Below are positions 1-64,000 of a DNA stretch of 64,000 nucleotides, piece after piece. Below the pieces are notes generated by a model. It was given only the letters and a program-made list of their open reading frames with translations. It had not been told where the DNA came from and searched no databases. The stretch comes from Filimonas lacunae (GTDB taxonomy: Bacteria; Bacteroidota; Bacteroidia; Chitinophagales; Chitinophagaceae). Location: assembly GCF_002355595.1 (NCBI RefSeq), contig NZ_AP017422.1, forward strand, positions 5,460,823 through 5,524,822. Reading direction: 5' to 3'. Made by a program: the position numbers and the translations under genes. Position 1 is the stretch's first letter. Each line of letters begins with the position of its first letter.

Positions 1-15
1 TTTCTGGCAGATGAA

Positions 16-471
16 TTAAGGCATAATAATTAAAGGACTGCCGCCTTTAATTTCTACCAGCTCAATGTCGAATACCAGATCCTGACCGGCTAATGGCGGG
101 TTTGCATCCAGTACCACCACATCTTCTCTTACATCAGTAATTACCACAGGCATTTGCTGCCCTTCGCCATTGCTCATGTTCAACACCATTCCTTTTTCAG
201 GAGTCAGGTCGGCCGGGAAACGGTCTAATGGAAACTCCATAAACAGATCATCTCTTTTAGGACCATATGCCTGATCTACCGGAATATGCACAGTTCTTTT
301 TTCACCTGCTGTTAAACCCAGTACTCCATTATCGAAGCCCTGGATAACCATACCGCTACCCACTTCAAATTCCAGTGGTTCGCGTCCTTCGCTGCTATCG
401 AAAGTGGTGCCATCAGTTAACTTGCCATGATAGTGCACTTTTACTGTGTCACCTTTTTTTACTTGTTGCAT
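16..471 (-). CDS. FKBP-type peptidyl-prolyl cis-trans isomerase, SlyD-like
   Basis: Predicted cytosolic folding helper that isomerises X-Pro peptide bonds. The 151 residues show the split FKBP fold of the SlyD group: FKBP strands at about 1-68 with the pocket segment [12 protein letters not shown], an insert-in-flap chaperone domain at about 70-120, and closing strands after DANPPLAG (near 122-129), a variant of the SlyD hallmark DxNHPLAG with Pro in place of His. There is no signal peptide and no His/Cys-rich metal-binding tail like that of the E. coli protein. It is divergent from the muramidase gene, with a 165-nt gap in which I found no clear promoter match. SlyD versus another short FKBP is the only real doubt. 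Confidence 0.9.
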
Positions 472-636
472 AAATGTTTGTTTTATTCGTTATCCGCAGT
501 TTTTTACACTTTTCCGCTTTGCAACGGCGGTAAATAATTGTTTCTTTAAGGTGCGAAAATCATTATACAGGCGGGCAAGGTAGGAATTTATTTTGTGAAT
601 CGTAACCACCATGCAGCACCAGTAAATTAATTGTAC

Positions 637-1851
637 ATGAAAAAAATAACCGTTCTTTTTCCGGTGTTTCTTTTTATTTTCCTGGCAGGCAATGGCCAGG
701 GAAACACTGTTTATCCCGGTGCCTGGCAGTTAAATAATTATCTCCCACTGCTGAAAGGGAAAAAAATAAGTGTTTTTGCCAATCCTACTTCTGTTATTCA
801 TCATACACATCTTGTTGATACGCTTTTACACCTGGGTGTTTCTATTGTGAAAATATTCGGTCCTGAACATGGGTTTCGCGGCACAGCCGATGCAGGTGCG
901 CACGTAGCCAATTATACAGATCAACAAACAGGAATACCAGTTGTTTCGTTGTATGGAAAAAAAGTAAGGCCTTCGGAGGATGATTTGAAAGATGTAGAGG
1001 TGATGCTGTTTGATTTACAGGATGTTGGGGTACGCTTTTACACTTACATTAATGCTTTACAGGAGTATATAGAAAGCGCTATTATCAATAATAAACCGCT
1101 GATAGTGCTGGACCGGCCCAACCCTAATGGCTTTTACGTAGATGGCCCTGTGCTGAATAGAAAATATTCCAGTGGCATTGGCATGCAACCTGTGCCGGTG
1201 GTATATGGTATGACCATTGGCGAGTATGCTAAAATGCTGGTGGGTGAGCAGTGGCTTACACACAAACCTGCCACTGGCAAGGGTTTTAGCTTAACGGTAA
1301 TACCTTGTAAAAACTATACACACAAAAGCCTGTACCGTTTGCCGGTGAAGCCCTCTCCCAACCTGCCGGATATGACTTCTATTTACCTGTATCCTTCTAC
1401 CTGCTTTTTTGAAGGCACGGTATTGAGTGAAGGAAGGGGCACCGAACATCCGTTTGCACTATTCGGCCATCCTTCTTTACCCGATACCTTGTATGCATTT
1501 ACGCCACGCAGCAAGGAAGGCGCAACTGCTCCTAAGTTAAAAGATGTTACCTGCTATGGATGGAATGTATATACCGATGAGCAAAGCACTTTACAAACCC
1601 TGAAAGGACAACTGCATCTTAGCTGGCTGCTCAACGCTTATGCTTTATTTCCTGACAAGGAAGACTTTTTTATCAATGCCCCAAGCGGAAAGCCCGAGGA
1701 TTATTTCTTCAATAAACTGACAGGCAATAGTAACCTGATGCAACAGCTGATTCAGGGATTTACGGAAACCGAAATTCGTAACAGCTGGCAGCCCGATCTT
1801 ACGGCGTTTAAAAAGATCAGGAAGAAATACCTGTTGTACGCCGATTTCTGA
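637..1851 (+). CDS. NamZ-like exo-beta-N-acetylmuramidase (DUF1343)
   Basis: Matches the DUF1343/NamZ family, whose characterised Bacillus member removes N-acetylmuramic acid from the non-reducing end of peptidoglycan fragments. Recognisable blocks are the start of the mature domain (LLKGKKISVFANPTSV), FGPEHGFRG, the DLQDVGVRFYTYI segment, VLDRPNPNG and the late EGRGTEHPF motif. A signal peptide ending near FLAGNGQG fits export to the periplasm. I start at the ATG at 637; an in-frame TTG two codons upstream adds only MY. Length (404 aa) is normal. The job is likely cell-wall recycling. It ends 16 nt before fmt, which has its own promoter. Confidence 0.85.
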   Translation: MKKITVLFPVFLFIFLAGNGQGNTVYPGAWQLNNYLPLLKGKKISVFANPTSVIHHTHLVDTLLHLGVSIVKIFGPEHGFRGTADAGAHVANYTDQQTGIPVVSLYGKKVRPSEDDLKDVEVMLFDLQDVGVRFYTYINALQEYIESAIINNKPLIVLDRPNPNGFYVDGPVLNRKYSSGIGMQPVPVVYGMTIGEYAKMLVGEQWLTHKPATGKGFSLTVIPCKNYTHKSLYRLPVKPSPNLPDMTSIYLYPSTCFFEGTVLSEGRGTEHPFALFGHPSLPDTLYAFTPRSKEGATAPKLKDVTCYGWNVYTDEQSTLQTLKGQLHLSWLLNAYALFPDKEDFFINAPSGKPEDYFFNKLTGNSNLMQQLIQGFTETEIRNSWQPDLTAFKKIRKKYLLYADF

Positions 1852-1863
1852 TGATTATTTTTG
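1834..1863 (+). promoter_or_regulatory. Bacteroidota-type promoter of fmt, nearly leaderless
   Basis: TTG at 1834-1836, 19 bases, then TATTTTTG at 1856-1863, fitting the Bacteroidota TTTG-N19-TAnnTTTG promoter. The fmt ATG begins 4 bases after the -7 box, so the mRNA would start at or next to the start codon. The match is seen directly; activity is inferred. Confidence 0.6.
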
Positions 1864-1867
1864 TGCT

Positions 1868-2818
1868 ATGAGTTATAAAGATACCAGGATTGTTTTTATG
1901 GGTACACCCGAGTTTGCCGTAGCATCTCTGGATGCTTTGGTAGAAGCTGGCTGTACTATTGCAGGCGTAGTAACTGCCCCGGATAAACCGGCAGGCAGGG
2001 GTATGAAACTGCAACAAAGTGCCGTGAAGCAATATGCCGAAAGCAAAGGCCTGCCTGTGTTGCAACCGCTGAAACTAAAAGATCCTGCTTTTATAGAAGC
2101 ATTAAAGGCTTTACAAGCCGACTTACAGGTAGTAGTGGCTTTTCGTATGTTACCGGAAATAGTATGGGATATGCCTTCTTTAGGCACCATCAATGTACAC
2201 GGCTCATTGCTACCGCAATATCGTGGAGCTGCTCCTATCAACTGGGCAGTGATCAACGGGGAAAAAGAAACGGGGGTTACCACTTTTAAATTACAGCACG
2301 AAATTGATACCGGCAACATTCTGCTACAGGCATCTATGCCCATTGGCGAAGATGAAACCGCCGGTGAAGTGCACGACCGCATGAAAGAACTGGGGGCCCA
2401 ATTGCTGGTAACCACTATAAAAGAACTGGCAACTGGTAATGTATCGGAAAAAGCACAATCTTCTATAGCATCTGGCACCTCAGAAAATGCGGAAGCCACT
2501 TTAAAGCATGCCCCTAAAATATTTACGGAAACCTGTGTTATTAACTGGCAGAGAAGCTGCACTGATATTCATAACCAGATACGCGGCCTAAGTCCTTTTC
2601 CGGGGGCTTTTACCATTTTACAGGATAAAACACTGAAGATATTTCGTAGTAAAAAAGAGTGGATTGCTCACCAGCAAACGCCTGGCACTGTAGATACGGA
2701 TGGGAAAAGCTATTTACGCTTTGCCTGTGTAGATGGCTATGTGCATGTACTGGAAATGCAGCTGGAAGGAAAAAAGCGTATGGCCGTGCAGGATTTCCTG
2801 AGAGGATACCGGCCCTAA
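1868..2818 (+). CDS. fmt: methionyl-tRNA formyltransferase
   Basis: Formylates Met-tRNAfMet using 10-formyl-tetrahydrofolate, for translation initiation in the cytosol. The N-terminal formyltransferase domain begins with IVFMGTPEFAV; the family signature HGSLLPQYRGAAPI sits at about residues 111-124, preceded by the catalytic Asn (INVHG), and the catalytic Asp lies in EIDTGNILLQ. The C-terminal OB-like tRNA-binding domain covers about 210-316. Length (316 aa) is typical. There is no def gene beside it. It converges on the LysM gene across a shared hairpin terminator. Confidence 0.97.
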   Translation: MSYKDTRIVFMGTPEFAVASLDALVEAGCTIAGVVTAPDKPAGRGMKLQQSAVKQYAESKGLPVLQPLKLKDPAFIEALKALQADLQVVVAFRMLPEIVWDMPSLGTINVHGSLLPQYRGAAPINWAVINGEKETGVTTFKLQHEIDTGNILLQASMPIGEDETAGEVHDRMKELGAQLLVTTIKELATGNVSEKAQSSIASGTSENAEATLKHAPKIFTETCVINWQRSCTDIHNQIRGLSPFPGAFTILQDKTLKIFRSKKEWIAHQQTPGTVDTDGKSYLRFACVDGYVHVLEMQLEGKKRMAVQDFLRGYRP

Positions 2819-2861
2819 AAAAAGCCACAGTGGCTACTACTAATCGTAGTAAGCCACTGTG
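2817..2861 (-). terminator. terminator overlapping the end of the LysM gene
   Basis: Stem CACAGTGGCT (2826-2835) pairs with AGCCACTGTG (2852-2861) and continues inward with ACTAC/GTAGT. On the minus strand the hairpin is followed by seven Ts (2823-2817). The last seven codons and the stop of the LysM gene form the upstream arm. It also sits just past the fmt stop, so it may stop transcription from both sides. Confidence 0.8.
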
Positions 2862-3835
2862 ATTTGAAATTTCAGTTCTGTTACGCCCAGTGCATCGGCA
2901 GCTGCATTGCTAATGCGATAGGTTAACCCTTCATTCTCTTTCAGGGTACCCATATTCCAAAGCACTTTCGCATAAATAGTTTTATTGCTGGCCGGCGCAG
3001 TTATTTTTACAATAGAGCCAGGCGCGATATCATTCATCAGGATATAATACTTCTTATCATTCCATCCGCTGGATGTTTTAAAGGTCATTGCTGCACCTGA
3101 TGCTGTTTCTAAAGAGCGGCCCGCCACATCTTTACCAAACAGTGGTTCAAAATATCCTTTAGGCCCCACTTTAGACGGATCAATCACCACTTCTTCTTTC
3201 ACAACAGGCTTGGTATCCACTACCGGCTTAGGCGCCTGAGCTTCAGGAGTCTGTGCAGCTGGGGCTTCGGTTGGCGCTGCCTGTTGCACTGGTGGTTGCT
3301 GAGCCGGTTGTGGTTGAACCGGTTGCGGCTTAGGTGCGGTGGGCTGTGGTTGTTGCACTGCCACTTCGCCACCTCCTGCCGGAGCCTGACCATTAATGTA
3401 TAATTTCTGACCTACAGAAACATTATCGGAAGCAAGGCTGTTCCAGCCTTTTACCTGATCCACCTTCACATGATATTTAGTAGCTATTCTGTATAAGGTT
3501 TCACCCTGCTGCACCACATGCACCGTTGCAGCGCCATTGCTTGCAGGAGCCACTTGCTGTGGAGCCTGGGCAGGCGTAGTAGCAGCCGGAGTTGCTGGTT
3601 TGGGAACGGAAGTTCCTGCTGCCGGGATTTTTATTTTCTGTCCTATAGCCAGTTTGCTGTTCGAGTTCATTCCGTTTAAGCGCATGATATCACCAACAGT
3701 GGTTTTATACTTCGCACTCAAGCCAGATAAGGTTTCGCCTGCTGTTATGGTATGTGTGGTAAACTTCGTTTGCGCATTTACAACTCCACTCACAAACATC
3801 CCCAGCGATATCAATACTACAATACGATTCATCAT
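2840..3835 (-). CDS. secreted LysM protein with a double-psi-like C-terminal domain
   Basis: Exported peptidoglycan-binding protein. A signal peptide (cut near VNAQTKF) precedes two LysM repeats at about residues 26-71 (TAGETLSGLSAKY...) and 104-147 (QQGETLYRIATKY...), then a long Pro/Gln/Ala-rich linker at about 150-215 and a C-terminal domain at about 240-331. That last domain (PGSIVKITAPASNKTIYAKV, then GLTYRISNAAADALG) resembles the RlpA-type double-psi beta barrel common in Bacteroidota LysM proteins. No catalytic motif was recognised, so a binding or scaffold role at the wall is inferred. The stop codon lies inside the terminator stem. Confidence 0.85.
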   Translation of the reverse strand: MMNRIVVLISLGMFVSGVVNAQTKFTTHTITAGETLSGLSAKYKTTVGDIMRLNGMNSNSKLAIGQKIKIPAAGTSVPKPATPAATTPAQAPQQVAPASNGAATVHVVQQGETLYRIATKYHVKVDQVKGWNSLASDNVSVGQKLYINGQAPAGGGEVAVQQPQPTAPKPQPVQPQPAQQPPVQQAAPTEAPAAQTPEAQAPKPVVDTKPVVKEEVVIDPSKVGPKGYFEPLFGKDVAGRSLETASGAAMTFKTSSGWNDKKYYILMNDIAPGSIVKITAPASNKTIYAKVLWNMGTLKENEGLTYRISNAAADALGVTELKFQITVAYYD

Positions 3836-3856
3836 GCGTTAAAAATACGGGTAATT

Positions 3857-5248
3857 TTAATCTTTTAATATTCTCCATTCCACCGGATAGTAATTATTTA
3901 TTCTACCGGGCAACACCTTCATCCACCCCAGATTCACACCTTCAAACTGTGCCAGCGTCCACCCTTTGGGGGCATCTCCTGCATCTACCTCTTTCTTACG
4001 TAAATACTGTAAAGCCTGCTCCAGTTCCAGGTTCAGCTTTGGTAAGGTATCTTTTACATGCAAGCTTAATGCCAGTGCATGTTCAGGCACCAGATCCTTT
4101 CCTTTTAACATGCCCACAGCCACCCCTGCTTTTTTAATATGTAACGACTGCTGCAATGTCAGCACCTCGGCTTTCCACTGTTCCGGAACCGCAATAATAG
4201 TGTCTTTCTGCTTAAACAGAAACAAGTTAGCAGTATCCTTTAACCAATCGCCCACCACCTGCACTTCCTGTTTGGTTAAGGTATTTAATGTGTTTTTCTT
4301 AACAAATACGGTTCCGCTGCTACTTTCTTTTTTCCGGAAAGCGGCTATGAAAAAACCTTCTCCTTTTACCTTATCAGGATAAAAACGGTAACCGGCAGCT
4401 TTGTATTGTTCTGACAGAACGGGAATAATGCCCCATTCTTCCTCCAAAGAGATAGAACAGCTTTCCAGTGCAAAGTTTTGCATCAGCCAGTCCAGTATTT
4501 CTTCATCTTCCTGCTTGCTGTAAGAACAGGTGGAATAGATAAGTATACCTTCTTCTTTTAAAGCCGGGTAGATATCCGCCAGAATACGTTGCTGGCGCTG
4601 GCTGCATAAGGCTACGTTATCTTCACTCCACTCTTCAATAGCTTCAGGATCTTTTCTAAACAGTCCGCTGCCGCTACAGGGCGCATCGGCCACTATTACA
4701 TCAAAATACCCGGCCAATGCCTGAAAGTGAGCCGGATCGTTATTGGTAACCACCACATTGTCGGCACCCCATTTTGTAATATTCTCGGCCAGTATACTGC
4801 TGCGGTTACGTATCACCTCATTGGCCACTACCAGCCCATCGGCAAAATAAGAAGCCAGTAAGGTGCTTTTTCCACCAGGGGCAGCACACAAGTCCAATAC
4901 TTTTTGCTGTGCGGGATTGCCCGCTACCTGATGCAGCACTTCCCATAAGAACATGCTGCTGGCTTCCTGCACATAATAAGTGCCGGCATGAAACAACGGA
5001 TCGAAAGTAAAGGAAGGACGTTCGGGCAGATAAGCTCCATACCTGCACCAGGGAACAGGCGTAAGCGGTAACCCGGAAGCCAGGCGCTGCGGCCCTTTTG
5101 CCGGGTTAAACCGTACAGAAGTTACTTTTTCCTCTGCTGCATGAACTGCTTCAAAAGTATTGCGGTTAAAGCCTGCACACTGTTCCAGCGAGGCCAGTAA
5201 TGCTATGGGTAGTTTGCCTGACAAATGATAGGTATTTTGAAGCGTCAA
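3857..5248 (-). CDS. RsmF/NOL1-NOP2-sun family rRNA m5C methyltransferase
   Basis: SAM-dependent cytosine-5 methyltransferase for rRNA. Seen: the SAM-binding loop LDLCAAPGGKSTLLASYF, the Pro-Cys motif DAPCSGSGLFRKD, and the second Cys in YSTCSYSKQEDEEI, the two-cysteine mechanism of this family. The C-terminal half (about 300-463) carries the RsmF-type extension and ends in GWMKVLPGRINNYYP, as in RsmF/YebU relatives. At 463 aa it fits RsmF (16S C1407 in E. coli), but the exact target base cannot be read from sequence. It lies 21 nt upstream of the LysM gene start in transcription order, with no clear shared function. Confidence 0.88.
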   Translation of the reverse strand: MTLQNTYHLSGKLPIALLASLEQCAGFNRNTFEAVHAAEEKVTSVRFNPAKGPQRLASGLPLTPVPWCRYGAYLPERPSFTFDPLFHAGTYYVQEASSMFLWEVLHQVAGNPAQQKVLDLCAAPGGKSTLLASYFADGLVVANEVIRNRSSILAENITKWGADNVVVTNNDPAHFQALAGYFDVIVADAPCSGSGLFRKDPEAIEEWSEDNVALCSQRQQRILADIYPALKEEGILIYSTCSYSKQEDEEILDWLMQNFALESCSISLEEEWGIIPVLSEQYKAAGYRFYPDKVKGEGFFIAAFRKKESSSGTVFVKKNTLNTLTKQEVQVVGDWLKDTANLFLFKQKDTIIAVPEQWKAEVLTLQQSLHIKKAGVAVGMLKGKDLVPEHALALSLHVKDTLPKLNLELEQALQYLRKKEVDAGDAPKGWTLAQFEGVNLGWMKVLPGRINNYYPVEWRILKD

Positions 5249-5289
5249 AATTAACTGTAATACGCATGTAACGCTTCAATACCCTTTTA

Positions 5290-6090
5290 TTAGAACCGCA
5301 CGGTGAAATGTTGCTTTATTTTAAATTCTTTGCGCAGCAACACTATTCCGATAAAAAACAGATCAATGGTCATAGTAACCGCTTCGTGCTGTTGCACTTC
5401 CTGCCATACCTGCTCCATTTCACTGCTCCAGTGTATATCATCCAGGATAATGATGGTGTGTTCATGCGCCACTTCCAGCAATTGATGAAAATATTGCATA
5501 GTAGGCTGATAGCGGTGATTACCGTCTACAAAAGCAAAATCCACCTTGGCCGGCAAAGCTTTTAAAGTATCCTCCAGCGTTTCGTCGAAATTGCCTTCTA
5601 CCAACCGGATGTTTTTCAACTCCAATGCAGCAAAGCCCGACCGCGCTACCGAAGCCACTGCAGGTGCGCCTTCCATAGTGGTAACGGCTGCTTTACCATT
5701 GCCGCTGGCCAGATAGGAAGAGGTAATACCTAAAGAAGTACCCAGCTCCACTATTACAGCGGGCTGATAATAGTTAACCATGCGAAACATCAGCTGGCCA
5801 TACTTTGCCGGCTTTAAAGCACTGCGGGCTATAGAAGATACCTGGCGGCGCTTGTGCGAATTTACACGTGAACCGGCTCCAAAATCGGCTATTTCCAGCC
5901 AGGTGTTATCCTGCAATAATTTTTCCCGCTGCTTCTCTATCTGTTGATAGCAGTAATAAGCACGGTTATCATTTAACACATCTGTTATAAAGCTAAATAC
6001 AAACGGGGAATGCACTCCATGTCCCTTACCGTTCTCTCCTCTCCACCAATATTGAAAATACTTTACAGCTAACTGTAGTTTAGAATACAT
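5290..6090 (-). CDS. class I SAM-dependent methyltransferase (O-methyltransferase-like)
   Basis: Rossmann-fold methyltransferase of unknown target. Motif I is VIVELGTSLGITSSYL, with the acidic residue in TMEGAP and the later FAFVDGNHRYQPT and IIILDDIHWS segments resembling catechol/caffeoyl-type O-methyltransferases. The N-terminus MYSKLQLAVKYFQYWW followed by GKGHGVHSPFVF is, from memory, a conserved opening of a Bacteroidota-restricted subgroup, so I start at 6090, leaving 8 nt after the folA stop; an ATG at 6114 would overlap folA by 16 nt. Tight spacing suggests one transcript with thyA and folA. Confidence 0.8.
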   Translation of the reverse strand: MYSKLQLAVKYFQYWWRGENGKGHGVHSPFVFSFITDVLNDNRAYYCYQQIEKQREKLLQDNTWLEIADFGAGSRVNSHKRRQVSSIARSALKPAKYGQLMFRMVNYYQPAVIVELGTSLGITSSYLASGNGKAAVTTMEGAPAVASVARSGFAALELKNIRLVEGNFDETLEDTLKALPAKVDFAFVDGNHRYQPTMQYFHQLLEVAHEHTIIILDDIHWSSEMEQVWQEVQQHEAVTMTIDLFFIGIVLLRKEFKIKQHFTVRF

Positions 6091-6098
6091 ATTTTGAT

Positions 6099-6596
6099 TT
6101 ATTTCCGCTCCCACACCTGGAAGCTATAGTCGTATGCATGTTTGTCATCTGCTAAAAAATCCTGGTGAGAAGTCAGATGCCATTTTTGTTTATCTACTTC
6201 AGGAAAAAAAGCATCTGCTCCTTCAAAAGTAGCATGCACACGTGTCAGATAGATCTTATCTGCCTCGTTTATGGTTTCTTTATAAATTTCGCCACCGCCC
6301 GATATCAGCACTTCGGCATACTTGTTTTCCTGTGCCAGAAACAACGCATCTTTTACGTTGTTCACCACCACTACTTTATCTTGTTGCCAACCTTGCTGGC
6401 GGGTAACGATAATATTTAACCTGCCTGGTAATGGCTGGCCCGATAAAGCTTCAAAGGTTTTACGCCCCATTACTACCGGCATGCCCCAGGTCATATTCTT
6501 AAAGAATTTTAAATCGTTGGGCAAATGCCATAACAACTGGTTATTCTTTCCTATTGCATTATCTGTTGCCGCAGCAACTATCAGCGAAATTTTCAT
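6099..6596 (-). CDS. folA: dihydrofolate reductase
   Basis: Reduces dihydrofolate to tetrahydrofolate with NADPH, regenerating the cofactor oxidised by thymidylate synthase encoded 11 nt upstream. The 165 residues start with LIVAAATDNAIGKNNQLLWHL, with the substrate-binding acidic residue in LPNDLKFFK, then MPVVMGRKTFEAL, the NADPH-binding segment VLISGGGEIYKE, and a typical C-terminal strand near YDYSFQVWERK. The thyA-folA pair is a standard operon. Confidence 0.96.
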   Translation of the reverse strand: MKISLIVAAATDNAIGKNNQLLWHLPNDLKFFKNMTWGMPVVMGRKTFEALSGQPLPGRLNIIVTRQQGWQQDKVVVVNNVKDALFLAQENKYAEVLISGGGEIYKETINEADKIYLTRVHATFEGADAFFPEVDKQKWHLTSHQDFLADDKHAYDYSFQVWERK

Positions 6597-6607
6597 AGTG
6601 TAATAAG

Positions 6608-7423
6608 TTAAATGGCAACTGCCCCTTTGATATGTGGATGCGCCTGGTAATTGTCCAGTGTAAAATCTTCAAATGTAAACTCCAGGATATCCTTTACTGC
6701 CGGGTTTATTTTCATTACCGGCAATGGATGTGGCGCGCGGGTTAATTGCAGCTTTGCCTGCTCGTGGTGGTTGCTGTATAAATGCACATCGCCAAAAGTA
6801 TGTACAAACTCACCGGCATCCAGGTTGCACACCTGGGCTATCATCATCGTTAATAAAGCATAAGAAGCGATATTGAAAGGCACCCCTAAAAACACATCTG
6901 CGCTACGCTGGTATAACTGACAGGATAGTTTAGCACGCTCCCCTTCTGCCCTGGCAGGTGTAACATAAAACTGGAAAAGTGCGTGACAAGGCATTAATGC
7001 CATTTCGGGCAACTCGGCCACGTTCCACGCGCTTACAATCATCCGGCGGCTATCGGGGTTGGTTTTAATTTGCTTTATTACATCCGAAATCTGATCAAAC
7101 GTAGCACCATTGGCTCCTTCCCAGCTACGCCATTGCTTGCCATATACCGGCCCCAGGTTTCCATCGGCATCCGCCCACTCATCCCATATTTTCACACCAT
7201 GCTCTTTCAGGTAGGCTATATTGGTTTCGCCCTTCAAAAACCACAACAGTTCGTATATAATGCTTTTCAGGTGCAGCTTTTTGGTGGTCACCAACGGAAA
7301 GCCTTCCTGCAGGTTAAACCGCATCTGGTAACCAAAACAGCTGGTAGTGCCAGTACCGGTGCGGTCTGTTTTTACCGTACCGTTATCTATAATATGTTGA
7401 AGTAATTGTAGGTATTGTTGCAT
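6608..7423 (-). CDS. thyA: thymidylate synthase
   Basis: Makes dTMP from dUMP with methylene-tetrahydrofolate, yielding dihydrofolate for FolA. Seen: N-terminal [12 protein letters not shown] loop, the catalytic Cys in [13 protein letters not shown], the phosphate-binding [17 protein letters not shown] stretch, and the C-terminal [10 protein letters not shown] ending that closes on the ligand. 271 aa, close to the E. coli enzyme. Upstream, TATCTTGC lies 7 nt before the start codon as an imperfect -7 box. Confidence 0.97.
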
Positions 7424-7520
7424 AACGGTGCAAGATACAAAAAGATGCGCCTTTTGTATGATCTGTTAGGGGACTGAAAACCATGCCATATGTTATATTT
7501 TATGAACATAATGCCGGTAA

Positions 7521-7538
7521 CTGCCTGATTACAGGCAG
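7521..7538. promoter_or_regulatory. inverted repeat in the thyA / response-regulator gap
   Basis: CTGCCTG-ATTA-CAGGCAG is a 7-bp perfect inverted repeat about 70 nt before the response regulator start, in the 184-nt divergent gap. It is not followed by a T-run, so an operator or RNA hairpin is more likely than a terminator. Function is a guess. Confidence 0.3.
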
Positions 7539-7607
7539 CAAAAACTTGCTTTTTAGCGATGATTATAGCTGTGAAGATGTTATATTTAATACGTAAGACG
7601 ACCCACT

Positions 7608-8276
7608 ATGATAACGATAGCCATAGCAGACGATCACACACTATTACGGAAGGCATTGGTTTCGCTGATTAACGATTTTACCAATTGCCAGGTAATTATG
7701 CAGGCAGGAAACGGACAGGAGTTACTTGATTTACTGGCTGCTGCCACCACTTTACCACAGGTGGCCATACTGGATGTAAATATGCCCTTTTTAGATGGCT
7801 ACCACACCGCCCGGGCCCTGGCAGCCGGGTATCCGCAAATACACACGCTATCCCTTTCCATGCTGAACGATGAACTGAATGTGATAAAAATGCTACAGGC
7901 AGGTGTAAAAGGATATGTACTGAAAGAATGTGATCCGGAGGAACTACAGAATGCCATTTTATTTACCTCAAGAGGAGAATACTTTGTGAATGAGCTGCTG
8001 ACTGTTCAAATAGGCAGAGGAATAAACCACTTAAACAGTCAAACACAAAAGCAGGGTGCCAACGATAGTGAACAACCTGCTTTTTTAACGGAAAGAGAAA
8101 CAGAATTTCTGCAATGGACAGCCAGTGACTATACCTACAAGGAAATTGCAGATAAAATGAAACTAAGTCCACGCACTATAGACAGTTACCGGGATACATT
8201 ATTTGAAAAGCTACAGATAAGAAGCCGGGTAGGCCTGGCCGTATATGCTATCAAAAACAAAGTGGTTATCCTATAA
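7608..8276 (+). CDS. NarL/FixJ-family response regulator
   Basis: Two-domain transcription regulator. Receiver domain at about 1-120: acidic pair in IADDHTLLRKA, phospho-acceptor Asp in AILDVNMPFLDG, and the conserved Lys in GYVLKECDPEEL. LuxR-type helix-turn-helix at about 160-222: LTERETEFLQWTASDYTYKE followed by SPRTIDSYRDTLFEKL. No histidine kinase lies next to it, so it is an orphan; the kinase at 40.8-42.7 kb is also orphan, but a link is not supported. Its stop is 5 nt from the convergent proline dehydrogenase stop, with no terminator between. Confidence 0.92.
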   Translation: MITIAIADDHTLLRKALVSLINDFTNCQVIMQAGNGQELLDLLAAATTLPQVAILDVNMPFLDGYHTARALAAGYPQIHTLSLSMLNDELNVIKMLQAGVKGYVLKECDPEELQNAILFTSRGEYFVNELLTVQIGRGINHLNSQTQKQGANDSEQPAFLTERETEFLQWTASDYTYKEIADKMKLSPRTIDSYRDTLFEKLQIRSRVGLAVYAIKNKVVIL

Positions 8277-8281
8277 CCTAT

Positions 8282-9478
8282 TTATACTTCACTGCCGTTG
8301 TGCCTTCTTTTCAGCTCTCTTTTAATCAATCCCAACTCGCGGCCTGTTTGCCCGCTTACACTGCTGTTTTCCTGTGCCCTGCGCATAAGGTAGGGTATAA
8401 CATCACGGATAGGACCAAAAGGCAGGTATTTGCTCACCGAAAAGCCCGCTTTAGCCAGGTTAAAAGTGATATTGTCACTCATGCCATATAACTGGGAAAA
8501 GTGCACATGCGGATGATTATGTGGTAAACCTTTGGCATCTAACAGTTCGGCAGCCCGCAGATTGCTGTATTCGTTATGAGAAGCAATGATAACCCCTATA
8601 CTCTCCAGGTTATTGATACAATATTCCACGGCTGCATTATAATCGCCGTCGGCAAACGATTTATCATTCTGTATAGGTGACGCATAAGCATTCTGTGTAG
8701 CACGCAATCTTTCTTTTTCCATATAAGCGCCACGTACCAGTTTCACACCTAACAACACCCCCTGCTTTTGGGTAATCTGGTGCGACATTTTGAGGAAACG
8801 GAGCCTATCGTGACGATATAGCTGAATGGTATTGTAGATGATCACTTTCTCTTTATTAAACTCCTCCATCATCTCCATAGTAAGCCTGTCTACGGGGTCT
8901 TGTATCCAGCTTTCCTCTGCATCTACCAACACTCCAATGCCCTTTTCTGCAGCCACCTCACAAATGCGGTACATACGTTCACGCACTTTATTCCATTCTT
9001 CATTTTCTACTTCATGGTCGTGTATGCCACTGCGTAAACGCGGGGCTTCATTAAGCGTTTGCAATAACCCAAAACGGGCAAAACCAGTTACTTTAATGCT
9101 GATAAAAGGGATATTCTTTTGCGTAGCAGCATACTCTATTACACGAATAAATTCCTGGGTAGCGTGTTCAAACGCGTCATCGCCTTCTTTGCCTTCTACC
9201 CCATAATCGAGTATTACCTGAACATGGTAGTTTCCTAAGGTTTTGCATACAGCGGCTGTTTGCTCCAGCGTTTCGCCCCCTACAAACTGTTTAAATATGG
9301 TTTTACGGATTATGCCATGTACCGGCAAACCTGTTTTCATTAAAAACGGGGTTAGGCGAACTCCGGCAGCTGACACCCATGACAAACCCATGGTTTCAAA
9401 CAGCCAACGGGCAACTTTCAACTCTTTGTCACTCTTATACGCAAAAGCCACGCTTGTATTATCAAAGGATAGATTCAT
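8282..9478 (-). CDS. proline dehydrogenase (monofunctional)
   Basis: FAD enzyme oxidising proline to pyrroline-5-carboxylate, the first step of proline breakdown. At 398 aa it holds only the PutA-type beta/alpha barrel, not the second dehydrogenase domain. Seen: VLDAEESWIQDPVDRLTMEM, LGVKLVRGAYMEKERLR, the HNEYSNLRAAELL segment, and the C-terminal substrate-binding LPFGPIRDVIPYLMRRAQEN with the paired arginines typical of the family. The partner P5C dehydrogenase is not in this window. Confidence 0.93.
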   Translation of the reverse strand: MNLSFDNTSVAFAYKSDKELKVARWLFETMGLSWVSAAGVRLTPFLMKTGLPVHGIIRKTIFKQFVGGETLEQTAAVCKTLGNYHVQVILDYGVEGKEGDDAFEHATQEFIRVIEYAATQKNIPFISIKVTGFARFGLLQTLNEAPRLRSGIHDHEVENEEWNKVRERMYRICEVAAEKGIGVLVDAEESWIQDPVDRLTMEMMEEFNKEKVIIYNTIQLYRHDRLRFLKMSHQITQKQGVLLGVKLVRGAYMEKERLRATQNAYASPIQNDKSFADGDYNAAVEYCINNLESIGVIIASHNEYSNLRAAELLDAKGLPHNHPHVHFSQLYGMSDNITFNLAKAGFSVSKYLPFGPIRDVIPYLMRRAQENSSVSGQTGRELGLIKRELKRRHNGSEV

Positions 9479-9559
9479 ACTAACAATTGTTCTTACACGA
9501 AGATCGGTAGTGCTACGGTAATGAAAAAATTTTGAAGCACATTCTAACAGTATTATTAG

Positions 9560-9590
9560 AAAGCCGTACAGTTTTTTGCTGTACGGCTTT
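9560..9590 (-). terminator. terminator after the SusD gene
   Basis: Perfect 12-bp stem AAAGCCGTACAG / CTGTACGGCTTT with a 7-nt loop, 23 nt past the SusD stop on the minus strand. The following T-run is short (TTTC), so strength is uncertain. Confidence 0.75.
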
Positions 9591-9612
9591 GATTATATCA
9601 AGTTCTGTACCG

Positions 9613-11046
9613 CTATTGCAGGTCCCAGAAAAGCTTCGTGCTTACGGCATCACCTCCCTGCCCTAAAGCAGCAGAGGCGGCGTCATAATTATCAGTGTTC
9701 AGGGTTTCTTCCTGCGCCGGGTAGGTATACCTTTGGGGATATCCTGATATAGCGTACTCGGGCGTTTCCATAACAGGATAATCAAAACGACGGATATCTG
9801 TCCAGGCATCAAATCCCCGGTTATATAGGGCTATCCATTTTTGCAGGCCAATTTTTTGCTTATAGGTTCCCGGCAGGGTTGCATAATTACCCGTGGTAGC
9901 CAGGTAATCCGCAGCCTGGGCTTCGCTACCACCCCAGTATACAATAGAAGCGGTTACCCCAGCATTATAATGCGCAATAGTAGTGCCCCCTACAGCAAAG
10001 CCCCGTGCCGCAGCTTCTGCCAGCAGCAATTCCACCTCGGCATAATCCAGCAACAATGCTTCAAACGTAGGCTCCTGGATACGGTCCAGCGGTTTGGAGA
10101 AGGTGGAGTATTTGTTATCCCCTCCTATCACCCCACCGGAATACCCCCCTGCTGCATCGGCAGTAAAATACAAAGGCACCCGGGGATCGTTCAGCGCTAC
10201 CAGGTTATCTACAAATGTTTTTCCAATTACAAAGTCATGCCGGCCGCTTTGCACCAGTTCTACCCAGATAGGGTTGGTGTTGGGAGGAGATTCTTTATAA
10301 ATCAGGGCCGCATTATCATTGGCAGAAGTCATTACATAAGGAGCCGCCGCTTCTACTACTTTTTTAGCAGTCACCGGATCAAAATCTGCAACAATCAGCC
10401 CCAGTTTCAGCTTTAAGGAGTTGGCAAATACCAGCCATTTAGCAACATCGCCCCCATAAATGATATCGCTGGAACCAAAACTGGCCGCACCGGTTTCCAG
10501 AGCATTGATAGAGGTATCCAGGCGTGTGAACAGATCGTAATACACTGCACGGGCCGAATCGTATACAGGCAAAGGATGTGCATCTATGTCCAGGGCTTGT
10601 GAATAAGGAATGTGTCCAAAAGTGTTTACCAGCACCGACCAGGCATATACCTGTAATATGTCAGCAATGGCCAGCTCATTCCGGATCTGTTCCGGGGTGG
10701 TGAACTGTGGGTCCTGCTGCGGAATGCCCCGCTTGGCATCTTTGAGATTATAGAGTACATCGCGGTATAAACTATTCCAGAACGACTGTGGTATATTACG
10801 GGTAGTAAGGTCGTAATTGCTTTCGTCGTTATAGGTGGTTTCGGTCCAGTACTGCGCATTCAACCTGAAAATATTATAGTTTACACTGGGTGTGGTCATA
10901 ATATCTACCAGGTTTTTCTCGGCATTGGCAAACAAAGATGCCGGAGGTACACCCGTAGGCTTTTTGGTTTGATCGTTAAGATCTTCGATATGTTTAGTGC
11001 AGGAGACACATGCTATTACCAGCGCTATGATGATATATCTTTTCAT
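9613..11046 (-). CDS. SusD/RagB-family outer-membrane lipoprotein
   Basis: Surface glycan- or nutrient-binding partner of the SusC-type channel encoded 11 nt upstream. Lipoprotein signal: MKRYIIIALVIACVSC, with the Cys at about 16. The mature part has the helical TPR-like layout of SusD homologues (LNAQYWTETTYNDES early; ADILQVYAWSVLVNTFGHIPYS near 130; LEALLLDYAEVELLLAEAAARG near 340; KQKIGLQKWIALYNRGFDAWTD near 390). These landmarks fit the SusD-like subgroup found with peptide/glycan receptors. No carbohydrate-active enzyme gene is adjacent, so the substrate cannot be named. If susC is truly broken, this protein may lack its channel. Confidence 0.9.
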   Translation of the reverse strand: MKRYIIIALVIACVSCTKHIEDLNDQTKKPTGVPPASLFANAEKNLVDIMTTPSVNYNIFRLNAQYWTETTYNDESNYDLTTRNIPQSFWNSLYRDVLYNLKDAKRGIPQQDPQFTTPEQIRNELAIADILQVYAWSVLVNTFGHIPYSQALDIDAHPLPVYDSARAVYYDLFTRLDTSINALETGAASFGSSDIIYGGDVAKWLVFANSLKLKLGLIVADFDPVTAKKVVEAAAPYVMTSANDNAALIYKESPPNTNPIWVELVQSGRHDFVIGKTFVDNLVALNDPRVPLYFTADAAGGYSGGVIGGDNKYSTFSKPLDRIQEPTFEALLLDYAEVELLLAEAAARGFAVGGTTIAHYNAGVTASIVYWGGSEAQAADYLATTGNYATLPGTYKQKIGLQKWIALYNRGFDAWTDIRRFDYPVMETPEYAISGYPQRYTYPAQEETLNTDNYDAASAALGQGGDAVSTKLFWDLQ

Positions 11047-11057
11047 TGTAGTAGATT

Positions 11058-14000
11058 TTAGAACCTTAATTTTAAGTTTGCTCCCATAATGCGCACCATT
11101 GGGTTGGCGCCTACCTGGTAACCTTGTATGTTACCGGAACTTACTCCTTCTTCGGGATCGGCATAAGGCAGGTTTTTATGAATCACCCACAGGTTGCGGC
11201 CAAACAAGGAAAGGTCAATACCTTTGAAGGGCTTCAATTTGGCAATCACTTTTTCAGGTAATGAGTAAGTAATAGTAAGGTCGCGCAGTTTTACATAGCT
11301 GGCATCATACACAAACGTAGCAGCCGGGTTGCGCCGGTAACCAAATGCACCAAAACGTTCACTGATATCTACCCTTTGCGTATTAGGTGTCCCATCAGCC
11401 AATACCCCCGGAAATATTACGCCGCCGCCTTTGCCATTGACCACAGGATCACGTACAGGATTTCCCAGATCATTCACACCAGCGGTTTCAGGATATAAGC
11501 CCGTAGCCAGTCCGTAATACATATCCAACGAAAACACATCACCGCCTTTACGCACATCTATTAAAAAGCTTACAGCAACATTTTTGTATTTAAAAGAGTT
11601 AGTGATGCCTCCTGTCCAGTTGGGCGTTACATTGCCTATAATATCATTGGTATTACCAGAGAAGGCATAAAAGCCGTCATCACCTACAACCTTTTGTCCA
11701 TTCTTATACACAAACCCTTCCCCTCTTATAGTACCATAAGGTTCATTTAATGCAGCATTGATAGTTACCCCTGCCTGAAACGAGCCCAGCTGAAAGTTTT
11801 TGATACCCGATCCCAGCGATACCACCTTGCTTCTGTTCTTAGTCCAGTTGACCGTAACATTCCACGAAAAATCGCGGGTACGTACAGGTGTACCATTCAC
11901 CATCACCTCCCATCCTTTGTTATCTACCTCACCAACGTTAATGTACTTGCCATCATAGCCAGTGGCCCTGGATACGGGAGCCGGCACTATCTGGTTGGTG
12001 GTTTTGGAATTGTAGTAGGTAACATCAAACCCCAGCCGGCTTTTGAGGAAAGACATTTCCACACCCACTTCATACGACTTTGTTTTCTCCGGTTTCAGGC
12101 CAGGATTGTTTTTGACAACCAGCTCGGGAGTAAGCGCTGCATAAGAGTTGTTGTTACCCGGTGTTGATAAGCCTGCACTACCAAAACTGGGATTGATAGC
12201 ATAATAATCGATCAGCGACTGCGGATCGGCGCTGTTACCTACCTGTGCATAGTTAGCCCTTAGCTTGCCATAGTTTAACCAGGGAGCATTGGCGATTAAT
12301 TTGGAAAAAACAAAGCCCAGCGATCCGGAGTAATAGAAGTAAGAATTATTATTGGCAGGTAAGGTAGACGACTTATCCTGCCTGCCGGTTACATCTAAGA
12401 AAAGATAATCCAGGTAGCCCAGGGTAGCCGTTCCAAAATAACCATCCACTCCTACTTCACTGACTATTTCAGTGGGGGCAACAGCCGGGCTTTTGGTATT
12501 GCTTAGCGCATAAATATTGGGTACCGATAACCCACCGTTGGTAGAAGCAAAAGTAGAGTTGACATTGTTGCGCCTGATGTTAGACCCCAGCGATGCTTTG
12601 AGGTTAAGCTGGTTACTCAGGTTGCGGTTAAAGTTAATGAGCAGATCGTAGTTGTATTCTCTGTACGAACGCAGGAACTTGGAATAGTAAGGCACTTCCA
12701 GGCTACCCACTGCCACACGTTCTTCCTGTATTTCATCATACTAATCCAGGCTTACCCGGCCCATTACATCCAGCCACGATGTGATTTTATAAGAGACATA
12801 AGCATTGGCGAAATACCTGCTACGGCTATCGTTTTCATAGTTCTCGTAACGTATCCAGTAAGGATTGTTCCAATAGGCCGGCACGATGCCACCCACGGGA
12901 TCAGAAGGGTCGGACAAGTTCCACGTAACATTCTTGCGGGTGCGCAGGTAAGCTTCTTTCTGTTCTTTCACATCTACGTTTGTTTGCCACCACTGCCTGA
13001 AATTAGTCATCATATTAGCCGTGTGAGGGCCACTGTATCCAGATCCGTAGCGTCCCAGGCCATTGATCTTAGAAAAGTTAACGGCGCCGCCCACAGTAAG
13101 CTGATCGGTTATATTGTGTGTAGCACCGAAGTTGAACAGGTCTTTTTTAACGCTGCTGTTAGGCATCACCCCTTTGTCTTCTACACGGGTATATCCTATT
13201 TTAAAGGTGCCTTTATCTCCACCACCATCAACAAAAATGCTGGTATTATAAGCCAGCGGCTTTTCAAAAAAAGTAGTAGGATCATTAGCGCCTGCTACCC
13301 AGGGCCTGGATTTGCCATAATAAGGTGAAGACGGATCAAAGGCATCCCATTGGTATACCTGCAGGCTGGGATCGAATTTATAGCCCCAGGAAGCGTCTTC
13401 TGTAGTAGGCGTTACCCTGTCTGGAGTACCATCTCCATTCACATCCATGTTAAAGAACCAGCCCTTTGGAACCGTAGCAGTATCATAGTAAGTACCATAG
13501 CCAGCCCCATACGATTTCTGATATTTGGGGAAGGTTGATTTTTCAATAGACCCCAATGTAAGGCCTGCATTTACCGTAACCCCTAAACTGCCTTTGCGCC
13601 CTTTTTTAGTAGTAAGTAACACTACCCCGTTAGAAGCGCGTGAACCATACAACGCGCTGGCTGCTGCCCCCTTTAATATGTTCACCGATTCAATATCATC
13701 GGGGTTAATATCTGCCGCAGCATTGCCATAATCGTAGCCCCCCTTACCTACACGTTGCTGCGAGGTATTGGTGTTGGAGTTATCTATAGGGATACCATCA
13801 ATAACAAACAGCGCCTGGTTGTTACCTACCAGAGATTTATTACCCCGTATCACTACGTTGGTAGATCCACCGATAGAATTGTTCTGTCTTATCTCTATGC
13901 CAGAAGCTTTGCCGGACAAGCCAGCCGTAATGTTAGAAGTACGGGTTTTACTGATTTCATCACCAGCTATGGTTTGTGCAGCATAGGGTAATGAATTACG

Positions 14001-14342
14001 GGTACGCTTTATGCCCATTGCCGTTACTACTACTTCATCAATAACATTGTCTTTCCGAAGCAGCTTCACAGCCACTGTGTTGCCTGCTCCCAGCTTTACT
14101 TCTGTGGCAGCATAGTTGGTGGCTGTTATTACCAGCACCTCTCCCTGTGCAGCAATAATAGTAAACAGCCCGGTGGCATTGGATACAGCACCTCGTGTTG
14201 TTCCTTTTACCAGCACAGATGCTCCATCTACCGGCTGGCCCGTTTCATCTGTAACCTTTCCGGTAATAGACCTGGACTGAGGGAAGGCTGTTATACTGCA
14301 TAGCAGTATAAGCCCCCAAAAGAGAGCGATAGTTTGTCTCAT
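11058..14342 (-). pseudogene. SusC/RagA-family TonB-dependent receptor split by an in-frame amber codon
   Basis: Outer-membrane channel that imports nutrients bound by SusD using TonB energy. The reading frame runs from the ATG at 14342 to the stop at 11058 without a frameshift, but a TAG at 12743-12741 interrupts it after 533 codons, inside the barrel, between GRVSLD and YDEIQEERVAVGS. Upstream part: signal peptide (cut near AFPQSRS), CarboxypepD_reg-like domain (SITGKVTDETGQPVDGASVL), TonB-box region (VIDEVVVTAMGIKR), plug (VVIRGNKSLVGNNQALFVIDG). Downstream part: the rest of the barrel, ending in the usual aromatic C-terminus (RIMGANLKLRF). Without the TAG the product would be 1094 aa, normal for SusC. 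Both halves keep normal coding character, suggesting a recent mutation, a base-call error, or suppression. Confidence 0.85.
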
Positions 14343-14372
14343 GTAATGTAGTTTTTAAGATAAATAATCCTT

Positions 14373-14390
14373 CCTCATGGGGGTATGAGG
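14373..14390 (-). promoter_or_regulatory. hairpin in the susC 5' region
   Basis: CCTCAT-GGGGGT-ATGAGG, a 6-bp stem about 30 nt upstream of the susC ATG. The 276-nt gap (14343-14618) otherwise holds an AT-rich tract and, at its far end, the terminator of the next gene. There is no FecR/anti-sigma gene, so control by an ECF system is not indicated. Confidence 0.25.
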
Positions 14391-14553
14391 TATACTAAAA
14401 GGCAGTTTTATCTCAGGTTCACGAAGGAGAACAGTTAGCGTTTTTTTATTTGTTTTCTCATGAATCTATATGCAGCGATCATTACAAAATAGAAAAGCAT
14501 TTTGAATAAAAGAAGTTTTTAAAACTTTTTTTTAAGTTATATGTATAAAACAG

Positions 14554-14585
14554 AAAGTCCCCATTGCTGTTGCAACAGGGACTTT
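14554..14585 (-). terminator. terminator after the EEP-family gene
   Basis: AAAGTCCC (14554-14561) pairs with GGGACTTT (14578-14585), with an inner palindrome CTGTTGCAACAG. On the minus strand it follows the stop at 14619 and runs into TTTCTGTTTT. Confidence 0.7.
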
Positions 14586-14618
14586 TAAAGCTTTGTAACT
14601 TAACTAAGGTATAGTGCT

Positions 14619-15455
14619 TTATAATTTTATCTTAGCCAATACCGGGAAATGATCAGAAGGATATTTGCCACGGTAGGTATCTGTAAGAATACCGTATATA
14701 GTTACAGTAAACTGGCTGGTAGCAAAGATGTGGTCTATCACATCTGCCCGCTCTACCGATTTACCCCAGTTATTAAAGCTGCCATTGTTTACATATTTAA
14801 TGGCTGCCGCATTTCTTACATCTTTTACTACACCAGAGGTAGCCAGTATTTTATAGCAGTCGGTTTCGTATCCACCATTTAAATCGCCGGTGATCAATGC
14901 CGGTGTTTTACCAGCAATGGCTGTTACTTTTTGCAACATCAGCCTGCTGCTTTCTATACGGGCTTCTACCCCTTCATGATCGTAGTGTGCGTTGAAGAAA
15001 TAGAACGATTTTCCGGTAGTTTTATCTTTCAACTGTATCCACGAACAAATACGTTTACAGCATTTGGCATCCCAACCCAAAGATGGTTTAGCAGGGGTTT
15101 GAGAAAGCCAGAAATCGCCTTTGTTCAACAAGGTGAATTTGTCTTTTCTAAAAAAGATGGCAGAGTGTTCTCCGGAATCAATTCCATTATCGCGCCCTAC
15201 ACCATACCGTTGGTATTCGGGCAACGCTTTGCTAATATCTGCTAGCTGATTTTGCAGGCCTTCCTGTGTGCCTAATACATCAAAGCCATGAAAACGGATT
15301 AAAGCAGCTACCACCGGCGCGCGGTTTTCCCATAAATTACCGGAATCGTACCTGTTATCGTACCTGAGATTAAAAGTGCCCACCGTGTATTCCTGTGCGT
15401 GTAATATACCTGCTATCAGCAGCAACCACAACATACCTGCTATTCTCTTGTGCAT
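14619..15455 (-). CDS. secreted endonuclease/exonuclease/phosphatase (EEP) family protein
   Basis: Exported Mg-dependent phosphoesterase-fold protein; substrates in this superfamily range from nucleic acids to sphingomyelin and inositol phosphates, so none is assigned. Signal peptide MHKRIAGMLWLLLIAGILHA. Catalytic landmarks: TFNLRYDN near the mature N-terminus, GTQEG with the metal-binding Glu, NAHYDHEG, TGDLNGG, and the final SDHFPVLAKI. Length 278 aa. It is transcribed toward susC but has its own terminator, so it is probably a separate unit. Confidence 0.88.
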   Translation of the reverse strand: MHKRIAGMLWLLLIAGILHAQEYTVGTFNLRYDNRYDSGNLWENRAPVVAALIRFHGFDVLGTQEGLQNQLADISKALPEYQRYGVGRDNGIDSGEHSAIFFRKDKFTLLNKGDFWLSQTPAKPSLGWDAKCCKRICSWIQLKDKTTGKSFYFFNAHYDHEGVEARIESSRLMLQKVTAIAGKTPALITGDLNGGYETDCYKILATSGVVKDVRNAAAIKYVNNGSFNNWGKSVERADVIDHIFATSQFTVTIYGILTDTYRGKYPSDHFPVLAKIKL

Positions 15456-15539
15456 ATCTATAGAGTTTAGTTTGCAATGCTCACTTATTTGTTTTTTGTG
15501 GCAAGCGCCTGTTACATTAACAGATTGTTAATAAAGATA

Positions 15540-16412
15540 TTATAGCTTCTTAAATACTTCCTCCACAAACAATAAAGCTGCTTTTTTACGGTAAGCGCCT
15601 TTTTGCCACAATATAAAAGACTGCTTGGATAGCTCCTTGCCTGTAATGGGAATAGGCACCAGCTCTTCCCACCCCATCAATGCCTTTTCGTTTAGTACGG
15701 TTACCCAGTTTTCATCTCTAACCAGTGATAACAACGAGTGCACATCATTCAGCTCAATACGTACTTTGGGGATAATATCGTTTTTGGCAAACAATTCATC
15801 CAGGAAATCGCGTGATATAAATCCCTTACCTGGCAACACCAGGTTTAGCTTCCCGATTTCTTTTAAAGTAACCTTTTTAAGCGCAGCCAGGCTATGGGTT
15901 TTGGCTACTACCATTACAATGCGTGACGCAAACAAGGGCTGGCTGTTTAAATCTTCATCGCCAGGATGATTGTGAAAAGAAAGGATAAAATCCAGTTCAG
16001 ACATACGCAGTTTCTTTTCCAGCGCTCCCGGCGCATCATAATCCACCAGTATTTTTATATGCGGATACTTTTGAGTAAAGGGCGATAACACTGGCAGCAG
16101 CAATGATGAAAAAGCATAGGTAGTACCTATTTTAAGTTCACCGGATACACTGGTATTTAAATCGATAATGGCCTGCCGGGCTTTGTCTATTTCAGATAAA
16201 ATACGCCTGGCATGCTCCAGAAACACCTGCCCTGCTTCGGTTAGCACCACATGCTTTCCTATCCTGTCAAACAACAGCATTCCCAACTCTTCTTCCAGTT
16301 GTTTTATCTGTTGCGATAAGGTAGACTGCGTAACATAAATAGCTGCTGCCGCATCGGTAAAATGCAGGGTTTCAGCTGCCTTTACAAAATAGGTCAATTG
16401 TCTTACCTCCAT
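15540..16412 (-). CDS. LysR-family transcriptional regulator
   Basis: The N-terminal winged helix-turn-helix (about 1-60: MEVRQLTYFVKAAETLHFTD, then VTQSTLSQQIKQLEEELGM) is diagnostic, followed by a type 2 periplasmic-binding-like effector domain at about 90-290. The N-terminus resembles the CynR/OxyR-like branch. It is divergent from the MFS exporter with a 91-nt gap, the classic layout in which a LysR protein controls its neighbour; the effector is unknown. Confidence 0.93.
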   Translation of the reverse strand: MEVRQLTYFVKAAETLHFTDAAAAIYVTQSTLSQQIKQLEEELGMLLFDRIGKHVVLTEAGQVFLEHARRILSEIDKARQAIIDLNTSVSGELKIGTTYAFSSLLLPVLSPFTQKYPHIKILVDYDAPGALEKKLRMSELDFILSFHNHPGDEDLNSQPLFASRIVMVVAKTHSLAALKKVTLKEIGKLNLVLPGKGFISRDFLDELFAKNDIIPKVRIELNDVHSLLSLVRDENWVTVLNEKALMGWEELVPIPITGKELSKQSFILWQKGAYRKKAALLFVEEVFKKL

Positions 16413-16459
16413 ACATCAATCGTTTTTGGTAATCAATATCATTAAAACAATCTATTTTT

Positions 16460-16467
16460 CAAATTTA
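16460..16467 (-). promoter_or_regulatory. -7 box for the LysR gene
   Basis: TAAATTTG on the minus strand (TAnnTTTG), 48 nt before the LysR ATG. No good -33 box was found at the usual distance. Confidence 0.4.
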
Positions 16468-16503
16468 GCGAATAGCGGGAAATTTGCTGGTGAATAAAAA
16501 AGG

Positions 16504-17745
16504 ATGGTACCCGTGGCAATGCATATATTCAGATCGCTCAGATACAGAAATTTCAAACTCTTCTTTTACGGACAATCTATTTCGTTAATAGGCACCTGGA
16601 TGCAAAAAACAGCCGTGAGCTGGCTGGTTTACCGTTTAACCGGATCGGCAGTTTTGCTGGGTGTGGTAGGGTTTGCCAGTTTAATTCCTTCCTTGGTGCT
16701 ATCGCCACTGGCAGGAAGTTATATAGAACGGCGTAACCGCTACCGTGTGCTGGTTACCACACAGGTGGCTTCTATGTTACAGGCAGGCGCATTGGCACTG
16801 CTTATTTACTTTCGGATATACAATATTCCCATAATAGTGCTGTTGAGCCTGATACAAGGCATTATCAACGCATTTGACGTTACTTGCCGGCAGTCGTTGC
16901 TGATGGAAATGGTAGAAGATAAGGACGACCTGCCTAACGCTATTGCCTTGAATTCGAGCATGGCCAATTTTGCACGTATTGCCGGCCCCGCAGGCGCCGG
17001 TATTATACTAAGCACGCTGGGCGAAGATTTTTGTTTTTTCAGCAACTTTTTAAGCTATGTGCCTGTGTTGCTTTGCTTGTTTATGATGCGTCTGCAACTG
17101 CCACCTGTAAGCTCTAAAGACACCAGTATATGGAATGAATTACAGGAAGGATTTAAATATGTTTCGGGCGACAGGCAATTAAGCAGCATGATTGCTATGA
17201 TAGGTATAAGCAGCCTGTTTGTAATACCTTTTAACACCCTGATTCCCATTTTTGCCAAAGACCTGTTTAATGGTACAGCCAAAACCTTTAGCTGGTTTGA
17301 AAGCATGGCTGGCGTGGGTTCTATAGCCAGTGCTATTTACCTGGCCAATCTGAAACATGGCAAAAGCATGATTTCCGTAATGACGGTGGCCACCGTTATT
17401 TTTGGTTCCAGCCTGTTATTACTGGCCTGTAGCAGTTCGTTGCCCATGGCGTTGCTATTTATGGGATTGAGTGGTGTGGGCATGATGGCGCAAACATCGG
17501 CCATCAACACCTACATTCAAACACACGCTGCGCCTGCCATGCGTTCACGCGCTATCAGCTATTATGTAATGGCTTACCAGGGCATTATACCCGTGGGTAG
17601 TTTGCTGGCCGGTTACATGGCACAGATATGGGGCGCACGTGCCACTGTGTTTGTGGAAGGTACTATTGGCCTAACCGCTATAGCCGCTTTTGTATGGTTT
17701 AAAAACAGGGCCAACAACCGCAACACCCTGCTGGCGCAACCATAA
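16504..17745 (+). CDS. MFS transporter (EntS/MFS_3-like exporter)
   Basis: Inner-membrane permease with about 12 hydrophobic segments over 413 aa. The N-terminus FRSLRYRNFKLFFYGQSISL and the first-loop motif SYIERRNRYRVLV match the enterobactin-exporter-like MFS_3 group, and LMEMVEDKDDLPNAIALNSS is the well-conserved middle block. Export is therefore more likely than import; the substrate is unknown. An ATG at 16519 (MHIFRSLRY) is an alternative start. It is divergent from, and perhaps regulated by, the LysR gene. Confidence 0.88.
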   Translation: MVPVAMHIFRSLRYRNFKLFFYGQSISLIGTWMQKTAVSWLVYRLTGSAVLLGVVGFASLIPSLVLSPLAGSYIERRNRYRVLVTTQVASMLQAGALALLIYFRIYNIPIIVLLSLIQGIINAFDVTCRQSLLMEMVEDKDDLPNAIALNSSMANFARIAGPAGAGIILSTLGEDFCFFSNFLSYVPVLLCLFMMRLQLPPVSSKDTSIWNELQEGFKYVSGDRQLSSMIAMIGISSLFVIPFNTLIPIFAKDLFNGTAKTFSWFESMAGVGSIASAIYLANLKHGKSMISVMTVATVIFGSSLLLLACSSSLPMALLFMGLSGVGMMAQTSAINTYIQTHAAPAMRSRAISYYVMAYQGIIPVGSLLAGYMAQIWGARATVFVEGTIGLTAIAAFVWFKNRANNRNTLLAQP

Positions 17746-17808
17746 CTGAGTAAGCTTTTACCCATTGCTTTGTAACGGGCAGGCATAGTAATTGTGTTAT
17801 ACGCCTGC

Positions 17809-18534
17809 ATGAAAATACTTTGTTTGGCAATGCTGCTTGTTTGCTGCTGCCCTTGCATGGCACAGTATAACGACAGCACGCACTATCATGTAAGCTATTC
17901 CACTACAGGTATCATTAACCACACCAACGATGCCAACTCGTATGTACTGAACAATGCGTTTGCTTTTAACGTTCGTAAAAAAAGTATTTCGCTCAACTCT
18001 ACCAATAGCTGGATATACGGACAGAACAACCAGTCGCTTACCAACAATGATTTTTCCACCTCGCTTGATTTTAATATTTACCGCACAAGCAAGCTATTCT
18101 ACTGGGGGCTGGCCAATTACGATAACAGCTTTTCATTGAAGATTAATGAACGTTACCAGACTGGTGCAGGCGTAGCTTATTCCTTTGTTGACAATAAAAC
18201 CATGTTTTTAAACCTGAGTGATGGAATTTTATACGAGAAGAGTAACCTGATGCTGAATGATACCACCCGGGAAATATACCATACGCCGCGTAACTCCCTA
18301 CGTGTGCGTTTGCGGTTTGAGATCAAAGATATTTTTGTAATAGATGGCACGCACTTCCTGCAAAACTCATTGCTGCACAGTGAAGATTATATTATAAAAT
18401 CAGTAACTAACTTATCAGTGAAATTGCGTAAATGGCTCAGCTTTACTACTACCGTTAACTACAACCTGCTCAACCGCACACACCGCGAAAACCTGTTACT
18501 GAACTTTGGTATCACTGCCGAAAAATATTTTTAA
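17809..18534 (+). CDS. exported DUF481-like protein
   Basis: Secreted, probably beta-barrel protein of about 241 aa. The signal peptide MKILCLAMLLVCCCPCMA is followed by alternating hydrophobic/polar strands (SISLNSTNSWIYGQNNQSL; SFSLKINERYQTGAGVAYSF; LRVRLRFEIKDIFVIDGTHF) ending in an aromatic residue, as in outer-membrane barrels. It resembles DUF481 proteins, which have no fixed role. I start at the ATG at 17809; a GTG five codons upstream would spoil the signal peptide. Its stop overlaps the YihY stop by 4 nt. Confidence 0.7.
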   Translation: MKILCLAMLLVCCCPCMAQYNDSTHYHVSYSTTGIINHTNDANSYVLNNAFAFNVRKKSISLNSTNSWIYGQNNQSLTNNDFSTSLDFNIYRTSKLFYWGLANYDNSFSLKINERYQTGAGVAYSFVDNKTMFLNLSDGILYEKSNLMLNDTTREIYHTPRNSLRVRLRFEIKDIFVIDGTHFLQNSLLHSEDYIIKSVTNLSVKLRKWLSFTTTVNYNLLNRTHRENLLLNFGITAEKYF

Positions 18535-19451
18535 TCTTTTTCTTCCTGGGGAATATCGGAATACTCAAAAAACAATGCATCACGTTGAGGTTGTATCTGA
18601 TACCCTTTATACACACTCCATACTTTTGTAAAGGCAGCTCCAAAGTACAGGATCATAGAAGAATAGAACACAAACAAAAGCAGCAGTACCAACGATGCTG
18701 ATGCTCCGAAAATAACACCAATGTTGCTACCTGGCAATAAACGTTTTAATACTACCTTACCTACTGTAAACAACAGGCTGGTTAATAAAGCCCCTACTAA
18801 TGCTACCCGCCAGGCAGGACGGCCATCCGGCAAATACCGAAACATAACGGTAAACCAGGCAGTAACTACAATAACAGAAATAACCTGTGTAAGCACATTA
18901 TTGAATATGAGGGCTACCTGGGGCAGCATTTCCTGTAAATAGTTCCCCATGAGCACCTGTAAACTTTCTGCCACTACACTGGCCATAAAAAGAATACCGG
19001 CTATTAATATCACCGCCAGTGAACGCAGCCTGTCTTCCAGGGTAGCCCTGAAATTTTGCTTTACAGGCACACGAATCATCCACAGCTGGTTCATAGAGCT
19101 TTTAATAACCTTAAACAACGTGGTAGCCACAAATATCATGAACACAAAACCACCAATGCCAATTAACCAGTTATGCGCCAGGCCGCGAAACCCTTTCAAC
19201 GTAGTAATTACCTGGTGTGTGCTATCAGCCCCCACTATTTCTTCCAGTCTGTGATACAGATTGGCGCTGATGTTTTTGCGATTAAACAGTAACCCTAATA
19301 TTTGCGTTAGGATGATAAGAATGGGTGGTAAGGCAAAGCTGGTAAAAAAAGCAGTAGCCCCGGCCAGCCGTAACGGATCGTTACTGATTAACAGCCGGAA
19401 GGCATCGCGCAAAAGACCTAAAAAGTCTTTTATCCTTATTTTTTTACCCAT
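18531..19451 (-). CDS. YihY/virulence factor BrkB-family membrane protein
   Basis: Integral inner-membrane protein with about six membrane segments in 306 aa. Landmarks are LAGATAFFTSFALPPILIIL near the N-terminus, the long middle helices, the YRYLPDGRP-like segment (MFRYLPDGRPAWRVAL), and FGASASLVLLLLFVFYSSMILYFGA split across the last helices. The family is broad and poorly understood; the old RNase BN assignment is discredited. Single gene, convergent with the DUF481-like gene. Confidence 0.9.
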   Translation of the reverse strand: MGKKIRIKDFLGLLRDAFRLLISNDPLRLAGATAFFTSFALPPILIILTQILGLLFNRKNISANLYHRLEEIVGADSTHQVITTLKGFRGLAHNWLIGIGGFVFMIFVATTLFKVIKSSMNQLWMIRVPVKQNFRATLEDRLRSLAVILIAGILFMASVVAESLQVLMGNYLQEMLPQVALIFNNVLTQVISVIVVTAWFTVMFRYLPDGRPAWRVALVGALLTSLLFTVGKVVLKRLLPGSNIGVIFGASASLVLLLLFVFYSSMILYFGAAFTKVWSVYKGYQIQPQRDALFFEYSDIPQEEKD

Positions 19452-19574
19452 ACGTACCTATAAATTACCTTTTTAAACCCTGGTTATAATTTCCGATGCT
19501 GCAAGGTAAAGCTAAATGACATATCAAATACAACCCGCATGTGTTATACTGTAATAGTAGCTATTGCCATTTTT

Positions 19575-21038
19575 TTAATTCCACTCTAATTTAATATCAT
19601 CAATGGCCGTAGAAGCCCTGCTACCACTGCCTGTAGTGGCCGTAAGCGCCACAATGCGAATAGTTAATTTTTTGTTGCTATTTGCTACCGCTTCTGGCAA
19701 TACAACCTTTACTGCTGTGCTGGTAAAACTGTTTTTACCTGTTACCAACAACTCAGGTGTAGTAATAACAGGTGTGTATGTAGTAGGATAACTACCCTGT
19801 GCGTAATCTACCACCCATGTAGTAGCTCTTCCCGAAGCTGCATCCAGTGATTGCAACAGAAAACTGAGGGTGATGTTTTTACATTGCAAGGTATTATTAA
19901 CAGCCAGCACAAATGCTACTCCCTTATCTGTAGCGGACACCTGCCTGATGCCCAAGGCCCGGTTAACAGATGCCTGTTGTTGCGCCTGTGTGCTGTTCAC
20001 TGATAACCCTGTAGCAGAAGCATAATTTTTAAACCCACCGGTAGTAGCAGCCCAGGATGCTTTAGTAGCAGCAAAAGACGCTACAACACCAGAATCTATA
20101 GCAGTAACATCTGTATGCAAACTTATACCTGCCGGCCATATACTATCTAACCTGTTGCAATCAAATAACACGCTACCTGATCCCTTTAGTTGTATTCCCT
20201 GTTCGTAAGGCACGTCCTCTTCTACCGGCTGTACTTTATTACAACGCTCGCCCCTGCATTGTACATCGGCAGTATCTCTTATCATCAATTGCTTTGCACT
20301 GTTAAATACCGTATACACACCGGTAACACTTCCCCTGCCACGCGGCAGTGCTGCTGAAGCAAAGTTGGCATAGGCGCTGTTTCGCAGAGTGATTACGCTT
20401 TCTTCACAATTTTGCAGGGTAAAACTACCGGCCTGCCTGGTAACACTATTGGCATAAGTGGCCATGCTATCGGCCGCTGCAAATTGCACATCCTGCAATT
20501 GAATCAACCTGTTCTGGTATTCATCCTGTAAAGCAGTGGTAAGCTTATCAGCTGTTACAATAACAGGCGTTACGGTATTATGTAAATTACCCTTTATGAT
20601 GTACTTGCTGAGTAAGGGTGCTGCAATACCGGCAACGGCCAGATCGGAAGGATCACTTACATCTATACCTGCCCCTAACTGCATTAAACCCCGGTAATCG
20701 CCCAGTACCAACCCTTTTGCTTTAATAAAAAGCCTTCTGCCCAGCGGATAATCGTTATATAGCGCAGCCCGCGATAACACCAATGAAATGCCCCCTGTAG
20801 CATCTTCTATTACAATGCTTTTGTAAAAGTTGCCAGACCTGTCATCAGCAGTTACCACACCTGTAATGATGTAATCTTCCGTTATTGATTCAAATTTTCC
20901 TTTTACCGTGTGTAATGTTTTTAATTGTTTGATACTGATGTTGGCTGTGATGTCCGGATTTTCATAAGTTTCCGGTTTATCAAAAGGTTTATTGCAGGCC
21001 AGCATACACACGCAGGCCACCCATAGCTGATATTTCAT
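19575..21038 (-). CDS. DUF5689 lipoprotein
   Basis: Surface or periplasmic lipoprotein encoded 19 nt after the TonB receptor gene. Starting at 21038, MKYQLWVACVCMLACN gives a clean lipobox (Cys near 15); the upstream ATG at 21086 overlaps the receptor gene and hides the signal. The N-terminal half holds the DUF5689 region (ITEDYIITGVVTADDRSGNF, then IEDATGGISLVL), an OB-fold-like domain. The C-terminal ~200 residues form a beta-sandwich like the choice-of-anchor or carbohydrate-binding type modules. DUF5689 proteins are often seen with secreted nucleases; here an EEP-family gene lies just beyond the receptor. Confidence 0.8.
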   Translation of the reverse strand: MKYQLWVACVCMLACNKPFDKPETYENPDITANISIKQLKTLHTVKGKFESITEDYIITGVVTADDRSGNFYKSIVIEDATGGISLVLSRAALYNDYPLGRRLFIKAKGLVLGDYRGLMQLGAGIDVSDPSDLAVAGIAAPLLSKYIIKGNLHNTVTPVIVTADKLTTALQDEYQNRLIQLQDVQFAAADSMATYANSVTRQAGSFTLQNCEESVITLRNSAYANFASAALPRGRGSVTGVYTVFNSAKQLMIRDTADVQCRGERCNKVQPVEEDVPYEQGIQLKGSGSVLFDCNRLDSIWPAGISLHTDVTAIDSGVVASFAATKASWAATTGGFKNYASATGLSVNSTQAQQQASVNRALGIRQVSATDKGVAFVLAVNNTLQCKNITLSFLLQSLDAASGRATTWVVDYAQGSYPTTYTPVITTPELLVTGKNSFTSTAVKVVLPEAVANSNKKLTIRIVALTATTGSGSRASTAIDDIKLEWN

Positions 21039-21057
21039 TATCCTTGCTTTATGTGAA

Positions 21058-23553
21058 TTAATACCTGATTCCCAAACTGATGGCATAATTTACCCCCATG
21101 CCGTATAATAGTTTGGGAGGATATGTATTGCGGTTTTTAGTTTCGAAATCGAATCGCAACTGCTCATAAGCACCGGCCACTATACTACGGTTATTGAGCA
21201 GGTTGTTAATGCTGGCGTATAGGTTGTAGTAAGTGCTTTTTTTCTTTTTAGAAACCTTCCGGTAAGTATAGCCGGCAAACACATTTACGGTAGCTTGTGC
21301 AGGCCATTGCTGTTGTTGTATTATCTGCTGAAAAAGCGGTGTTGTATTGCTTACATTGTCTGTGGCCTGTGGCGTAAGCCGAAGAGGATTGGCTTCCAGC
21401 CATTGCATACGTGCGTAATTACCGGAAGCACTCACAAACCAGGCGTCCGGCGATCGATACATCAACGTGGCACTATATGCTTCCTGTGGGGAGTTTCCTA
21501 AGCGGTAGTTTTTACTGAACACAGTGGTTTTTTCCAGCACAGCAGCGCTGTTATCGGCCGTAACGGTAGCCTGTTGACGCTGGTGGTAATAATACCGGCC
21601 CACCGCAGCCACCATGCTAAGGGTAAGCGTTGGGGTTAGCTTTGCTTCTATACCCGTTTCTATACCAGCATACCATTTGCCAATATTGCTCAAAGCATAG
21701 TTTACAAAGTTTCTATACTCATCGTGATAAAAGCTAAGTACTTTAAGGCCATGCTGTGTTTGTGTAAGGTAAAACACAGTTTTCACAGATAACTTAGGTG
21801 CATTTAACTGATAACCCGCTTCGGCCAGTTGTATTATTTCTGCTGTTACTTTATCCTGCTGTGCACTGCTTGTGCGGGGCGATATATATACACTGTTGGC
21901 ATAAGGTGGTTTTACCCAATACCCTGCATGTACAAACGCATAATGTCTTCCAGTGAATTTCCAGGTAAGCCCCATTTTTCCGGCATACCCCATAAAGCTA
22001 TTTACCGGCGATGTACCAAAAGAACTGTATGGAAACAGCCCGTTGCGCATATAGCCTATACGATAAAACTGTGCAGAGGATACCGTTCCGGCAACAAACA
22101 CATCGGCATGGGCCAATGAATAGTTACACTGCAGCCAGGCAGCAGCATTAGTCATTACTACATCGTAATGGTACCCAAACAATCCTCCCTTTGTCACCAG
22201 GCGGTTGGGATGGTATAAGTCGTTTTGTAAGGCTTCTTTATTATCCGGCTCCTCCCTTTCGGCAAATTGATTCACATCCACAAACCAATCACCTCCTAAC
22301 AGGTCTTCTACTTTTTTATAGTACCGGTTTCGTTGCCATTGATACAATACACCGGCAGTTACAGATACATGTGTCCATGGTTGTATATTAAGGGTGCTGC
22401 TGATGGCCACCTGCTTTACCTGTGTTATACGCTGCTGCAGGATATAGCTGGAACGTAAGCCTGTTACACTATTACCGGCTATACCATTGGCATCGGAGAT
22501 GGTGGTTACATTGCTATTGTTGACATTGTACAATCGATCCCAGTTAATCTGGCTGACAGAAGAATGGGAAGCCGACCAGGCTTGGGTAAGCTGGTCTTTC
22601 TGCGCCTGGTTATCGACATAATCGGGCAGGTAACGATAGTAATCGGGCCTGGGATCTGCTGCATTATACCAATCCAGCCCCGATACGCTTCTGGCGCCTG
22701 CTGTATAACCTATAGTAGTGATAAGCGTAGTATGTGACGCAGGATGAAAATCGTGTGTAAACAACACTTGTGGCTGATGAACATTACTGATGTTACTATT
22801 ACGCTTACGACCATCCTGGTAACCCCAGTAAGGGTTGTACCATGGATTACCTGTTAATTGAATAGTTTGCTGCACTGCAGCAGCCTGCATACCGCTTCGG
22901 GTGGTGGCGCCTGCCAGTACCAAACTCAACAGATGATGGCTACCTGCCTTTTTATCGATAGCCATAAAATAACTGTTACTGTTGTAAGATGTACCAGGCG
23001 CATATCCTTCAGCAGCCCATCTCCTGCTTAGTGAAAAGGCAATAGCCCACCCTTTGGAATTGTATCCCGAAGCATAACTATAAGACAGGCGATGTGTGTA
23101 TTGCCTGTTACTGAAAGCATAAGTAATATTGGTTTGTTTACGTTGTTTGCCTGCACGCACATCCATCTGCGTATTTCCGCCGGGCGCCCCAAAGGCAAAG
23201 GTGGCATTGCGTAAGCCGGCAACTCCTTCCCGGTTACGCATTACATCATTTAAACCACTCCACGATGCCCACCAGGTGTTACCATTTTCCAGGCTTTGCA
23301 CAGGAAGCCCGTTCACATATGTGCCATACATATCTGTACCATATCCTCTTTGCCTGAACCGGAAAGCATTGAATTGAAATGCAAGCGTGTTACTGATATT
23401 ATCACGGGATGCCGTAAGCAAAGAGGCTATAAATGTGGTGTTCTCTTCACTTTGCAATAGCGCATCCATAGTAATCAGCCGAATACTATCCTGTGCGGAA
23501 AGACGCACATGTAACAGCAGGAAAATACATGCAAATTTTGCAGATGTTTTCAT
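21058..23553 (-). CDS. TonB-dependent outer-membrane receptor (non-SusC type)
   Basis: Energised importer of about 831 aa. Starting at 23553 gives the signal peptide MKTSAKFACIFLLLHVRLSA; an ATG 13 codons earlier is less likely. It lacks the CarboxypepD_reg domain of SusC; the mature protein goes straight to a plug-like region with an RQRGYGTDMYGTYVNGLPV segment and AGLRNATFAFGAPGGNTQMD. The rest is a 22-strand-type barrel ending GMGVNYAISLGIRY. Its gene order with DUF5689 and the divergent EEP gene suggests uptake of a product released by that hydrolase (inference). Confidence 0.85.
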   Translation of the reverse strand: MKTSAKFACIFLLLHVRLSAQDSIRLITMDALLQSEENTTFIASLLTASRDNISNTLAFQFNAFRFRQRGYGTDMYGTYVNGLPVQSLENGNTWWASWSGLNDVMRNREGVAGLRNATFAFGAPGGNTQMDVRAGKQRKQTNITYAFSNRQYTHRLSYSYASGYNSKGWAIAFSLSRRWAAEGYAPGTSYNSNSYFMAIDKKAGSHHLLSLVLAGATTRSGMQAAAVQQTIQLTGNPWYNPYWGYQDGRKRNSNISNVHQPQVLFTHDFHPASHTTLITTIGYTAGARSVSGLDWYNAADPRPDYYRYLPDYVDNQAQKDQLTQAWSASHSSVSQINWDRLYNVNNSNVTTISDANGIAGNSVTGLRSSYILQQRITQVKQVAISSTLNIQPWTHVSVTAGVLYQWQRNRYYKKVEDLLGGDWFVDVNQFAEREEPDNKEALQNDLYHPNRLVTKGGLFGYHYDVVMTNAAAWLQCNYSLAHADVFVAGTVSSAQFYRIGYMRNGLFPYSSFGTSPVNSFMGYAGKMGLTWKFTGRHYAFVHAGYWVKPPYANSVYISPRTSSAQQDKVTAEIIQLAEAGYQLNAPKLSVKTVFYLTQTQHGLKVLSFYHDEYRNFVNYALSNIGKWYAGIETGIEAKLTPTLTLSMVAAVGRYYYHQRQQATVTADNSAAVLEKTTVFSKNYRLGNSPQEAYSATLMYRSPDAWFVSASGNYARMQWLEANPLRLTPQATDNVSNTTPLFQQIIQQQQWPAQATVNVFAGYTYRKVSKKKKSTYYNLYASINNLLNNRSIVAGAYEQLRFDFETKNRNTYPPKLLYGMGVNYAISLGIRY

Positions 23554-23632
23554 AGCATTAGTAATTGGTTGGCGCAAATGTGTAGTCTCCATTTTAATCT
23601 GCCAATTAAAATTTACATCTTATTTTACATAA

Positions 23633-24757
23633 ATGATTATTAAAAAACATCATATAGTATGCATTTGCTGGCTATTCAGCGCATACATATATATTTATTA
23701 CAATAAATCATCCGCACAAACAAAATATAAAATAGCAATTGCTGCTTTTTATAACTGTGAAAATTTTTATGATACATTGAACGATCTGCTTACGAATGAT
23801 GACGATTTTTTGCCAGGAAGCGAACGTCACTACAATACAGAAGCTTATCGTTGCAAGCTCAACAATCTGGCACGTGTCATTGCAGCAATAGGTACAGAAG
23901 CCAATCCGGACGGGCCGGCCATACTCGGCCTGGCAGAAGTGGAGAACAAAGCTGTGCTGGAAGATATCATAACACATCCTTTGCTGCAACAACGCCACTA
24001 TCGCATTATTCATTATAACAGTAAAGATGCGCGTGGTGTAGATGTGGCGCTATTATACAACCCGGTGTATTTTATACCAGACAGCAGCGGTAGCCTGCCT
24101 GTGCTGATTAAAGGCACTGCTGCCCGTGCTAAAGACAAACAGGAAACAACCTCAGAAGATGTAGCGGAAGATAATTTCTATTATCATTCCAGGGATATAT
24201 TATGGGTAAAGGGCAAGCTGGATGGGGAAGCCGTGCATATATATGTAAATCACTGGCCCAGCAGATTAGGAGGAGAAGCCCGCACCGCCTCGGCCCGCAG
24301 AACAGCCGCCTTGTTATGCAAACATCATAGCGATTCCCTTTCTAAAAAATATCCGCAGGCAAAAGTATTGGTGATGGGAGATTTTAACGATGATCCCGTA
24401 AGCCCGAGTATAGCGCGTTATTTACAAGCCCATGCTGATGCAGACACTATACACCCGGCAAGATTATATAATCCCTGGGTTCGTAACTATAAAAAGGGGG
24501 ATGGCACACTGGCCTTCAGAGATGCGTGGGGGCTTTTTGACCAGGTGATTATCAGCAGTAACTGGCTATTGCAGCAAACTGATTTTTATTTTTATGCAGC
24601 CCATGTATTTAAAAAGGAATTTATGCAGGAAAACAAAGGGCGGTACAAGGGGTATCCTAAACGTTTCTGGGATGGCATACAGGCAAGCGGGGGATTTAGC
24701 GATCATTTTCCGGTATACATCATCCTATTAAAAAAGGCAGCCAGTCAGCTGCCTTAA
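23633..24757 (+). CDS. secreted EEP-family nuclease/phosphatase
   Basis: Exported Mg-dependent hydrolase of about 374 aa. The hydrophobic N-terminus (HIVCICWLFSAYIYIYY, cut near KSSAQ) fits a signal peptide. Catalytic landmarks: AFYNCENFYDT, GLAEVENKAVLED with the metal Glu, HYNSKDARGVDVALLY, VNHWPSRLGGE, MGDFNDDP and SDHFPVYI. The NCENFYDT start is typical of Bacteroidota endonuclease/exonuclease/phosphatase proteins annotated as nucleases. It is divergent from the TonB receptor by 79 nt, so the three genes may form one scavenging locus. Confidence 0.88.
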   Translation: MIIKKHHIVCICWLFSAYIYIYYNKSSAQTKYKIAIAAFYNCENFYDTLNDLLTNDDDFLPGSERHYNTEAYRCKLNNLARVIAAIGTEANPDGPAILGLAEVENKAVLEDIITHPLLQQRHYRIIHYNSKDARGVDVALLYNPVYFIPDSSGSLPVLIKGTAARAKDKQETTSEDVAEDNFYYHSRDILWVKGKLDGEAVHIYVNHWPSRLGGEARTASARRTAALLCKHHSDSLSKKYPQAKVLVMGDFNDDPVSPSIARYLQAHADADTIHPARLYNPWVRNYKKGDGTLAFRDAWGLFDQVIISSNWLLQQTDFYFYAAHVFKKEFMQENKGRYKGYPKRFWDGIQASGGFSDHFPVYIILLKKAASQLP

Positions 24758-25116
24758 AAAGTAGAAGCAGAAAACTGCTGCCGTAATAATGCTACATCTT
24801 CCGGTGTGGGAATAGTATTATACACCAGGATGGGTATATGATGGTTATCACTGCTGCTTCGCATGTTCTTTATATAATGGATATATTCCGTTCCTCTGCC
24901 CAGCCCCAGCAATATAATCAGATGCGGCACCTGCCTATTCATTAATGCAGACAGGTCAGCCAAAGCTTCTGTAACTTCTATAGTGGCGTCGGGCCAACAT
25001 ACGGCAAGAACAGTAGCCACCTCCTGCCACTGGCTACAGTGGTTGTGCAGTAACACAATAAGTTTATCTGAATGTTCCATTGGTGGCCCGTAAGGCTTGT
25101 TTGTAAATGTACACAT
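24754..25116 (-). CDS. degenerate receiver-domain protein
   Basis: Not a confident family match. The pattern of hydrophobic strands follows a CheY-like receiver: strand 1 SDKLIVLLHNH, strand 3 PHLIILLGLG, strand 4 NHHIPILVYNT, then PTPEDVALLRQQ. The acidic pair is HN, and the phospho-acceptor position is Gly, so it could not be phosphorylated in the normal way. The start may be 25116 (MCTF) or 25080 (MEHS). It is divergent from an intact receiver gene 100 nt away, which supports the idea of a pseudo-receiver partner. Its stop overlaps that of the EEP gene. Confidence 0.55.
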   Translation of the reverse strand: MCTFTNKPYGPPMEHSDKLIVLLHNHCSQWQEVATVLAVCWPDATIEVTEALADLSALMNRQVPHLIILLGLGRGTEYIHYIKNMRSSSDNHHIPILVYNTIPTPEDVALLRQQFSASTF

Positions 25117-25215
25117 AGTTGTATGATTTTTTTTAATATTTTGCGTTCTTGTCATTTAATAGCTCAATGAGTTACTTTTGATGAGCGATACCGAATAGCA
25201 AAAAAATAATCACTT

Positions 25216-25665
25216 ATGAATGCTTTACATGAAGATCCTACCCACGTGATGCTGGCCGACGATGATGACGATGATTATTTTGTATTTTCATTGGCCATTC
25301 ATGAGCTTTCTTTTGCGGTATTGCTAACAAGGGCAGAAAATGGCGACATGTTGATGAAATTGCTGGAAGAAAAACATCCGGACATACTTTTCCTGGACAT
25401 GTTGATGCCATGCAAGTCGGGCCATCAATGTTTAAAGGAAATAAGGGCCAACAGTAAATACGACTCCCTTCCCATTATTGTATATTCCTCCCTTCAGGAT
25501 TTAAACAATATTGAATTTTGCTACCGGGAAGGCTCTAATCTTTACGCTATTAAACCTTCTTCCCTCCCTGAGCTGAAGAATGTTTTAGAAAGGATTTTTT
25601 CCATTGACTGGAAAAAGATGCTGTATTTTCCACCTATGTCACAATTTGTAATTAATCCTGCTTAG
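25216..25665 (+). CDS. single-domain response regulator (receiver only)
   Basis: CheY-like receiver of 149 aa without an output domain. Seen: the acidic cluster ADDDDDDYFVFSLAI, the phospho-acceptor Asp in ILFLDMLMPCKSG, the switch Ser region IIVYSSLQDLNN, and the conserved Lys in YAIKPSSLPEL. This subtype is often paired with hybrid or PAS kinases in Bacteroidota; no kinase is adjacent here. It is divergent from the degenerate receiver gene and overlaps the 3' end of the small gene on the other strand by 14 nt. Confidence 0.9.
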   Translation: MNALHEDPTHVMLADDDDDDYFVFSLAIHELSFAVLLTRAENGDMLMKLLEEKHPDILFLDMLMPCKSGHQCLKEIRANSKYDSLPIIVYSSLQDLNNIEFCYREGSNLYAIKPSSLPELKNVLERIFSIDWKKMLYFPPMSQFVINPA

Positions 25666-25864
25666 TATTTTTATTACTGCTGCTGCTGATAAACTCATCC
25701 TGCTCTTTATAGGGCTTATCTTCTTTATTTTCCCGTGTAATGGGGTCTTTATCAGCCAGAATAGAACTGTCTGGCTGTCCTTCCCTTACTTTAAAGGAAT
25801 CGGGCGATTGTTGAGCAACGTTTTTTAAATCGTTTTCTGTAGCGGGATTGGTATTCTTTTTCAT
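25652..25864 (-). CDS. small hydrophilic hypothetical protein
   Basis: 70 aa, rich in Asp, Glu, Lys, Asn and Ser, with no signal peptide, membrane segment or recognisable domain; probably unfolded in isolation. It runs from MKKNTNPATENDLKN to a Ser/Asn/Lys-rich tail. Similar short charged proteins are common in this phylum, but I cannot name a family. Weak support: plausible codons and an open frame on its own side of a convergent gap. Confidence 0.5.
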   Translation of the reverse strand: MKKNTNPATENDLKNVAQQSPDSFKVREGQPDSSILADKDPITRENKEDKPYKEQDEFISSSSNKNTKQD

Positions 25865-25993
25865 AGTGTAGGTTTTCTATATCTTACTTATGCAAGAACA
25901 ATACCAGCAGCAGAAAAGAGAAAGAGGAATATGTTAAAGTAATCCTAGACTTAACCTATTGAAAATCAACTTATTTCTGATTTTAGAAATGCT

Positions 25994-26024
25994 TTTGAAT
26001 TTCGATAGGGAATTCATACCTTTG
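25994..26024 (+). promoter_or_regulatory. promoter of the rpsF-rpsR operon
   Basis: TTTG at 25994-25997, 19 bases, TACCTTTG at 26017-26024: a full match to the Bacteroidota TTTG-N19-TAnnTTTG promoter. Transcription would begin near 26028, giving a leader of about 32 nt before rpsF, too short for the S6:S18 RNA control element known from other bacteria. Confidence 0.8.
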
Positions 26025-26060
26025 CAGCCCAAATTATTTAATTAATCAAAATTCAGGGTA

Positions 26061-26414
26061 ATGAACAATTACGAATTGATGGTGATTTTTACCCCTGTGC
26101 TTTCTGAGGACGAGTTCAAAGCTACTCAGAAAAAGTACGCTGATTTCATCAAAGAAAACGGCGGAAACGTAGCGCACAGTAACCCTTGGGGGTTAAAATC
26201 ACTGGCGTATCCTATCCAGAAGAAGACCACTGGTATTTACTGGGTACTGGAGTATTCTGCGCCATCCGACTTCAATGAGAAGTTTAAAATCCAGATGTTA
26301 CGCGATGAGCAAATCATGCGTTTCATGGTAACTGCACTCGATAAATACGCCGTCGAGTACAACACAAGGAAAAGAAGTGGTGTATCTACCGGAACCGAAA
26401 AAGTGGAGGGTTAA
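26061..26414 (+). CDS. rpsF: 30S ribosomal protein S6
   Basis: Small-subunit protein that binds 16S rRNA together with S18. The opening [19 protein letters not shown] and the block [21 protein letters not shown] are typical, and the tail is short and slightly basic. 117 aa. The gene starts an operon with rpsR 5 nt downstream. Confidence 0.97.
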
Positions 26415-26419
26415 TTACC

Positions 26420-26686
26420 ATGGCAAAAGCAAATGAAATTAAGTACCTGACCGCTATTAAGCAAGAGAAGCCTAAGAAGAAATTCTGTCGTTTCAAGAAA
26501 TACGGTATTAAGTACATCGACTACAAAGACGTTGAGTTTTTAAAGAAGTTTGTAAACGAGCAAGGTAAAATTTTACCACGCCGTTTAACTGGTAACTCTT
26601 TGAAGTATCAGCGTAAAGTGGGTGAAGCTATTAAAAAAGCACGCCAAATGGCTCTGTTACCATACGTAACCGATCTGTTGAAATAG
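26420..26686 (+). CDS. rpsR: 30S ribosomal protein S18
   Basis: Binds S6 on the platform of the 30S subunit. Landmarks: [19 protein letters not shown], then [20 protein letters not shown] and a basic C-terminal helix. 88 aa. Only one Cys in the N-terminal block, so no zinc ribbon. A strong hairpin follows at once. Confidence 0.97.
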
Positions 26687-26694
26687 AATTGTAG

Positions 26695-26726
26695 AAAAAT
26701 CAACAATCACCCGATTGTTGATTTTT
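26695..26726 (+). terminator. terminator between rpsR and rplI
   Basis: Perfect 14-bp stem AAAAATCAACAATC / GATTGTTGATTTTT with loop ACCC, starting 9 nt after the rpsR stop. The T-run is the arm itself (five Ts). It would separate rplI, which starts 104 nt later, from the S6-S18 transcript, or act as a partial terminator. Confidence 0.8.
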
Positions 26727-26830
26727 CATTTATCTAGTAACCATTCCCTAATCCTGCCGCAATGCAGGAGACAGTCTGAATCAATTTTGAAAGAAATGAT
26801 TGGGCTCTTTGGGATACTAAAAAAAGTAAC

Positions 26831-27277
26831 ATGCAAGTAATTTTAATTCAAGACGTAGACAACCTGGGCGGTAGCAGCGAACTGGTAACTGTGAAAAACG
26901 GTTATGCACGTAACTACCTGATTCCTCAGAAATTCGCTATCGAAGCAACTCCTTCTAACCTGAAACAATTGGAAGAGAAGTTGAAAGTGAAAGCGAAGAA
27001 AGAAGCAGCTATGCTGGCTGAGATTAACAAAGTAATTGGTAAACTGAAAGAATCTGCTGTTAAAGTAGGTGCTAAAACAGGTACCAGTGGTAAAATCTTC
27101 GGTAGCGTTACTTCTTTACAAATTGCACGCGCTATCCGTGACCAAAAAGGTTACGAAATCGACCGCAAGCGTATTTCTATCGTTGACGAAGTAAAAGAAT
27201 TAGGCACTTACAAAGCTTCTATCGATTTTGGCAACGGTAACGTTACTGAAATGGAGTTTGAAGTAATAGGTGAATAA
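26831..27277 (+). CDS. rplI: 50S ribosomal protein L9
   Basis: Large-subunit protein with an N-terminal rRNA-binding domain (MQVILIQDVDNLGGSSELVT, then NGYARNYLIPQKFA), a central helix rich in Lys/Glu (about 45-75), and a C-terminal domain with KIFGSVTSLQIARAI and the final strand. 148 aa. The usual S6-S18-L9 order is kept, but a strong hairpin divides it from rpsR. No clear -7 box was seen in the gap. Confidence 0.97.
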   Translation: MQVILIQDVDNLGGSSELVTVKNGYARNYLIPQKFAIEATPSNLKQLEEKLKVKAKKEAAMLAEINKVIGKLKESAVKVGAKTGTSGKIFGSVTSLQIARAIRDQKGYEIDRKRISIVDEVKELGTYKASIDFGNGNVTEMEFEVIGE

Positions 27278-27299
27278 TTGTTTACCAATAGCATTTAGT

Positions 27300-27328
27300 A
27301 AAAGCCATCCCTGAAACGGATGGCTTTT
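27300..27328 (+). terminator. terminator after rplI
   Basis: Perfect 11-bp stem AAAAGCCATCC / GGATGGCTTTT, loop CTGAAAC, 22 nt past the rplI stop. Confidence 0.85.
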
Positions 27329-27360
27329 ATGTTGAAAAGAAGTTGTAATTTTTGCACCGA

Positions 27361-28467
27361 ATGGGCAACCTCAATTATAAGCATTTTACCCTGGGCGTTG
27401 AAGAGGAATACATGGTTATGGACCCTCAAACGTATGAGCTCAAAAGCCATGAGCAGAAGATTGTTACGGAAGGACACAAACTGATTAAGGATAAGATTAA
27501 AGCAGAAATGCACCAGGCAGTAGTGGAAGTGGGCACGGATATCTGCGCCGACATAGACGAAGCCTGGCACGATGTAGCTAACCTGCGCAAAACCGTATCG
27601 GAAGTGGCCGGCGATTTAGGTTATTACCTGGGTGCCAGCGGCACCCACCCTTTCAGTCACTGGGAAAGCCAGCTAATTACCGATCATATACGTTATAGCC
27701 AGATTGTAAACGAGTTGCAGGAAGCTGCCCGTAGCAATCTCATTTTTGGCCTGCATGTGCATGTGGGCATGGAAGACCGTAAAATGGCCATTCACATTGC
27801 CAATTCGGCCCGTTATTTCCTGCCGCACGTATATGCGCTTAGCGTAAATTCTCCCTTCTGGGAAGGACGCACTACAGGCTATAAATCGTACCGCACCAAA
27901 ATATTCGACAAATTTCCCCGCACCGGCATACCTGATTTTTTTGAAAGCATGGAAGCATACGAAAGCTATGTAAACCTGCTGATTAAAACCAACTGTATTG
28001 ACAATGCCAAGAAGGTATGGTGGGACCTGCGTGTTCACCCGTTTTTTAATACAGTAGAGTTTAGAATTTGCGATGTGCCGATGACGGTGGAAGAAACCAT
28101 TGCTATTACAGCTTTATTCCAGGCTATTTGCGCCAAATTATACAAACTACGAAGCCAGAATCTTAACTTTAATATGTATCACCGTTCGCTGATCAACGAG
28201 AACAAATGGCGGGCAAGCCGTTATGGCATTGACGGCGATTTGATTGATTTTGGTAAGGAGCAGGAGGTGAATACAAGGGTTTTGATAGCCGAACTACTGG
28301 ATTTTACCGACGACGTGCTGGACCACCTGGGTAGCCGGCATGCTATTGCTTATGTAAACCGGATTTTAGAACAGGGAACAGGCGCCGACCGGCAACTGGC
28401 AGTATACCATCAAACCCAAAGTCTTACCGCTGTAACTGACTACATTCATAAACAGTTTTTAGTGTAA
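27361..28467 (+). CDS. YbdK-type carboxylate-amine ligase (glutamate-cysteine ligase family 2)
   Basis: Cytosolic ATP-dependent ligase of the GCS2 family; E. coli YbdK has weak glutamate-cysteine ligase activity, so the real product is open. Landmarks: FTLGVEEEYMVMDPQTYEL at the N-terminus, VGTDICADIDEAW, GLHVHVGMEDRK, PFWEGRTTGYKSYRT, and the FRICDVPMTVEETIA block. I start at the ATG at 27361 (368 aa); a TTG three codons upstream is less likely. A TAATTTTTG stretch just before the start is a near match to the -7 box. Stand-alone gene. Confidence 0.88.
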   Translation: MGNLNYKHFTLGVEEEYMVMDPQTYELKSHEQKIVTEGHKLIKDKIKAEMHQAVVEVGTDICADIDEAWHDVANLRKTVSEVAGDLGYYLGASGTHPFSHWESQLITDHIRYSQIVNELQEAARSNLIFGLHVHVGMEDRKMAIHIANSARYFLPHVYALSVNSPFWEGRTTGYKSYRTKIFDKFPRTGIPDFFESMEAYESYVNLLIKTNCIDNAKKVWWDLRVHPFFNTVEFRICDVPMTVEETIAITALFQAICAKLYKLRSQNLNFNMYHRSLINENKWRASRYGIDGDLIDFGKEQEVNTRVLIAELLDFTDDVLDHLGSRHAIAYVNRILEQGTGADRQLAVYHQTQSLTAVTDYIHKQFLV

Positions 28468-28475
28468 GTGGTAGA

Positions 28476-28483
28476 TAATTTTG
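28476..28483 (+). promoter_or_regulatory. -7 box upstream of the ECF sigma gene
   Basis: TAATTTTG fits TAnnTTTG and lies 110 nt before the sigma start codon. The -33 region is weak. No second, divergent box that would mark autoregulation was recognised. Confidence 0.35.
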
Positions 28484-28593
28484 ACGATTGTAGCGACATT
28501 TATGGCTTATGCAGCAATTTCCACCCGGAAGGAGCAGCATAAGGCTACTTTTAGGTATCTATTATTATAAGGTGCGTAAAACAGTACTGCCTG

Positions 28594-29130
28594 GTGACAG
28601 AACATGAACTGATTAGAGGATGCATAAAAAAAGATGCTACATGCCAGCGTAAACTCTTTGAGTTATATGCTGGTAAAATGATGTCTGTATGCATGCGCTA
28701 CGCCTCGGATGCGAGTGAAGCGGAGGATATTCTGCAGGAAGGCTTTATCCGTATTTTCTCGTATATCCATCAGTTTAAATTTGAAGGCTCTTTTGAAGGC
28801 TGGCTACGCCGCATTGTGGTAAACAGTGCGCTGAAACAGCTACAGAAAAAGAGGATCGTATTTAAAGAAATTTCTGATCATCACGACAGTTCGCCGCGCC
28901 TTGACCCGTACGTTTATGCAAATCTTGGAGAAGAGGAACTGATGAAGTTGATTAACGCGCTACCGGAAGGATACCGCGTGGTGTTTAACCTGAGTGTAAT
29001 TGAAGGGTATAGCCACGAAGAAATTGCTCAACTTTTGAACGTACAACCCAGCACCAGCCGCAGCCAATTAGTAAAAGCGCGGAAGATGCTGCAAAATCAA
29101 ATAATAGAACTGCAGAAAATTGCTGTATAA
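28594..29130 (+). CDS. ECF-type RNA polymerase sigma factor
   Basis: Sigma-70 family group 4 factor of 178 aa with only regions 2 and 4. Region 2 at about 20-95: RYASDASEAEDILQEGFIRI and EGSFEGWLRRIVVNSAL. Region 4 at about 120-170: LPEGYRVVFNLSVIEGYSHE and VQPSTSRSQLVKARKM. The start is GTG at 28594; no in-frame ATG fits better. The next gene begins 2 nt after the stop, so the two are co-transcribed, and that neighbour is the likely partner or regulator. Confidence 0.95.
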   Translation: MTEHELIRGCIKKDATCQRKLFELYAGKMMSVCMRYASDASEAEDILQEGFIRIFSYIHQFKFEGSFEGWLRRIVVNSALKQLQKKRIVFKEISDHHDSSPRLDPYVYANLGEEELMKLINALPEGYRVVFNLSVIEGYSHEEIAQLLNVQPSTSRSQLVKARKMLQNQIIELQKIAV

Positions 29131-29132
29131 CA

Positions 29133-30626
29133 ATGACAGACAAACTGTTCGACAACTTTATACATGACAAGCTTCACAACCATAGTACTCCGGTTTCGGA
29201 AGGTATGTGGGCCCGTATAGAGGAAGAACTCAAAGAAGATAAAGAGGAAAGAAAAGTGTTTCTTTTCCGCCGTTGGTATTGGGCCGCGGCTATTTTAGTT
29301 TTAACCCTTTCCTCCGCCGCGTGGCTATATATGTCAGCTTCACATACCAGTGAAGTTACCGTTGCTACCCCATCGGCCAGCAACGCCGCTAGCAGCAGCA
29401 CTTTCAAAGGAAGCACAGCAACAGGCGGTACTGCTATTAACGCGGGAGATGCTGATAAAATTGTCAGCAACGACCATTCCTCTACGGTTAGCAACCATGT
29501 GCCTGCGAATAGCGATAATAATACCTCCGGTACAGCTGCCCAACCCAACCAGCCAACTGTTTACAACAATACAGATGCTTCTCACAATGCTTCAGCAAAC
29601 ATTGACAACAGTGAGGAAAAGCCAGCAAAAGCCACGCATAACCGTTTATTCCAGCGCCGCAAACCCGTTACTAATCCTACTGACGAAGAAAGTAATACGC
29701 TCTACAACGCCTACCAGGCAAATAAACAGGTATCTGCCACACAGGAGGCCACGGCTTTTGAGCGTTTTGGTACCTTACCTTCTGCTATAGCAGTTATTAA
29801 CAACCAGCAGGCAGATTACCGTACAGCGCTGCAACATAACCTGGAAGCACAGGAAAATAAGTTTACGCCTATTATACGTTGCCCCAGCGTTCGCAACCCG
29901 GTACCGAATGATTTATATATAGAAGCCTATGCTTCTCCTGATATGGTTTTCCGCAGCACTTCGGCCAATAACGGTGCCAGCAATTATATGGTAAACAGGG
30001 ACAGCAGTTTATCGCTGCGTACTTCCTTTACAGCCGGCGTACGCATTAGCAAAGCACTGACCGAAAACCTGCTCATTAAAACAGGACTGCAATACTCACA
30101 GATTAATGAAGATTATAAGTATAAGCAGGAAAACGAACGTAAACAGGTAACGGTGATTACCACACACACTATTACTGACGCCAATGGCCAAACCATAACG
30201 GTGCGCGATACCAGCAGCTACGAACAAATTGGTTACCTGCAGCGGAACATTAAAAACCGCTATCGCAGCATAGACATACCGGTGATATTAAGTTATGAGT
30301 GGGGAAATAATAATTGGCGTTTTGCCACCAACGGAGGTGCTATTATTAACCTCCGTTCCTGGTATTCCGGCGAAATACCGGACACCCTTAACCAGCCTGT
30401 TAAAAACGGAAGTGGCATATACAGAAACAATATAGGCATAGGTTTATATGCCGGTTTCAGCATTATTAAATCGATTAATGAAAATACCGATCTGTTTGCC
30501 GAACCTTATTTCCGGTACAACTTATCTGATATGACACAAAAAGGTCAGGCCTTTAACCAGAAATTCAACACCGCTGGATTATCACTGGGTATACGTTATA
30601 GAATTAATGGCGGGCAACGTTATTAA
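29133..30626 (+). CDS. sigma-linked protein with inner-membrane anchor and outer-membrane barrel
   Basis: 497 aa in four parts. Residues 1-45 are charged and cytosolic-looking (FDNFIHDKLHNHSTPVSEGM, then EEELKEDKEERK); 47-70 form one membrane helix (WYWAAAILVLTLSSAAWLYM); 75-200 are a Ser/Thr/Asn/Ala-rich linker; from about 240 the alternating strands of a porin-type beta barrel run to the C-terminus (FNTAGLSLGIRYRIN). There is no cleavable signal. Coupled to the ECF sigma gene, it could be an anti-sigma-like sensor spanning the periplasm, but the anti-sigma role is inference. The family is seen in relatives as an outer-membrane beta-barrel protein. Confidence 0.75.
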   Translation: MTDKLFDNFIHDKLHNHSTPVSEGMWARIEEELKEDKEERKVFLFRRWYWAAAILVLTLSSAAWLYMSASHTSEVTVATPSASNAASSSTFKGSTATGGTAINAGDADKIVSNDHSSTVSNHVPANSDNNTSGTAAQPNQPTVYNNTDASHNASANIDNSEEKPAKATHNRLFQRRKPVTNPTDEESNTLYNAYQANKQVSATQEATAFERFGTLPSAIAVINNQQADYRTALQHNLEAQENKFTPIIRCPSVRNPVPNDLYIEAYASPDMVFRSTSANNGASNYMVNRDSSLSLRTSFTAGVRISKALTENLLIKTGLQYSQINEDYKYKQENERKQVTVITTHTITDANGQTITVRDTSSYEQIGYLQRNIKNRYRSIDIPVILSYEWGNNNWRFATNGGAIINLRSWYSGEIPDTLNQPVKNGSGIYRNNIGIGLYAGFSIIKSINENTDLFAEPYFRYNLSDMTQKGQAFNQKFNTAGLSLGIRYRINGGQRY

Positions 30627-30661
30627 ACGTGTTGGTATCTGATTAATAAATGGAAGCTTGT

Positions 30662-31633
30662 ATGAAACTCGTGTCCTGTTTTTCCTTTATCCTTATTCTT
30701 CTTCTGGGCTCCTGTAAAAAGCAGTCCTCAGAAGTTTTTGTACCTTATCCAACACAGGATACGGTATGGGGTCCTGTTGCCAGCAGTTTTATACACCCGC
30801 TGGACACCCTGTTTACTTCGGCTAATACAGAAACCATCATCGCCAATGCCACCACAGGTGGTACGTTGCATTTTAGCAATTATGCGGATGTTGTTTTCCC
30901 TGCGGGATTTGCAGCCAATAATGGCAGTGTTGTTTCGGGTAATGTAAACGTATCATTACTGTATTTAAAAAGTAAAGGTGACTTTGTGCGTTATGCAAGA
31001 CCCACTTTCAGTGAAACAGATGGCTTGCTGGATAATACAGCCGCTTTTAAAGTAAGTGTTTCGCAAAACGGACAGGCATTGGACATTGCTTCGGGCAGCT
31101 TTATAAAATTACATTTCAGGATAGGTGTTCCTTTTAACTCCAATAACCAGGTGCTAAATGGTGACACTACAGTGAGTAATACCGGCAACTTTACCTGGAA
31201 TATCAACACCGACAACAGCCTGCTACAACCCTTTGCAGGATCGGATAACACGGGGAATTATATTGGCTACGACATGAAATGCACGCAGGCAGGCTGGATA
31301 GGCTGTGGCCGGATAGCAGACAACAACGCTGCCGATACAGGCAAATTAGAAGTATTACTACCACCTAATTTTACCAATAAAAACAGTAGCGTGTATATAG
31401 TAACGCGCAACCAGCGTAGCGTGGTACGGGTGAGTCCTAACTTAAACTCCCGCACTTTCCGCTCAGCTAACGTTCCTACCAAAACAGAAGTGATACTGAT
31501 CGTTGTAGGAAAGGTAAATGGCAACTATTACACCGATGCTATTACCTTTACCTCTTCCAACTGGCAGCTGGCCAAACCTAAACCGCATAAGTGCAGCCAG
31601 CAGCAGATGCTTGATTTACTGAATGCTTTATAA
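30662..31633 (+). CDS. lipoprotein of unknown function
   Basis: About 323 aa. MKLVSCFSFILILLLGSCKK gives a clear lipobox, so I prefer this ATG to the one at 30650. The body is beta-rich with no motif I recognise: an early ATTGGTLHFSNYADVVFPAG segment, a NINTDNSLLQPFAGS middle, and a Cys pair around MKCTQAGWIGCGRI. The layout recalls carboxypeptidase-regulatory or anchor-type surface lipoproteins. It follows the sigma/barrel pair by 35 nt and probably shares their transcript. Confidence 0.65.
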   Translation: MKLVSCFSFILILLLGSCKKQSSEVFVPYPTQDTVWGPVASSFIHPLDTLFTSANTETIIANATTGGTLHFSNYADVVFPAGFAANNGSVVSGNVNVSLLYLKSKGDFVRYARPTFSETDGLLDNTAAFKVSVSQNGQALDIASGSFIKLHFRIGVPFNSNNQVLNGDTTVSNTGNFTWNINTDNSLLQPFAGSDNTGNYIGYDMKCTQAGWIGCGRIADNNAADTGKLEVLLPPNFTNKNSSVYIVTRNQRSVVRVSPNLNSRTFRSANVPTKTEVILIVVGKVNGNYYTDAITFTSSNWQLAKPKPHKCSQQQMLDLLNAL

Positions 31634-31692
31634 AACAACATAAATGTAAAACGCCCCGAACAATGCCGGGGCGTTTTACATTTATGTTGTTT
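31633..31692. terminator. bidirectional terminator with a 26-bp perfect stem
   Basis: Left arm 31633-31658 and right arm 31667-31692 are perfectly complementary over 26 bp, loop AACAATGC. The core is ACGCCCCG / CGGGGCGT. It starts at the last base of the lipoprotein stop and ends 1 nt before the metalloprotease stop, serving both convergent genes. Confidence 0.85.
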
Positions 31693-31693
31693 G

Positions 31694-34234
31694 TTACCAG
31701 CTATCTTCTTCAAACATCGCCGGCATTCCAATAGGAGCGCCAGGGGGCATTTCTGCTGCCGGAACAGGTTGAAATTTATCTGGTTCCTGCTTAAAGGCTT
31801 CTATTTGTGAAAGCCCAAACAGCAAATTGGCTTTGTATGTTCTTTCTGCACCAGGTAGTTTGGCCGTCATCCACTCTTTCAGTTCCTCTATCTCTAATAA
31901 AGCCTCGCTGCGTACATTTTCGGCAGTTTTAGTATTAGCAGCCAGTTGTAACAGATATTTTAAAGTAAGGTTATTCACCAGCATCTGTAACTGACCATGA
32001 TAACCACTTGCAGGAGTAGTTTTCCATGTTTTATTCAACAGCTTATCTACTATATCCAGAAAACCGGGTAAGTTATTGTTACGGGCATGATATTCAATTA
32101 ACCGTGCAGCACGCTCTTCATTTAATAAATAAGACAAGGTAGTAGCTGCTGCCGACTCCGCTGCTGCAATAGGATCAAAAGCAGGACCGGTGTTACCGTG
32201 GAAGGATTCAATGGAAGCAGGATACCCTGAAGGTCGTGGAGGAATTTTACTGATCAGTTTTTCCGGTAAGGCCAGTGCTTCCGGCGTTACGGTATTTACC
32301 AAAGCGTCAAAGGCTTTCCATTGTGTTGCAGGCTCTACCATGCGGGTAATTACCTGGCCATCATTTTTAACAGCATGTGTAAAATACAAGCCCCCTACCG
32401 ATTTGGCTACCGCTTCTACCTGGTACCGGTGTAACAGGTAAACAGGCACCAGCACTTCTTCCAGGGTGGCCATAGGGGCATCTTTTACAATGGCCTTTTC
32501 TGAAAAGTTATCCAACACATGCCGGCGCACTACCATTATCCGGTTTAACTCATCTATCGGATCAACCCCGTCATCCCATTGGTGTGAAGAGGGGTGCGCA
32601 CCACCACCCACATCCGGAATGAATATATGCCCTTGTTTCAGCGTTTCTTTCATAATAGCATCCAAGGCTGCATTTTCATTGGTACCAGCAGGAAAATCCT
32701 GGTAGCCCCATATAATGGCGCGTTTATCCCATGTGCCTATACCTTTGGCATAAGCATCAGATACATCAATAGCACCATTGGTTTGTAAGGTAAACCGGGG
32801 GAAAGGATAGTCCATTACTGAAGCACGCTCTTTAGAGCTGGATGAAAAGTTATGAAACAAACCAAGGGTATGTCCTATTTCGTGTGCAGATAACTGGCGC
32901 AGTCGTGCAAAAGCCAGTTCTTTCATTTTGGAAGAAACCGGTTTGCCCTCTTCATAAGGTTGCAGCAGGCCTTCTGCTATCAGGTAATCCTGCCTGTGCC
33001 TGTCTGAACCCAGAGTAACTACACCTTTGATAATTTCACCTGTGCGGGGATCAATGTAAGAAGAGCCATAAGAGAAAGCTCGGGCAGGACTGCCAGTACG
33101 ATCTACCCAGTTAACAACATTATACCGGATATCCATAGCATCTGCATCGGCCGGCAGTTCTTTTACCTGGAAAGCATTTTTATAGCCTGCCGCTTCAAAA
33201 GCCTGGTTCCACCACGAACCGCCATCTATCAATGCCTTTTTAACTGGCTCAGGAGCGCCCCGGTCTATGTAATACACAATGGGTTCAACGGCTTCACTTA
33301 CCGCCGCTGCAGGATCTTTTTTCTGTAACCTGTGACGCCGGCTGAAGCGTTTTACCATAGGCTCATCAATAGGAGCGGAAAAGTCCATATAGCTGAACAG
33401 GTTAAACCCGGAACGGGGATCAAACTTTCGTGGATGGTAATTGCTATCGGGCAATGCCACAAAGCTCTGATGCATATATACTGTAACAGCATTTACATCA
33501 GGCGCTATACCCGGTGCGCCACCACCATAGTTAAATGCCCCTGTAGTGCTGCCACCTGTAAAAGTGATTAGCGATTCAAACTCTGTATTGAGCGGGAAAT
33601 TTCGGGTGTTAGGCAAATACACTGCCGAACGGGTTTCATCCACTTTGTAACCTGCACCACCGCTTGCCGGAGTTGCAGAACGGGTGTTGCCACCGCCACC
33701 TCTGCCACCGGAAGCCAGCTTATCACCTATTTTCTGGCTATCCCGGATAAGAAAAGGTGTAATGTCTACCAACACCTTATCCCCTTCTAGTGCTACCGGT
33801 AAAAAGCCCCACAATACCGAACCCGCAAAAGCTTTATCTACTGTATTCTGCTCATCGGCAGTAGCTCCCCGGTAGTTGTAATTACATTGATATAATAACA
33901 CTTTGGGACCTGCTTTTACAAATTTGGTGATTACTGCGGCGGCCTGCCCCCTTTCCGGCCCGCCGTTACCTACACCACCAGGCAATGCATTAAAGTACAG
34001 GAATTCTTTTCCGTATTCACTGATTTCGAGGTACACTTTACCACTCTTTTCATCGTAATAGAAGTTGTAATACCCTTCATACTTTTTGTAATTCTGTGTA
34101 AAGGCGGTAATACCCGGCAAAGGCTTTTCTGTTGATTTTGCGGGAGCTTCCATACTACCTCCCGGCTTGTTTTGCGCTTGTGCTGCCAATGCGCAAAACA
34201 AAGCCCAGCTCATTAGCTTTAGTTTTGTTTTCAT
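31694..34234 (-). CDS. exported zinc metalloprotease (DUF5117/DUF5118 type)
   Basis: Large secreted peptidase of about 846 aa. Signal peptide MKTKLKLMSWALFCALAAQA. N-terminal ~300 residues match the layout of the DUF5118/DUF5117 proteins of Bacteroidota (YYDEKSGKVYLEISEYGKEF near 60). The catalytic zinc site is HEIGHTLGLFHN at about 455, followed by the Met-turn SVMDYP, the signature of metzincin-like enzymes. The C-terminal part has no known domain. The likely role is protein degradation outside the cytosol; the substrate is unknown. An ATG two codons upstream is possible. Confidence 0.9.
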   Translation of the reverse strand: MKTKLKLMSWALFCALAAQAQNKPGGSMEAPAKSTEKPLPGITAFTQNYKKYEGYYNFYYDEKSGKVYLEISEYGKEFLYFNALPGGVGNGGPERGQAAAVITKFVKAGPKVLLYQCNYNYRGATADEQNTVDKAFAGSVLWGFLPVALEGDKVLVDITPFLIRDSQKIGDKLASGGRGGGGNTRSATPASGGAGYKVDETRSAVYLPNTRNFPLNTEFESLITFTGGSTTGAFNYGGGAPGIAPDVNAVTVYMHQSFVALPDSNYHPRKFDPRSGFNLFSYMDFSAPIDEPMVKRFSRRHRLQKKDPAAAVSEAVEPIVYYIDRGAPEPVKKALIDGGSWWNQAFEAAGYKNAFQVKELPADADAMDIRYNVVNWVDRTGSPARAFSYGSSYIDPRTGEIIKGVVTLGSDRHRQDYLIAEGLLQPYEEGKPVSSKMKELAFARLRQLSAHEIGHTLGLFHNFSSSSKERASVMDYPFPRFTLQTNGAIDVSDAYAKGIGTWDKRAIIWGYQDFPAGTNENAALDAIMKETLKQGHIFIPDVGGGAHPSSHQWDDGVDPIDELNRIMVVRRHVLDNFSEKAIVKDAPMATLEEVLVPVYLLHRYQVEAVAKSVGGLYFTHAVKNDGQVITRMVEPATQWKAFDALVNTVTPEALALPEKLISKIPPRPSGYPASIESFHGNTGPAFDPIAAAESAAATTLSYLLNEERAARLIEYHARNNNLPGFLDIVDKLLNKTWKTTPASGYHGQLQMLVNNLTLKYLLQLAANTKTAENVRSEALLEIEELKEWMTAKLPGAERTYKANLLFGLSQIEAFKQEPDKFQPVPAAEMPPGAPIGMPAMFEEDSW

Positions 34235-34391
34235 GTGCAATATTGTTTTACCAATATCTGAAATTAAGGATTAGGATACTGAGTTAGTGAGCTAATAGGT
34301 AGGATGGCCATGTAAATAGCCTGAGTAAGACGGCTCTTTTGATCAACCCAAAAACTGCAGGAGAGAAAACGATGGGTATTATAAAAAATAA

Positions 34392-34415
34392 ACTCCCCTA
34401 TGAAAATAGGGGAGT
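34392..34415 (-). terminator. terminator downstream of lon
   Basis: ACTCCCCTAT / ATAGGGGAGT, a perfect 10-bp stem with loop GAAA. On the minus strand it is followed by TTATTTTTT and lies 102 nt past the lon stop. On the plus strand CTTTT follows. Confidence 0.75.
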
Positions 34416-34439
34416 CTTTTAACCCTTAAAACAACCAAC

Positions 34440-34514
34440 ATGAAAAAAATCTTATACCAGTTATTACAACCTAAAATGGATTTGGTTGCACTCCCGGCTG
34501 TTTTTTTCACGTAA
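34440..34514 (+). CDS. possible 24-residue miniprotein
   Basis: ATG AAA AAA ATC opens a 24-codon frame (MKKILYQLLQPKMDLVALPA, then VFFT) ending 3 nt from the lon stop on the other strand. The upstream TTAAAACAACCAAC resembles 5' ends of Bacteroidota outer-membrane genes. It could be a decayed gene start or chance. The rest of the 276-nt gap 34241-34516 holds only the lon terminator. Confidence 0.2.
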   Translation: MKKILYQLLQPKMDLVALPAVFFT

Positions 34515-34516
34515 TA

Positions 34517-36919
34517 TTATACCAGTGCCAGTTCCAGCACTTGCTGCATTGTTTTAACGTAATGGAAATCAATTCCTTTTATAAAATTGCTGTCAATCTC
34601 ATTCACGTCTTTTTCATTCTGCCAGCACATTACAATCTCTTTTAGCCCGGCTCTTTTGGCTGCCAGTACTTTTTCTTTAATCCCTCCTACTGGTAACACC
34701 TGCCCGCGTAGGGTAATTTCACCTGTCATAGCCAGATAGGGTTTTACCTTACGTCCCGTAAAGGCAGAAGCCAAAGCCGTAAGCATGGTAACGCCGGCAC
34801 TAGGACCATCTTTAGGCACAGCTCCTTCCGGAACGTGGATGTGAATTCCTTTTTGTGAAAACACTTCGCTGTTCAGCTGTAACTTCTTAGCATTGCTTTG
34901 CAGGTAGCTTAAAGCAGTAGCAGCACTTTCTTTCATCACATTACCCAGGTTACCCGTTAGCTTCAGTTCGCCCTTGCCTTCGCTCAGCAAGGTTTCGATA
35001 AACAGGATATCCCCACCTACATAGGTATAGGCTAAACCAACAGCCACACCAGGCATATTGGCGGTTTTGTATATCTCGTTGCTGTAACGTGGCGAACCCA
35101 GTATTTTTTCTACATCAGCAACAGTAAGTGTGCTTTTGATCTTTTCTTTAATAGCATACTCTTTAGCCTGATAACGCATAATGCTGGCCAGCTGTCTGTC
35201 CAGCTCGCGCACACCACTTTCACGGGTATGACTTTCAATTACCTTCTCCAGCACCTTATCTGCAATAGTAAGCGTTACATCCTTTAAGCCATGCGCTTCT
35301 TTTTGCTTAGGCACCAAATGACGTTTAGCTATTTCCACCTTCTCTTCTACAGCATAACCGCTCAGGTCTATAATCTCCAGTCTGTCGCGTAAAGCGGGCT
35401 GTATGTTTTGCAGGTTATTGGCAGTAGCAATAAACAATACCTTGCTTAAATCGTATTCCAGCTCCAGGTAGTTATCGTAAAATGCATTGTTTTGTTCAGG
35501 ATCTAACACTTCCAGCAGGGCACTGGAAGGATCGCCTTTAAAGTCGGTACCTATCTTATCAATCTCATCCAGGATCATTACCGGGTTAGAAGTTTTCACC
35601 TTCCTGATATTTTGTAATATACGACCTGGCATTGCCCCGATATAGGTTTTACGATGGCCACGTATCTCGCTTTCATCATGTAACCCACCAAGGCTTACCC
35701 GAACATATTTGCGACCTACTGCATGGGCAATACTTTTACCTAAAGAGGTTTTACCAATGCCCGGAGGGCCTACAAAACACAGGATAGGGCTTTTCATATC
35801 TCCTTTCAGCTTTAACACTGCCAGGTATTCCAGTATACGCTCCTTAATCTTTTTCATGCCATAATGATCGGCATCCAGCGTGTCCTGAGCGTGGCTTAAA
35901 TCATAATTATCCTGCGAATATTCTTCCCAGGGCAAATCCAGCATTAAGTCCACGTGATTATATACTACCGAATAATCCGGTGTGCTGGGGTGCATACGCT
36001 CCAGTTTTTCAATACCGGTTTTAAACATCTGCTTTGCAGTTTCCGGCCACTTTTTCGACTCCGCCTTTTTCTTCAGTTCGTTTACTTCACGGTCGTTGCT
36101 ATCACCACCCAGCTCGTCCTTAATACTTTTCAACTGTTGTTGTAAAAAGTATTCACGTTGCTGCTTATCTATTTCAGTGCGTGTTTTGGTGGTTACTTTA
36201 TTCTTTAGCTCAGCAAACTGCAGTTCGCGCTGTAACAGCTCAGTTAATCTTTCTGCTCTTTGCTTTACATCATCTGCTTCCAGTAATATCTGCTTTTCTT
36301 TCAGCTCGCTGTTTAAATTGCTGCTCACGAAATTGATGAGGAAAGAAGGGCTTTCGATGTTGCGCAGGATAATAGCCGCTTCGGCAGGCATATTAGGCGA
36401 CAACTGTATAATCTGGGAAGCGAGGTCTTTAATGGTTACTGTATACGCTTCAAAGCTTTCATCTTCCGGTAATACATCTTCCGGCAGCAAGTCTACTTTA
36501 GCTCTGAAATAAGGCTCTTCTTCCACAAAAGAGGTTACTTTAAAACGTCTCTTGCCCTGGATAATGATGGTAGTGCCACCATCGGGCATTTTTATCATTT
36601 TTACTACGCGGGCAACCGTACCCACATCGCATAAATCGCTTAAACCGGGTTCTTCAATGCTTCCATCTTTCTGCGCCAGCACACCTACCAGCTTACCACC
36701 TTTATAAGCGTCGTTTACAGCTTTAATGCTTTTATCTCTACCTACCGTAATAGGCAGCACCACGCCAGGAAATAATACAGTATTGCGTAAAGGCAGTAAA
36801 GCAAGTAAATCGGGGATTTCCAGGTTTTTATCCAGATCGCTTTCAACTTCGTTAATGGGTATTATGGGCAGAAATTCGGTATCATCGTCTCCCTTTAGAA
36901 AGAATTGATTATTATTCAT
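34517..36919 (-). CDS. lon: ATP-dependent protease Lon
   Basis: Cytosolic AAA+ serine protease for damaged and regulatory proteins. The 800 residues contain the N-terminal Lon substrate domain (about 35-240: LALLPLRNTVLFPGVVLPI), a coiled coil, the AAA+ module with Walker A GPPGIGKTSLGKS and Walker B VMILDEIDKIG, and the protease domain with the catalytic Ser in PKDGPSAGVTM and Lys in GGIKEKVLAAKRAG. Complete. No perfect promoter box was found upstream; a TAGGTG-CA-CACCTA repeat lies 41 nt before the start. Confidence 0.98.
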   Translation of the reverse strand: MNNNQFFLKGDDDTEFLPIIPINEVESDLDKNLEIPDLLALLPLRNTVLFPGVVLPITVGRDKSIKAVNDAYKGGKLVGVLAQKDGSIEEPGLSDLCDVGTVARVVKMIKMPDGGTTIIIQGKRRFKVTSFVEEEPYFRAKVDLLPEDVLPEDESFEAYTVTIKDLASQIIQLSPNMPAEAAIILRNIESPSFLINFVSSNLNSELKEKQILLEADDVKQRAERLTELLQRELQFAELKNKVTTKTRTEIDKQQREYFLQQQLKSIKDELGGDSNDREVNELKKKAESKKWPETAKQMFKTGIEKLERMHPSTPDYSVVYNHVDLMLDLPWEEYSQDNYDLSHAQDTLDADHYGMKKIKERILEYLAVLKLKGDMKSPILCFVGPPGIGKTSLGKSIAHAVGRKYVRVSLGGLHDESEIRGHRKTYIGAMPGRILQNIRKVKTSNPVMILDEIDKIGTDFKGDPSSALLEVLDPEQNNAFYDNYLELEYDLSKVLFIATANNLQNIQPALRDRLEIIDLSGYAVEEKVEIAKRHLVPKQKEAHGLKDVTLTIADKVLEKVIESHTRESGVRELDRQLASIMRYQAKEYAIKEKIKSTLTVADVEKILGSPRYSNEIYKTANMPGVAVGLAYTYVGGDILFIETLLSEGKGELKLTGNLGNVMKESAATALSYLQSNAKKLQLNSEVFSQKGIHIHVPEGAVPKDGPSAGVTMLTALASAFTGRKVKPYLAMTGEITLRGQVLPVGGIKEKVLAAKRAGLKEIVMCWQNEKDVNEIDSNFIKGIDFHYVKTMQQVLELALV

Positions 36920-36959
36920 ATACTCCGGTTCTAGTGGTCAAAATGTCATTAAGCCGCTG

Positions 36960-36973
36960 TAGGTGCACACCTA
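36960..36973. promoter_or_regulatory. inverted repeat upstream of lon
   Basis: TAGGTG-CA-CACCTA, a 6-bp perfect repeat 41 nt from the lon start codon on one side and 15 nt from a small plus-strand frame on the other. It could be an operator; there is no supporting copy elsewhere that I noticed. Confidence 0.25.
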
Positions 36974-36987
36974 ACAGGCAGAAGTAT

Positions 36988-37122
36988 ATGGGGTCAATTA
37001 AAATGCCAAAGGGAAGTAAAGGGAAATTTTATACCAAAAATGGCAGATCAGCAGATGATAAAACGGAACAACCGGAAACAATAGGTAATGAAGTGAATCA
37101 GGCACCTTTTGCTTCCGGTTGA
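36988..37122 (+). CDS. possible small basic protein
   Basis: 44 aa starting MGSIKMPKGSKGKFYTKNG, then a polar ADDKTEQPETIGNE stretch and a short tail. No domain. A second start at 37003 is possible. The Lys/Gly-rich opening has a real-gene look, but there is no promoter or homology I can cite. A 66-codon frame on the opposite strand overlaps it and looks like chance. Confidence 0.35.
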   Translation: MGSIKMPKGSKGKFYTKNGRSADDKTEQPETIGNEVNQAPFASG

Positions 37123-37149
37123 TTATTTCCGGTGAAAAATCAATATTAT

Positions 37150-37746
37150 TTATAGAATACGTAAGCCTACGCCTAATTGTAATTGCTGATTTTTCCATTT
37201 ATCCTGTGAGGCTACATCACCTACATCAGATAAACCAATGTTGTAACGGCCATAGATACGTAAAGCGCTTAAGTTTACCTGCGCACCAAAAGCCAATGCA
37301 AAATCGCCTGATTTAAAAGCATCACCGGCATTTTGTAAAGTGGTTTTATGGTTGTTTAACAGAATGCTGTATTGTGGACCAGCATTTAAAGTTAATAACT
37401 TCCCTGCATTGATACGTAAAAGGATAGGAATGCTCAGGTAGTTAAGATGAATGTTATCACCTGGTTTAAAAATATCACTGGTTTGATTGGTTACTTTGGT
37501 GTTGGTTTGGTTAAACAACAACTCTGGCTGAATACCGATGGTTTTATTGAAATCAATTTCGGCAAAACCACCAAGATGAAAGCCCAGTTCATAACCATCT
37601 TTAAATCTTACCCCATCTAATTTTCCCAGGTTAGCACCTGCTTTGGCGCCCAGATGAAAGCCTTGTGCATTACCTGCTATGGCAAGCATGGTAACTGCAA
37701 ATACAGAAAAAGTGAAAGATAATACGCGTTGCTTGTACGTTTTCAT
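37150..37746 (-). CDS. small outer-membrane beta-barrel protein (OmpW/porin-family type)
   Basis: 198 aa. The signal peptide (FTFSVFAVTMLAIAGNAQG) precedes an eight-strand-like barrel: FHLGAKAGANLGKLDG opens the mature protein, strands such as NLNAGPQYSILLNN-type segments follow, and it ends LQLGVGLRIL with alternating hydrophobic residues. This is the common Bacteroidota outer membrane beta-barrel domain (PorT-like) family, without a specific role. It lies 54 nt downstream of the large porin gene and may share its transcript. Confidence 0.85.
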   Translation of the reverse strand: MKTYKQRVLSFTFSVFAVTMLAIAGNAQGFHLGAKAGANLGKLDGVRFKDGYELGFHLGGFAEIDFNKTIGIQPELLFNQTNTKVTNQTSDIFKPGDNIHLNYLSIPILLRINAGKLLTLNAGPQYSILLNNHKTTLQNAGDAFKSGDFALAFGAQVNLSALRIYGRYNIGLSDVGDVASQDKWKNQQLQLGVGLRIL

Positions 37747-37800
37747 ATAAGTTGTTTTGCAACTACAATTTCAAAGCCTGTGCCAAACGCGTAATTAACT

Positions 37801-39858
37801 CTAATTCACGAAGTTCCACCATATGCCATATCTGAATACCATGCCACGTTGTGGGTAATGTTGTGCTGCAAAATTGTATTTGCTAAACGAGAAGCCCTGA
37901 GTAGGGTCGAAAGTGTTGATATTTTCCAGGCGTAAAAAACCTTTAAAGCTTTTGATACGAAAATGCAGAAACACATTAATATCCGGCCGGTTGGAAGTGG
38001 TCCAGCTATTCTGGTAAAAGAACTGGCCGGTTAAGGGCGAGTAGCTGTCGGCCTTATAAGGCAAGTAGTAACGTAATTCCATACCCGTTGCCAGGAACAG
38101 GTTTTTAAAGAAGTTTCCTTCATACACCAGCCTGTTGGTAGTATAGGCCAAAGGCACGTTTACAGGAGCATCCCCTGTTTTTTGCTGCAGGTGAACGGTA
38201 GTGTACCAATGCCAGTATTTGCTTAGTTTAAACATTTTTTGAGCGCTTACATGTAGCAAAGTAAACAAAGAGGTATCCTGGTTGGCATTGATAAAACCAT
38301 CAAAATAAGTATAGTTGTTTAACAGGTAAAAATCGCCTGTTAAGCGCAGCTGTATGGCAGGTATTTCCACATTCGCAAATAAGCGGGTGGTATTCTCTTT
38401 TTTGAAATTGATACCTGAAAGAGAAGGAAATGACGACGTGTTATTATAGATGTAAGAAGGCGTGCGGTTTACGTTTTGAAATCCTAGCTGAATAGAGCCG
38501 ATTTTAGCACCCAGTACACCTTTGATACTAGCCTGGGCCGAATAATCACCGGAATATGCTCCTGTTAAATACAACCTGGCCGCCGCCGCAATATCCCAAC
38601 GCTGGTTGCGCGTGCGGTTACGATATTCCGCATCGCCATATATGTTGTTGAAGGATGTTCCAAAAGTGGTATCTCCACCATAATACAAAAACTCCCCTTT
38701 CATGGTCTGGTAACCTGCACCCAGTTTTAAAAACTGGTTAAGATTGTTTTTTTCAGGAAAGGAAATGATAGAAAATTCATTGGTAAGGCTCTTCCACGAA
38801 TCTTTATACGTTAACGGATTGCTGGTTACCAGCAGGTTAAAATACTCAAGATAATTGGCTTGTATAGGCTCGTTATCCTTGAACTGGTAATGGGAAGAGT
38901 TATAGTTTAAAGTATGTTGAAAACGAATACGCGGATAAAAAAGACGTACTACGCTGGAATCGGTAACAATAGAATCTTTTTGCCCCAGATCGTACATGTG
39001 GCGATATAAAAAGGTAACATTGTTATACTGCGTACTGGTTCCGATATCAGAACTAAAGAAATTTTTAGAAGATGCTGTTACATTGTTGGCAAGCCTGGTG
39101 GCTACCGTAAACGGATCACTTAACGATTGTGAAGAAAGACTGCTTACCGCTGTATCATTTTGTACGCCCCCGTTTTCGCCAGACTTAATGGTATTGGTAA
39201 TGAAAATAAGGTAAGAAGTATATCTTTTATTCTTGCTTTGGTAAAAGGTGTTAAAGCGAATGTTGTTGTGGCTGGTATTCTGACTTTTATAGGAACCCGG
39301 CGAGTTGATAAAACGATACTCAAACGTGAAATTAAAATTCGGCTTTCTGTTTTGAGTATGCAGCACACCTATGGTTTGTTCCGATTTACTCCCCAGCATA
39401 TAAGCCAGCTCGGTATACGGCCGTGTTGTTTGAAAAAAACGGGTATCGCTTATTTTATACTGGTAAATATCATACGCATGAAAGCCAGCATCAAAGCCAG
39501 CCTGCATATTGGGCAAAAACGTGAGTGAATGTGTGGCATTGCCATAATTACCTAAATCTACATAATCATACGGCACCGGGTAACGGGTAGTAAAATCGTT
39601 TAAAGAGGAATCTATTTTACGGGGCCGTGTAGAATCGTAAAATCTGTAAGAAATAGTGATAGAATCTTCCAGCGGATCGCGGTGCTGTAACGAGTCGTTT
39701 CCTTTCTGTTTTTTAATAGGTCTTCCCTGGCTATCGTAACTGATAGAGGAAGTATCGCTACTGGAATAGTTACTGATCTGACCATTTACGACCTGTGTAA
39801 CAGCCAGCATGGCTATTACACAACATACAAATTTTACCAGGCGACTGAGGTGTGACAT
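37801..39858 (-). CDS. putative porin (Bacteroidota PF14121 type)
   Basis: About 685 aa outer-membrane barrel. Starting at 39858, MSHLSRLVKFVCCVIAMLAV provides the signal peptide. The mature N-terminus has a Ser-rich stretch and DSLQHRDPLEDSITISYRFY, then the conserved DFTTRYPVPYDYVDLGNYGNA region near 90 that is typical of this family. Many aromatic-ended strands follow to a C-terminal FRYGIWWNFVN. Substrate unknown. It starts 44 nt after the purine nucleoside phosphorylase stop. Confidence 0.85.
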   Translation of the reverse strand: MSHLSRLVKFVCCVIAMLAVTQVVNGQISNYSSSDTSSISYDSQGRPIKKQKGNDSLQHRDPLEDSITISYRFYDSTRPRKIDSSLNDFTTRYPVPYDYVDLGNYGNATHSLTFLPNMQAGFDAGFHAYDIYQYKISDTRFFQTTRPYTELAYMLGSKSEQTIGVLHTQNRKPNFNFTFEYRFINSPGSYKSQNTSHNNIRFNTFYQSKNKRYTSYLIFITNTIKSGENGGVQNDTAVSSLSSQSLSDPFTVATRLANNVTASSKNFFSSDIGTSTQYNNVTFLYRHMYDLGQKDSIVTDSSVVRLFYPRIRFQHTLNYNSSHYQFKDNEPIQANYLEYFNLLVTSNPLTYKDSWKSLTNEFSIISFPEKNNLNQFLKLGAGYQTMKGEFLYYGGDTTFGTSFNNIYGDAEYRNRTRNQRWDIAAAARLYLTGAYSGDYSAQASIKGVLGAKIGSIQLGFQNVNRTPSYIYNNTSSFPSLSGINFKKENTTRLFANVEIPAIQLRLTGDFYLLNNYTYFDGFINANQDTSLFTLLHVSAQKMFKLSKYWHWYTTVHLQQKTGDAPVNVPLAYTTNRLVYEGNFFKNLFLATGMELRYYLPYKADSYSPLTGQFFYQNSWTTSNRPDINVFLHFRIKSFKGFLRLENINTFDPTQGFSFSKYNFAAQHYPQRGMVFRYGIWWNFVN

Positions 39859-39901
39859 TGCTTGCAAAATAAAACGAAACCTGTAAATGAAATGGTAAAT
39901 A

Positions 39902-40726
39902 CTAAATAGCAGCCACCAGTTCTCTAAACAGGGCTGTAAGTTTTGGTTCTGCTTCTTTAGCAGCGGCCAGCACTTCTTCGTGTGTAATTACATTTTCATC
40001 TTCACGAATGCCTAAATCGGTAATAACACTTACGGCAAATACCTGCATGCCTGCATGTATGGCCACTATATTTTCCTGTACGGTGCTCATGCCCACGGCA
40101 TCACCGCCCACTGCTAATATTAAACGGTATTCGGCTTTGGTTTCAAAAGTAGGGCCGGTAACTGCCGTATATACACCTTCTTTTAAATCAATATTCAAAC
40201 GCTGGCCTATAGCACGCGCTTTAGCCAACAGGTCTTTACTATAAGGTTCGGTCATGTCAGGGAAACGGGTACCCAGCTCGTCTTCATTTTTACCTAACAG
40301 TGGGTTAACGGTGAAAAAGCTGATGTGATCGTTAATTAACATCAGATCGCCCACTTTAAAAGTTTTATTCACCGAACCTGCCGCGTTAGACAATAACAAG
40401 GTTTGTACACCTAACAATTTCATTACACGTACGGGAAAAGTAACCTGCTGTGCAGTATATCCTTCATAAAAGTGGAAACGGCCGGCCATTACCAGCACTT
40501 TCTTGCCACCTAATTCACCAAATAATAACTTTCCGCTATGGCCTTCTACAGTACTTACCGGGAAATGAGGAATTTCGTTATAGGCAATTTCATGCTCTAC
40601 TTTAATTTCCTGGGTAAAATTGCCTAAACCACTGCCCAGCACAATTGCTACCTGGGGAACCTCTTTATAACGACTTTGAATAAAATTTACGGATTCACGT
40701 AGTTGCTGCATTAATTGTGTTGCCAT
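39902..40726 (-). CDS. purine nucleoside phosphorylase (trimeric type)
   Basis: Phosphorolysis of purine nucleosides for salvage. Landmarks of the trimeric family: VAIVLGSGLGNFTQEI near residue 25, the phosphate-site His in VEGHSGKLLFGEL, MAGRFHFYEGY, LLSNAAGSVN, the Glu of TGPTFETKAEYR, and DAVGMSTVQENIVA. 274 aa, typical of inosine-guanosine phosphorylases (deoD-unrelated, punA-like). Confidence 0.95.
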   Translation of the reverse strand: MATQLMQQLRESVNFIQSRYKEVPQVAIVLGSGLGNFTQEIKVEHEIAYNEIPHFPVSTVEGHSGKLLFGELGGKKVLVMAGRFHFYEGYTAQQVTFPVRVMKLLGVQTLLLSNAAGSVNKTFKVGDLMLINDHISFFTVNPLLGKNEDELGTRFPDMTEPYSKDLLAKARAIGQRLNIDLKEGVYTAVTGPTFETKAEYRLILAVGGDAVGMSTVQENIVAIHAGMQVFAVSVITDLGIREDENVITHEEVLAAAKEAEPKLTALFRELVAAI

Positions 40727-40746
40727 GCGGATATACTGTTAGGGCG

Positions 40747-40754
40747 CAAATATA
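40747..40754 (-). promoter_or_regulatory. -7 box of the purine nucleoside phosphorylase gene
   Basis: TATATTTG on the minus strand (TAnnTTTG), 21 nt before the ATG. No good -33 match at 19 nt. Confidence 0.5.
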
Positions 40755-40761
40755 AAGAAAC

Positions 40762-42711
40762 TTACCCCTGCTTAACAGGCAAAATAATATAGAAGGTAGT
40801 GCCTTTGCCCTCCTCCGACTCAGGATAAATGATTCCCTTATGGTTTTGTACAATTTTCCTGCACAAACTCAGTCCTATACCCGCTCCCTGGTACTCTCCC
40901 ACCCCATGCAGGCGACGGAAAATTTCAAATATCTGGGCGCTGTATTTAGGATCGAAGCCTATTCCGTTATCGGTAAAACGGATCTCATAATATAGCTGCC
41001 GCTCGTTGGGCAGATCGTATTTTTCCAGTTCGTTACTATCCACCATGCGGGACGAAACAGTAATGTAAGGCGCTTTATCGGCACGGGTGAACTTAAGGGC
41101 ATTGCTGAATAAATTGTAAAACAACTGATTCATTTGCAACGAATTCGCCGCTATCAACGGCAACTCAGACAATTTAACATGAGCTCCTTTTTCAGCTATG
41201 GACAACTCAAAATCAGACATCACGTTTTGCAATACCACATTAAGATCGGTAGCTACAAATTCGTTTTCTGTTTGCAGTAAACGGGAATATTCCAGCAGGT
41301 CTTTAATTAAAAGCGACATCCGGTCGCTTGACTTAATAATACGTTGTAATAAAATACCCGCTTTATCCGGAAAGCAGTCCATATCGTTCAGCATTTCCGA
41401 AAAAACGCGGATCTTCCGCAACGGTTCCTGCAAATCGTGTGAAGCCACATAAGCATATTGTTCCAGCTCCTGATTCGATTGCTGTAAACGAAGGTTGGCT
41501 TTTTGCAGTTCCAGGTTGCTTTTTTTCAGTTCTTCTGTACGGGCAGCCACCTTATCGGTAATATCTTCTATGATGCTGATAAAAACATCCGGTGTACCAT
41601 CCGCTTTACGCACCAGCGACGAACTGATCCTCCCCCATACCACTCTTCCGTCTTTAGTATAATACCTTTTATCTACTACAAACGAAGGAATATCTCCTTT
41701 TATCATTAACTGCACAAACTGCTTATTCGAAGCCGTTTCTTCGGGGTGGCTAATCTCCTGCAGGTTTACATTATATAACTCTTCCGGCGTATAGCCCAGC
41801 ATTTTACAAAAAGAGCGGTTCACCATTTGAATATTGGCCTTCGGATCTAAAATCACCACACCTACCGCCGCATTTTCAAAAGCAAGCCTGAATCTTTCAC
41901 TCATGGTGGTCAACTCCGCATCTTTCCTTTTTTCTTCTGTAATATCATAAGCTACGGTAACCACGTTTTCGGGTTGCCCGTTCTTATCCAGTATCAGCGA
42001 GCTGCTGCTTCTGACAAACACCACCTGGCCATCTTTTCGGATATAGCGCTTTTCTACTTTAAAAGAAGGTATTTCTCCTTTTAGCAAACGCGCTACCAGC
42101 TCGCTACAATGTGGTAAATCATCCGGATGCGTCAGTGCTGCAAAACTTAATGTAGTCAATTCTTTTTCGGTGTAGCCCGTAATGCTGCAATAGGTTTGAT
42201 TGGCTTTTATGAAAATACCATCGGGCGTAGAAAAGAAAATACCTGCCGCTACACTGTTAAACACCGATTGAAACCGCCGCATCTCCCGATGTTCTGCCGC
42301 TTCTTTTTCTTTAATGGCCGAAACGTCGGCAGCAGTACCTATAAAAAGTTCGGGAACGCCATCAGCATTAAAAGAACATTTACCCCTGGCCCTTATCCAT
42401 ATTGTAGCGGCGTCGTGCGGACTGGTAAAACGATACTCCATTAACACCGGTTCTTCCGGCTGTATCCCTGCTCTTTTATCAAGCGAAGCATAAACAAGTC
42501 CACGATCATCAGGGTGAATACATTCAATAAATTGTGTCAGAGATACTTCTGGCTGGGGCCAGTGAAAAAGCTGCATACATATATCATCCCATTCCAGCGT
42601 GTTGCTGAGTGGAAATGCCCGCCATATGCCCATACCAGCGGCATGAAGGGCCTGCCTGGCTTTATCCTCCGCATCCGGCTTCATTTCATTTTCTTCATTT
42701 CGGGTACGCAT
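40762..42711 (-). CDS. cytosolic PAS-domain sensor histidine kinase
   Basis: 649 aa without membrane segments. Three PAS/PAC units lie at about 15-135, 145-265 and 268-390; the second and third each have a YCSITGYTEKEL- or FCKMLGYTPEEL-type core. A coiled coil (AARTEELKKSNLELQKANLR) leads to the HisKA box with the phosphorylated His in YVASHDLQEPLRKIR near 432, and the HATPase domain carries FTDNGIGFDPKY and GAGIGLSLCRKIV. This is the bacteriophytochrome-like kinase class common in Bacteroidota. No response regulator is adjacent. It is divergent from sucC. Confidence 0.93.
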   Translation of the reverse strand: MRTRNEENEMKPDAEDKARQALHAAGMGIWRAFPLSNTLEWDDICMQLFHWPQPEVSLTQFIECIHPDDRGLVYASLDKRAGIQPEEPVLMEYRFTSPHDAATIWIRARGKCSFNADGVPELFIGTAADVSAIKEKEAAEHREMRRFQSVFNSVAAGIFFSTPDGIFIKANQTYCSITGYTEKELTTLSFAALTHPDDLPHCSELVARLLKGEIPSFKVEKRYIRKDGQVVFVRSSSSLILDKNGQPENVVTVAYDITEEKRKDAELTTMSERFRLAFENAAVGVVILDPKANIQMVNRSFCKMLGYTPEELYNVNLQEISHPEETASNKQFVQLMIKGDIPSFVVDKRYYTKDGRVVWGRISSSLVRKADGTPDVFISIIEDITDKVAARTEELKKSNLELQKANLRLQQSNQELEQYAYVASHDLQEPLRKIRVFSEMLNDMDCFPDKAGILLQRIIKSSDRMSLLIKDLLEYSRLLQTENEFVATDLNVVLQNVMSDFELSIAEKGAHVKLSELPLIAANSLQMNQLFYNLFSNALKFTRADKAPYITVSSRMVDSNELEKYDLPNERQLYYEIRFTDNGIGFDPKYSAQIFEIFRRLHGVGEYQGAGIGLSLCRKIVQNHKGIIYPESEEGKGTTFYIILPVKQG

Positions 42712-42798
42712 TAATCAAATATCCGTATTAAAACTACTAAAATGTCTTTTTTCATTTCCCGCCATCTGCCCTATCTTCGCCATCAAATTTTTTACTGT

Positions 42799-44010
42799 AT
42801 GAACTTGCATGAATACCAGGCAAAGGAATTATTAAAGAAATACAATGTTCCCGTACAGGAAGGCATTGCAGTAGATACCGTTATGGCCGCTGAAGAAGCG
42901 TATCGTCAAATTAAAACACAGACAAACAACAACTTTGCTGTGGTTAAAGCGCAGATACACGCCGGTGGTCGCGGTAAGGGCAAAATAGAAGGTAGCGAAC
43001 AGCGCGGTGTTGCTGTTGGTAAAAGTCTGGAAGATGTATCCACCATTGCTAAAAACATTTTAGGTGGTACACTGGTAACTATTCAAACAGGACCAGCCGG
43101 TAAAAAAGTAAGCAAGGTATTAGTTGCTCAGGATGTATACTATCCAGGCCCTAACCCTGTAAAAGAATTTTACCTGTCAATTCTTTTAGACCGTGCTAAA
43201 GGCCAGAACGTAATCATGTACAGCACCGAAGGTGGTATGGACATTGAAGAAGTGGCACATAACACACCTGATAAAATTTTCAAAGAGTGGGTACACCCAT
43301 CCGGCGGCTTACAAGGTTTTCAGGCACGTAAAATTGCTTTTAACCTGGGCTTAAGCGGCGAAGCTTTGAAAAGCTGCGTAAAGTTTGTTACTAACTTATA
43401 TAATGCTTACGTTGGTTTAGACTGTGGTATGTTAGAAATTAACCCACTGTTCAAAACCAGTGATGAGAAGATCATTGCAGTAGATTGTAAAATGAGCCTG
43501 GACGAGAACGCATTAATGCGTCATTCTGACCTGGCTGCTTTACGTGATATTTCAGAAGAAGATCCTACTGAAGTAGAAGCTGGTCAGTTTAACCTGAACT
43601 ACGTAAAACTGGATGGTAACGTAGGTTGTATGGTAAACGGCGCCGGTTTGGCAATGGCTACTATGGATATGATTAAATTAAGCGGTGGCGAGCCTGCTAA
43701 CTTCCTGGACGTAGGTGGTACCGCTAATGCACAAACCGTAGAAGCTGGTTTCCGCATTATCATGAAAGATCCTAACGTTAAAGCAATTCTGATTAACATC
43801 TTCGGCGGTATCGTTCGTTGCGACCGTGTTGCTGCCGGTGTTATTGAAGCTTACAACAAACTGGGTGACATCAACATTCCTATCATCGTTCGCTTACAAG
43901 GCACTAACGCTGCAGAAGCTAAGAAACTGATTGATGAGAGTGGCTTAAAAGTACAGTCTGCTATCCTGTTAAGCGAAGCGGCTGACTTAGTAAAGCAAGC
44001 TGTTGCTTAG
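42799..44010 (+). CDS. sucC: succinate-CoA ligase, beta subunit
   Basis: ATP-grasp subunit of the TCA-cycle enzyme converting succinyl-CoA to succinate with ADP phosphorylation. The family start MNLHEYQAKELLKKYNVPV fixes the ATG at 42799; an upstream ATG at 42742 adds 19 non-conserved residues. Seen: IHAGGRGKGKIEG, the LEINPLF metal site, and the C-terminal ligase block NIFGGIVRCDRVAAG. 403 aa. sucD is not next to it. Synonymous choices look like a highly expressed gene. Confidence 0.96.
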   Translation: MNLHEYQAKELLKKYNVPVQEGIAVDTVMAAEEAYRQIKTQTNNNFAVVKAQIHAGGRGKGKIEGSEQRGVAVGKSLEDVSTIAKNILGGTLVTIQTGPAGKKVSKVLVAQDVYYPGPNPVKEFYLSILLDRAKGQNVIMYSTEGGMDIEEVAHNTPDKIFKEWVHPSGGLQGFQARKIAFNLGLSGEALKSCVKFVTNLYNAYVGLDCGMLEINPLFKTSDEKIIAVDCKMSLDENALMRHSDLAALRDISEEDPTEVEAGQFNLNYVKLDGNVGCMVNGAGLAMATMDMIKLSGGEPANFLDVGGTANAQTVEAGFRIIMKDPNVKAILINIFGGIVRCDRVAAGVIEAYNKLGDINIPIIVRLQGTNAAEAKKLIDESGLKVQSAILLSEAADLVKQAVA

Positions 44011-44030
44011 TAGCAAGTATATTACTATAG

Positions 44031-44063
44031 AAAAGGCCCGGAGTGTTGAGCTTCGGGCCTTTT
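44031..44063 (+). terminator. terminator after sucC
   Basis: 10-bp stem AAAAGGCCCG / CGGGCCTTTT followed by further Ts, 20 nt past the sucC stop. Confidence 0.9.
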
Positions 44064-44125
44064 TTGCGCTTATACTTTAATAACTTTTGTTGCGGGTTAT
44101 TTATACCGGGCTTTTACTTCTTAGC

Positions 44126-44752
44126 CTAGCCCTCCAACACCTTCACCTCACTAATAGGGCTAAATGTATATAAATGCCCTGTTTTCACTTCCAGGCAGAT
44201 ATATCTTTTCCTGCGCTTTTCTCCCTTTTTAAATACCCGCCCGTTGTCTGTTTGAAAAAGCGCGCCTTCCGGCAGGGATTCCAGCAAATGATATCCTTCC
44301 CGCTGGCGGGCATTATACTTACGTAACACCAGCAGCAACTCCGTTTCGCCACTGGCTGTGGCGGCAGGATTGAGGATGGAGCTGCGCAAGGCAGTTTCTA
44401 TATCCGGCGGAAACAGTTTATGCTGCACAAATGTTACCAGCAGATTGCTGTAAACACCTTTCCACTCTTTGCCATGGGCATCTACCCTGTTGCCAAACTC
44501 TTCAAACGTAAGCAGGTGTGCCAGCTCGTGCAAAAGCGTAATGAGAAACTCGTACTTGTTTAAATTACCGTTGATGCTGATACGGTGATTTTTGCCATGC
44601 GTGGCATGGCGGTAGTCGCCCAACACGGTTTTACGTGCCCGGGTAACAGTAAGATGCACTTTATAATTGTGAATGTACTGTACTACTTTATCAAAACTTC
44701 CTTCCGGCAGGTAGGCTGCCAGGGCCTGCATAGGGTGTTCAGCGGCTGCCAT
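44126..44752 (-). CDS. SprT-like zinc metalloprotease-fold protein
   Basis: 208 aa. The zinc motif HELAH lies in FLITLLHELAHLLTFEEFG near residue 75, followed by HGKEWKGVY with the third ligand, as in SprT/Spartan proteins. The C-terminal half has a beta-rich part (CLEVKTGHLYTF) without the Cys4 zinc ribbon. Bacterial SprT function is largely unknown. Its start overlaps the 3' end of the next upstream gene by 14 nt, so it is likely the last gene of the bactofilin group. Confidence 0.82.
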   Translation of the reverse strand: MAAAEHPMQALAAYLPEGSFDKVVQYIHNYKVHLTVTRARKTVLGDYRHATHGKNHRISINGNLNKYEFLITLLHELAHLLTFEEFGNRVDAHGKEWKGVYSNLLVTFVQHKLFPPDIETALRSSILNPAATASGETELLLVLRKYNARQREGYHLLESLPEGALFQTDNGRVFKKGEKRRKRYICLEVKTGHLYTFSPISEVKVLEG

Positions 44753-45146
44753 TTTTTTCGTTATTCAACCGGTAAGCCCCTGCCACCTCTACTATAGTAT
44801 ATATAACATACAATGCCATACACACCATAATGGCATATTTGCTTCTGGCTTTTCCTGAGAAATAGATATAAATTAAAGCCGCACCTGCTATGGAAAATAA
44901 TTTCAACACAGTAGCTCCCATAATGCTTCTTACAAAGGCATGCGGATTTTCGGCTTTGAGGGCCCGGTAGTGCATCATGGCACTAATGGTAGCCAGCAGA
45001 AATAATAACCCGTTTCCACCCTGCACCACATTAGGCGCAATCTGATGTTGCAATAATTTATCCTGGAAATACAGGCATAATCCATTAACAATAACAAAAA
45101 TGGCTATCAGCGGCAAAAAAGTATTGCGCATTTTTAATCGGTCCAT
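44739..45146 (-). CDS. four-helix membrane protein, ATP synthase subunit I-like
   Basis: About 135 aa with four hydrophobic segments (LPLIAIFVIVNGLCLYF; GGNGLLFLLATISAMMHY; ATVLKLFSIAGAALIYIYF; YAIMVCMALYVIYTIVEV). The size, helix pattern and position after an AtpZ gene fit the small AtpI-like proteins that precede ATP synthase genes. No atpB follows; SprT does. I start at MDRLKMRNTF (45146); the upstream ATG at 45215 would run through a hairpin. Confidence 0.6.
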   Translation of the reverse strand: MDRLKMRNTFLPLIAIFVIVNGLCLYFQDKLLQHQIAPNVVQGGNGLLFLLATISAMMHYRALKAENPHAFVRSIMGATVLKLFSIAGAALIYIYFSGKARSKYAIMVCMALYVIYTIVEVAGAYRLNNEKNGSR

Positions 45147-45169
45147 GATACAAACTAAAAAATCAAAAA

Positions 45170-45215
45170 GTGAAAAGTAAAAATCTGATGTCAAAAATAA
45201 ACTTTTACTTTTCAC
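45170..45215 (-). terminator. AT-rich hairpin between AtpZ and the next gene
   Basis: GTGAAAAGTAAAA / TTTTACTTTTCAC, a perfect 13-bp stem with a 20-nt loop that overlaps the AtpZ stop. On the minus strand TTTTTGATTTTTT follows, so it can act as a terminator or attenuator just before the AtpI-like gene. Confidence 0.55.
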
Positions 45216-45459
45216 CTTTCGACTTTCGTTCTGTGTCTTTTATCACCTTAACAATTACCGCAATAATTACCAGTAAAGGTAATATCCAAACCATTAACGG
45301 AACTTTTGCTACCATCCACCTGTCTAGTCTTATACCTGCCCACACCGCTACTCCCAGTGCTGCCAGTAATTGAAAAGCCAGGCCTGCATATAACCACAAT
45401 AAACGATGGTTATTCTGCGACGGCGGCAATTTTTCTTTCCGTTTGCTGGACTGTTGCAT
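45205..45459 (-). CDS. AtpZ/AtpI-family small membrane protein
   Basis: 84 aa, two membrane helices (YAGLAFQLLAALGVAVWAGI and VWILPLLVIIAVIVKVI) with a charged C-terminal tail, the plan of AtpZ, thought to help ATP synthase assembly or Mg uptake. The start codon lies 50 nt inside the bactofilin gene in another frame, an unusually long overlap; there is no other Met before the second helix region. Confidence 0.8.
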   Translation of the reverse strand: MQQSSKRKEKLPPSQNNHRLLWLYAGLAFQLLAALGVAVWAGIRLDRWMVAKVPLMVWILPLLVIIAVIVKVIKDTERKSKGEK

Positions 45460-45856
45460 TTTTGTCAGTTAATAATTCCACTACCTGAGAAGAAGTGGCG
45501 CCTGGCATAGAGCATTTACCGTTAAAGTTTACAGTAGGCTCCATAGATAATTTGCCGGTATGAATATCGCCATTGATAACAGCATTATTGCGTAATGTCA
45601 CCTGCTCTTTCACCTGTAAATTACCGGTTACCCTGCCTGTAATGTCTACCTGCAATGCAAATACGTTTCCTTCAACTTCACCATCAACTCCAATGACCAC
45701 TTTGGCTGTGCAATGCACATTACCGATCATTTTACCGTCGATACGAATGTCGCTCTGGCTGTTAATCTCGCCTTGAATGGTCATTCCAGACCCAATCATA
45801 CTGGTTTTTCCTGAAGAAATCACTGGCTCTTCAGCTTTGTTTTTAGGGGCAAACAT
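45410..45856 (-). CDS. bactofilin-family polymer-forming cytoskeletal protein
   Basis: 148 aa. The central bactofilin beta-helix at about 20-115 shows the repeat of short strands (IQGEINSQSDIRIDGKMIG; CTAKVVIGVDGEVEGNV; VDITGRVTGNLQVKEQV). Flanks are disordered. Bactofilins polymerise without nucleotides and position cell-wall or envelope machines; here it lies 13 nt after a wall-linked membrane protein gene. The Gln/Thr-rich end overlaps the AtpZ gene. Confidence 0.9.
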   Translation of the reverse strand: MFAPKNKAEEPVISSGKTSMIGSGMTIQGEINSQSDIRIDGKMIGNVHCTAKVVIGVDGEVEGNVFALQVDITGRVTGNLQVKEQVTLRNNAVINGDIHTGKLSMEPTVNFNGKCSMPGATSSQVVELLTDKNATVQQTERKIAAVAE

Positions 45857-45869
45857 AGCTTTATGATGT

Positions 45870-46265
45870 TTAGTCGTTTAGATATTCAGCCTTGGGTACG
45901 CTGATTGCGTTTGTATCTCGGGGTATAGATGTGTTTCCGGTCATCACCTTTCTAATATTATCAAGATATTGGTCTTTCAGTCGAATAGATTGCTCCAGGG
46001 AATCGGTTCTTATTTTTAATACCTGTAATTCAGTACGGCTTTGCCTGCTGCCATAACCAGGAATGTAAAATTTTAAGGGCGTTAAAACCAGTAAAGCCAC
46101 TGTAAAACTTACCAGCAATACAAAAATCACACTCATTCCAATGTATACACTCAAGCGCGATAGCTTAAAAGTAACCACCTCCTCGTACGTATCATCATTC
46201 ATTACCACCAGCCTGTAGCGATTTCTCAACCGTCGTAGGGTAGTTTGTGTTTCAATCTTAGCCAT
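45870..46265 (-). CDS. single-pass membrane protein resembling the N-terminus of M23 peptidases
   Basis: 131 aa. A basic cytosolic start (TTLRRLRNRYRLVVMNDDTY), one membrane helix (VYIGMSVIFVLLVSFTVALL), and a short periplasmic coiled coil (QVLKIRTDSLEQSIRLKDQY). This matches the N-terminal part of Bacteroidota M23 family endopeptidases, but no peptidase domain (HxH) is present. A stand-alone form before a bactofilin gene suggests an anchor that guides bactofilin to wall enzymes (inference). TATCTTTA upstream is a near -7 match. Confidence 0.7.
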   Translation of the reverse strand: MAKIETQTTLRRLRNRYRLVVMNDDTYEEVVTFKLSRLSVYIGMSVIFVLLVSFTVALLVLTPLKFYIPGYGSRQSRTELQVLKIRTDSLEQSIRLKDQYLDNIRKVMTGNTSIPRDTNAISVPKAEYLND

Positions 46266-46340
46266 GCGTTCAAATAAGCGTAATAAAGATAACGACTTAA
46301 CCGTTGTATTTTAAAATAATTTCACCGATTTTGCGGTACT

Positions 46341-49274
46341 ATGAAGCGAGCCCTCTTCCAATTCTGCTGTTTTTTTTGGCTACTGCTGGTTTTGGCCGTT
46401 AGTGTCCATGCCCAGCCAGGCTCTACTATTTATTTAAATAAGCCGGAAAAATACGAAAACAGAAAACTTGGTTCCGAGAAAACAGAAGAACGAAAGTTTA
46501 ACACCTCACGCCATATTTATCAGAATATGGTTACGCATTATAATTACTATTTCAATGCTACCAATAAATTAAATGCGCTTTTAGCAAGAGCCAGAAGTAA
46601 TTTCAGGGAAGACTATACACAGTTGCTTCCCTTTTACGATTTTACACTGGATGCCACCTCGCAGGAGAAAAACGAAATTGATACTATTATATATAAATGC
46701 ACAGCCGCTGTGCTGCTGCACGACCTGCGCAACGACTGGATAGATGATGCCTATCTTTTATTAGGCAAAACTTATTATTACCGGAAAGATTTTGATAGCG
46801 CACAACAAGTATTCAGATACATTAACTATGCCTTTGCTCCTAAAGATGATGGATACGATATACCCATAGGAAGCAATGCCAGCAATACAGACAGCCTGTT
46901 CACCATCTCTACCAACGAACACCGCAACATTTATAAAAAGCTTACTACACACCACCCCGCCCGAAACGAAGCCTTACTATGGCTGGCTCATACCTATACC
47001 GATTACAACCGTGTAAATGAAGCAGCCAGCTTACTGGAAATATTAAAGAGCGATCCACAATTTCCTGCACGCCTGCATAACCAGCTGGATGAAGAAATAG
47101 CTTATTGGTGTTATACACAACAGGCATATGACAGTGCCATTGTTCACTTGATCGCCACCTTAAAACATACCCACAATAAACAAGACAGATCCAGGAAAGA
47201 ATACCTGATAGCCCAGCTATACCAGCTTACACAAAATAACGAACAAGCAACTTATTACTTTATGCAAAGCGCTGCACACACATTAAACCCTGTGCAGGAA
47301 GCCTATGCCACCCTTAGTGGTATCAGAGTAATGAGCAAAACGGACAAAGCATTCCTGGTGCAAAAACAACGTCAGTTACTACAACTGGCTAAAAAAGATA
47401 AGTATATCCTGTACAGGGATGTTATTTACTATGCTGCCGCACAGGTAACCCTGGAACTGCACGACACCACACAGGCGCAGAAGCTATTGTTGAAAAGTGT
47501 GCAGGGTGCTGGTAGCAGCAACGCCATGCAACGCAGCAGCTCTTTTATGTTGTTAGGCGACATCAATTACGATAGTAAGGATTATGTAAGGGCACATAAC
47601 TATTATGATAGTGTAGAAGAAAATCAATTAGCTAAAACCGCCGATAAAGAACGTTTGCAACAACGCAAGCCTTATTTAAATGCCATTGCCGCCAACGTTG
47701 CCACTATACATAACCAGGATAGTTTACAACTACTGGCCGCTATGCCAGCTGCCGACCGGCTGGCTTTTATCAAAAAAGAGATTAAGCGTTTAAAGAAAGC
47801 GCAGGGTGCTAAAGAGGATAATAGTTCGGAAAACAGCAACCCGGCTATGCTGATGAACATGCCTGCACAGGATTTGTTTGCAGCAACCACCAGCAACAGT
47901 AGCGATTGGTATTTCAACAATCCTTCGTTAAAAGCAAGCGGTGTTGCCCAGTTTAATACCACCTGGGGCAAACGCCCCAATTCTGATAACTGGCGCCGGA
48001 ATGCCGCCATTGACCAGATAGCCAAAAACCTGGCCCAGGCTGGCTTGGATGAAGACAGCGTAGCACAACAAAAAACTGTTACTACCGATACGCTTTCGGC
48101 AGAAGCTATGCTCAACAAACTGCCTATCACCCCGGAGAAAAAAGCCACTTCTGATGAAGCCATAGCCAAAGCCCTGATGGACAATGGTAAAACCTTCCAG
48201 AACCAGCTACAGGATTATCCATCGGCCATAGCTGCTTACACAGAGCTATTACGCAGGTATCCTGCTTCTCCCTTGAAAGAGGAAGTACTGCTGAACTTAT
48301 ATTACTGCTATAGAAGAAGCAATAACCGGTATGGCGAAGATTCTACCCAGGCTGCTTTACGTCAATCTTTCCCGAACGGTAAGTTTGCCCAAATGCTGGA
48401 CCGTAGAATTAGTCCTGAACAGGAACAAAGCAATACCGTTACTAAAAAATACGAGCATATTTACGACCTGTTCATCGAAGGCAGTTTTGATGAAGCCAAG
48501 AAGGAAAAGAACACAGCGGACAGTACCTATGGTACCACCAAATGGGCGCCACAATTGCTGTACATAGAAGCCGTGTATTACATTAAACAGCGTGAAGACA
48601 GTATTGCCATACAACGCCTTACCACACTGCAAAAAGATTCCGCTTCTCCCCTGGCCGAAAAAGCCACCACTATGATAGATGTGTTACGCCGCCGTAAGGA
48701 GATTGAAGAATATTTGACCAAACTACAGGTTACCCGTGAAGAGGACGACTTGCCTATACTGGCCGACGAATCGCAGCTGGGCATTGCACGCACCCGCAAA
48801 GACATTGAGCGTGACTCGCTGGCTAAAGTAATGGCAGCTATCCGTCCTATTTCTATCAAAGTAGACACGGTAGCTATCGTAACCCTGAAAGAATACACGT
48901 ATAACGAGCAGGATTCGCAATATGTAATGGTGCTACTAAAAAAAGTGGACCCGGTTTATGTAAATGAAGCAAAAAATGCATTTGTAAGATATAACAACAC
49001 TTATTTCTACAAAGACAAGATAGCAATGACCAACCGTAAGCTCAATGATAGCACTTCTATCATATTATTAGGCCCGTTTGCCAAAGCATTTCTGGCCCTG
49101 GAATATGTAGATAAAGCGCGTCCCAATGCCAGAAGCAGGATATTGCCCTGGTTAACACCCGAAAAGTATGAGTTTATTATCATTAGCCCGTCAAACCTGG
49201 GCTTGCTGGAAGAAAAACAAAACTTACCAGTGTACCAGGAATTGTTAAAACTGGCGCTGCCGAATAAGTTTTAA
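46341..49274 (+). CDS. TPR protein, PorW/SprE-like (type IX secretion)
   Basis: 977 aa envelope protein with many tetratricopeptide repeats (for example DDAYLLLGKTYYYRKDFDSA near 140 and YPSAIAAYTELLRRYPAS near 630). The N-terminal block TRHIY-like start, the NYYFNATNKLNALLARAR and DYTQLLPFYDFTL segments, then the TPRs, follow the plan of SprE/PorW, which link the type IX secretion motor to the translocon. Unlike those lipoproteins it has no lipobox; the signal peptide ends at AVSVHAQPG. The C-terminal region (ILLGPFAKAFLALEYVDKAR) looks like a separate domain. PorW assignment is by layout and remembered homology, so moderate. Confidence 0.65.
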   Translation: MKRALFQFCCFFWLLLVLAVSVHAQPGSTIYLNKPEKYENRKLGSEKTEERKFNTSRHIYQNMVTHYNYYFNATNKLNALLARARSNFREDYTQLLPFYDFTLDATSQEKNEIDTIIYKCTAAVLLHDLRNDWIDDAYLLLGKTYYYRKDFDSAQQVFRYINYAFAPKDDGYDIPIGSNASNTDSLFTISTNEHRNIYKKLTTHHPARNEALLWLAHTYTDYNRVNEAASLLEILKSDPQFPARLHNQLDEEIAYWCYTQQAYDSAIVHLIATLKHTHNKQDRSRKEYLIAQLYQLTQNNEQATYYFMQSAAHTLNPVQEAYATLSGIRVMSKTDKAFLVQKQRQLLQLAKKDKYILYRDVIYYAAAQVTLELHDTTQAQKLLLKSVQGAGSSNAMQRSSSFMLLGDINYDSKDYVRAHNYYDSVEENQLAKTADKERLQQRKPYLNAIAANVATIHNQDSLQLLAAMPAADRLAFIKKEIKRLKKAQGAKEDNSSENSNPAMLMNMPAQDLFAATTSNSSDWYFNNPSLKASGVAQFNTTWGKRPNSDNWRRNAAIDQIAKNLAQAGLDEDSVAQQKTVTTDTLSAEAMLNKLPITPEKKATSDEAIAKALMDNGKTFQNQLQDYPSAIAAYTELLRRYPASPLKEEVLLNLYYCYRRSNNRYGEDSTQAALRQSFPNGKFAQMLDRRISPEQEQSNTVTKKYEHIYDLFIEGSFDEAKKEKNTADSTYGTTKWAPQLLYIEAVYYIKQREDSIAIQRLTTLQKDSASPLAEKATTMIDVLRRRKEIEEYLTKLQVTREEDDLPILADESQLGIARTRKDIERDSLAKVMAAIRPISIKVDTVAIVTLKEYTYNEQDSQYVMVLLKKVDPVYVNEAKNAFVRYNNTYFYKDKIAMTNRKLNDSTSIILLGPFAKAFLALEYVDKARPNARSRILPWLTPEKYEFIIISPSNLGLLEEKQNLPVYQELLKLALPNKF

Positions 49275-49342
49275 TCGGTGTTATAGTATAAATTCGTGCG
49301 TTGAAATTTGTGAAAAATCCAGTACAAACAGAAAATCCTGTA

Positions 49343-51787
49343 ATGAAGAAGTCGATAAAAATATTATGGAGTTTGTTTTTAATAGGCCTGGCAGCGGTGA
49401 TATTATTATTTGTATTAGCTGACGTAGGTGCTTTGGGAACAATGCCTTCCATTTCTGAACTGGAAAACCCAACAGCTTCGCTGGCCAGCCAGGTATATGC
49501 CGAAGATGGCACCCTTATGGGCAAATACTACCTGGAAGACCGGGTGAATGTTGGCTTTAAAGACATTAGCAAGCATGTGATCAATGCCCTGGTAGCTACA
49601 GAAGATGAACGCTTTTATGAGCATAATGGTGTAGATCCGCGCTCGTTAGGCAGGGCTTTATCTTCTTTTGGTTCAAGCGGTGGCGCCAGTACCATTACCA
49701 TGCAAACTGCTAAAAACCTGTTTACGCAAAACTGGAGCACCAGCAACATAGTGCTTCGTATGCTGCAGAAAATCAAAGAAAGCATTATTGCTATTAAGCT
49801 GGAACGCAACTTTACCAAAGACGAAATCATCACCCTGTATCTGAACACCGTAACTTTTGGTGATAACGTATTTGGTATCCGCAACGCAGCCAAAACCTTC
49901 TATCAGAAAGAGCCTGACCGTTTAAGCGTAGAAGAAGCCGCTATGCTGGTAGGTATGCTGAAAGGTGGTGTATACAATATGCGCCGTTTTCCTAAACAGG
50001 CACTGGAAAGAAGAAACGTGGTAATAAGCCAGATGGTGCGTAACGGTGTTTTATCATCAGCCGAAGCAGATGGATTAAAGAAAAAACCCAACCCCATCAA
50101 TTATAAAAAGATGGATGAAACCTCTGGTATTGCGCCTTACTTCCGCATGGTGCTGGGTGAGGATATGAAAGCCTGGTGTAAAGAGCATAAAAAGAGCAAC
50201 GGCGATAACTACAACCTGTATAAAGATGGGTTAAAGATATATACCACCATCAACCCTATCATGCAGCAATATGCCGAAGAAGCATTAGCCAAGCATTATA
50301 GTACTATGCAAAAGGTATTGTCTTCTCAAAGTGATATCAAAAGCGGATCGGTATGGAAAGGACATGAAAACATACTGGAAGCGGCCATGAAACAATCTGA
50401 CCGTTGGAAAAATGCCGCTAGAGATCCCAATCCCCCTTCTGATGCGGAGATACGCAAAACTTTCTTTGAAAAAATACCGATGCGTGTATTTGCCTGGAAT
50501 AACAACAGGTATATAGACACTATCATGACTCCTTACGACTCTATCAAATATCACCGCCAGATATTACAGGCCGGTTTTATGGCCATGGACCCGTTAAGAG
50601 GGGAAATAAAAGCATGGGTGGGTGGTGTTGATTTTAAAACATTCAAATACGACCACGTTAACATTAATACCAAAAGGCAGGTAGGTAGTACTATGAAGCC
50701 TTTATTGTATAGCCTTGCTATTGAAGACAACGGCTTTACGCCTAATACTATGGTAGAAGACGTTCAGCAAAGCTTTGGCAGTTACGGACAGGTGCCTGCT
50801 ACCACAGCCAGCTGTAGCGGCCAAACCATGCCTATGTTTAAAGCGCTGGCACTTTCTAAAAACTGCGCCACCGCTTATATCATGAAACAATTAGGCCCGC
50901 AGGGAAATGATGGTGCTAAAAGGTTTGTGAATTTCTTAAAAGAGTGTAACATCCAAACCAAAATAGAACCATTCCCTTCTATTGCACTGGGTAGCGCAGA
51001 AATTTCATTGTATGAAATGATGCAGGCATATAGCATGTTCCCGGGCAGAGGTTTTAACGTAAAGCCCATGTACATTACCCGTATTGAAGACAAAAACGGT
51101 AATGTGCTGGAAACATTTATACCGCAACGTAAGGAAGTGATCAGCGAGGTAACCTCTTACTCTGTTATCAGCATGATGCAGCAGGTAATGAAATATGGTA
51201 CCGGCCGCCGTATGTGGAGTTACGATGTAACCGGTGATATTGCCGGTAAAACCGGAACTACCAACGATAACAGTGATGCCTGGTTTATGGGTTATACCCC
51301 GCAACTGCTGGGTGGTGTATGGACAGGTTGTGACGACCGTTTCATCCGTTTCTCCAGCACCGCTATGGGGCAAGGTTCTTCTGTGGCCTTACCTATATGG
51401 GCTTATTTCTATGAGAAAGCATCAAAAGACAAATCGCTGAGTATAGATACCAAATCAACCTTTGCGAAGCCTGATGTAATGACCAACGAGCTGATTTTTG
51501 ATAACTGGAACGGTTCTACCGACTCCATTAACGAAGGCGAAGATGGTGGTGGTGTAAATGGCAACTCTGGTGATTATGGCGGAGACGAGCAGGTGCCACC
51601 GGCGAACACAGGAGAAGAGAACAGATACGAAAGCGCTCCTTCACCCAACAATGGCGGAACAGCTCCCAGTGGGGCACCGCTTCCGGCCAAACCTCCGGTA
51701 AATAAGCCTTCCGGTAACCCTCCGGCAACTTTACCACAAAGCCAACAACCAAAAGCAGTATATAAAAAACCAGGTACTACCCGGTAA
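49343..51787 (+). CDS. class A penicillin-binding protein 1A
   Basis: Bifunctional peptidoglycan glycosyltransferase/transpeptidase of about 814 aa anchored by one N-terminal helix (ILWSLFLIGLAAVILLFVL). GT51 domain: catalytic Glu in ATEDERFYEHNGVD, then GGASTITMQTAKNLF and the second Glu region LERNFTKDEIITLYLNTV. Transpeptidase: SxxK in QVGSTMKPLLYS, SxN in SKNCATAY, KTG in AGKTGTTNDNSD. The tail after about 735 is Gly/Pro/Ser/Asn-rich. I start at the ATG at 49343; a TTG at 49301 would add 14 residues. It follows the PorW-like gene. Confidence 0.94.
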   Translation: MKKSIKILWSLFLIGLAAVILLFVLADVGALGTMPSISELENPTASLASQVYAEDGTLMGKYYLEDRVNVGFKDISKHVINALVATEDERFYEHNGVDPRSLGRALSSFGSSGGASTITMQTAKNLFTQNWSTSNIVLRMLQKIKESIIAIKLERNFTKDEIITLYLNTVTFGDNVFGIRNAAKTFYQKEPDRLSVEEAAMLVGMLKGGVYNMRRFPKQALERRNVVISQMVRNGVLSSAEADGLKKKPNPINYKKMDETSGIAPYFRMVLGEDMKAWCKEHKKSNGDNYNLYKDGLKIYTTINPIMQQYAEEALAKHYSTMQKVLSSQSDIKSGSVWKGHENILEAAMKQSDRWKNAARDPNPPSDAEIRKTFFEKIPMRVFAWNNNRYIDTIMTPYDSIKYHRQILQAGFMAMDPLRGEIKAWVGGVDFKTFKYDHVNINTKRQVGSTMKPLLYSLAIEDNGFTPNTMVEDVQQSFGSYGQVPATTASCSGQTMPMFKALALSKNCATAYIMKQLGPQGNDGAKRFVNFLKECNIQTKIEPFPSIALGSAEISLYEMMQAYSMFPGRGFNVKPMYITRIEDKNGNVLETFIPQRKEVISEVTSYSVISMMQQVMKYGTGRRMWSYDVTGDIAGKTGTTNDNSDAWFMGYTPQLLGGVWTGCDDRFIRFSSTAMGQGSSVALPIWAYFYEKASKDKSLSIDTKSTFAKPDVMTNELIFDNWNGSTDSINEGEDGGGVNGNSGDYGGDEQVPPANTGEENRYESAPSPNNGGTAPSGAPLPAKPPVNKPSGNPPATLPQSQQPKAVYKKPGTTR

Positions 51788-51823
51788 AACAAAAAGCCCC
51801 GCAAAACGCGGGGCTTTTTGTTT
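51787..51823 (+). terminator. terminator between PBP1A and RlpA genes
   Basis: Perfect 16-bp stem AAACAAAAAGCCCCGC / GCGGGGCTTTTTGTTT, loop AAAAC, beginning in the PBP1A stop. Convergent genes; works in both directions. Confidence 0.9.
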
Positions 51824-51837
51824 ATAATTTACAGCCG

Positions 51838-52278
51838 CTATTCTTCTGTTCCTTTAGGCACTGCCTCTACTTTCACCTTTACCACTCCCCTGCTAATAAA
51901 TGCCAGTTTTTTGGCGGCACTGTACGACAGATCAACCACCCGCCCCTTCTTTGCCATCTTTTTATGCATGCGATCATTGATACGCACAATTACTGTTTTA
52001 TCATTGCGGAGATTGGTGACCCTTACCCAGGTACCCAGTTTAAAATTATTGCTGGCGGCTGTCATTTTCTGGTGACGGAAGGTTTCACCGGTTGACGTTT
52101 TAGTGCCTTCCAGGCTTTTACTATAAAAGCTGGCGACACCATATACCACATTTTCTTTATCGTTGTCTTTCTTCTGACTGCCTTCTGGTTGACGGGCAGC
52201 AGCGGTAGTGTCGGGGCTTGACCAGGCGTGTATAGTACATACCATACACAGCAAAAGAATAATACTTTTTTTCTTCAT
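51838..52278 (-). CDS. RlpA-like septal ring protein
   Basis: Exported double-psi beta-barrel protein, in E. coli relatives a lytic transglycosylase or a peptidoglycan-binding division protein. 146 aa: signal peptide (SIILLLCMVCTIHAWS), then GVASFYSKSLEGTKTSTGET, TAASNNFKLGTWVRVTN, and VIVRINDRMHKKMAKKGRVV, the RlpA core with the catalytic Asp in NDR. No SPOR domain, so it is a short form. It converges on the PBP1A gene. Confidence 0.9.
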   Translation of the reverse strand: MKKKSIILLLCMVCTIHAWSSPDTTAAARQPEGSQKKDNDKENVVYGVASFYSKSLEGTKTSTGETFRHQKMTAASNNFKLGTWVRVTNLRNDKTVIVRINDRMHKKMAKKGRVVDLSYSAAKKLAFISRGVVKVKVEAVPKGTEE

Positions 52279-52397
52279 CCGTAGGGGGTTTTAGTTTTTG
52301 GTTTACCGCAGCATTGTATAGCTTTAGTAAACCTGTTTAAAAAAGGATTCAGGTACCGGATGGTCCTATTTCAATTGACTACTCTACATTACAGATT

Positions 52398-53111
52398 ATG
52401 AAATTTACCAAATCTTCCTGTATACCGTTGTTAAGTTTAGTACTGTTTTTTACACAGACTTACGCCCAAACGCCAAATACTATACCACAAAACAGGTATG
52501 GATTAACCGTTATCCACACTTTAACAGCCTACCGCCAAACAGTAGTTGCAGACAGCAATAATAAAATGGTGGCCCTCAAAAACTATGTTTCGCCACTGTT
52601 AACAGACTGGCAATATGCCACCACCAGCAATTTTACCAAAACGGTATTATACAACCACCCGGAAGCTTTCGTTCGCCTTCCTGTGGCTAAGGCATTAAAA
52701 AACATTCAGTTGCAGCTGGCAACGCAGGGCCTGAGCCTGCGTTTTTTCGATGCCTACCGACCTTATTCGATTACAGAAAAAATGTGGGAAATAGTGCCAG
52801 ACGAAAGATATGCGGCCAACCCCGCCAAAGGAAGTGGCCATAACAGGGGAATAGCCGTAGACATAACACTGGCCAATATAAAAACGGGAGAAAATTTAAC
52901 AATGCCCACCCCATTCGACGATTTTACCGAAAGGGCACATCATAATTACGCGCAACTGGATAGTACCACACTGGCAAACAGGGCTTTACTGAAAAAAGTA
53001 ATGGAACAGCATGGATTTACTGCCCTGGCCACTGAATGGTGGCATTACTACTATACTAAGGGCAATTTTGCCTTATTAGATCTTTCGTTTGAAGATTTAC
53101 AGAAGCAGTAA
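52398..53111 (+). CDS. exported D-Ala-D-Ala dipeptidase (M15D, VanX/DdpX-like)
   Basis: Zinc dipeptidase that splits D-Ala-D-Ala, for wall recycling or glycopeptide defence. 237 aa. Signal peptide MKFTKSSCIPLLSLVLFFTQ. The zinc and catalytic sites of M15 are visible: SGHNRGIAVDITLA (SxHxxGxAxD) near residue 148, and the catalytic Glu and last His in ATEWWHYYY near 217. No vanHA genes lie nearby, so a role in peptidoglycan turnover is favoured over resistance. Confidence 0.9.
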   Translation: MKFTKSSCIPLLSLVLFFTQTYAQTPNTIPQNRYGLTVIHTLTAYRQTVVADSNNKMVALKNYVSPLLTDWQYATTSNFTKTVLYNHPEAFVRLPVAKALKNIQLQLATQGLSLRFFDAYRPYSITEKMWEIVPDERYAANPAKGSGHNRGIAVDITLANIKTGENLTMPTPFDDFTERAHHNYAQLDSTTLANRALLKKVMEQHGFTALATEWWHYYYTKGNFALLDLSFEDLQKQ

Positions 53112-53159
53112 CCCCGTCTTTGCGGGTTCAAAAAAATACAATGAGCATACAAAAAAGTA

Positions 53160-53180
53160 AAAGCGGCATTAAGCCGCTTT
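53160..53180 (-). terminator. terminator after aroC, end of the aromatic cluster
   Basis: 8-bp stem AAAGCGGC / GCCGCTTT, followed on the minus strand by TACTTTTTTG, 41 nt past the aroC stop. Confidence 0.8.
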
Positions 53181-53221
53181 AGTATTATATCAACTGGTAA
53201 TAACCAGATAGCAAGTCATTC

Positions 53222-54229
53222 TTACGCCTGTTTTACAACCCTGCCAATTCTTTGTTCCAATAATAACAGATCTGTAAACACCATAGCAGTAACGGCTTCC
53301 AGCACCACAGGTACGCGAAGCGCTATACACAAATCATGGCGCCCTTTTACGGAGAAGGTTTCCACTTCATTTGTTTCACTATTCCAGGTATGCTGCTCTT
53401 TAGGAGTAGAAGAAGTAGGCTTGATAGCTATACGGTACACCATTTCATTACCATTGGTAATGCCACCTACTATACCACCTGCGTGGTTAGTAACCGTTTT
53501 ACCGGTGCTGTCTGCAATGGCATCATTATGCTCCACGCCAAACATACGGGCAGATGCAAAGCCGGTACCAAATTCAATACCACGTACCGCAGGAATAGCA
53601 AATGCAGCATGTGCCAGCAACGATTCTGCGCTGTCAAAAAAGGGTTCTCCTAATCCAACAGGCAATCCTTGTACACGACACTCTACAATACCACCAATAC
53701 TGTCTTTGGCATCAATGGCTTTTTGCAAACCCTTTTCCAGGTCAGCTTCACCACCAATTTCCAATATAGTAGCAGCAGTGCTGATATCTAAAGTAGCCAG
53801 TAATTTTTTGGCAATAACACCAGCCGCCACCAGGCAAACTGTAAGGCGCCCGCTAAAATGGCCGCCACCTCTGAAATCTTCATAGCCACCAAACTTTTTA
53901 CCGGCTACAAAATCGGCATGTCCCGGACGGGGCACGGCACGCTGTTTCTGGTAATCGCCACTGCGGGTGTTATTGTTTTCGAATAATATAGTCAAAGGCG
54001 CACCCGTAGTAATATTGTTGAATACGCCACTTTTAAAAATAGGTAAGTCTGTTTCCTGACGTGGTGTAGTTCCTTTTTGGGTACCACCTTTGCGTCTTTC
54101 AATATCAGCGAGAAAATCATCTACTGATAAGGGCAAACCGGCAGGAACGCCATCTATGTTAATACCCACGCTTTCACCGTGAGATTCTCCGAATATCGTT
54201 ACTTTAAAAATGCGACCAAATGAATTCAT
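53222..54229 (-). CDS. aroC: chorismate synthase
   Basis: FMN-dependent last step of the shikimate pathway, EPSP to chorismate. Landmarks: FKVTIFGESHGESVGINIDG at the N-terminus, RPGHADFVAGKKFGGYEDFR near 108, GGHFSGRLTVCLVAAG, EFGTGFASARMFG and GRHDLCIALRVPVVLEA near the end. 335 aa, slightly short but complete. Last gene of the cluster, 42 nt after aroA, with its own Shine-Dalgarno-like site. Confidence 0.97.
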   Translation of the reverse strand: MNSFGRIFKVTIFGESHGESVGINIDGVPAGLPLSVDDFLADIERRKGGTQKGTTPRQETDLPIFKSGVFNNITTGAPLTILFENNNTRSGDYQKQRAVPRPGHADFVAGKKFGGYEDFRGGGHFSGRLTVCLVAAGVIAKKLLATLDISTAATILEIGGEADLEKGLQKAIDAKDSIGGIVECRVQGLPVGLGEPFFDSAESLLAHAAFAIPAVRGIEFGTGFASARMFGVEHNDAIADSTGKTVTNHAGGIVGGITNGNEMVYRIAIKPTSSTPKEQHTWNSETNEVETFSVKGRHDLCIALRVPVVLEAVTAMVFTDLLLLEQRIGRVVKQA

Positions 54230-54236
54230 AACTAAA

Positions 54237-54249
54237 CCCTCCCCGGAGG
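54237..54249 (-). promoter_or_regulatory. Shine-Dalgarno-like site in a hairpin before aroC
   Basis: GGGGAGGG ends 7 nt before the aroC ATG, a good anti-16S match in a phylum that seldom uses such sites. The same bases form CCTCC-GG-GGAGG, a 5-bp hairpin that could hide it. Confidence 0.45.
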
Positions 54250-54271
54250 AATGTAAAGTGAATAAATAGAT

Positions 54272-55573
54272 TTACCCTTCTATTTTTACCGCCGCACCCA
54301 GCTTTTGCAGGTGCTCGTAAAAGTCAGGATAAGATTTACTAATGGCACCTGCTTCTTCAATCACCGTTTCTCCTTCTGCCTGTAAAGCTGCTACCGCACA
54401 AGCCATAGCAATACGGTGGTCGTGACGGGAGTGTACTGTTGCACCATCCACGCCTTCTCCTCCTTTCACCAGCATCAGATCGCCCTGTAGCACCACTTCC
54501 ACACCCATTTTACCAAACTCATCCTGTAAGGTTAAAGCACGGTTACTTTCTTTATGTGTTAAACGGCTAACCCCTTCAATAGCAGAAGTACCATTACAAT
54601 AGGCAGCTAATGCCACTAAAGGCGGAAACAGGTCAGGACAATCAGTAGCATTAAAATGAAACGGCTGTAAATCTGCTTTTAAAGAAGGGCCTATTTCAAT
54701 ACTATCCTGTTGCACACTTAACAAACAACCTGTATCCATTAAAGCCTGTAGTATGGCTTTGTCGGCCTGTGTAGAATACGGATCAAGCCCTTTTACTACA
54801 ATTCTTCCTTCCGCTGCAATAGCACCTGCTACCAGCAGAAAAGCACCACCGCTCCAATCACTTTCTACAGTATAATATAAAGGCGATTCATCTTCCTCCT
54901 CTTCTTCTAATGGTGGAAAATAAAAAGCTTCGTAATTGTGGTTTTCAGGAACCACCAATCCAAAATCTTCCATCACTTTTAAAGTGAGGTCTATATAAGG
55001 ACGACTTTTTAAATCATGTACTACAATCGTAACATTGCTGGCCTTGGCTGCGGAATAAGCCATTAACAACCCTGTTAAAAACTGAGAGCTTAATGAGCCA
55101 TCAATTTCTATATTACGCGGTTGCAAAGGACCTTTTATTACCAGGGGCAGCCTGCCGTCGTTCGACTGGATATCTACGCCTAAACGTGGCAATGTATCAT
55201 CAAAGAAATCCATAGGCCTGTTTACCAGGCTTCCCTGCCCTTCAATACGAATGGGGTTAGGGTTTAATGCTACCAATGGGGCAAACATGCGAATACCTAA
55301 ACCACTTTCGCCACAGTTTACTACGCTGTTTACAGCATGCACACCTTTGCTGTTCACCACCAGCTCTTCTTCATCAGCAGATACAATAGTAGCTCCCAAA
55401 GCCTGTATCACGGTAAGCGCTGCTTTATCGTCGTTAGAATGACCCGGGTTTTCAATAATGCTTTCGCCTTTTCTTACCAGGGCAGCCGCACAGGCACGTT
55501 GCATAGAGCTTTTAGAAGCAGGCGCTGTAATTGCACCTGTAACTGTGGAAGGTTGTATAGTAACTATATCCAT
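54272..55573 (-). CDS. aroA: 3-phosphoshikimate 1-carboxyvinyltransferase (EPSP synthase)
   Basis: Joins shikimate-3-phosphate and PEP. 433 aa two-domain inverse alpha/beta barrel. Landmarks: APASKSSMQRACAAALVRKG (start of site), NCGESGLGIRMFAPLVAL near 90, DGSLSSQFLTGLLMAYSAA near 160, and the DHRIAMACAVAALQAEG helix near 382. The Glu-rich segment LEEEEEDESPLYYTVE is an unusual acidic insert before the central strand. Start is 5 nt after the aroB stop. Confidence 0.96.
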   Translation of the reverse strand: MDIVTIQPSTVTGAITAPASKSSMQRACAAALVRKGESIIENPGHSNDDKAALTVIQALGATIVSADEEELVVNSKGVHAVNSVVNCGESGLGIRMFAPLVALNPNPIRIEGQGSLVNRPMDFFDDTLPRLGVDIQSNDGRLPLVIKGPLQPRNIEIDGSLSSQFLTGLLMAYSAAKASNVTIVVHDLKSRPYIDLTLKVMEDFGLVVPENHNYEAFYFPPLEEEEEDESPLYYTVESDWSGGAFLLVAGAIAAEGRIVVKGLDPYSTQADKAILQALMDTGCLLSVQQDSIEIGPSLKADLQPFHFNATDCPDLFPPLVALAAYCNGTSAIEGVSRLTHKESNRALTLQDEFGKMGVEVVLQGDLMLVKGGEGVDGATVHSRHDHRIAMACAVAALQAEGETVIEEAGAISKSYPDFYEHLQKLGAAVKIEG

Positions 55574-55578
55574 TATTC

Positions 55579-56613
55579 TTATTTGGAAGGTTGGGCTAAC
55601 TTTTTAACAATAGGTTCAATTTGTTGCGGAGTTAAAGGAGTAACTACTCCTTTGCCAATTTTTTCCAGCAACACATAATGTATCACACCTTTTACACGCT
55701 TTTTATCGCTTTGCATTACCTGCATTGCTTTTACGGCATCAAATTCAGCAAAAGCAGGCAGGCCATACTTTTGAATCATACTTACCAGCTTTTCTACCTC
55801 CTTAAACTTTTTATATTCAGCAGAAAGAGCAGCAGCCACCACCATGCCCAGCGCTACTGCCTGGCCATGAGATAACTCGTAGCTGTTTTCAATGGCATGT
55901 CCCAGCGTGTGTCCGAAGTTGAGTAGTTTACGATCACCTTGTTCAAACTCATCCTGCTGCACCACTTTCGATTTCAGCAACGCGTTTCGCTGAATCAGCT
56001 GGTTCAGCAATACCTTGTCTTTTTGAAAAGCAGTGAGTTTGTTTTCTTCCAATAGCTTAAACATGGCGGCATCTTTAATACAGGCATGTTTAATAATTTC
56101 AGCAAACCCATTCACCCACTCTTCTTTAGGCAGCGATTTTAATAAAGAGTAATCGTACAGCAAAAACGAAGGCTGCCTTATAAGGCCTACCATGTTTTTA
56201 TAAATACCTACATCAATACCGTTTTTACCACCAATGGAAGCATCTACCATAGCCAGTATGGTAGTAGGCACAAAGCCTACCTGTATACCCCGCATGTATA
56301 TGCTGGCAATATATCCTGTAATATCAGTTACTACACCTCCACCTACACCTACCAGGCACGATTTACGATCGGCTCCCAATTCAATTAACTGATCAATTAC
56401 AGAGTCAACAGTGGCCTGTACTTTATAAGCTTCGCCTGCCTTTAATACAATAGTGCGCCAGTTGGTAAACTTGCGTTTATGTTTGGCAAACACATTTTCA
56501 TCAGTAATAATAAAAGTATTGTCCGGGTTGGTTAACTCAGCCAGCTTATCCAGCGAAGCATCAAAATAATAGTTAACCGTTTGCGAAGAGAAGGTAATTT
56601 TCTTAGTGGTCAT
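55579..56613 (-). CDS. aroB: 3-dehydroquinate synthase
   Basis: NAD- and Zn-dependent cyclisation of DAHP to 3-dehydroquinate. Landmarks: NAD-binding VGVGGGVVTDITGYIASIYM, VPTTILAMVDASIGGKNGID, EIIKHACIKDAAMF, and the zinc ligands in NFGHTLGHAIE and LSHGQAVALGM. 344 aa. Its ATG shares the sequence ATGA with the stop of the upstream Y1 transposase gene, so translation of the two is probably coupled. Confidence 0.96.
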   Translation of the reverse strand: MTTKKITFSSQTVNYYFDASLDKLAELTNPDNTFIITDENVFAKHKRKFTNWRTIVLKAGEAYKVQATVDSVIDQLIELGADRKSCLVGVGGGVVTDITGYIASIYMRGIQVGFVPTTILAMVDASIGGKNGIDVGIYKNMVGLIRQPSFLLYDYSLLKSLPKEEWVNGFAEIIKHACIKDAAMFKLLEENKLTAFQKDKVLLNQLIQRNALLKSKVVQQDEFEQGDRKLLNFGHTLGHAIENSYELSHGQAVALGMVVAAALSAEYKKFKEVEKLVSMIQKYGLPAFAEFDAVKAMQVMQSDKKRVKGVIHYVLLEKIGKGVVTPLTPQQIEPIVKKLAQPSK

Positions 56614-57038
56614 AAATGCGCATTCATTTTATCAAACGCTTCCAGTTCCTGTTCCAGCGTTTTGCCGGCATGAAACTGTTCCTGCTTCAAAATGTAATCA
56701 GATGCCTTATCTATGGTAGTGGGACTTACAGAATAAGCTGCATAGTGTTCGTTCCATTCAAATGGCTGTAGCAGCAATTTATTCTCATTTAACCAGAAAG
56801 CAGTCATCTCTTTCAGCTGTTTAATAATGCCCGACAGATTTTGTACAGGCATCATTTTAAACAAACAGTGAATATGATCGGCTACTCCATTAATGGTAAC
56901 AAGCTGAATGCCTTTGGCATTCGCTTCCTGCTGCGTGTGCACAAACAAAACTTTGCGCACAGGCAACGAAAGTAATGGCTGGTTATCTTTTACCGCCCAC
57001 AAGGCGTGTACGTATATAAAGGATTTTGTACCAGTCAT
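56610..57038 (-). CDS. Y1 (HUH) transposase of IS200/RAYT type inside the aro cluster
   Basis: 142 aa single-strand DNA transposase-fold protein. The metal-binding HUH motif is DHIHCLF at about 54-60 (His-Ile-His); the catalytic Tyr lies in KASDYILKQEQFH near 120; the helix SGIIKQLKEMTAFWLNE and NEHYAAYSVSP complete the family core. All key residues are present. It starts 1 nt after the DAHP synthase stop and overlaps aroB by 4 nt (ATGA), leaving no room for the hairpin ends an IS200 needs. No TnpB partner. Domestication is therefore likelier than a live insertion; it may act on DNA elsewhere or have become a regulator. Confidence 0.88.
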   Translation of the reverse strand: MTGTKSFIYVHALWAVKDNQPLLSLPVRKVLFVHTQQEANAKGIQLVTINGVADHIHCLFKMMPVQNLSGIIKQLKEMTAFWLNENKLLLQPFEWNEHYAAYSVSPTTIDKASDYILKQEQFHAGKTLEQELEAFDKMNAHL

Positions 57039-57039
57039 T

Positions 57040-58131
57040 TTAGGCGTTCATAATCCGGTTCTGATGATTGATACTTTCCATGTGAACAGCATCAAAATAC
57101 TTGGTAATGAACTCTTTGCTTAAACCTTGCTTATCACCTTTGGCATAAGCCCTTTCCAGGATCTCGTTCCAACGGTTGGTTTGCAGGATGGTAATGTTGT
57201 TGTCTTTTTTGTACTGGCCAATTTTTTCAGCCACCTTCATACGCTGACCCAGAATTTGCATCAGTTCGTCATCCAGGTGATTAATTTGCTGACGCAGTTT
57301 TTCCAATGCAGCATGGTATTCTTCAGAAGAAGAATCTTCTTTACGCCATGTAATGTTATCCAGCATTTCGCCTAAACGGGCAGGAGTAATTTGTTGTTTG
57401 GCATCGCTCCAGGCATTATCCGGATCAATATGCGATTCGATAATTAAACCGTCGAAGTCCAGATCAATAGCTTTTTGAGCTACATCCTGTAAAATGTCTC
57501 TGCGACCGCAGATATGAGAAGGATCATTAATAATCATTAACTCGGGGTAGCGGCGTTTCATTTCAATAGCCAGGTGCCACATGGGAGCATTACGGTATTC
57601 TGTGTTACCATAGCTGCTGAATCCACGGTGGATTAAACCAATTTGTTTGATACCTGCTTTTGCAATACGCTCTACCGCACCTAACCACAATTCCAGATCG
57701 GGATTGATAGGGTTTTTAATCAGTACCGGAATATCCACACCTCTTAAAGCATCCGCAATTTCCTGAACGCTGAAAGGGTTTACAGTAGTGCGGGCGCCAA
57801 TCCATGCAACATCTACATCAAAATGCAGTGCATCTTCTACCTGCTTGGCAGTAGCTACTTCCACAGCTACAGGCATACCCGTAATTTTTTTTGCTTGTTG
57901 TAACCACGGTAAACCTTTGGTTCCAATACCCTCAAAACTTCCCGGGCGGGTACGAGGTTTCCAGATGCCGGCACGCATAATATCCACTTTGCCGGTCTTT
58001 TGCAGTTCAGTAGCAGTTTGCAACACCTGTTCTTCTGTTTCGGCGCTGCAGGGTCCTGCAATAATCAAAGGACGTTTTCCCCATTTTTGCTGTACCACTT
58101 CTTTCATGGTGGTTGCATTTGTCGCTTCCAT
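57040..58131 (-). CDS. DAHP synthase / chorismate mutase fusion
   Basis: First enzyme of the aromatic pathway (PEP + erythrose-4-phosphate to DAHP) fused to chorismate mutase, which commits chorismate to Phe/Tyr. 363 aa. DAHP synthase part at about 1-255: PLIIAGPCSAETEEQVL, RAGIWKPRTRPGSFEG, GARTTVNPFSVQEIADAL, IHRGFSSYG, NDPSHICGRRD. AroQ-type mutase at about 270-355: LEKLRQQINHLDDELMQILG and RMKVAEKIGQYKK. The fusion lets the mutase product prephenate inhibit the synthase in known relatives. The 5' region carries a large folded element. Confidence 0.95.
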   Translation of the reverse strand: MEATNATTMKEVVQQKWGKRPLIIAGPCSAETEEQVLQTATELQKTGKVDIMRAGIWKPRTRPGSFEGIGTKGLPWLQQAKKITGMPVAVEVATAKQVEDALHFDVDVAWIGARTTVNPFSVQEIADALRGVDIPVLIKNPINPDLELWLGAVERIAKAGIKQIGLIHRGFSSYGNTEYRNAPMWHLAIEMKRRYPELMIINDPSHICGRRDILQDVAQKAIDLDFDGLIIESHIDPDNAWSDAKQQITPARLGEMLDNITWRKEDSSSEEYHAALEKLRQQINHLDDELMQILGQRMKVAEKIGQYKKDNNITILQTNRWNEILERAYAKGDKQGLSKEFITKYFDAVHMESINHQNRIMNA

Positions 58132-58137
58132 ATATTG

Positions 58138-58236
58138 TTAAGTTGAATGGTTAAAAAATATTCCAGGGCTAACAGGTTAATATCGATTAAGATTGAACCT
58201 GGCCGACCCTGACCATAAGTCAACCATTCAACTTAA
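58138..58236 (-). promoter_or_regulatory. structured element before the DAHP synthase gene
   Basis: A perfect 15-bp inverted repeat (58138-58152 with 58222-58236) encloses a second, imperfect hairpin whose clear parts are CAGGG/CCCTG and AGGTT/AACCT. On the minus strand the inner hairpin is followed by GGAATATTTTTT, like an intrinsic terminator, and the outer 3' arm ends 6 nt before the ATG. The outer and inner stems overlap in the T-run, so they may be alternative folds. It fills almost the whole 111-nt gap. Terminator for the helicase transcript, attenuator, or a palindromic repeat are all possible. Confidence 0.65.
58177..58227 (-). CDS. possible 16-residue leader peptide before DAHP synthase
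   Basis: ATG at 58227 opens MVDLWSGSARFNLNRY and stops, with one Trp, one Phe and a terminal Tyr codon. It lies inside the folded element above, so a ribosome on it would change the fold. The aromatic codons are single and could be chance. Weaker than the pheA leader. Confidence 0.3.
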   Translation of the reverse strand: MVDLWSGSARFNLNRY

Positions 58237-58242
58237 TCTATC

Positions 58243-59922
58243 TTAACGACTGTTAGCGTCGTTCATTCTAATTCTTCTTCCTTTATAGTTTTTACCGTCG
58301 ATTGCCTTAATCATTTGTCCGGCAGAACGCTTGTCAATCTCCACCCAGCTGTTCATCTCCTTCATATCAATTCTACCCAGTACATCCTTTCTTAAATCGC
58401 TCATATCCAGGATAAACTGTAAAAAACTAGCCTTGTAAAAACCATCTTTGGTACCCAGGTTCACAAACAATCTGGTAAAATCGCCATTGTTGTTAAACTC
58501 CTTGCGAACACCACCTTCACGGCTTTCTCTTCTTCTGTCGCCGCCTGCTACAGGTCCGCTGGCTCCATCTCTGCCACGGGTTCTTCTTTCTTCTGTTCTT
58601 ACGTTCAGATCGGCAGAATTTTCGTAGTATTTCAGGAAACGGTCAAACTCCATAGCTGCCACACGCTTCAGCACTTCCTCTTTGGTTACATCGGCAAACT
58701 TTTCTTCCAGCATAGGCACATACGTTTCGTAGTCGCCATGGCTGATATCCGTTTGCAGTAATCTGTCCATGAAAGAAAAGAACTGCTTGCGACAAACATC
58801 CTTACCAGATGGTATTTCCAGTTTATGGAAAGGAGCCTGCACAATTTTCTCAATTTGTCTCAGCTTAAACAATTCCCTGCTGTGTACAATGCTCATACAA
58901 ACACCGGTGTTACCCGCGCGACCTGTACGGCCACTTCTGTGTGTGTAAACTTCTACGTCATCAGGCAATTCAAAGTTGATAACGTGTGTAATACCCTGTA
59001 CGTCTATCCCTCTTGCCGCAACGTCTGTGGCAATCAGCAACTGCAGGGTTTTATCCCTGAACTGCCCCATTACCTTATCACGCTGGCCCTGGGTTAAATC
59101 GCCATGTAACGCATCAATATCATATCCTTCGCGTGTTAACCTTTCCGTGATCTCCTGAGCATCGGCCTTGGTACGGGTAAAAATGATACCGTAAATACCA
59201 GGGTTAAAATCAATCAATCTCTTTAAAGCCTCATACCTGTGCTGCGCCGACACTACAAAATACTGGTGATCGATGCTTTTGTTAGCAGTGTTCACCTTAC
59301 CTACCTGCACTTCTACAGGATCGTTCATGTAGCGCTTGCTCACCTTCTTAATTTCAGGCGGCATGGTAGCACTAAATAACCAGGTACTTTCGCGTTTAGG
59401 TGTGTTCTTCAGAATAAATTCAATGTCGTCCTGGAAACCCATGTTCAGCATTTCATCAGCCTCATCCAGTACCACATATTTAATTTGTTCCAGGTTGATA
59501 GCTTTACGCTCAATCAGATCAATTAATCTGCCTGGCGTTGCCACCACAATCTGAACACCCCTTTTTAAATCACGTATTTGCAGGCCGATGGAGGTACCTC
59601 CATATACAGCCGTTACAGCCACGCTTGTCATATGTTTTTTAAAGAGCTCTATTTCTTTTACTATCTGTAAACATAACTCGCGGGTTGGACAAACCACCAA
59701 CGCCTGCGGGTGTTTAGCCTGTGCATCAATCACATTTAGCAGCGGTAATCCAAATGCTGCTGTTTTGCCCGTACCTGTCTGCGCCAGACCAATAAAATCT
59801 GTAGTGCCTCCTAATAATACAGGAATAGCCTTTTCCTGTATTGCCGTGGGATTGACGTAACCTAATTCACTGGTAGCCTTTACCAGTCTTTCGTCCAATC
59901 CCAATTCTGCAAATGTTGTCAT
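58243..59922 (-). CDS. DEAD-box RNA helicase with DbpA-type C-terminal domain
   Basis: ATP-dependent RNA helicase of about 559 aa, likely in ribosome assembly or RNA decay. Motifs in order: Q motif (TSELGYVNPTAIQEKAIPVL), Walker A AQTGTGKTAAFGLP, PTRELCLQI, DEAD in VLDEADEMLNMGF, SAT in FSATMPPE, ATDVAARGIDVQG and HRSGRTGRAG. After a basic linker the last ~75 residues (FVNLGTKDGFYKASFLQFIL) form the DbpA RNA-binding domain. I start at 59922 (MTTFAELGL), which is preceded by a good -7 box. Its place inside an amino acid cluster is unusual. Confidence 0.94.
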   Translation of the reverse strand: MTTFAELGLDERLVKATSELGYVNPTAIQEKAIPVLLGGTTDFIGLAQTGTGKTAAFGLPLLNVIDAQAKHPQALVVCPTRELCLQIVKEIELFKKHMTSVAVTAVYGGTSIGLQIRDLKRGVQIVVATPGRLIDLIERKAINLEQIKYVVLDEADEMLNMGFQDDIEFILKNTPKRESTWLFSATMPPEIKKVSKRYMNDPVEVQVGKVNTANKSIDHQYFVVSAQHRYEALKRLIDFNPGIYGIIFTRTKADAQEITERLTREGYDIDALHGDLTQGQRDKVMGQFRDKTLQLLIATDVAARGIDVQGITHVINFELPDDVEVYTHRSGRTGRAGNTGVCMSIVHSRELFKLRQIEKIVQAPFHKLEIPSGKDVCRKQFFSFMDRLLQTDISHGDYETYVPMLEEKFADVTKEEVLKRVAAMEFDRFLKYYENSADLNVRTEERRTRGRDGASGPVAGGDRRRESREGGVRKEFNNNGDFTRLFVNLGTKDGFYKASFLQFILDMSDLRKDVLGRIDMKEMNSWVEIDKRSAGQMIKAIDGKNYKGRRIRMNDANSR

Positions 59923-59940
59923 GAAATTCAATATTTGCCG

Positions 59941-59948
59941 CAAAGGTA
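59941..59948 (-). promoter_or_regulatory. -7 box before the helicase gene
   Basis: TACCTTTG on the minus strand fits TAnnTTTG and lies 19 nt before the helicase ATG, near the tyrA 3' end. No -33 match at the usual distance. It suggests a promoter inside the cluster. Confidence 0.55.
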
Positions 59949-59954
59949 ACCCAT

Positions 59955-60803
59955 TCACCCTCTATTTAGCACTTTCCTTATCTTATTGGCATTTTCTATT
60001 AATTCCTGCAGGTATTCGTAGTTCTCTTTTTCCAGGCAAGCCTTAAATTTTCGCAGCTGGGCAATATGCTCATTCAGCACGTCCAGCACGTTATCGCGGT
60101 TTTGCCTGAAAATAGGCACCCACATAGCCGGGTTACTTTTGGCAAGGCGCACCGTGCTTTCAAAACCACCGCTGGCCAGCTCAAAAATGGCATCTTCTTC
60201 CTTTTCCTTCTCCAAAACCGTGTTGGCGAGGGCAAAAGAGGTGATATGCGAAATATGGCTGATATAGGCCACATGCACATCGTGAGCCACCGCATTCATA
60301 TACACAATGTGCATTCCCAGCACGCCGTACACCTTTTCTACCAGTGCCAGCGCATCTGCGTCGCACTTCTCTTTATCACATATAACAGTCGCTTTTTTAA
60401 CAAAAGCTTCTTTTACGGCAGCCGCAGGACCGCTGTATTCCGTACCCCACATAGGGTGCGTGGGCACCATCCGGCCCCTTAAAGCAGCGTCAGCCACTAC
60501 TTCAGCAATTCCCGCCTTGGTACTGCCTACATCCATTACCACCTGTTTGCTGGTAATAAGCCCCATTACGGTTGGCAATAATTGCAGGCAAACGCCTACC
60601 GGCACAGCCAGAATAATAAGGTCCGATTGCGGAATAGCAGCTTCCAGCGTAGCAATTTCATCTACCAAACCCAACTCCAGAGCCTGCTTACAGTGTTCGG
60701 CATTGGCGTCAACACCAATAACACGCATAGCAAAGCCCTTTTCCTTCAAGGCCAGCGCCATTGACCCACCGATTAATCCTATCCCTGTTACTGTTATTAC
60801 CAT
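59955..60803 (-). CDS. tyrA: prephenate dehydrogenase
   Basis: NAD(P)-dependent oxidative decarboxylation of prephenate for tyrosine. 282 aa. Rossmann start ITVTGIGLIGGSMALALKEK... (MVITVTGIGLIGGSMALALK), then LIILAVPVGVCLQLLP, MDVGSTKAGIAEVV, THPMWGTEYSGP and the catalytic-helix AYISHISHITSFALA near 185. No ACT or fused mutase domain; the mutase is on the DAHP synthase. The 126-nt gap after the aminotransferase gene has a 7-bp inverted repeat (AAAGTGG/CCACTTT) but no clear box. Confidence 0.94.
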   Translation of the reverse strand: MVITVTGIGLIGGSMALALKEKGFAMRVIGVDANAEHCKQALELGLVDEIATLEAAIPQSDLIILAVPVGVCLQLLPTVMGLITSKQVVMDVGSTKAGIAEVVADAALRGRMVPTHPMWGTEYSGPAAAVKEAFVKKATVICDKEKCDADALALVEKVYGVLGMHIVYMNAVAHDVHVAYISHISHITSFALANTVLEKEKEEDAIFELASGGFESTVRLAKSNPAMWVPIFRQNRDNVLDVLNEHIAQLRKFKACLEKENYEYLQELIENANKIRKVLNRG

Positions 60804-60929
60804 AATTGACAGTCGCTAATTATTAATCAATACCTTAAGATTTCATAAAATGTTAAAGGAAAAATTAATCGTTAAATCTTTGTAAAGTGGAACTCTGCTA
60901 CCCAAAAACAGGTGCGACAACCACTTTTT

Positions 60930-62102
60930 TTATTGTTTTATACGCTTAATAGCTTCCTCAAATCTTTCAATAGAACCACATAAACTTATCCGTATATACT
61001 TATCCCCGTTGCTGCCAAAAATGCCACCAGGGGTAATAAACACATTATTATTATATAACACCTTATCACTAACAGCATAACCATCTTTCTCTCCCGCTGG
61101 TATGGCAGCCCATATAAACAAGCCTACCTGGTCTTTGGAATAAGTGCATTGCAACACATCCAGCATTTCATATACCTTTTCCCTTCTGGCCCTGTACACC
61201 TTATTCACTTCATTATACCAGTCGGCACCCAACGTTAAAGCTTTGGCAGCCGCCAGTTGCATGGGCAAAAACATGCCGCTGTCCATATTCGTTTTAAAAC
61301 GTAGCACCTCTTCAATACGCTCTTTGGCACTGCATAACACACCTAAGCGCCAGCCCGCCATATTGTGGCTCTTACTTAACGAGTTTAACTCAATAACCCT
61401 GTTTTTAGCACCTTCCACACTTAACATGCTGGCAGGTTTGTCATTTAATATAAAACTATACGGGTTGTCGTGTATAATAAGAATGTCGTGTTTTTCAGCA
61501 AAAGCCACCAGCTGCTGCCACAATTCAGGCGTAGCTAATTGCCCTGTAGGCATATGCGGATAGTTTACAAACAGGCCACGCACTCCTTTAAAAGGCGCTT
61601 GCGCATATTGTGCCACCAGTTCGTCCAGTTTGTCAAAATCGGGCATCCAGTTATTTTCTCCTTCCAGGTTGTAATACACGGGCGTTGCACCCGATAATTT
61701 CACCGCGCTGGAATAAGTAGGATAGCCAGGATTAGGCACCAACACTGCCACGCCTTCTTCAAAATAGGTCATACATATATGCATAATACCTTCCTTGCTA
61801 CCTATCAGCGGCAACACTTCTGTATCTGCATTTAACGCCACACCATACCACTGCTGATACCAATCGGCAAACGCTTTGCGCAAGATGGGAGAGCCCTTAT
61901 AATTCTGGTAACCATGCACACCAGGCTTCGCAGCTTCTTCCTGTAACACCTTTATCACATCCGGATGCGGTGGTAAATCAGGACTACCAATGCCCAGGTT
62001 AATGATGCTTTTACCTTGTTTATTCAGCTCGTCAATCTCTCTCAGTTTCGTAGAGAAATAATACTCTCCTATTCCATCCAGCCTTTTTGCAGTTGCTATC
62101 AT
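60930..62102 (-). CDS. class I/II PLP aminotransferase
   Basis: 390 aa fold-type I aminotransferase. PLP Lys in NSLSKSHNMAGWRLGV near 237; YPHMPTGQLATPELW and IIHDNPYSFI are the usual neighbouring blocks; N-terminus DGIGEYYFSTKLREIDELN. It resembles aspartate and LL-diaminopimelate aminotransferases. Between pheA and tyrA it most likely transaminates phenylpyruvate and hydroxyphenylpyruvate, completing Phe and Tyr synthesis; other substrates are possible. Confidence 0.88.
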   Translation of the reverse strand: MIATAKRLDGIGEYYFSTKLREIDELNKQGKSIINLGIGSPDLPPHPDVIKVLQEEAAKPGVHGYQNYKGSPILRKAFADWYQQWYGVALNADTEVLPLIGSKEGIMHICMTYFEEGVAVLVPNPGYPTYSSAVKLSGATPVYYNLEGENNWMPDFDKLDELVAQYAQAPFKGVRGLFVNYPHMPTGQLATPELWQQLVAFAEKHDILIIHDNPYSFILNDKPASMLSVEGAKNRVIELNSLSKSHNMAGWRLGVLCSAKERIEEVLRFKTNMDSGMFLPMQLAAAKALTLGADWYNEVNKVYRARREKVYEMLDVLQCTYSKDQVGLFIWAAIPAGEKDGYAVSDKVLYNNNVFITPGGIFGSNGDKYIRISLCGSIERFEEAIKRIKQ

Positions 62103-62140
62103 AGTAAGTAATTATTGTAGGATGATGACCTTTATTATCA

Positions 62141-62974
62141 TTAAACGGTTTGGCCTTTACGATACACTCCGTATACTTTCACCTCTTCTACCAACGGCTT
62201 CATGGTGTCAATTACGGTGTTGAACTGATCCAATGTATCAAACTCCATATCGGCATGAAAACTATATTTCCAGTCGCTGCCCGGTATAGGAAAGCTCTGC
62301 AGCTTGCTTAAGTTAATGCCACCCGCTGCAATAGCCGTTAACACACGGGCCAGGCTGCCACGGGAATGATCTGTTTCAAAGTTTACCGAAGCCTTGTTGG
62401 AATCCGCTACCGGAGGCAAAGCATCTTCTTCCCTTTCCAAAACCAGGAAACGGGTATAGTTATTCTGTAGTGTATGAATATTAGGAGCCAGCACATCGAG
62501 ATTAAACAGTTCGGCAGCTCGTTTACTGGCAATACCAGCTGCATGCTTGTTTTTGTGCTGGTGAATATGTTTGGCGCTTAAAGCGGTGTCTTCGGTTTCT
62601 ACCAGCTTCCAGTTGTATTTTTCCAGGAAAGCAATACATTGTAATATGGCCATCGGGTGCGAATGCACTTCCCTGATATCTTCCAGCGTTACTCCCGGGT
62701 TCACCAGCAGGTTTTGCTGTATTTGCAGGTATACTTCACCCGTAACGCGTAAGTTGCTCTTTTGCAGCAGGTTATAGTTGGGTAAAATACTGCCGGCTAT
62801 AGAGTTTTCAATAGCCATAATTCCGCCTTCACTCTCCTTTTTATCAGCAGCAATTTTTACTACATCCCTAAAGGTGGCACAGGGTATTACCTGTACGTCT
62901 TTGCCGAAAAATTGCTCTGCAGCTACCTGGTGAAAGCTGCCTTCGTACCCTTGTATGGAAATTCTTTGTGCCAT
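62141..62974 (-). CDS. pheA: prephenate dehydratase
   Basis: Converts prephenate to phenylpyruvate. 277 aa. Catalytic domain at about 1-180 with SIQGYEGSFHQVAAEQFFG at the N-terminus, GGIMAIENSIAGSILPNY, and the TRF motif in LQNNYTRFLVLERE. ACT-type control domain at about 195-275 (SRGSLARVLTAIAAGGINL), the usual Phe feedback site. No mutase domain. First structural gene of the cluster; the terminator U-tract of the attenuator abuts its ATG. Confidence 0.96.
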   Translation of the reverse strand: MAQRISIQGYEGSFHQVAAEQFFGKDVQVIPCATFRDVVKIAADKKESEGGIMAIENSIAGSILPNYNLLQKSNLRVTGEVYLQIQQNLLVNPGVTLEDIREVHSHPMAILQCIAFLEKYNWKLVETEDTALSAKHIHQHKNKHAAGIASKRAAELFNLDVLAPNIHTLQNNYTRFLVLEREEDALPPVADSNKASVNFETDHSRGSLARVLTAIAAGGINLSKLQSFPIPGSDWKYSFHADMEFDTLDQFNTVIDTMKPLVEEVKVYGVYRKGQTV

Positions 62975-63010
62975 AAAACAAAAAACTCCCGGCCTTTGAA
63001 GACCGGGAGT
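62975..63010 (-). terminator. attenuator terminator directly before pheA
   Basis: Read on the minus strand: ACTCCCGGTCT pairs with AGGCCGGGAGT (11 bp, one T-G wobble, loop TCAA; 63010-62985), followed by TTTTT-G-TTTT ending at 62975. The pheA ATG starts at 62974. A terminator in this place only makes sense as a regulated one. Confidence 0.9.
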
Positions 63011-63057
63011 GTATGCTGATTGTTTTTAATTTTCATTTAGACAATACAACCCGGTCT
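63000..63057 (-). promoter_or_regulatory. antiterminator pairing of the pheA leader
   Basis: AGACCGGG (63057-63050, codons 21-23 of the leader) is perfectly complementary to CCCGGTCT (63007-63000), the upstream arm of the terminator. Forming it destroys the terminator. A competing earlier hairpin CTACTTT-ACCC-AAAGTAG (63073-63056) covers the Tyr/Phe codons and touches the antiterminator. Confidence 0.85.
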
Positions 63058-63117
63058 ACTTTGGGTAAAGTAGTAAAAGAAGAAAAAGAAAAAGTTGTAT
63101 GTGCCTTTTGTTATCAT
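63037..63117 (-). CDS. Phe/Tyr-rich attenuator leader peptide
   Basis: 26 codons, too short for normal gene calls. It reads MITKGTYN, then six Phe, two Tyr and one Phe codon in a row, then TQSRPGCIV and TAA. In all, 7 Phe and 3 Tyr of 26. The run of control codons (63093-63067) lies just upstream of the antiterminator half. A ribosome stalled there leaves AGACCGGG free; one that reaches the stop covers it. This is the logic of E. coli pheL, but here the neighbouring genes serve Phe and Tyr. There is almost no untranslated leader before it. Confidence 0.88.
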   Translation of the reverse strand: MITKGTYNFFFFFFYYFTQSRPGCIV

Positions 63118-63124
63118 TACTCCT

Positions 63125-63155
63125 CAAAAGTAAGTATAAAGTAATTCCGTCCAAA
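63125..63155 (-). promoter_or_regulatory. promoter of the pheA leader
   Basis: On the minus strand TTTG (63155-63152), 19 bases, TACTTTTG (63132-63125): a full match to the Bacteroidota promoter, with the same 19-nt spacing as rpsF. Transcription would start near 63120, 2-4 nt before the leader ATG. The rest of the 362-nt gap 62975-63336 holds the attenuator, a palindrome at 63170-63191 and the lipoprotein terminator. Confidence 0.75.
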
Positions 63156-63169
63156 TTTCTTTTGCAGGT

Positions 63170-63191
63170 AATAAACAATTGTTCGTTTATT
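63170..63191. promoter_or_regulatory. palindrome upstream of the pheA promoter
   Basis: AATAAAC-AATTGTTC-GTTTATT, a 7-bp perfect repeat 14 nt upstream of the -33 box. A regulator site is possible; no second copy was noticed. Confidence 0.3.
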
Positions 63192-63290
63192 AACAGGCAG
63201 TTATCTGCCCCTGCTCTGGTATAATATGTTCCTTCCAAATACCCCTGACAGCAGATAAGCAGCTGTTTTTTGCATATGGCAGAAAATAAA

Positions 63291-63316
63291 AAAGGCCTCC
63301 TTTACAGGAAGCCTTT
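63291..63316 (-). terminator. terminator after the first small lipoprotein gene
   Basis: AAAGGCCTCC pairs with GGAAGCCTTT (one mismatch), followed on the minus strand by TTTTATTTTC-like Ts. Lies 20 nt past the stop. Confidence 0.75.
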
Positions 63317-63336
63317 ATATAAAATAATTGCGATAA

Positions 63337-63543
63337 TTATTTTTTCAGAGTGTCTTTAGCTGCAGCAGCTGAAGAGTCGATTGCTTTTTTAACAGTGTCA
63401 GCTACAGCGCTTACTGAATCTTTCTTAGCAGAAGCTGAAGAATCAATAACGTTTGCAGTAGAATCAGCTTTAGCTTCAGTAGATTCACCAGAACCACAAG
63501 CTGCAAAAGCACCGATCGCTAAAACGAATAACAATTTTTTCAT
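63337..63543 (-). CDS. small Ala/Ser/Asp/Lys-rich lipoprotein
   Basis: 68 aa. MKKLLFVLAIGAFAACGSGE gives a lipobox with Cys at 16; the mature ~53 residues are almost only Ala, Ser, Asp, Lys, Thr and Val, probably helical, and end DTLKK. Its signal region is nearly identical to that of the next gene upstream. No known domain. Codon choice (GCT, GAA) suggests high expression. Size and the C-terminal Lys recall Braun lipoprotein, but there is no sequence match to it. Confidence 0.75.
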   Translation of the reverse strand: MKKLLFVLAIGAFAACGSGESTEAKADSTANVIDSSASAKKDSVSAVADTVKKAIDSSAAAAKDTLKK

Positions 63544-63636
63544 CTTAAATAAGTTTTTAGTTTGAGGAAATTTGATGTTTATACCGTTTTTGAAGAAAGG
63601 TAACCCCCTTCAAAAAGATTTTTTTTCAAAAAAGGC

Positions 63637-63669
63637 AAAAAAAAAGCCCTCCCTAAGAATAAGGACGGC
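63637..63669 (-). terminator. terminator after the second small lipoprotein gene
   Basis: GCCGTCCTTA / TAGGGAGGGC (one mismatch, one wobble), loop TTCT, followed by nine Ts on the minus strand. It lies about 95 nt past the stop. Confidence 0.7.
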
Positions 63670-63762
63670 CTCTAACGATTGCTTGCCATATGAAAAATTT
63701 TGATAACTACCTATGCCTGCAAGCCGACATATATGTTGGTAGCTATTTTAGCTAAAAGCTAA

Positions 63763-63954
63763 TTATTTTTTAGTAGTGTCAGCTACAACTGGAGCAGTAG
63801 TGTCAGCAGCTTTAACAGTAGTGTCAGGAGTTACTGGAGCAACTACAACTGGAGAATCAACTTTAGGAGTAGAATCAGCAGTGTTCTCTTTGTTTTCACC
63901 AGAACCACAAGCAGCGAAAGCGCCCAGAGCTAAAACGAATAATACTTTTTTCAT
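63763..63954 (-). CDS. small Thr/Val/Pro/Asp-rich lipoprotein, paralogue of its neighbour
   Basis: About 63 aa from the ATG at 63954 (an upstream ATG at 63978 adds eight residues). MKKVLFVLALGAFAACGSGE matches the neighbour's signal in all but two residues; the mature part differs, being Pro/Val/Thr-rich (VVVAPVTPDTTVKAADTTAP) and ending in DTTKK. A duplicated export/lipidation part with a diverged tail. Own terminator, so the two genes are separate transcripts or weakly linked. Confidence 0.75.
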   Translation of the reverse strand: MKKVLFVLALGAFAACGSGENKENTADSTPKVDSPVVVAPVTPDTTVKAADTTAPVVADTTKK

Positions 63955-64000
63955 CGTAGGATGTTTTAATAATTTCATATTTATACCCGTAATGGAAAAA

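Follow-up and report, generated by a model that had tools for sequence, protein, structure and literature searches.

What governs the entry of RNA polymerase into the aromatic operon of Filimonas lacunae, whose first gene, pheA, lies directly behind a Phe/Tyr-rich reading frame and a hairpin? The answer proposed here, to which we give a probability of roughly 0.93, is a ribosome-mediated transcription attenuator sensing charged tRNA-Phe and tRNA-Tyr and gating the aromatic operon. This reading draws on the anatomy of the leader, its conservation, the co-variation of its helices, computed structures and the operon context. All coordinates refer to the 64-kb window, i.e. the whole stretch of F. 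lacunae DNA analysed, and the features of the attenuator and operon all lie on its minus strand (Table 1; gene names from NCBIfam and Pfam).

Table 1. Features of the putative attenuator and of the aromatic operon in the window.
Feature	Coordinates	Strand	Basis or remark
-33 element, TTTG	63152..63155	-	Sequence; in most of the family, a TTG precedes the -7 box by 17-20 nt
-7 box, TACTTTTG	63125..63132	-	Bacteroidota sigmaA consensus TAnnTTTG
Leader peptide ORF	63037..63117	-	MITKGTYNFFFFFFYYFTQSRPGCIV, 26 codons then stop; ATG and Phe/Tyr run conserved in relatives
Regulatory run, nine Phe/Tyr codons	63067..63093	-	Sequence
Region 1	63092..63106	-	Predicted partner of region 2 without a stalled ribosome; folds, co-variation
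Region 2	63039..63057	-	AGACCGGG (63057-63050) is the partner of region 3, the overlapping 63052-63039 that of region 1
Region 3 core, CCCGGTCT	63000..63007	-	Common to antiterminator and terminator
Intrinsic terminator hairpin	62985..63010	-	11 pairs, one G-U
pheA, prephenate dehydratase, first gene	62141..62974	-	PF00800, 191 bits
Class I/II aminotransferase, probably aromatic	60930..62102	-	PF00155; operon position conserved
tyrA, prephenate dehydrogenase	59955..60803	-	NF006307, above cut-off
Promoter-like TACCTTTG	59948-59941	-	Near helicase start
DEAD-box RNA helicase	58243..59958	-	NCBIfam
aroF/CM, DAHP synthase fused to chorismate mutase	57040..58131	-	PF00793 and PF01817
IS200-like Y1 transposase-domain protein, within operon	56610..57038	-	PF01797
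aroB, 3-dehydroquinate synthase	55579..56613	-	TIGR01357
aroA, 3-phosphoshikimate 1-carboxyvinyltransferase	54272..55573	-	TIGR01356
aroC, chorismate synthase, last gene	53222..54229	-	TIGR00033
Terminator-like hairpin 3' of aroC, likely operon end	53160..53180	-	Next good terminator-like site on the strand

The -33 and -7 elements were separated by a spacer of 19 nt; sigma-70 promoter scans were set aside because they do not cover the Bacteroidota type of promoter. Ten of the 26 leader codons encoded Phe (7) or Tyr (3), nine of them in one run (FFFFFFYYF), and leaders of the family contained on average 5.9 Phe and 3.8 Tyr codons. Part of region 2 and the core of region 3 were perfect 8-bp complements (AGACCGGG:CCCGGTCT), and the terminator hairpin was followed by a U-tract (TTTTTGTTTT, 62984-62975) ending directly at the pheA ATG (62974). 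The promoter with its 19-nt spacer, the 26-codon frame with its Phe/Tyr run, the pairing of the end of the leader with the first arm of the terminator, and the 11-bp terminator whose U-tract reaches pheA had been read from this DNA in an earlier note, and each was found in place.

Conservation was examined in 86 pheA upstream regions, obtained from PheA searches of 61 relatives and 197 genomes of the class, with a detector requiring an ATG-initiated ORF with at least 6 Phe/Tyr codons within 12 codons, followed by an intrinsic terminator. Fifty-five of the 86 regions were positive across the class, and the detector found nothing in 1,720 block-shuffled sequences or in 228 distal regions lying further upstream. 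In the family of the window, 25 of 26 pheA loci were positive with the strict detector, and in the remaining member (L025) inspection by eye revealed a leader together with a terminator containing a bulge. Among named genomes, 77 of 79 pheA loci were positive, these loci having been chosen by similarity to the query and being mostly from Chitinophagaceae; the nearest was Filimonas zeae (PheA 91% identical). The putative switch is thus conserved and carried by nearly all close relatives, and the persistence of the Phe/Tyr run and of the paired arms, which the earlier note had proposed as a check, was borne out by these loci and by the co-variation described below. Absences did occur in other families of the class (e.g. 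0/7 in family f33), and outside the class, in the same phylum, no Phe/Tyr leader was found at the 29 PheA loci inspected, the best windows containing at most 4 Phe/Tyr codons. In the 7.8-Mb genome itself, runs of seven Phe/Tyr codons occurred at only five places, including pheA; another was a TAC simple repeat, and the three remaining runs, when inspected, did not look like leaders.

RNAalifold, applied to a MAFFT alignment, found no more than 4 pairs of the terminator, since the helices fall out of register from one sequence to the next; for this reason co-variation was assessed helix by helix, comparing the pairing energy of each strand with its own partner and with permuted partners. In the family, own partners gave -19.6, -22.4 and -19.4 kcal/mol for helices 1:2, 2:3 and 3:4, vs. 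-16.7, -19.3 and -15.9 kcal/mol for permuted partners (sd of the permuted means 0.29, 0.25 and 0.18, respectively). The advantage of own partners amounted to 10 to 19 SD over the three helices in the family and to 8-14 SD in other families, values that are not independent-sample statistics because related sequences share changes. All three helices co-vary; drift alone would not favour own partners.

Folding placed a 1:2 helix between region 1 and that part of region 2 which overlaps the antiterminator strand. This predicted helix, absent from the earlier note, completes the switch. The antiterminator had an outer part, GCCGGG:CCCGGC, and in many relatives an inner part, UGUUGA:UCAACA, whose pairing accounts for the conserved AAUCAACAUAA between leader and terminator. 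The fold of the leader was 2.8 SD better than that of shuffled sequences (z-score -2.8), and 1 of 200 shuffles was equally good. Twenty-four leaders were also folded with ribosome footprints masked: in most of the leaders among those listed, the ribosome-free transcript folded into 1:2 plus terminator, the transcript made only up to region 3 with a ribosome in the run folded into the 2:3 antiterminator, and the transcript with a ribosome at the stop codon folded into the terminator. The distance from the end of the run to region 2 was 6-13 nt throughout the relatives, and region 2 should therefore be left free under a stalled ribosome; in the models, a stall in the run freed region 2 and a ribosome at the stop codon covered it. 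When the full-length transcript was folded with a stalled ribosome, the terminator was often still the minimum-energy state, so antitermination would have to be kinetic, with 2:3 forming before region 4 is made. This is also the case in known attenuators.

The steps that we infer from these structures, including the transcription start, termination in vivo and the starvation response with its strength, are as follows. The transcript would begin some 3 nt upstream of the leader AUG. Given sufficient Phe and Tyr, the ribosome would reach the stop codon and cover region 2, and the 3:4 terminator would form before pheA. With Phe or Tyr in short supply, the ribosome would stall in the run and cover region 1, leaving region 2 to pair with region 3; with 2:3 formed there would be no terminator, and RNA polymerase would continue through pheA into the rest of the operon. 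In the absence of translation, region 1 would pair with region 2 and the terminator would form. The ribosome-stalling scheme put forward in the earlier note is supported: the locus combines an ORF rich in codons for the products of the pathway, a terminator before the first gene, a 2:3 antiterminator excluding that terminator, a 1:2 pairing, and a predicted geometry that fits them.

The position of the promoter suggests a short 5' UTR. According to a Flavobacterium psychrophilum transcriptome report, positions -12 to -5 from the transcription start are occupied by the TAnnTTTG box, the median 5' UTR is 24 nt and 5.5% of mRNAs are leaderless (PMC9723704). This rule was used to convert the gap between box and AUG into a 5' UTR, a gap of 4 nt corresponding to a start at the AUG itself. 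In the window the gap was 7 nt (predicted start near 63120, 5' UTR of about 3 nt), and 61 of the 64 named relatives with a strict box had gaps of 4-10 nt (predicted 5' UTR of 0 to 6 nt), exactly 4 nt in 15 of them; the outliers had 1, 15 and 17 nt. With such gaps the leader mRNA is predicted to be leaderless or nearly so in the family of the window; in other families of the class the gap was 15-32 nt in most leaders. In Sinorhizobium meliloti, the transcript of the trpL attenuator leader likewise begins at the leader AUG (PMC7298713), as is predicted, at least nearly, for Filimonas; trpL differs in responding to Trp, in belonging to the Alphaproteobacteria and in having known trans-acting functions.

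In five relatives belonging to four families (L026, L028, L070, L075 and L085), the roughly 360 nt preceding pheA contained two consecutive Phe/Tyr leaders, each with its own terminator; for L075 both of these units, and for L070 the second, were recognised by eye. Such tandem attenuators could widen the range of control. They resemble Salmonella mgtCBR, where two leader ORFs precede one operon in series (PMC3641672), but mgtCBR is not an amino-acid biosynthesis operon and both units of the tandems described here contain Phe/Tyr codons.

Leaders for other amino acids were sought by gene family. Three were found in the same genome (labelled L090-L092), each followed by a terminator-like hairpin: a His leader at hisG (MHIHHHHHILPKR, longer form MNTQMHIHHHHHILPKR; near contig position 5161000), a Trp leader at trpE (MKVQLINKIWWWHTNSCRGW; near contig position 5155000) and an Ile/Val-rich leader at ilvD (near contig position 5570441). 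Of 17 hisG loci, 15 had a His leader, and all 6 loci resembling trpE had a Trp leader; three other loci from the trpE search appear to be pabB-like. The identity of the codons in these putative leaders follows the operon, as attenuation predicts.

Other explanations of the same region were considered. The U-tract adjoins the pheA ATG in the window, and the hairpin might accordingly hide the start site of pheA and be opened by translation of the leader, i.e. translational control without termination. In three relatives which share the leader, hairpin and U-tract (L016, L018 and L023), however, some 40-66 nt separate the terminator from the apparent pheA ATG; hairpin and U-tract are therefore conserved but their proximity to the AUG is not, and we regard this explanation as very unlikely. 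Intergenic terminators are common, and the hairpin could simply end transcription of the upstream gene constitutively, or be the terminator of a gene for a small protein, with amino acids not sensed in either case. This is scarcely credible, given that the upstream gene has its own terminator (63316-63291) and that the leader has a conserved promoter, Phe/Tyr codons and co-varying, competing helices.

A structured 5' region ahead of an amino-acid operon could also be a riboswitch or a T-box, sensing the amino acid or the tRNA directly, with the ORF incidental. No Rfam family reached its threshold in the leader region and no T-box appeared among matches up to E = 5; moreover, the most conserved trait was the reading frame with its Phe/Tyr codons, and codon identity changed with the operon in the parallel His and Trp leaders, which makes direct sensing extremely improbable. 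A further possibility accepts the attenuator as described and adds a function in trans for the terminated leader RNA or peptide, comparable to S. meliloti rnTrpL and peTrpL, since trpL, likewise a leaderless leader, is active in trans (PMC7298713). Nothing in the Filimonas sequence requires such a role, and we consider it quite unlikely. The attenuator acting in cis on pheA and the genes behind it is the reading retained below.

Leader-peptide attenuation is a textbook mechanism. The enterobacterial pheL-pheA system has a Phe-rich leader peptide, competing 1:2, 2:3 and 3:4 helices and an intrinsic terminator followed by pheA, and the Filimonas leader shares the peptide, the three helices, the terminator and pheA behind them. 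Unlike pheL-pheA, it has mixed Phe/Tyr codons and a predicted near-leaderless start, and it precedes an operon that includes tyrA and genes of the common pathway; its score with the Rfam Phe_leader model (RF01859) was 20.9 bits, far below the gathering threshold of 55. A comparative study by Lopatovskaya et al. in 2010 is said to have covered Bacteroidetes and may have predicted such elements earlier.

The earlier note knew of no described pheL-type attenuator in this phylum, a statement that needs correction: the accessible part of the 2021 F. psychrophilum transcriptome report presents strong indications, for the same phylum, that amino-acid operons are attenuated through leader peptides, and describes conserved 5' elements with no match in Rfam at the same genes, pheA and hisG, the mechanism not being worked out in that part (PMC9723704). 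Small ORFs "reminiscent of leader peptides" have been reported in Bacteroides thetaiotaomicron (PMC7366714). The mechanism is thus known and its presence in the phylum was already hinted at; what this analysis adds is the full anatomy, the co-variation, the class-wide extent, the predicted near-leaderless start and the tandem forms. We lean towards the view that much of the class uses ribosome-mediated attenuation as its standard way of controlling amino-acid operons (Phe/Tyr, Trp, His and Ile/Val), with leaders that are near-leaderless in the family of the window and with tandems for the same amino acids having evolved repeatedly. If true, ribosome and RNA polymerase would advance together in a phylum where Shine-Dalgarno initiation is hardly used. 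Since attenuation depends on transcription and translation keeping pace, the pattern across the class would serve as a natural test of coupling in Bacteroidota, whose mRNAs have no Shine-Dalgarno signals; the predicted near-leaderless start would provide a clean system for studying leaderless initiation in Bacteroidota.

The reach of control was assessed from the operon. The order pheA-aminotransferase-tyrA-aroF/CM-aroB-aroA was kept in 10 of 10 family genomes (nine genera), with aroC behind aroA in all nine genomes whose compared stretch extended to aroC. In these ten genomes hardly any strong terminator apart from the attenuator preceded the operon's end: a single further one lay inside aroC of L275, and the rest were upstream of the leader or beyond aroC. 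With the order conserved and hardly any other strong terminator in the way, all genes from pheA to aroC are probably under the control of the attenuator, which supports the suggestion of the earlier note that control may extend down to aroC. A single switch seems to control the common pathway together with both of its branches, and the locus provides a worked-out Phe/Tyr attenuator heading a complete aromatic operon in Bacteroidota. The promoter-like TACCTTTG near the helicase start may feed the distal genes and ensure a basal supply.

Several minor features of the operon and its surroundings were also observed. The position of the DEAD-box helicase gene varied between genera: some had it within the operon, others immediately upstream of the attenuator (L277 and L278 compared). 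The gap between the helicase and DAHP synthase genes (58132-58242, minus strand) contained an inverted repeat, TTAAGTTGAATGGTT ... AACCATTCAACTTAA, with arms about 70 nt apart. The Y1 transposase-domain gene overlapped aroB, and its place was kept in 5 of 11 genomes compared (the window, L272, L273, L274 and L280; 51-86% identity); possibly, the transposase has been domesticated. Upstream of the attenuator, two small lipoprotein-like genes lay in tandem (63337-63543 and 63763-63978, minus strand), with near-identical signal sequences (LFVLAxGAFAACGSGE).
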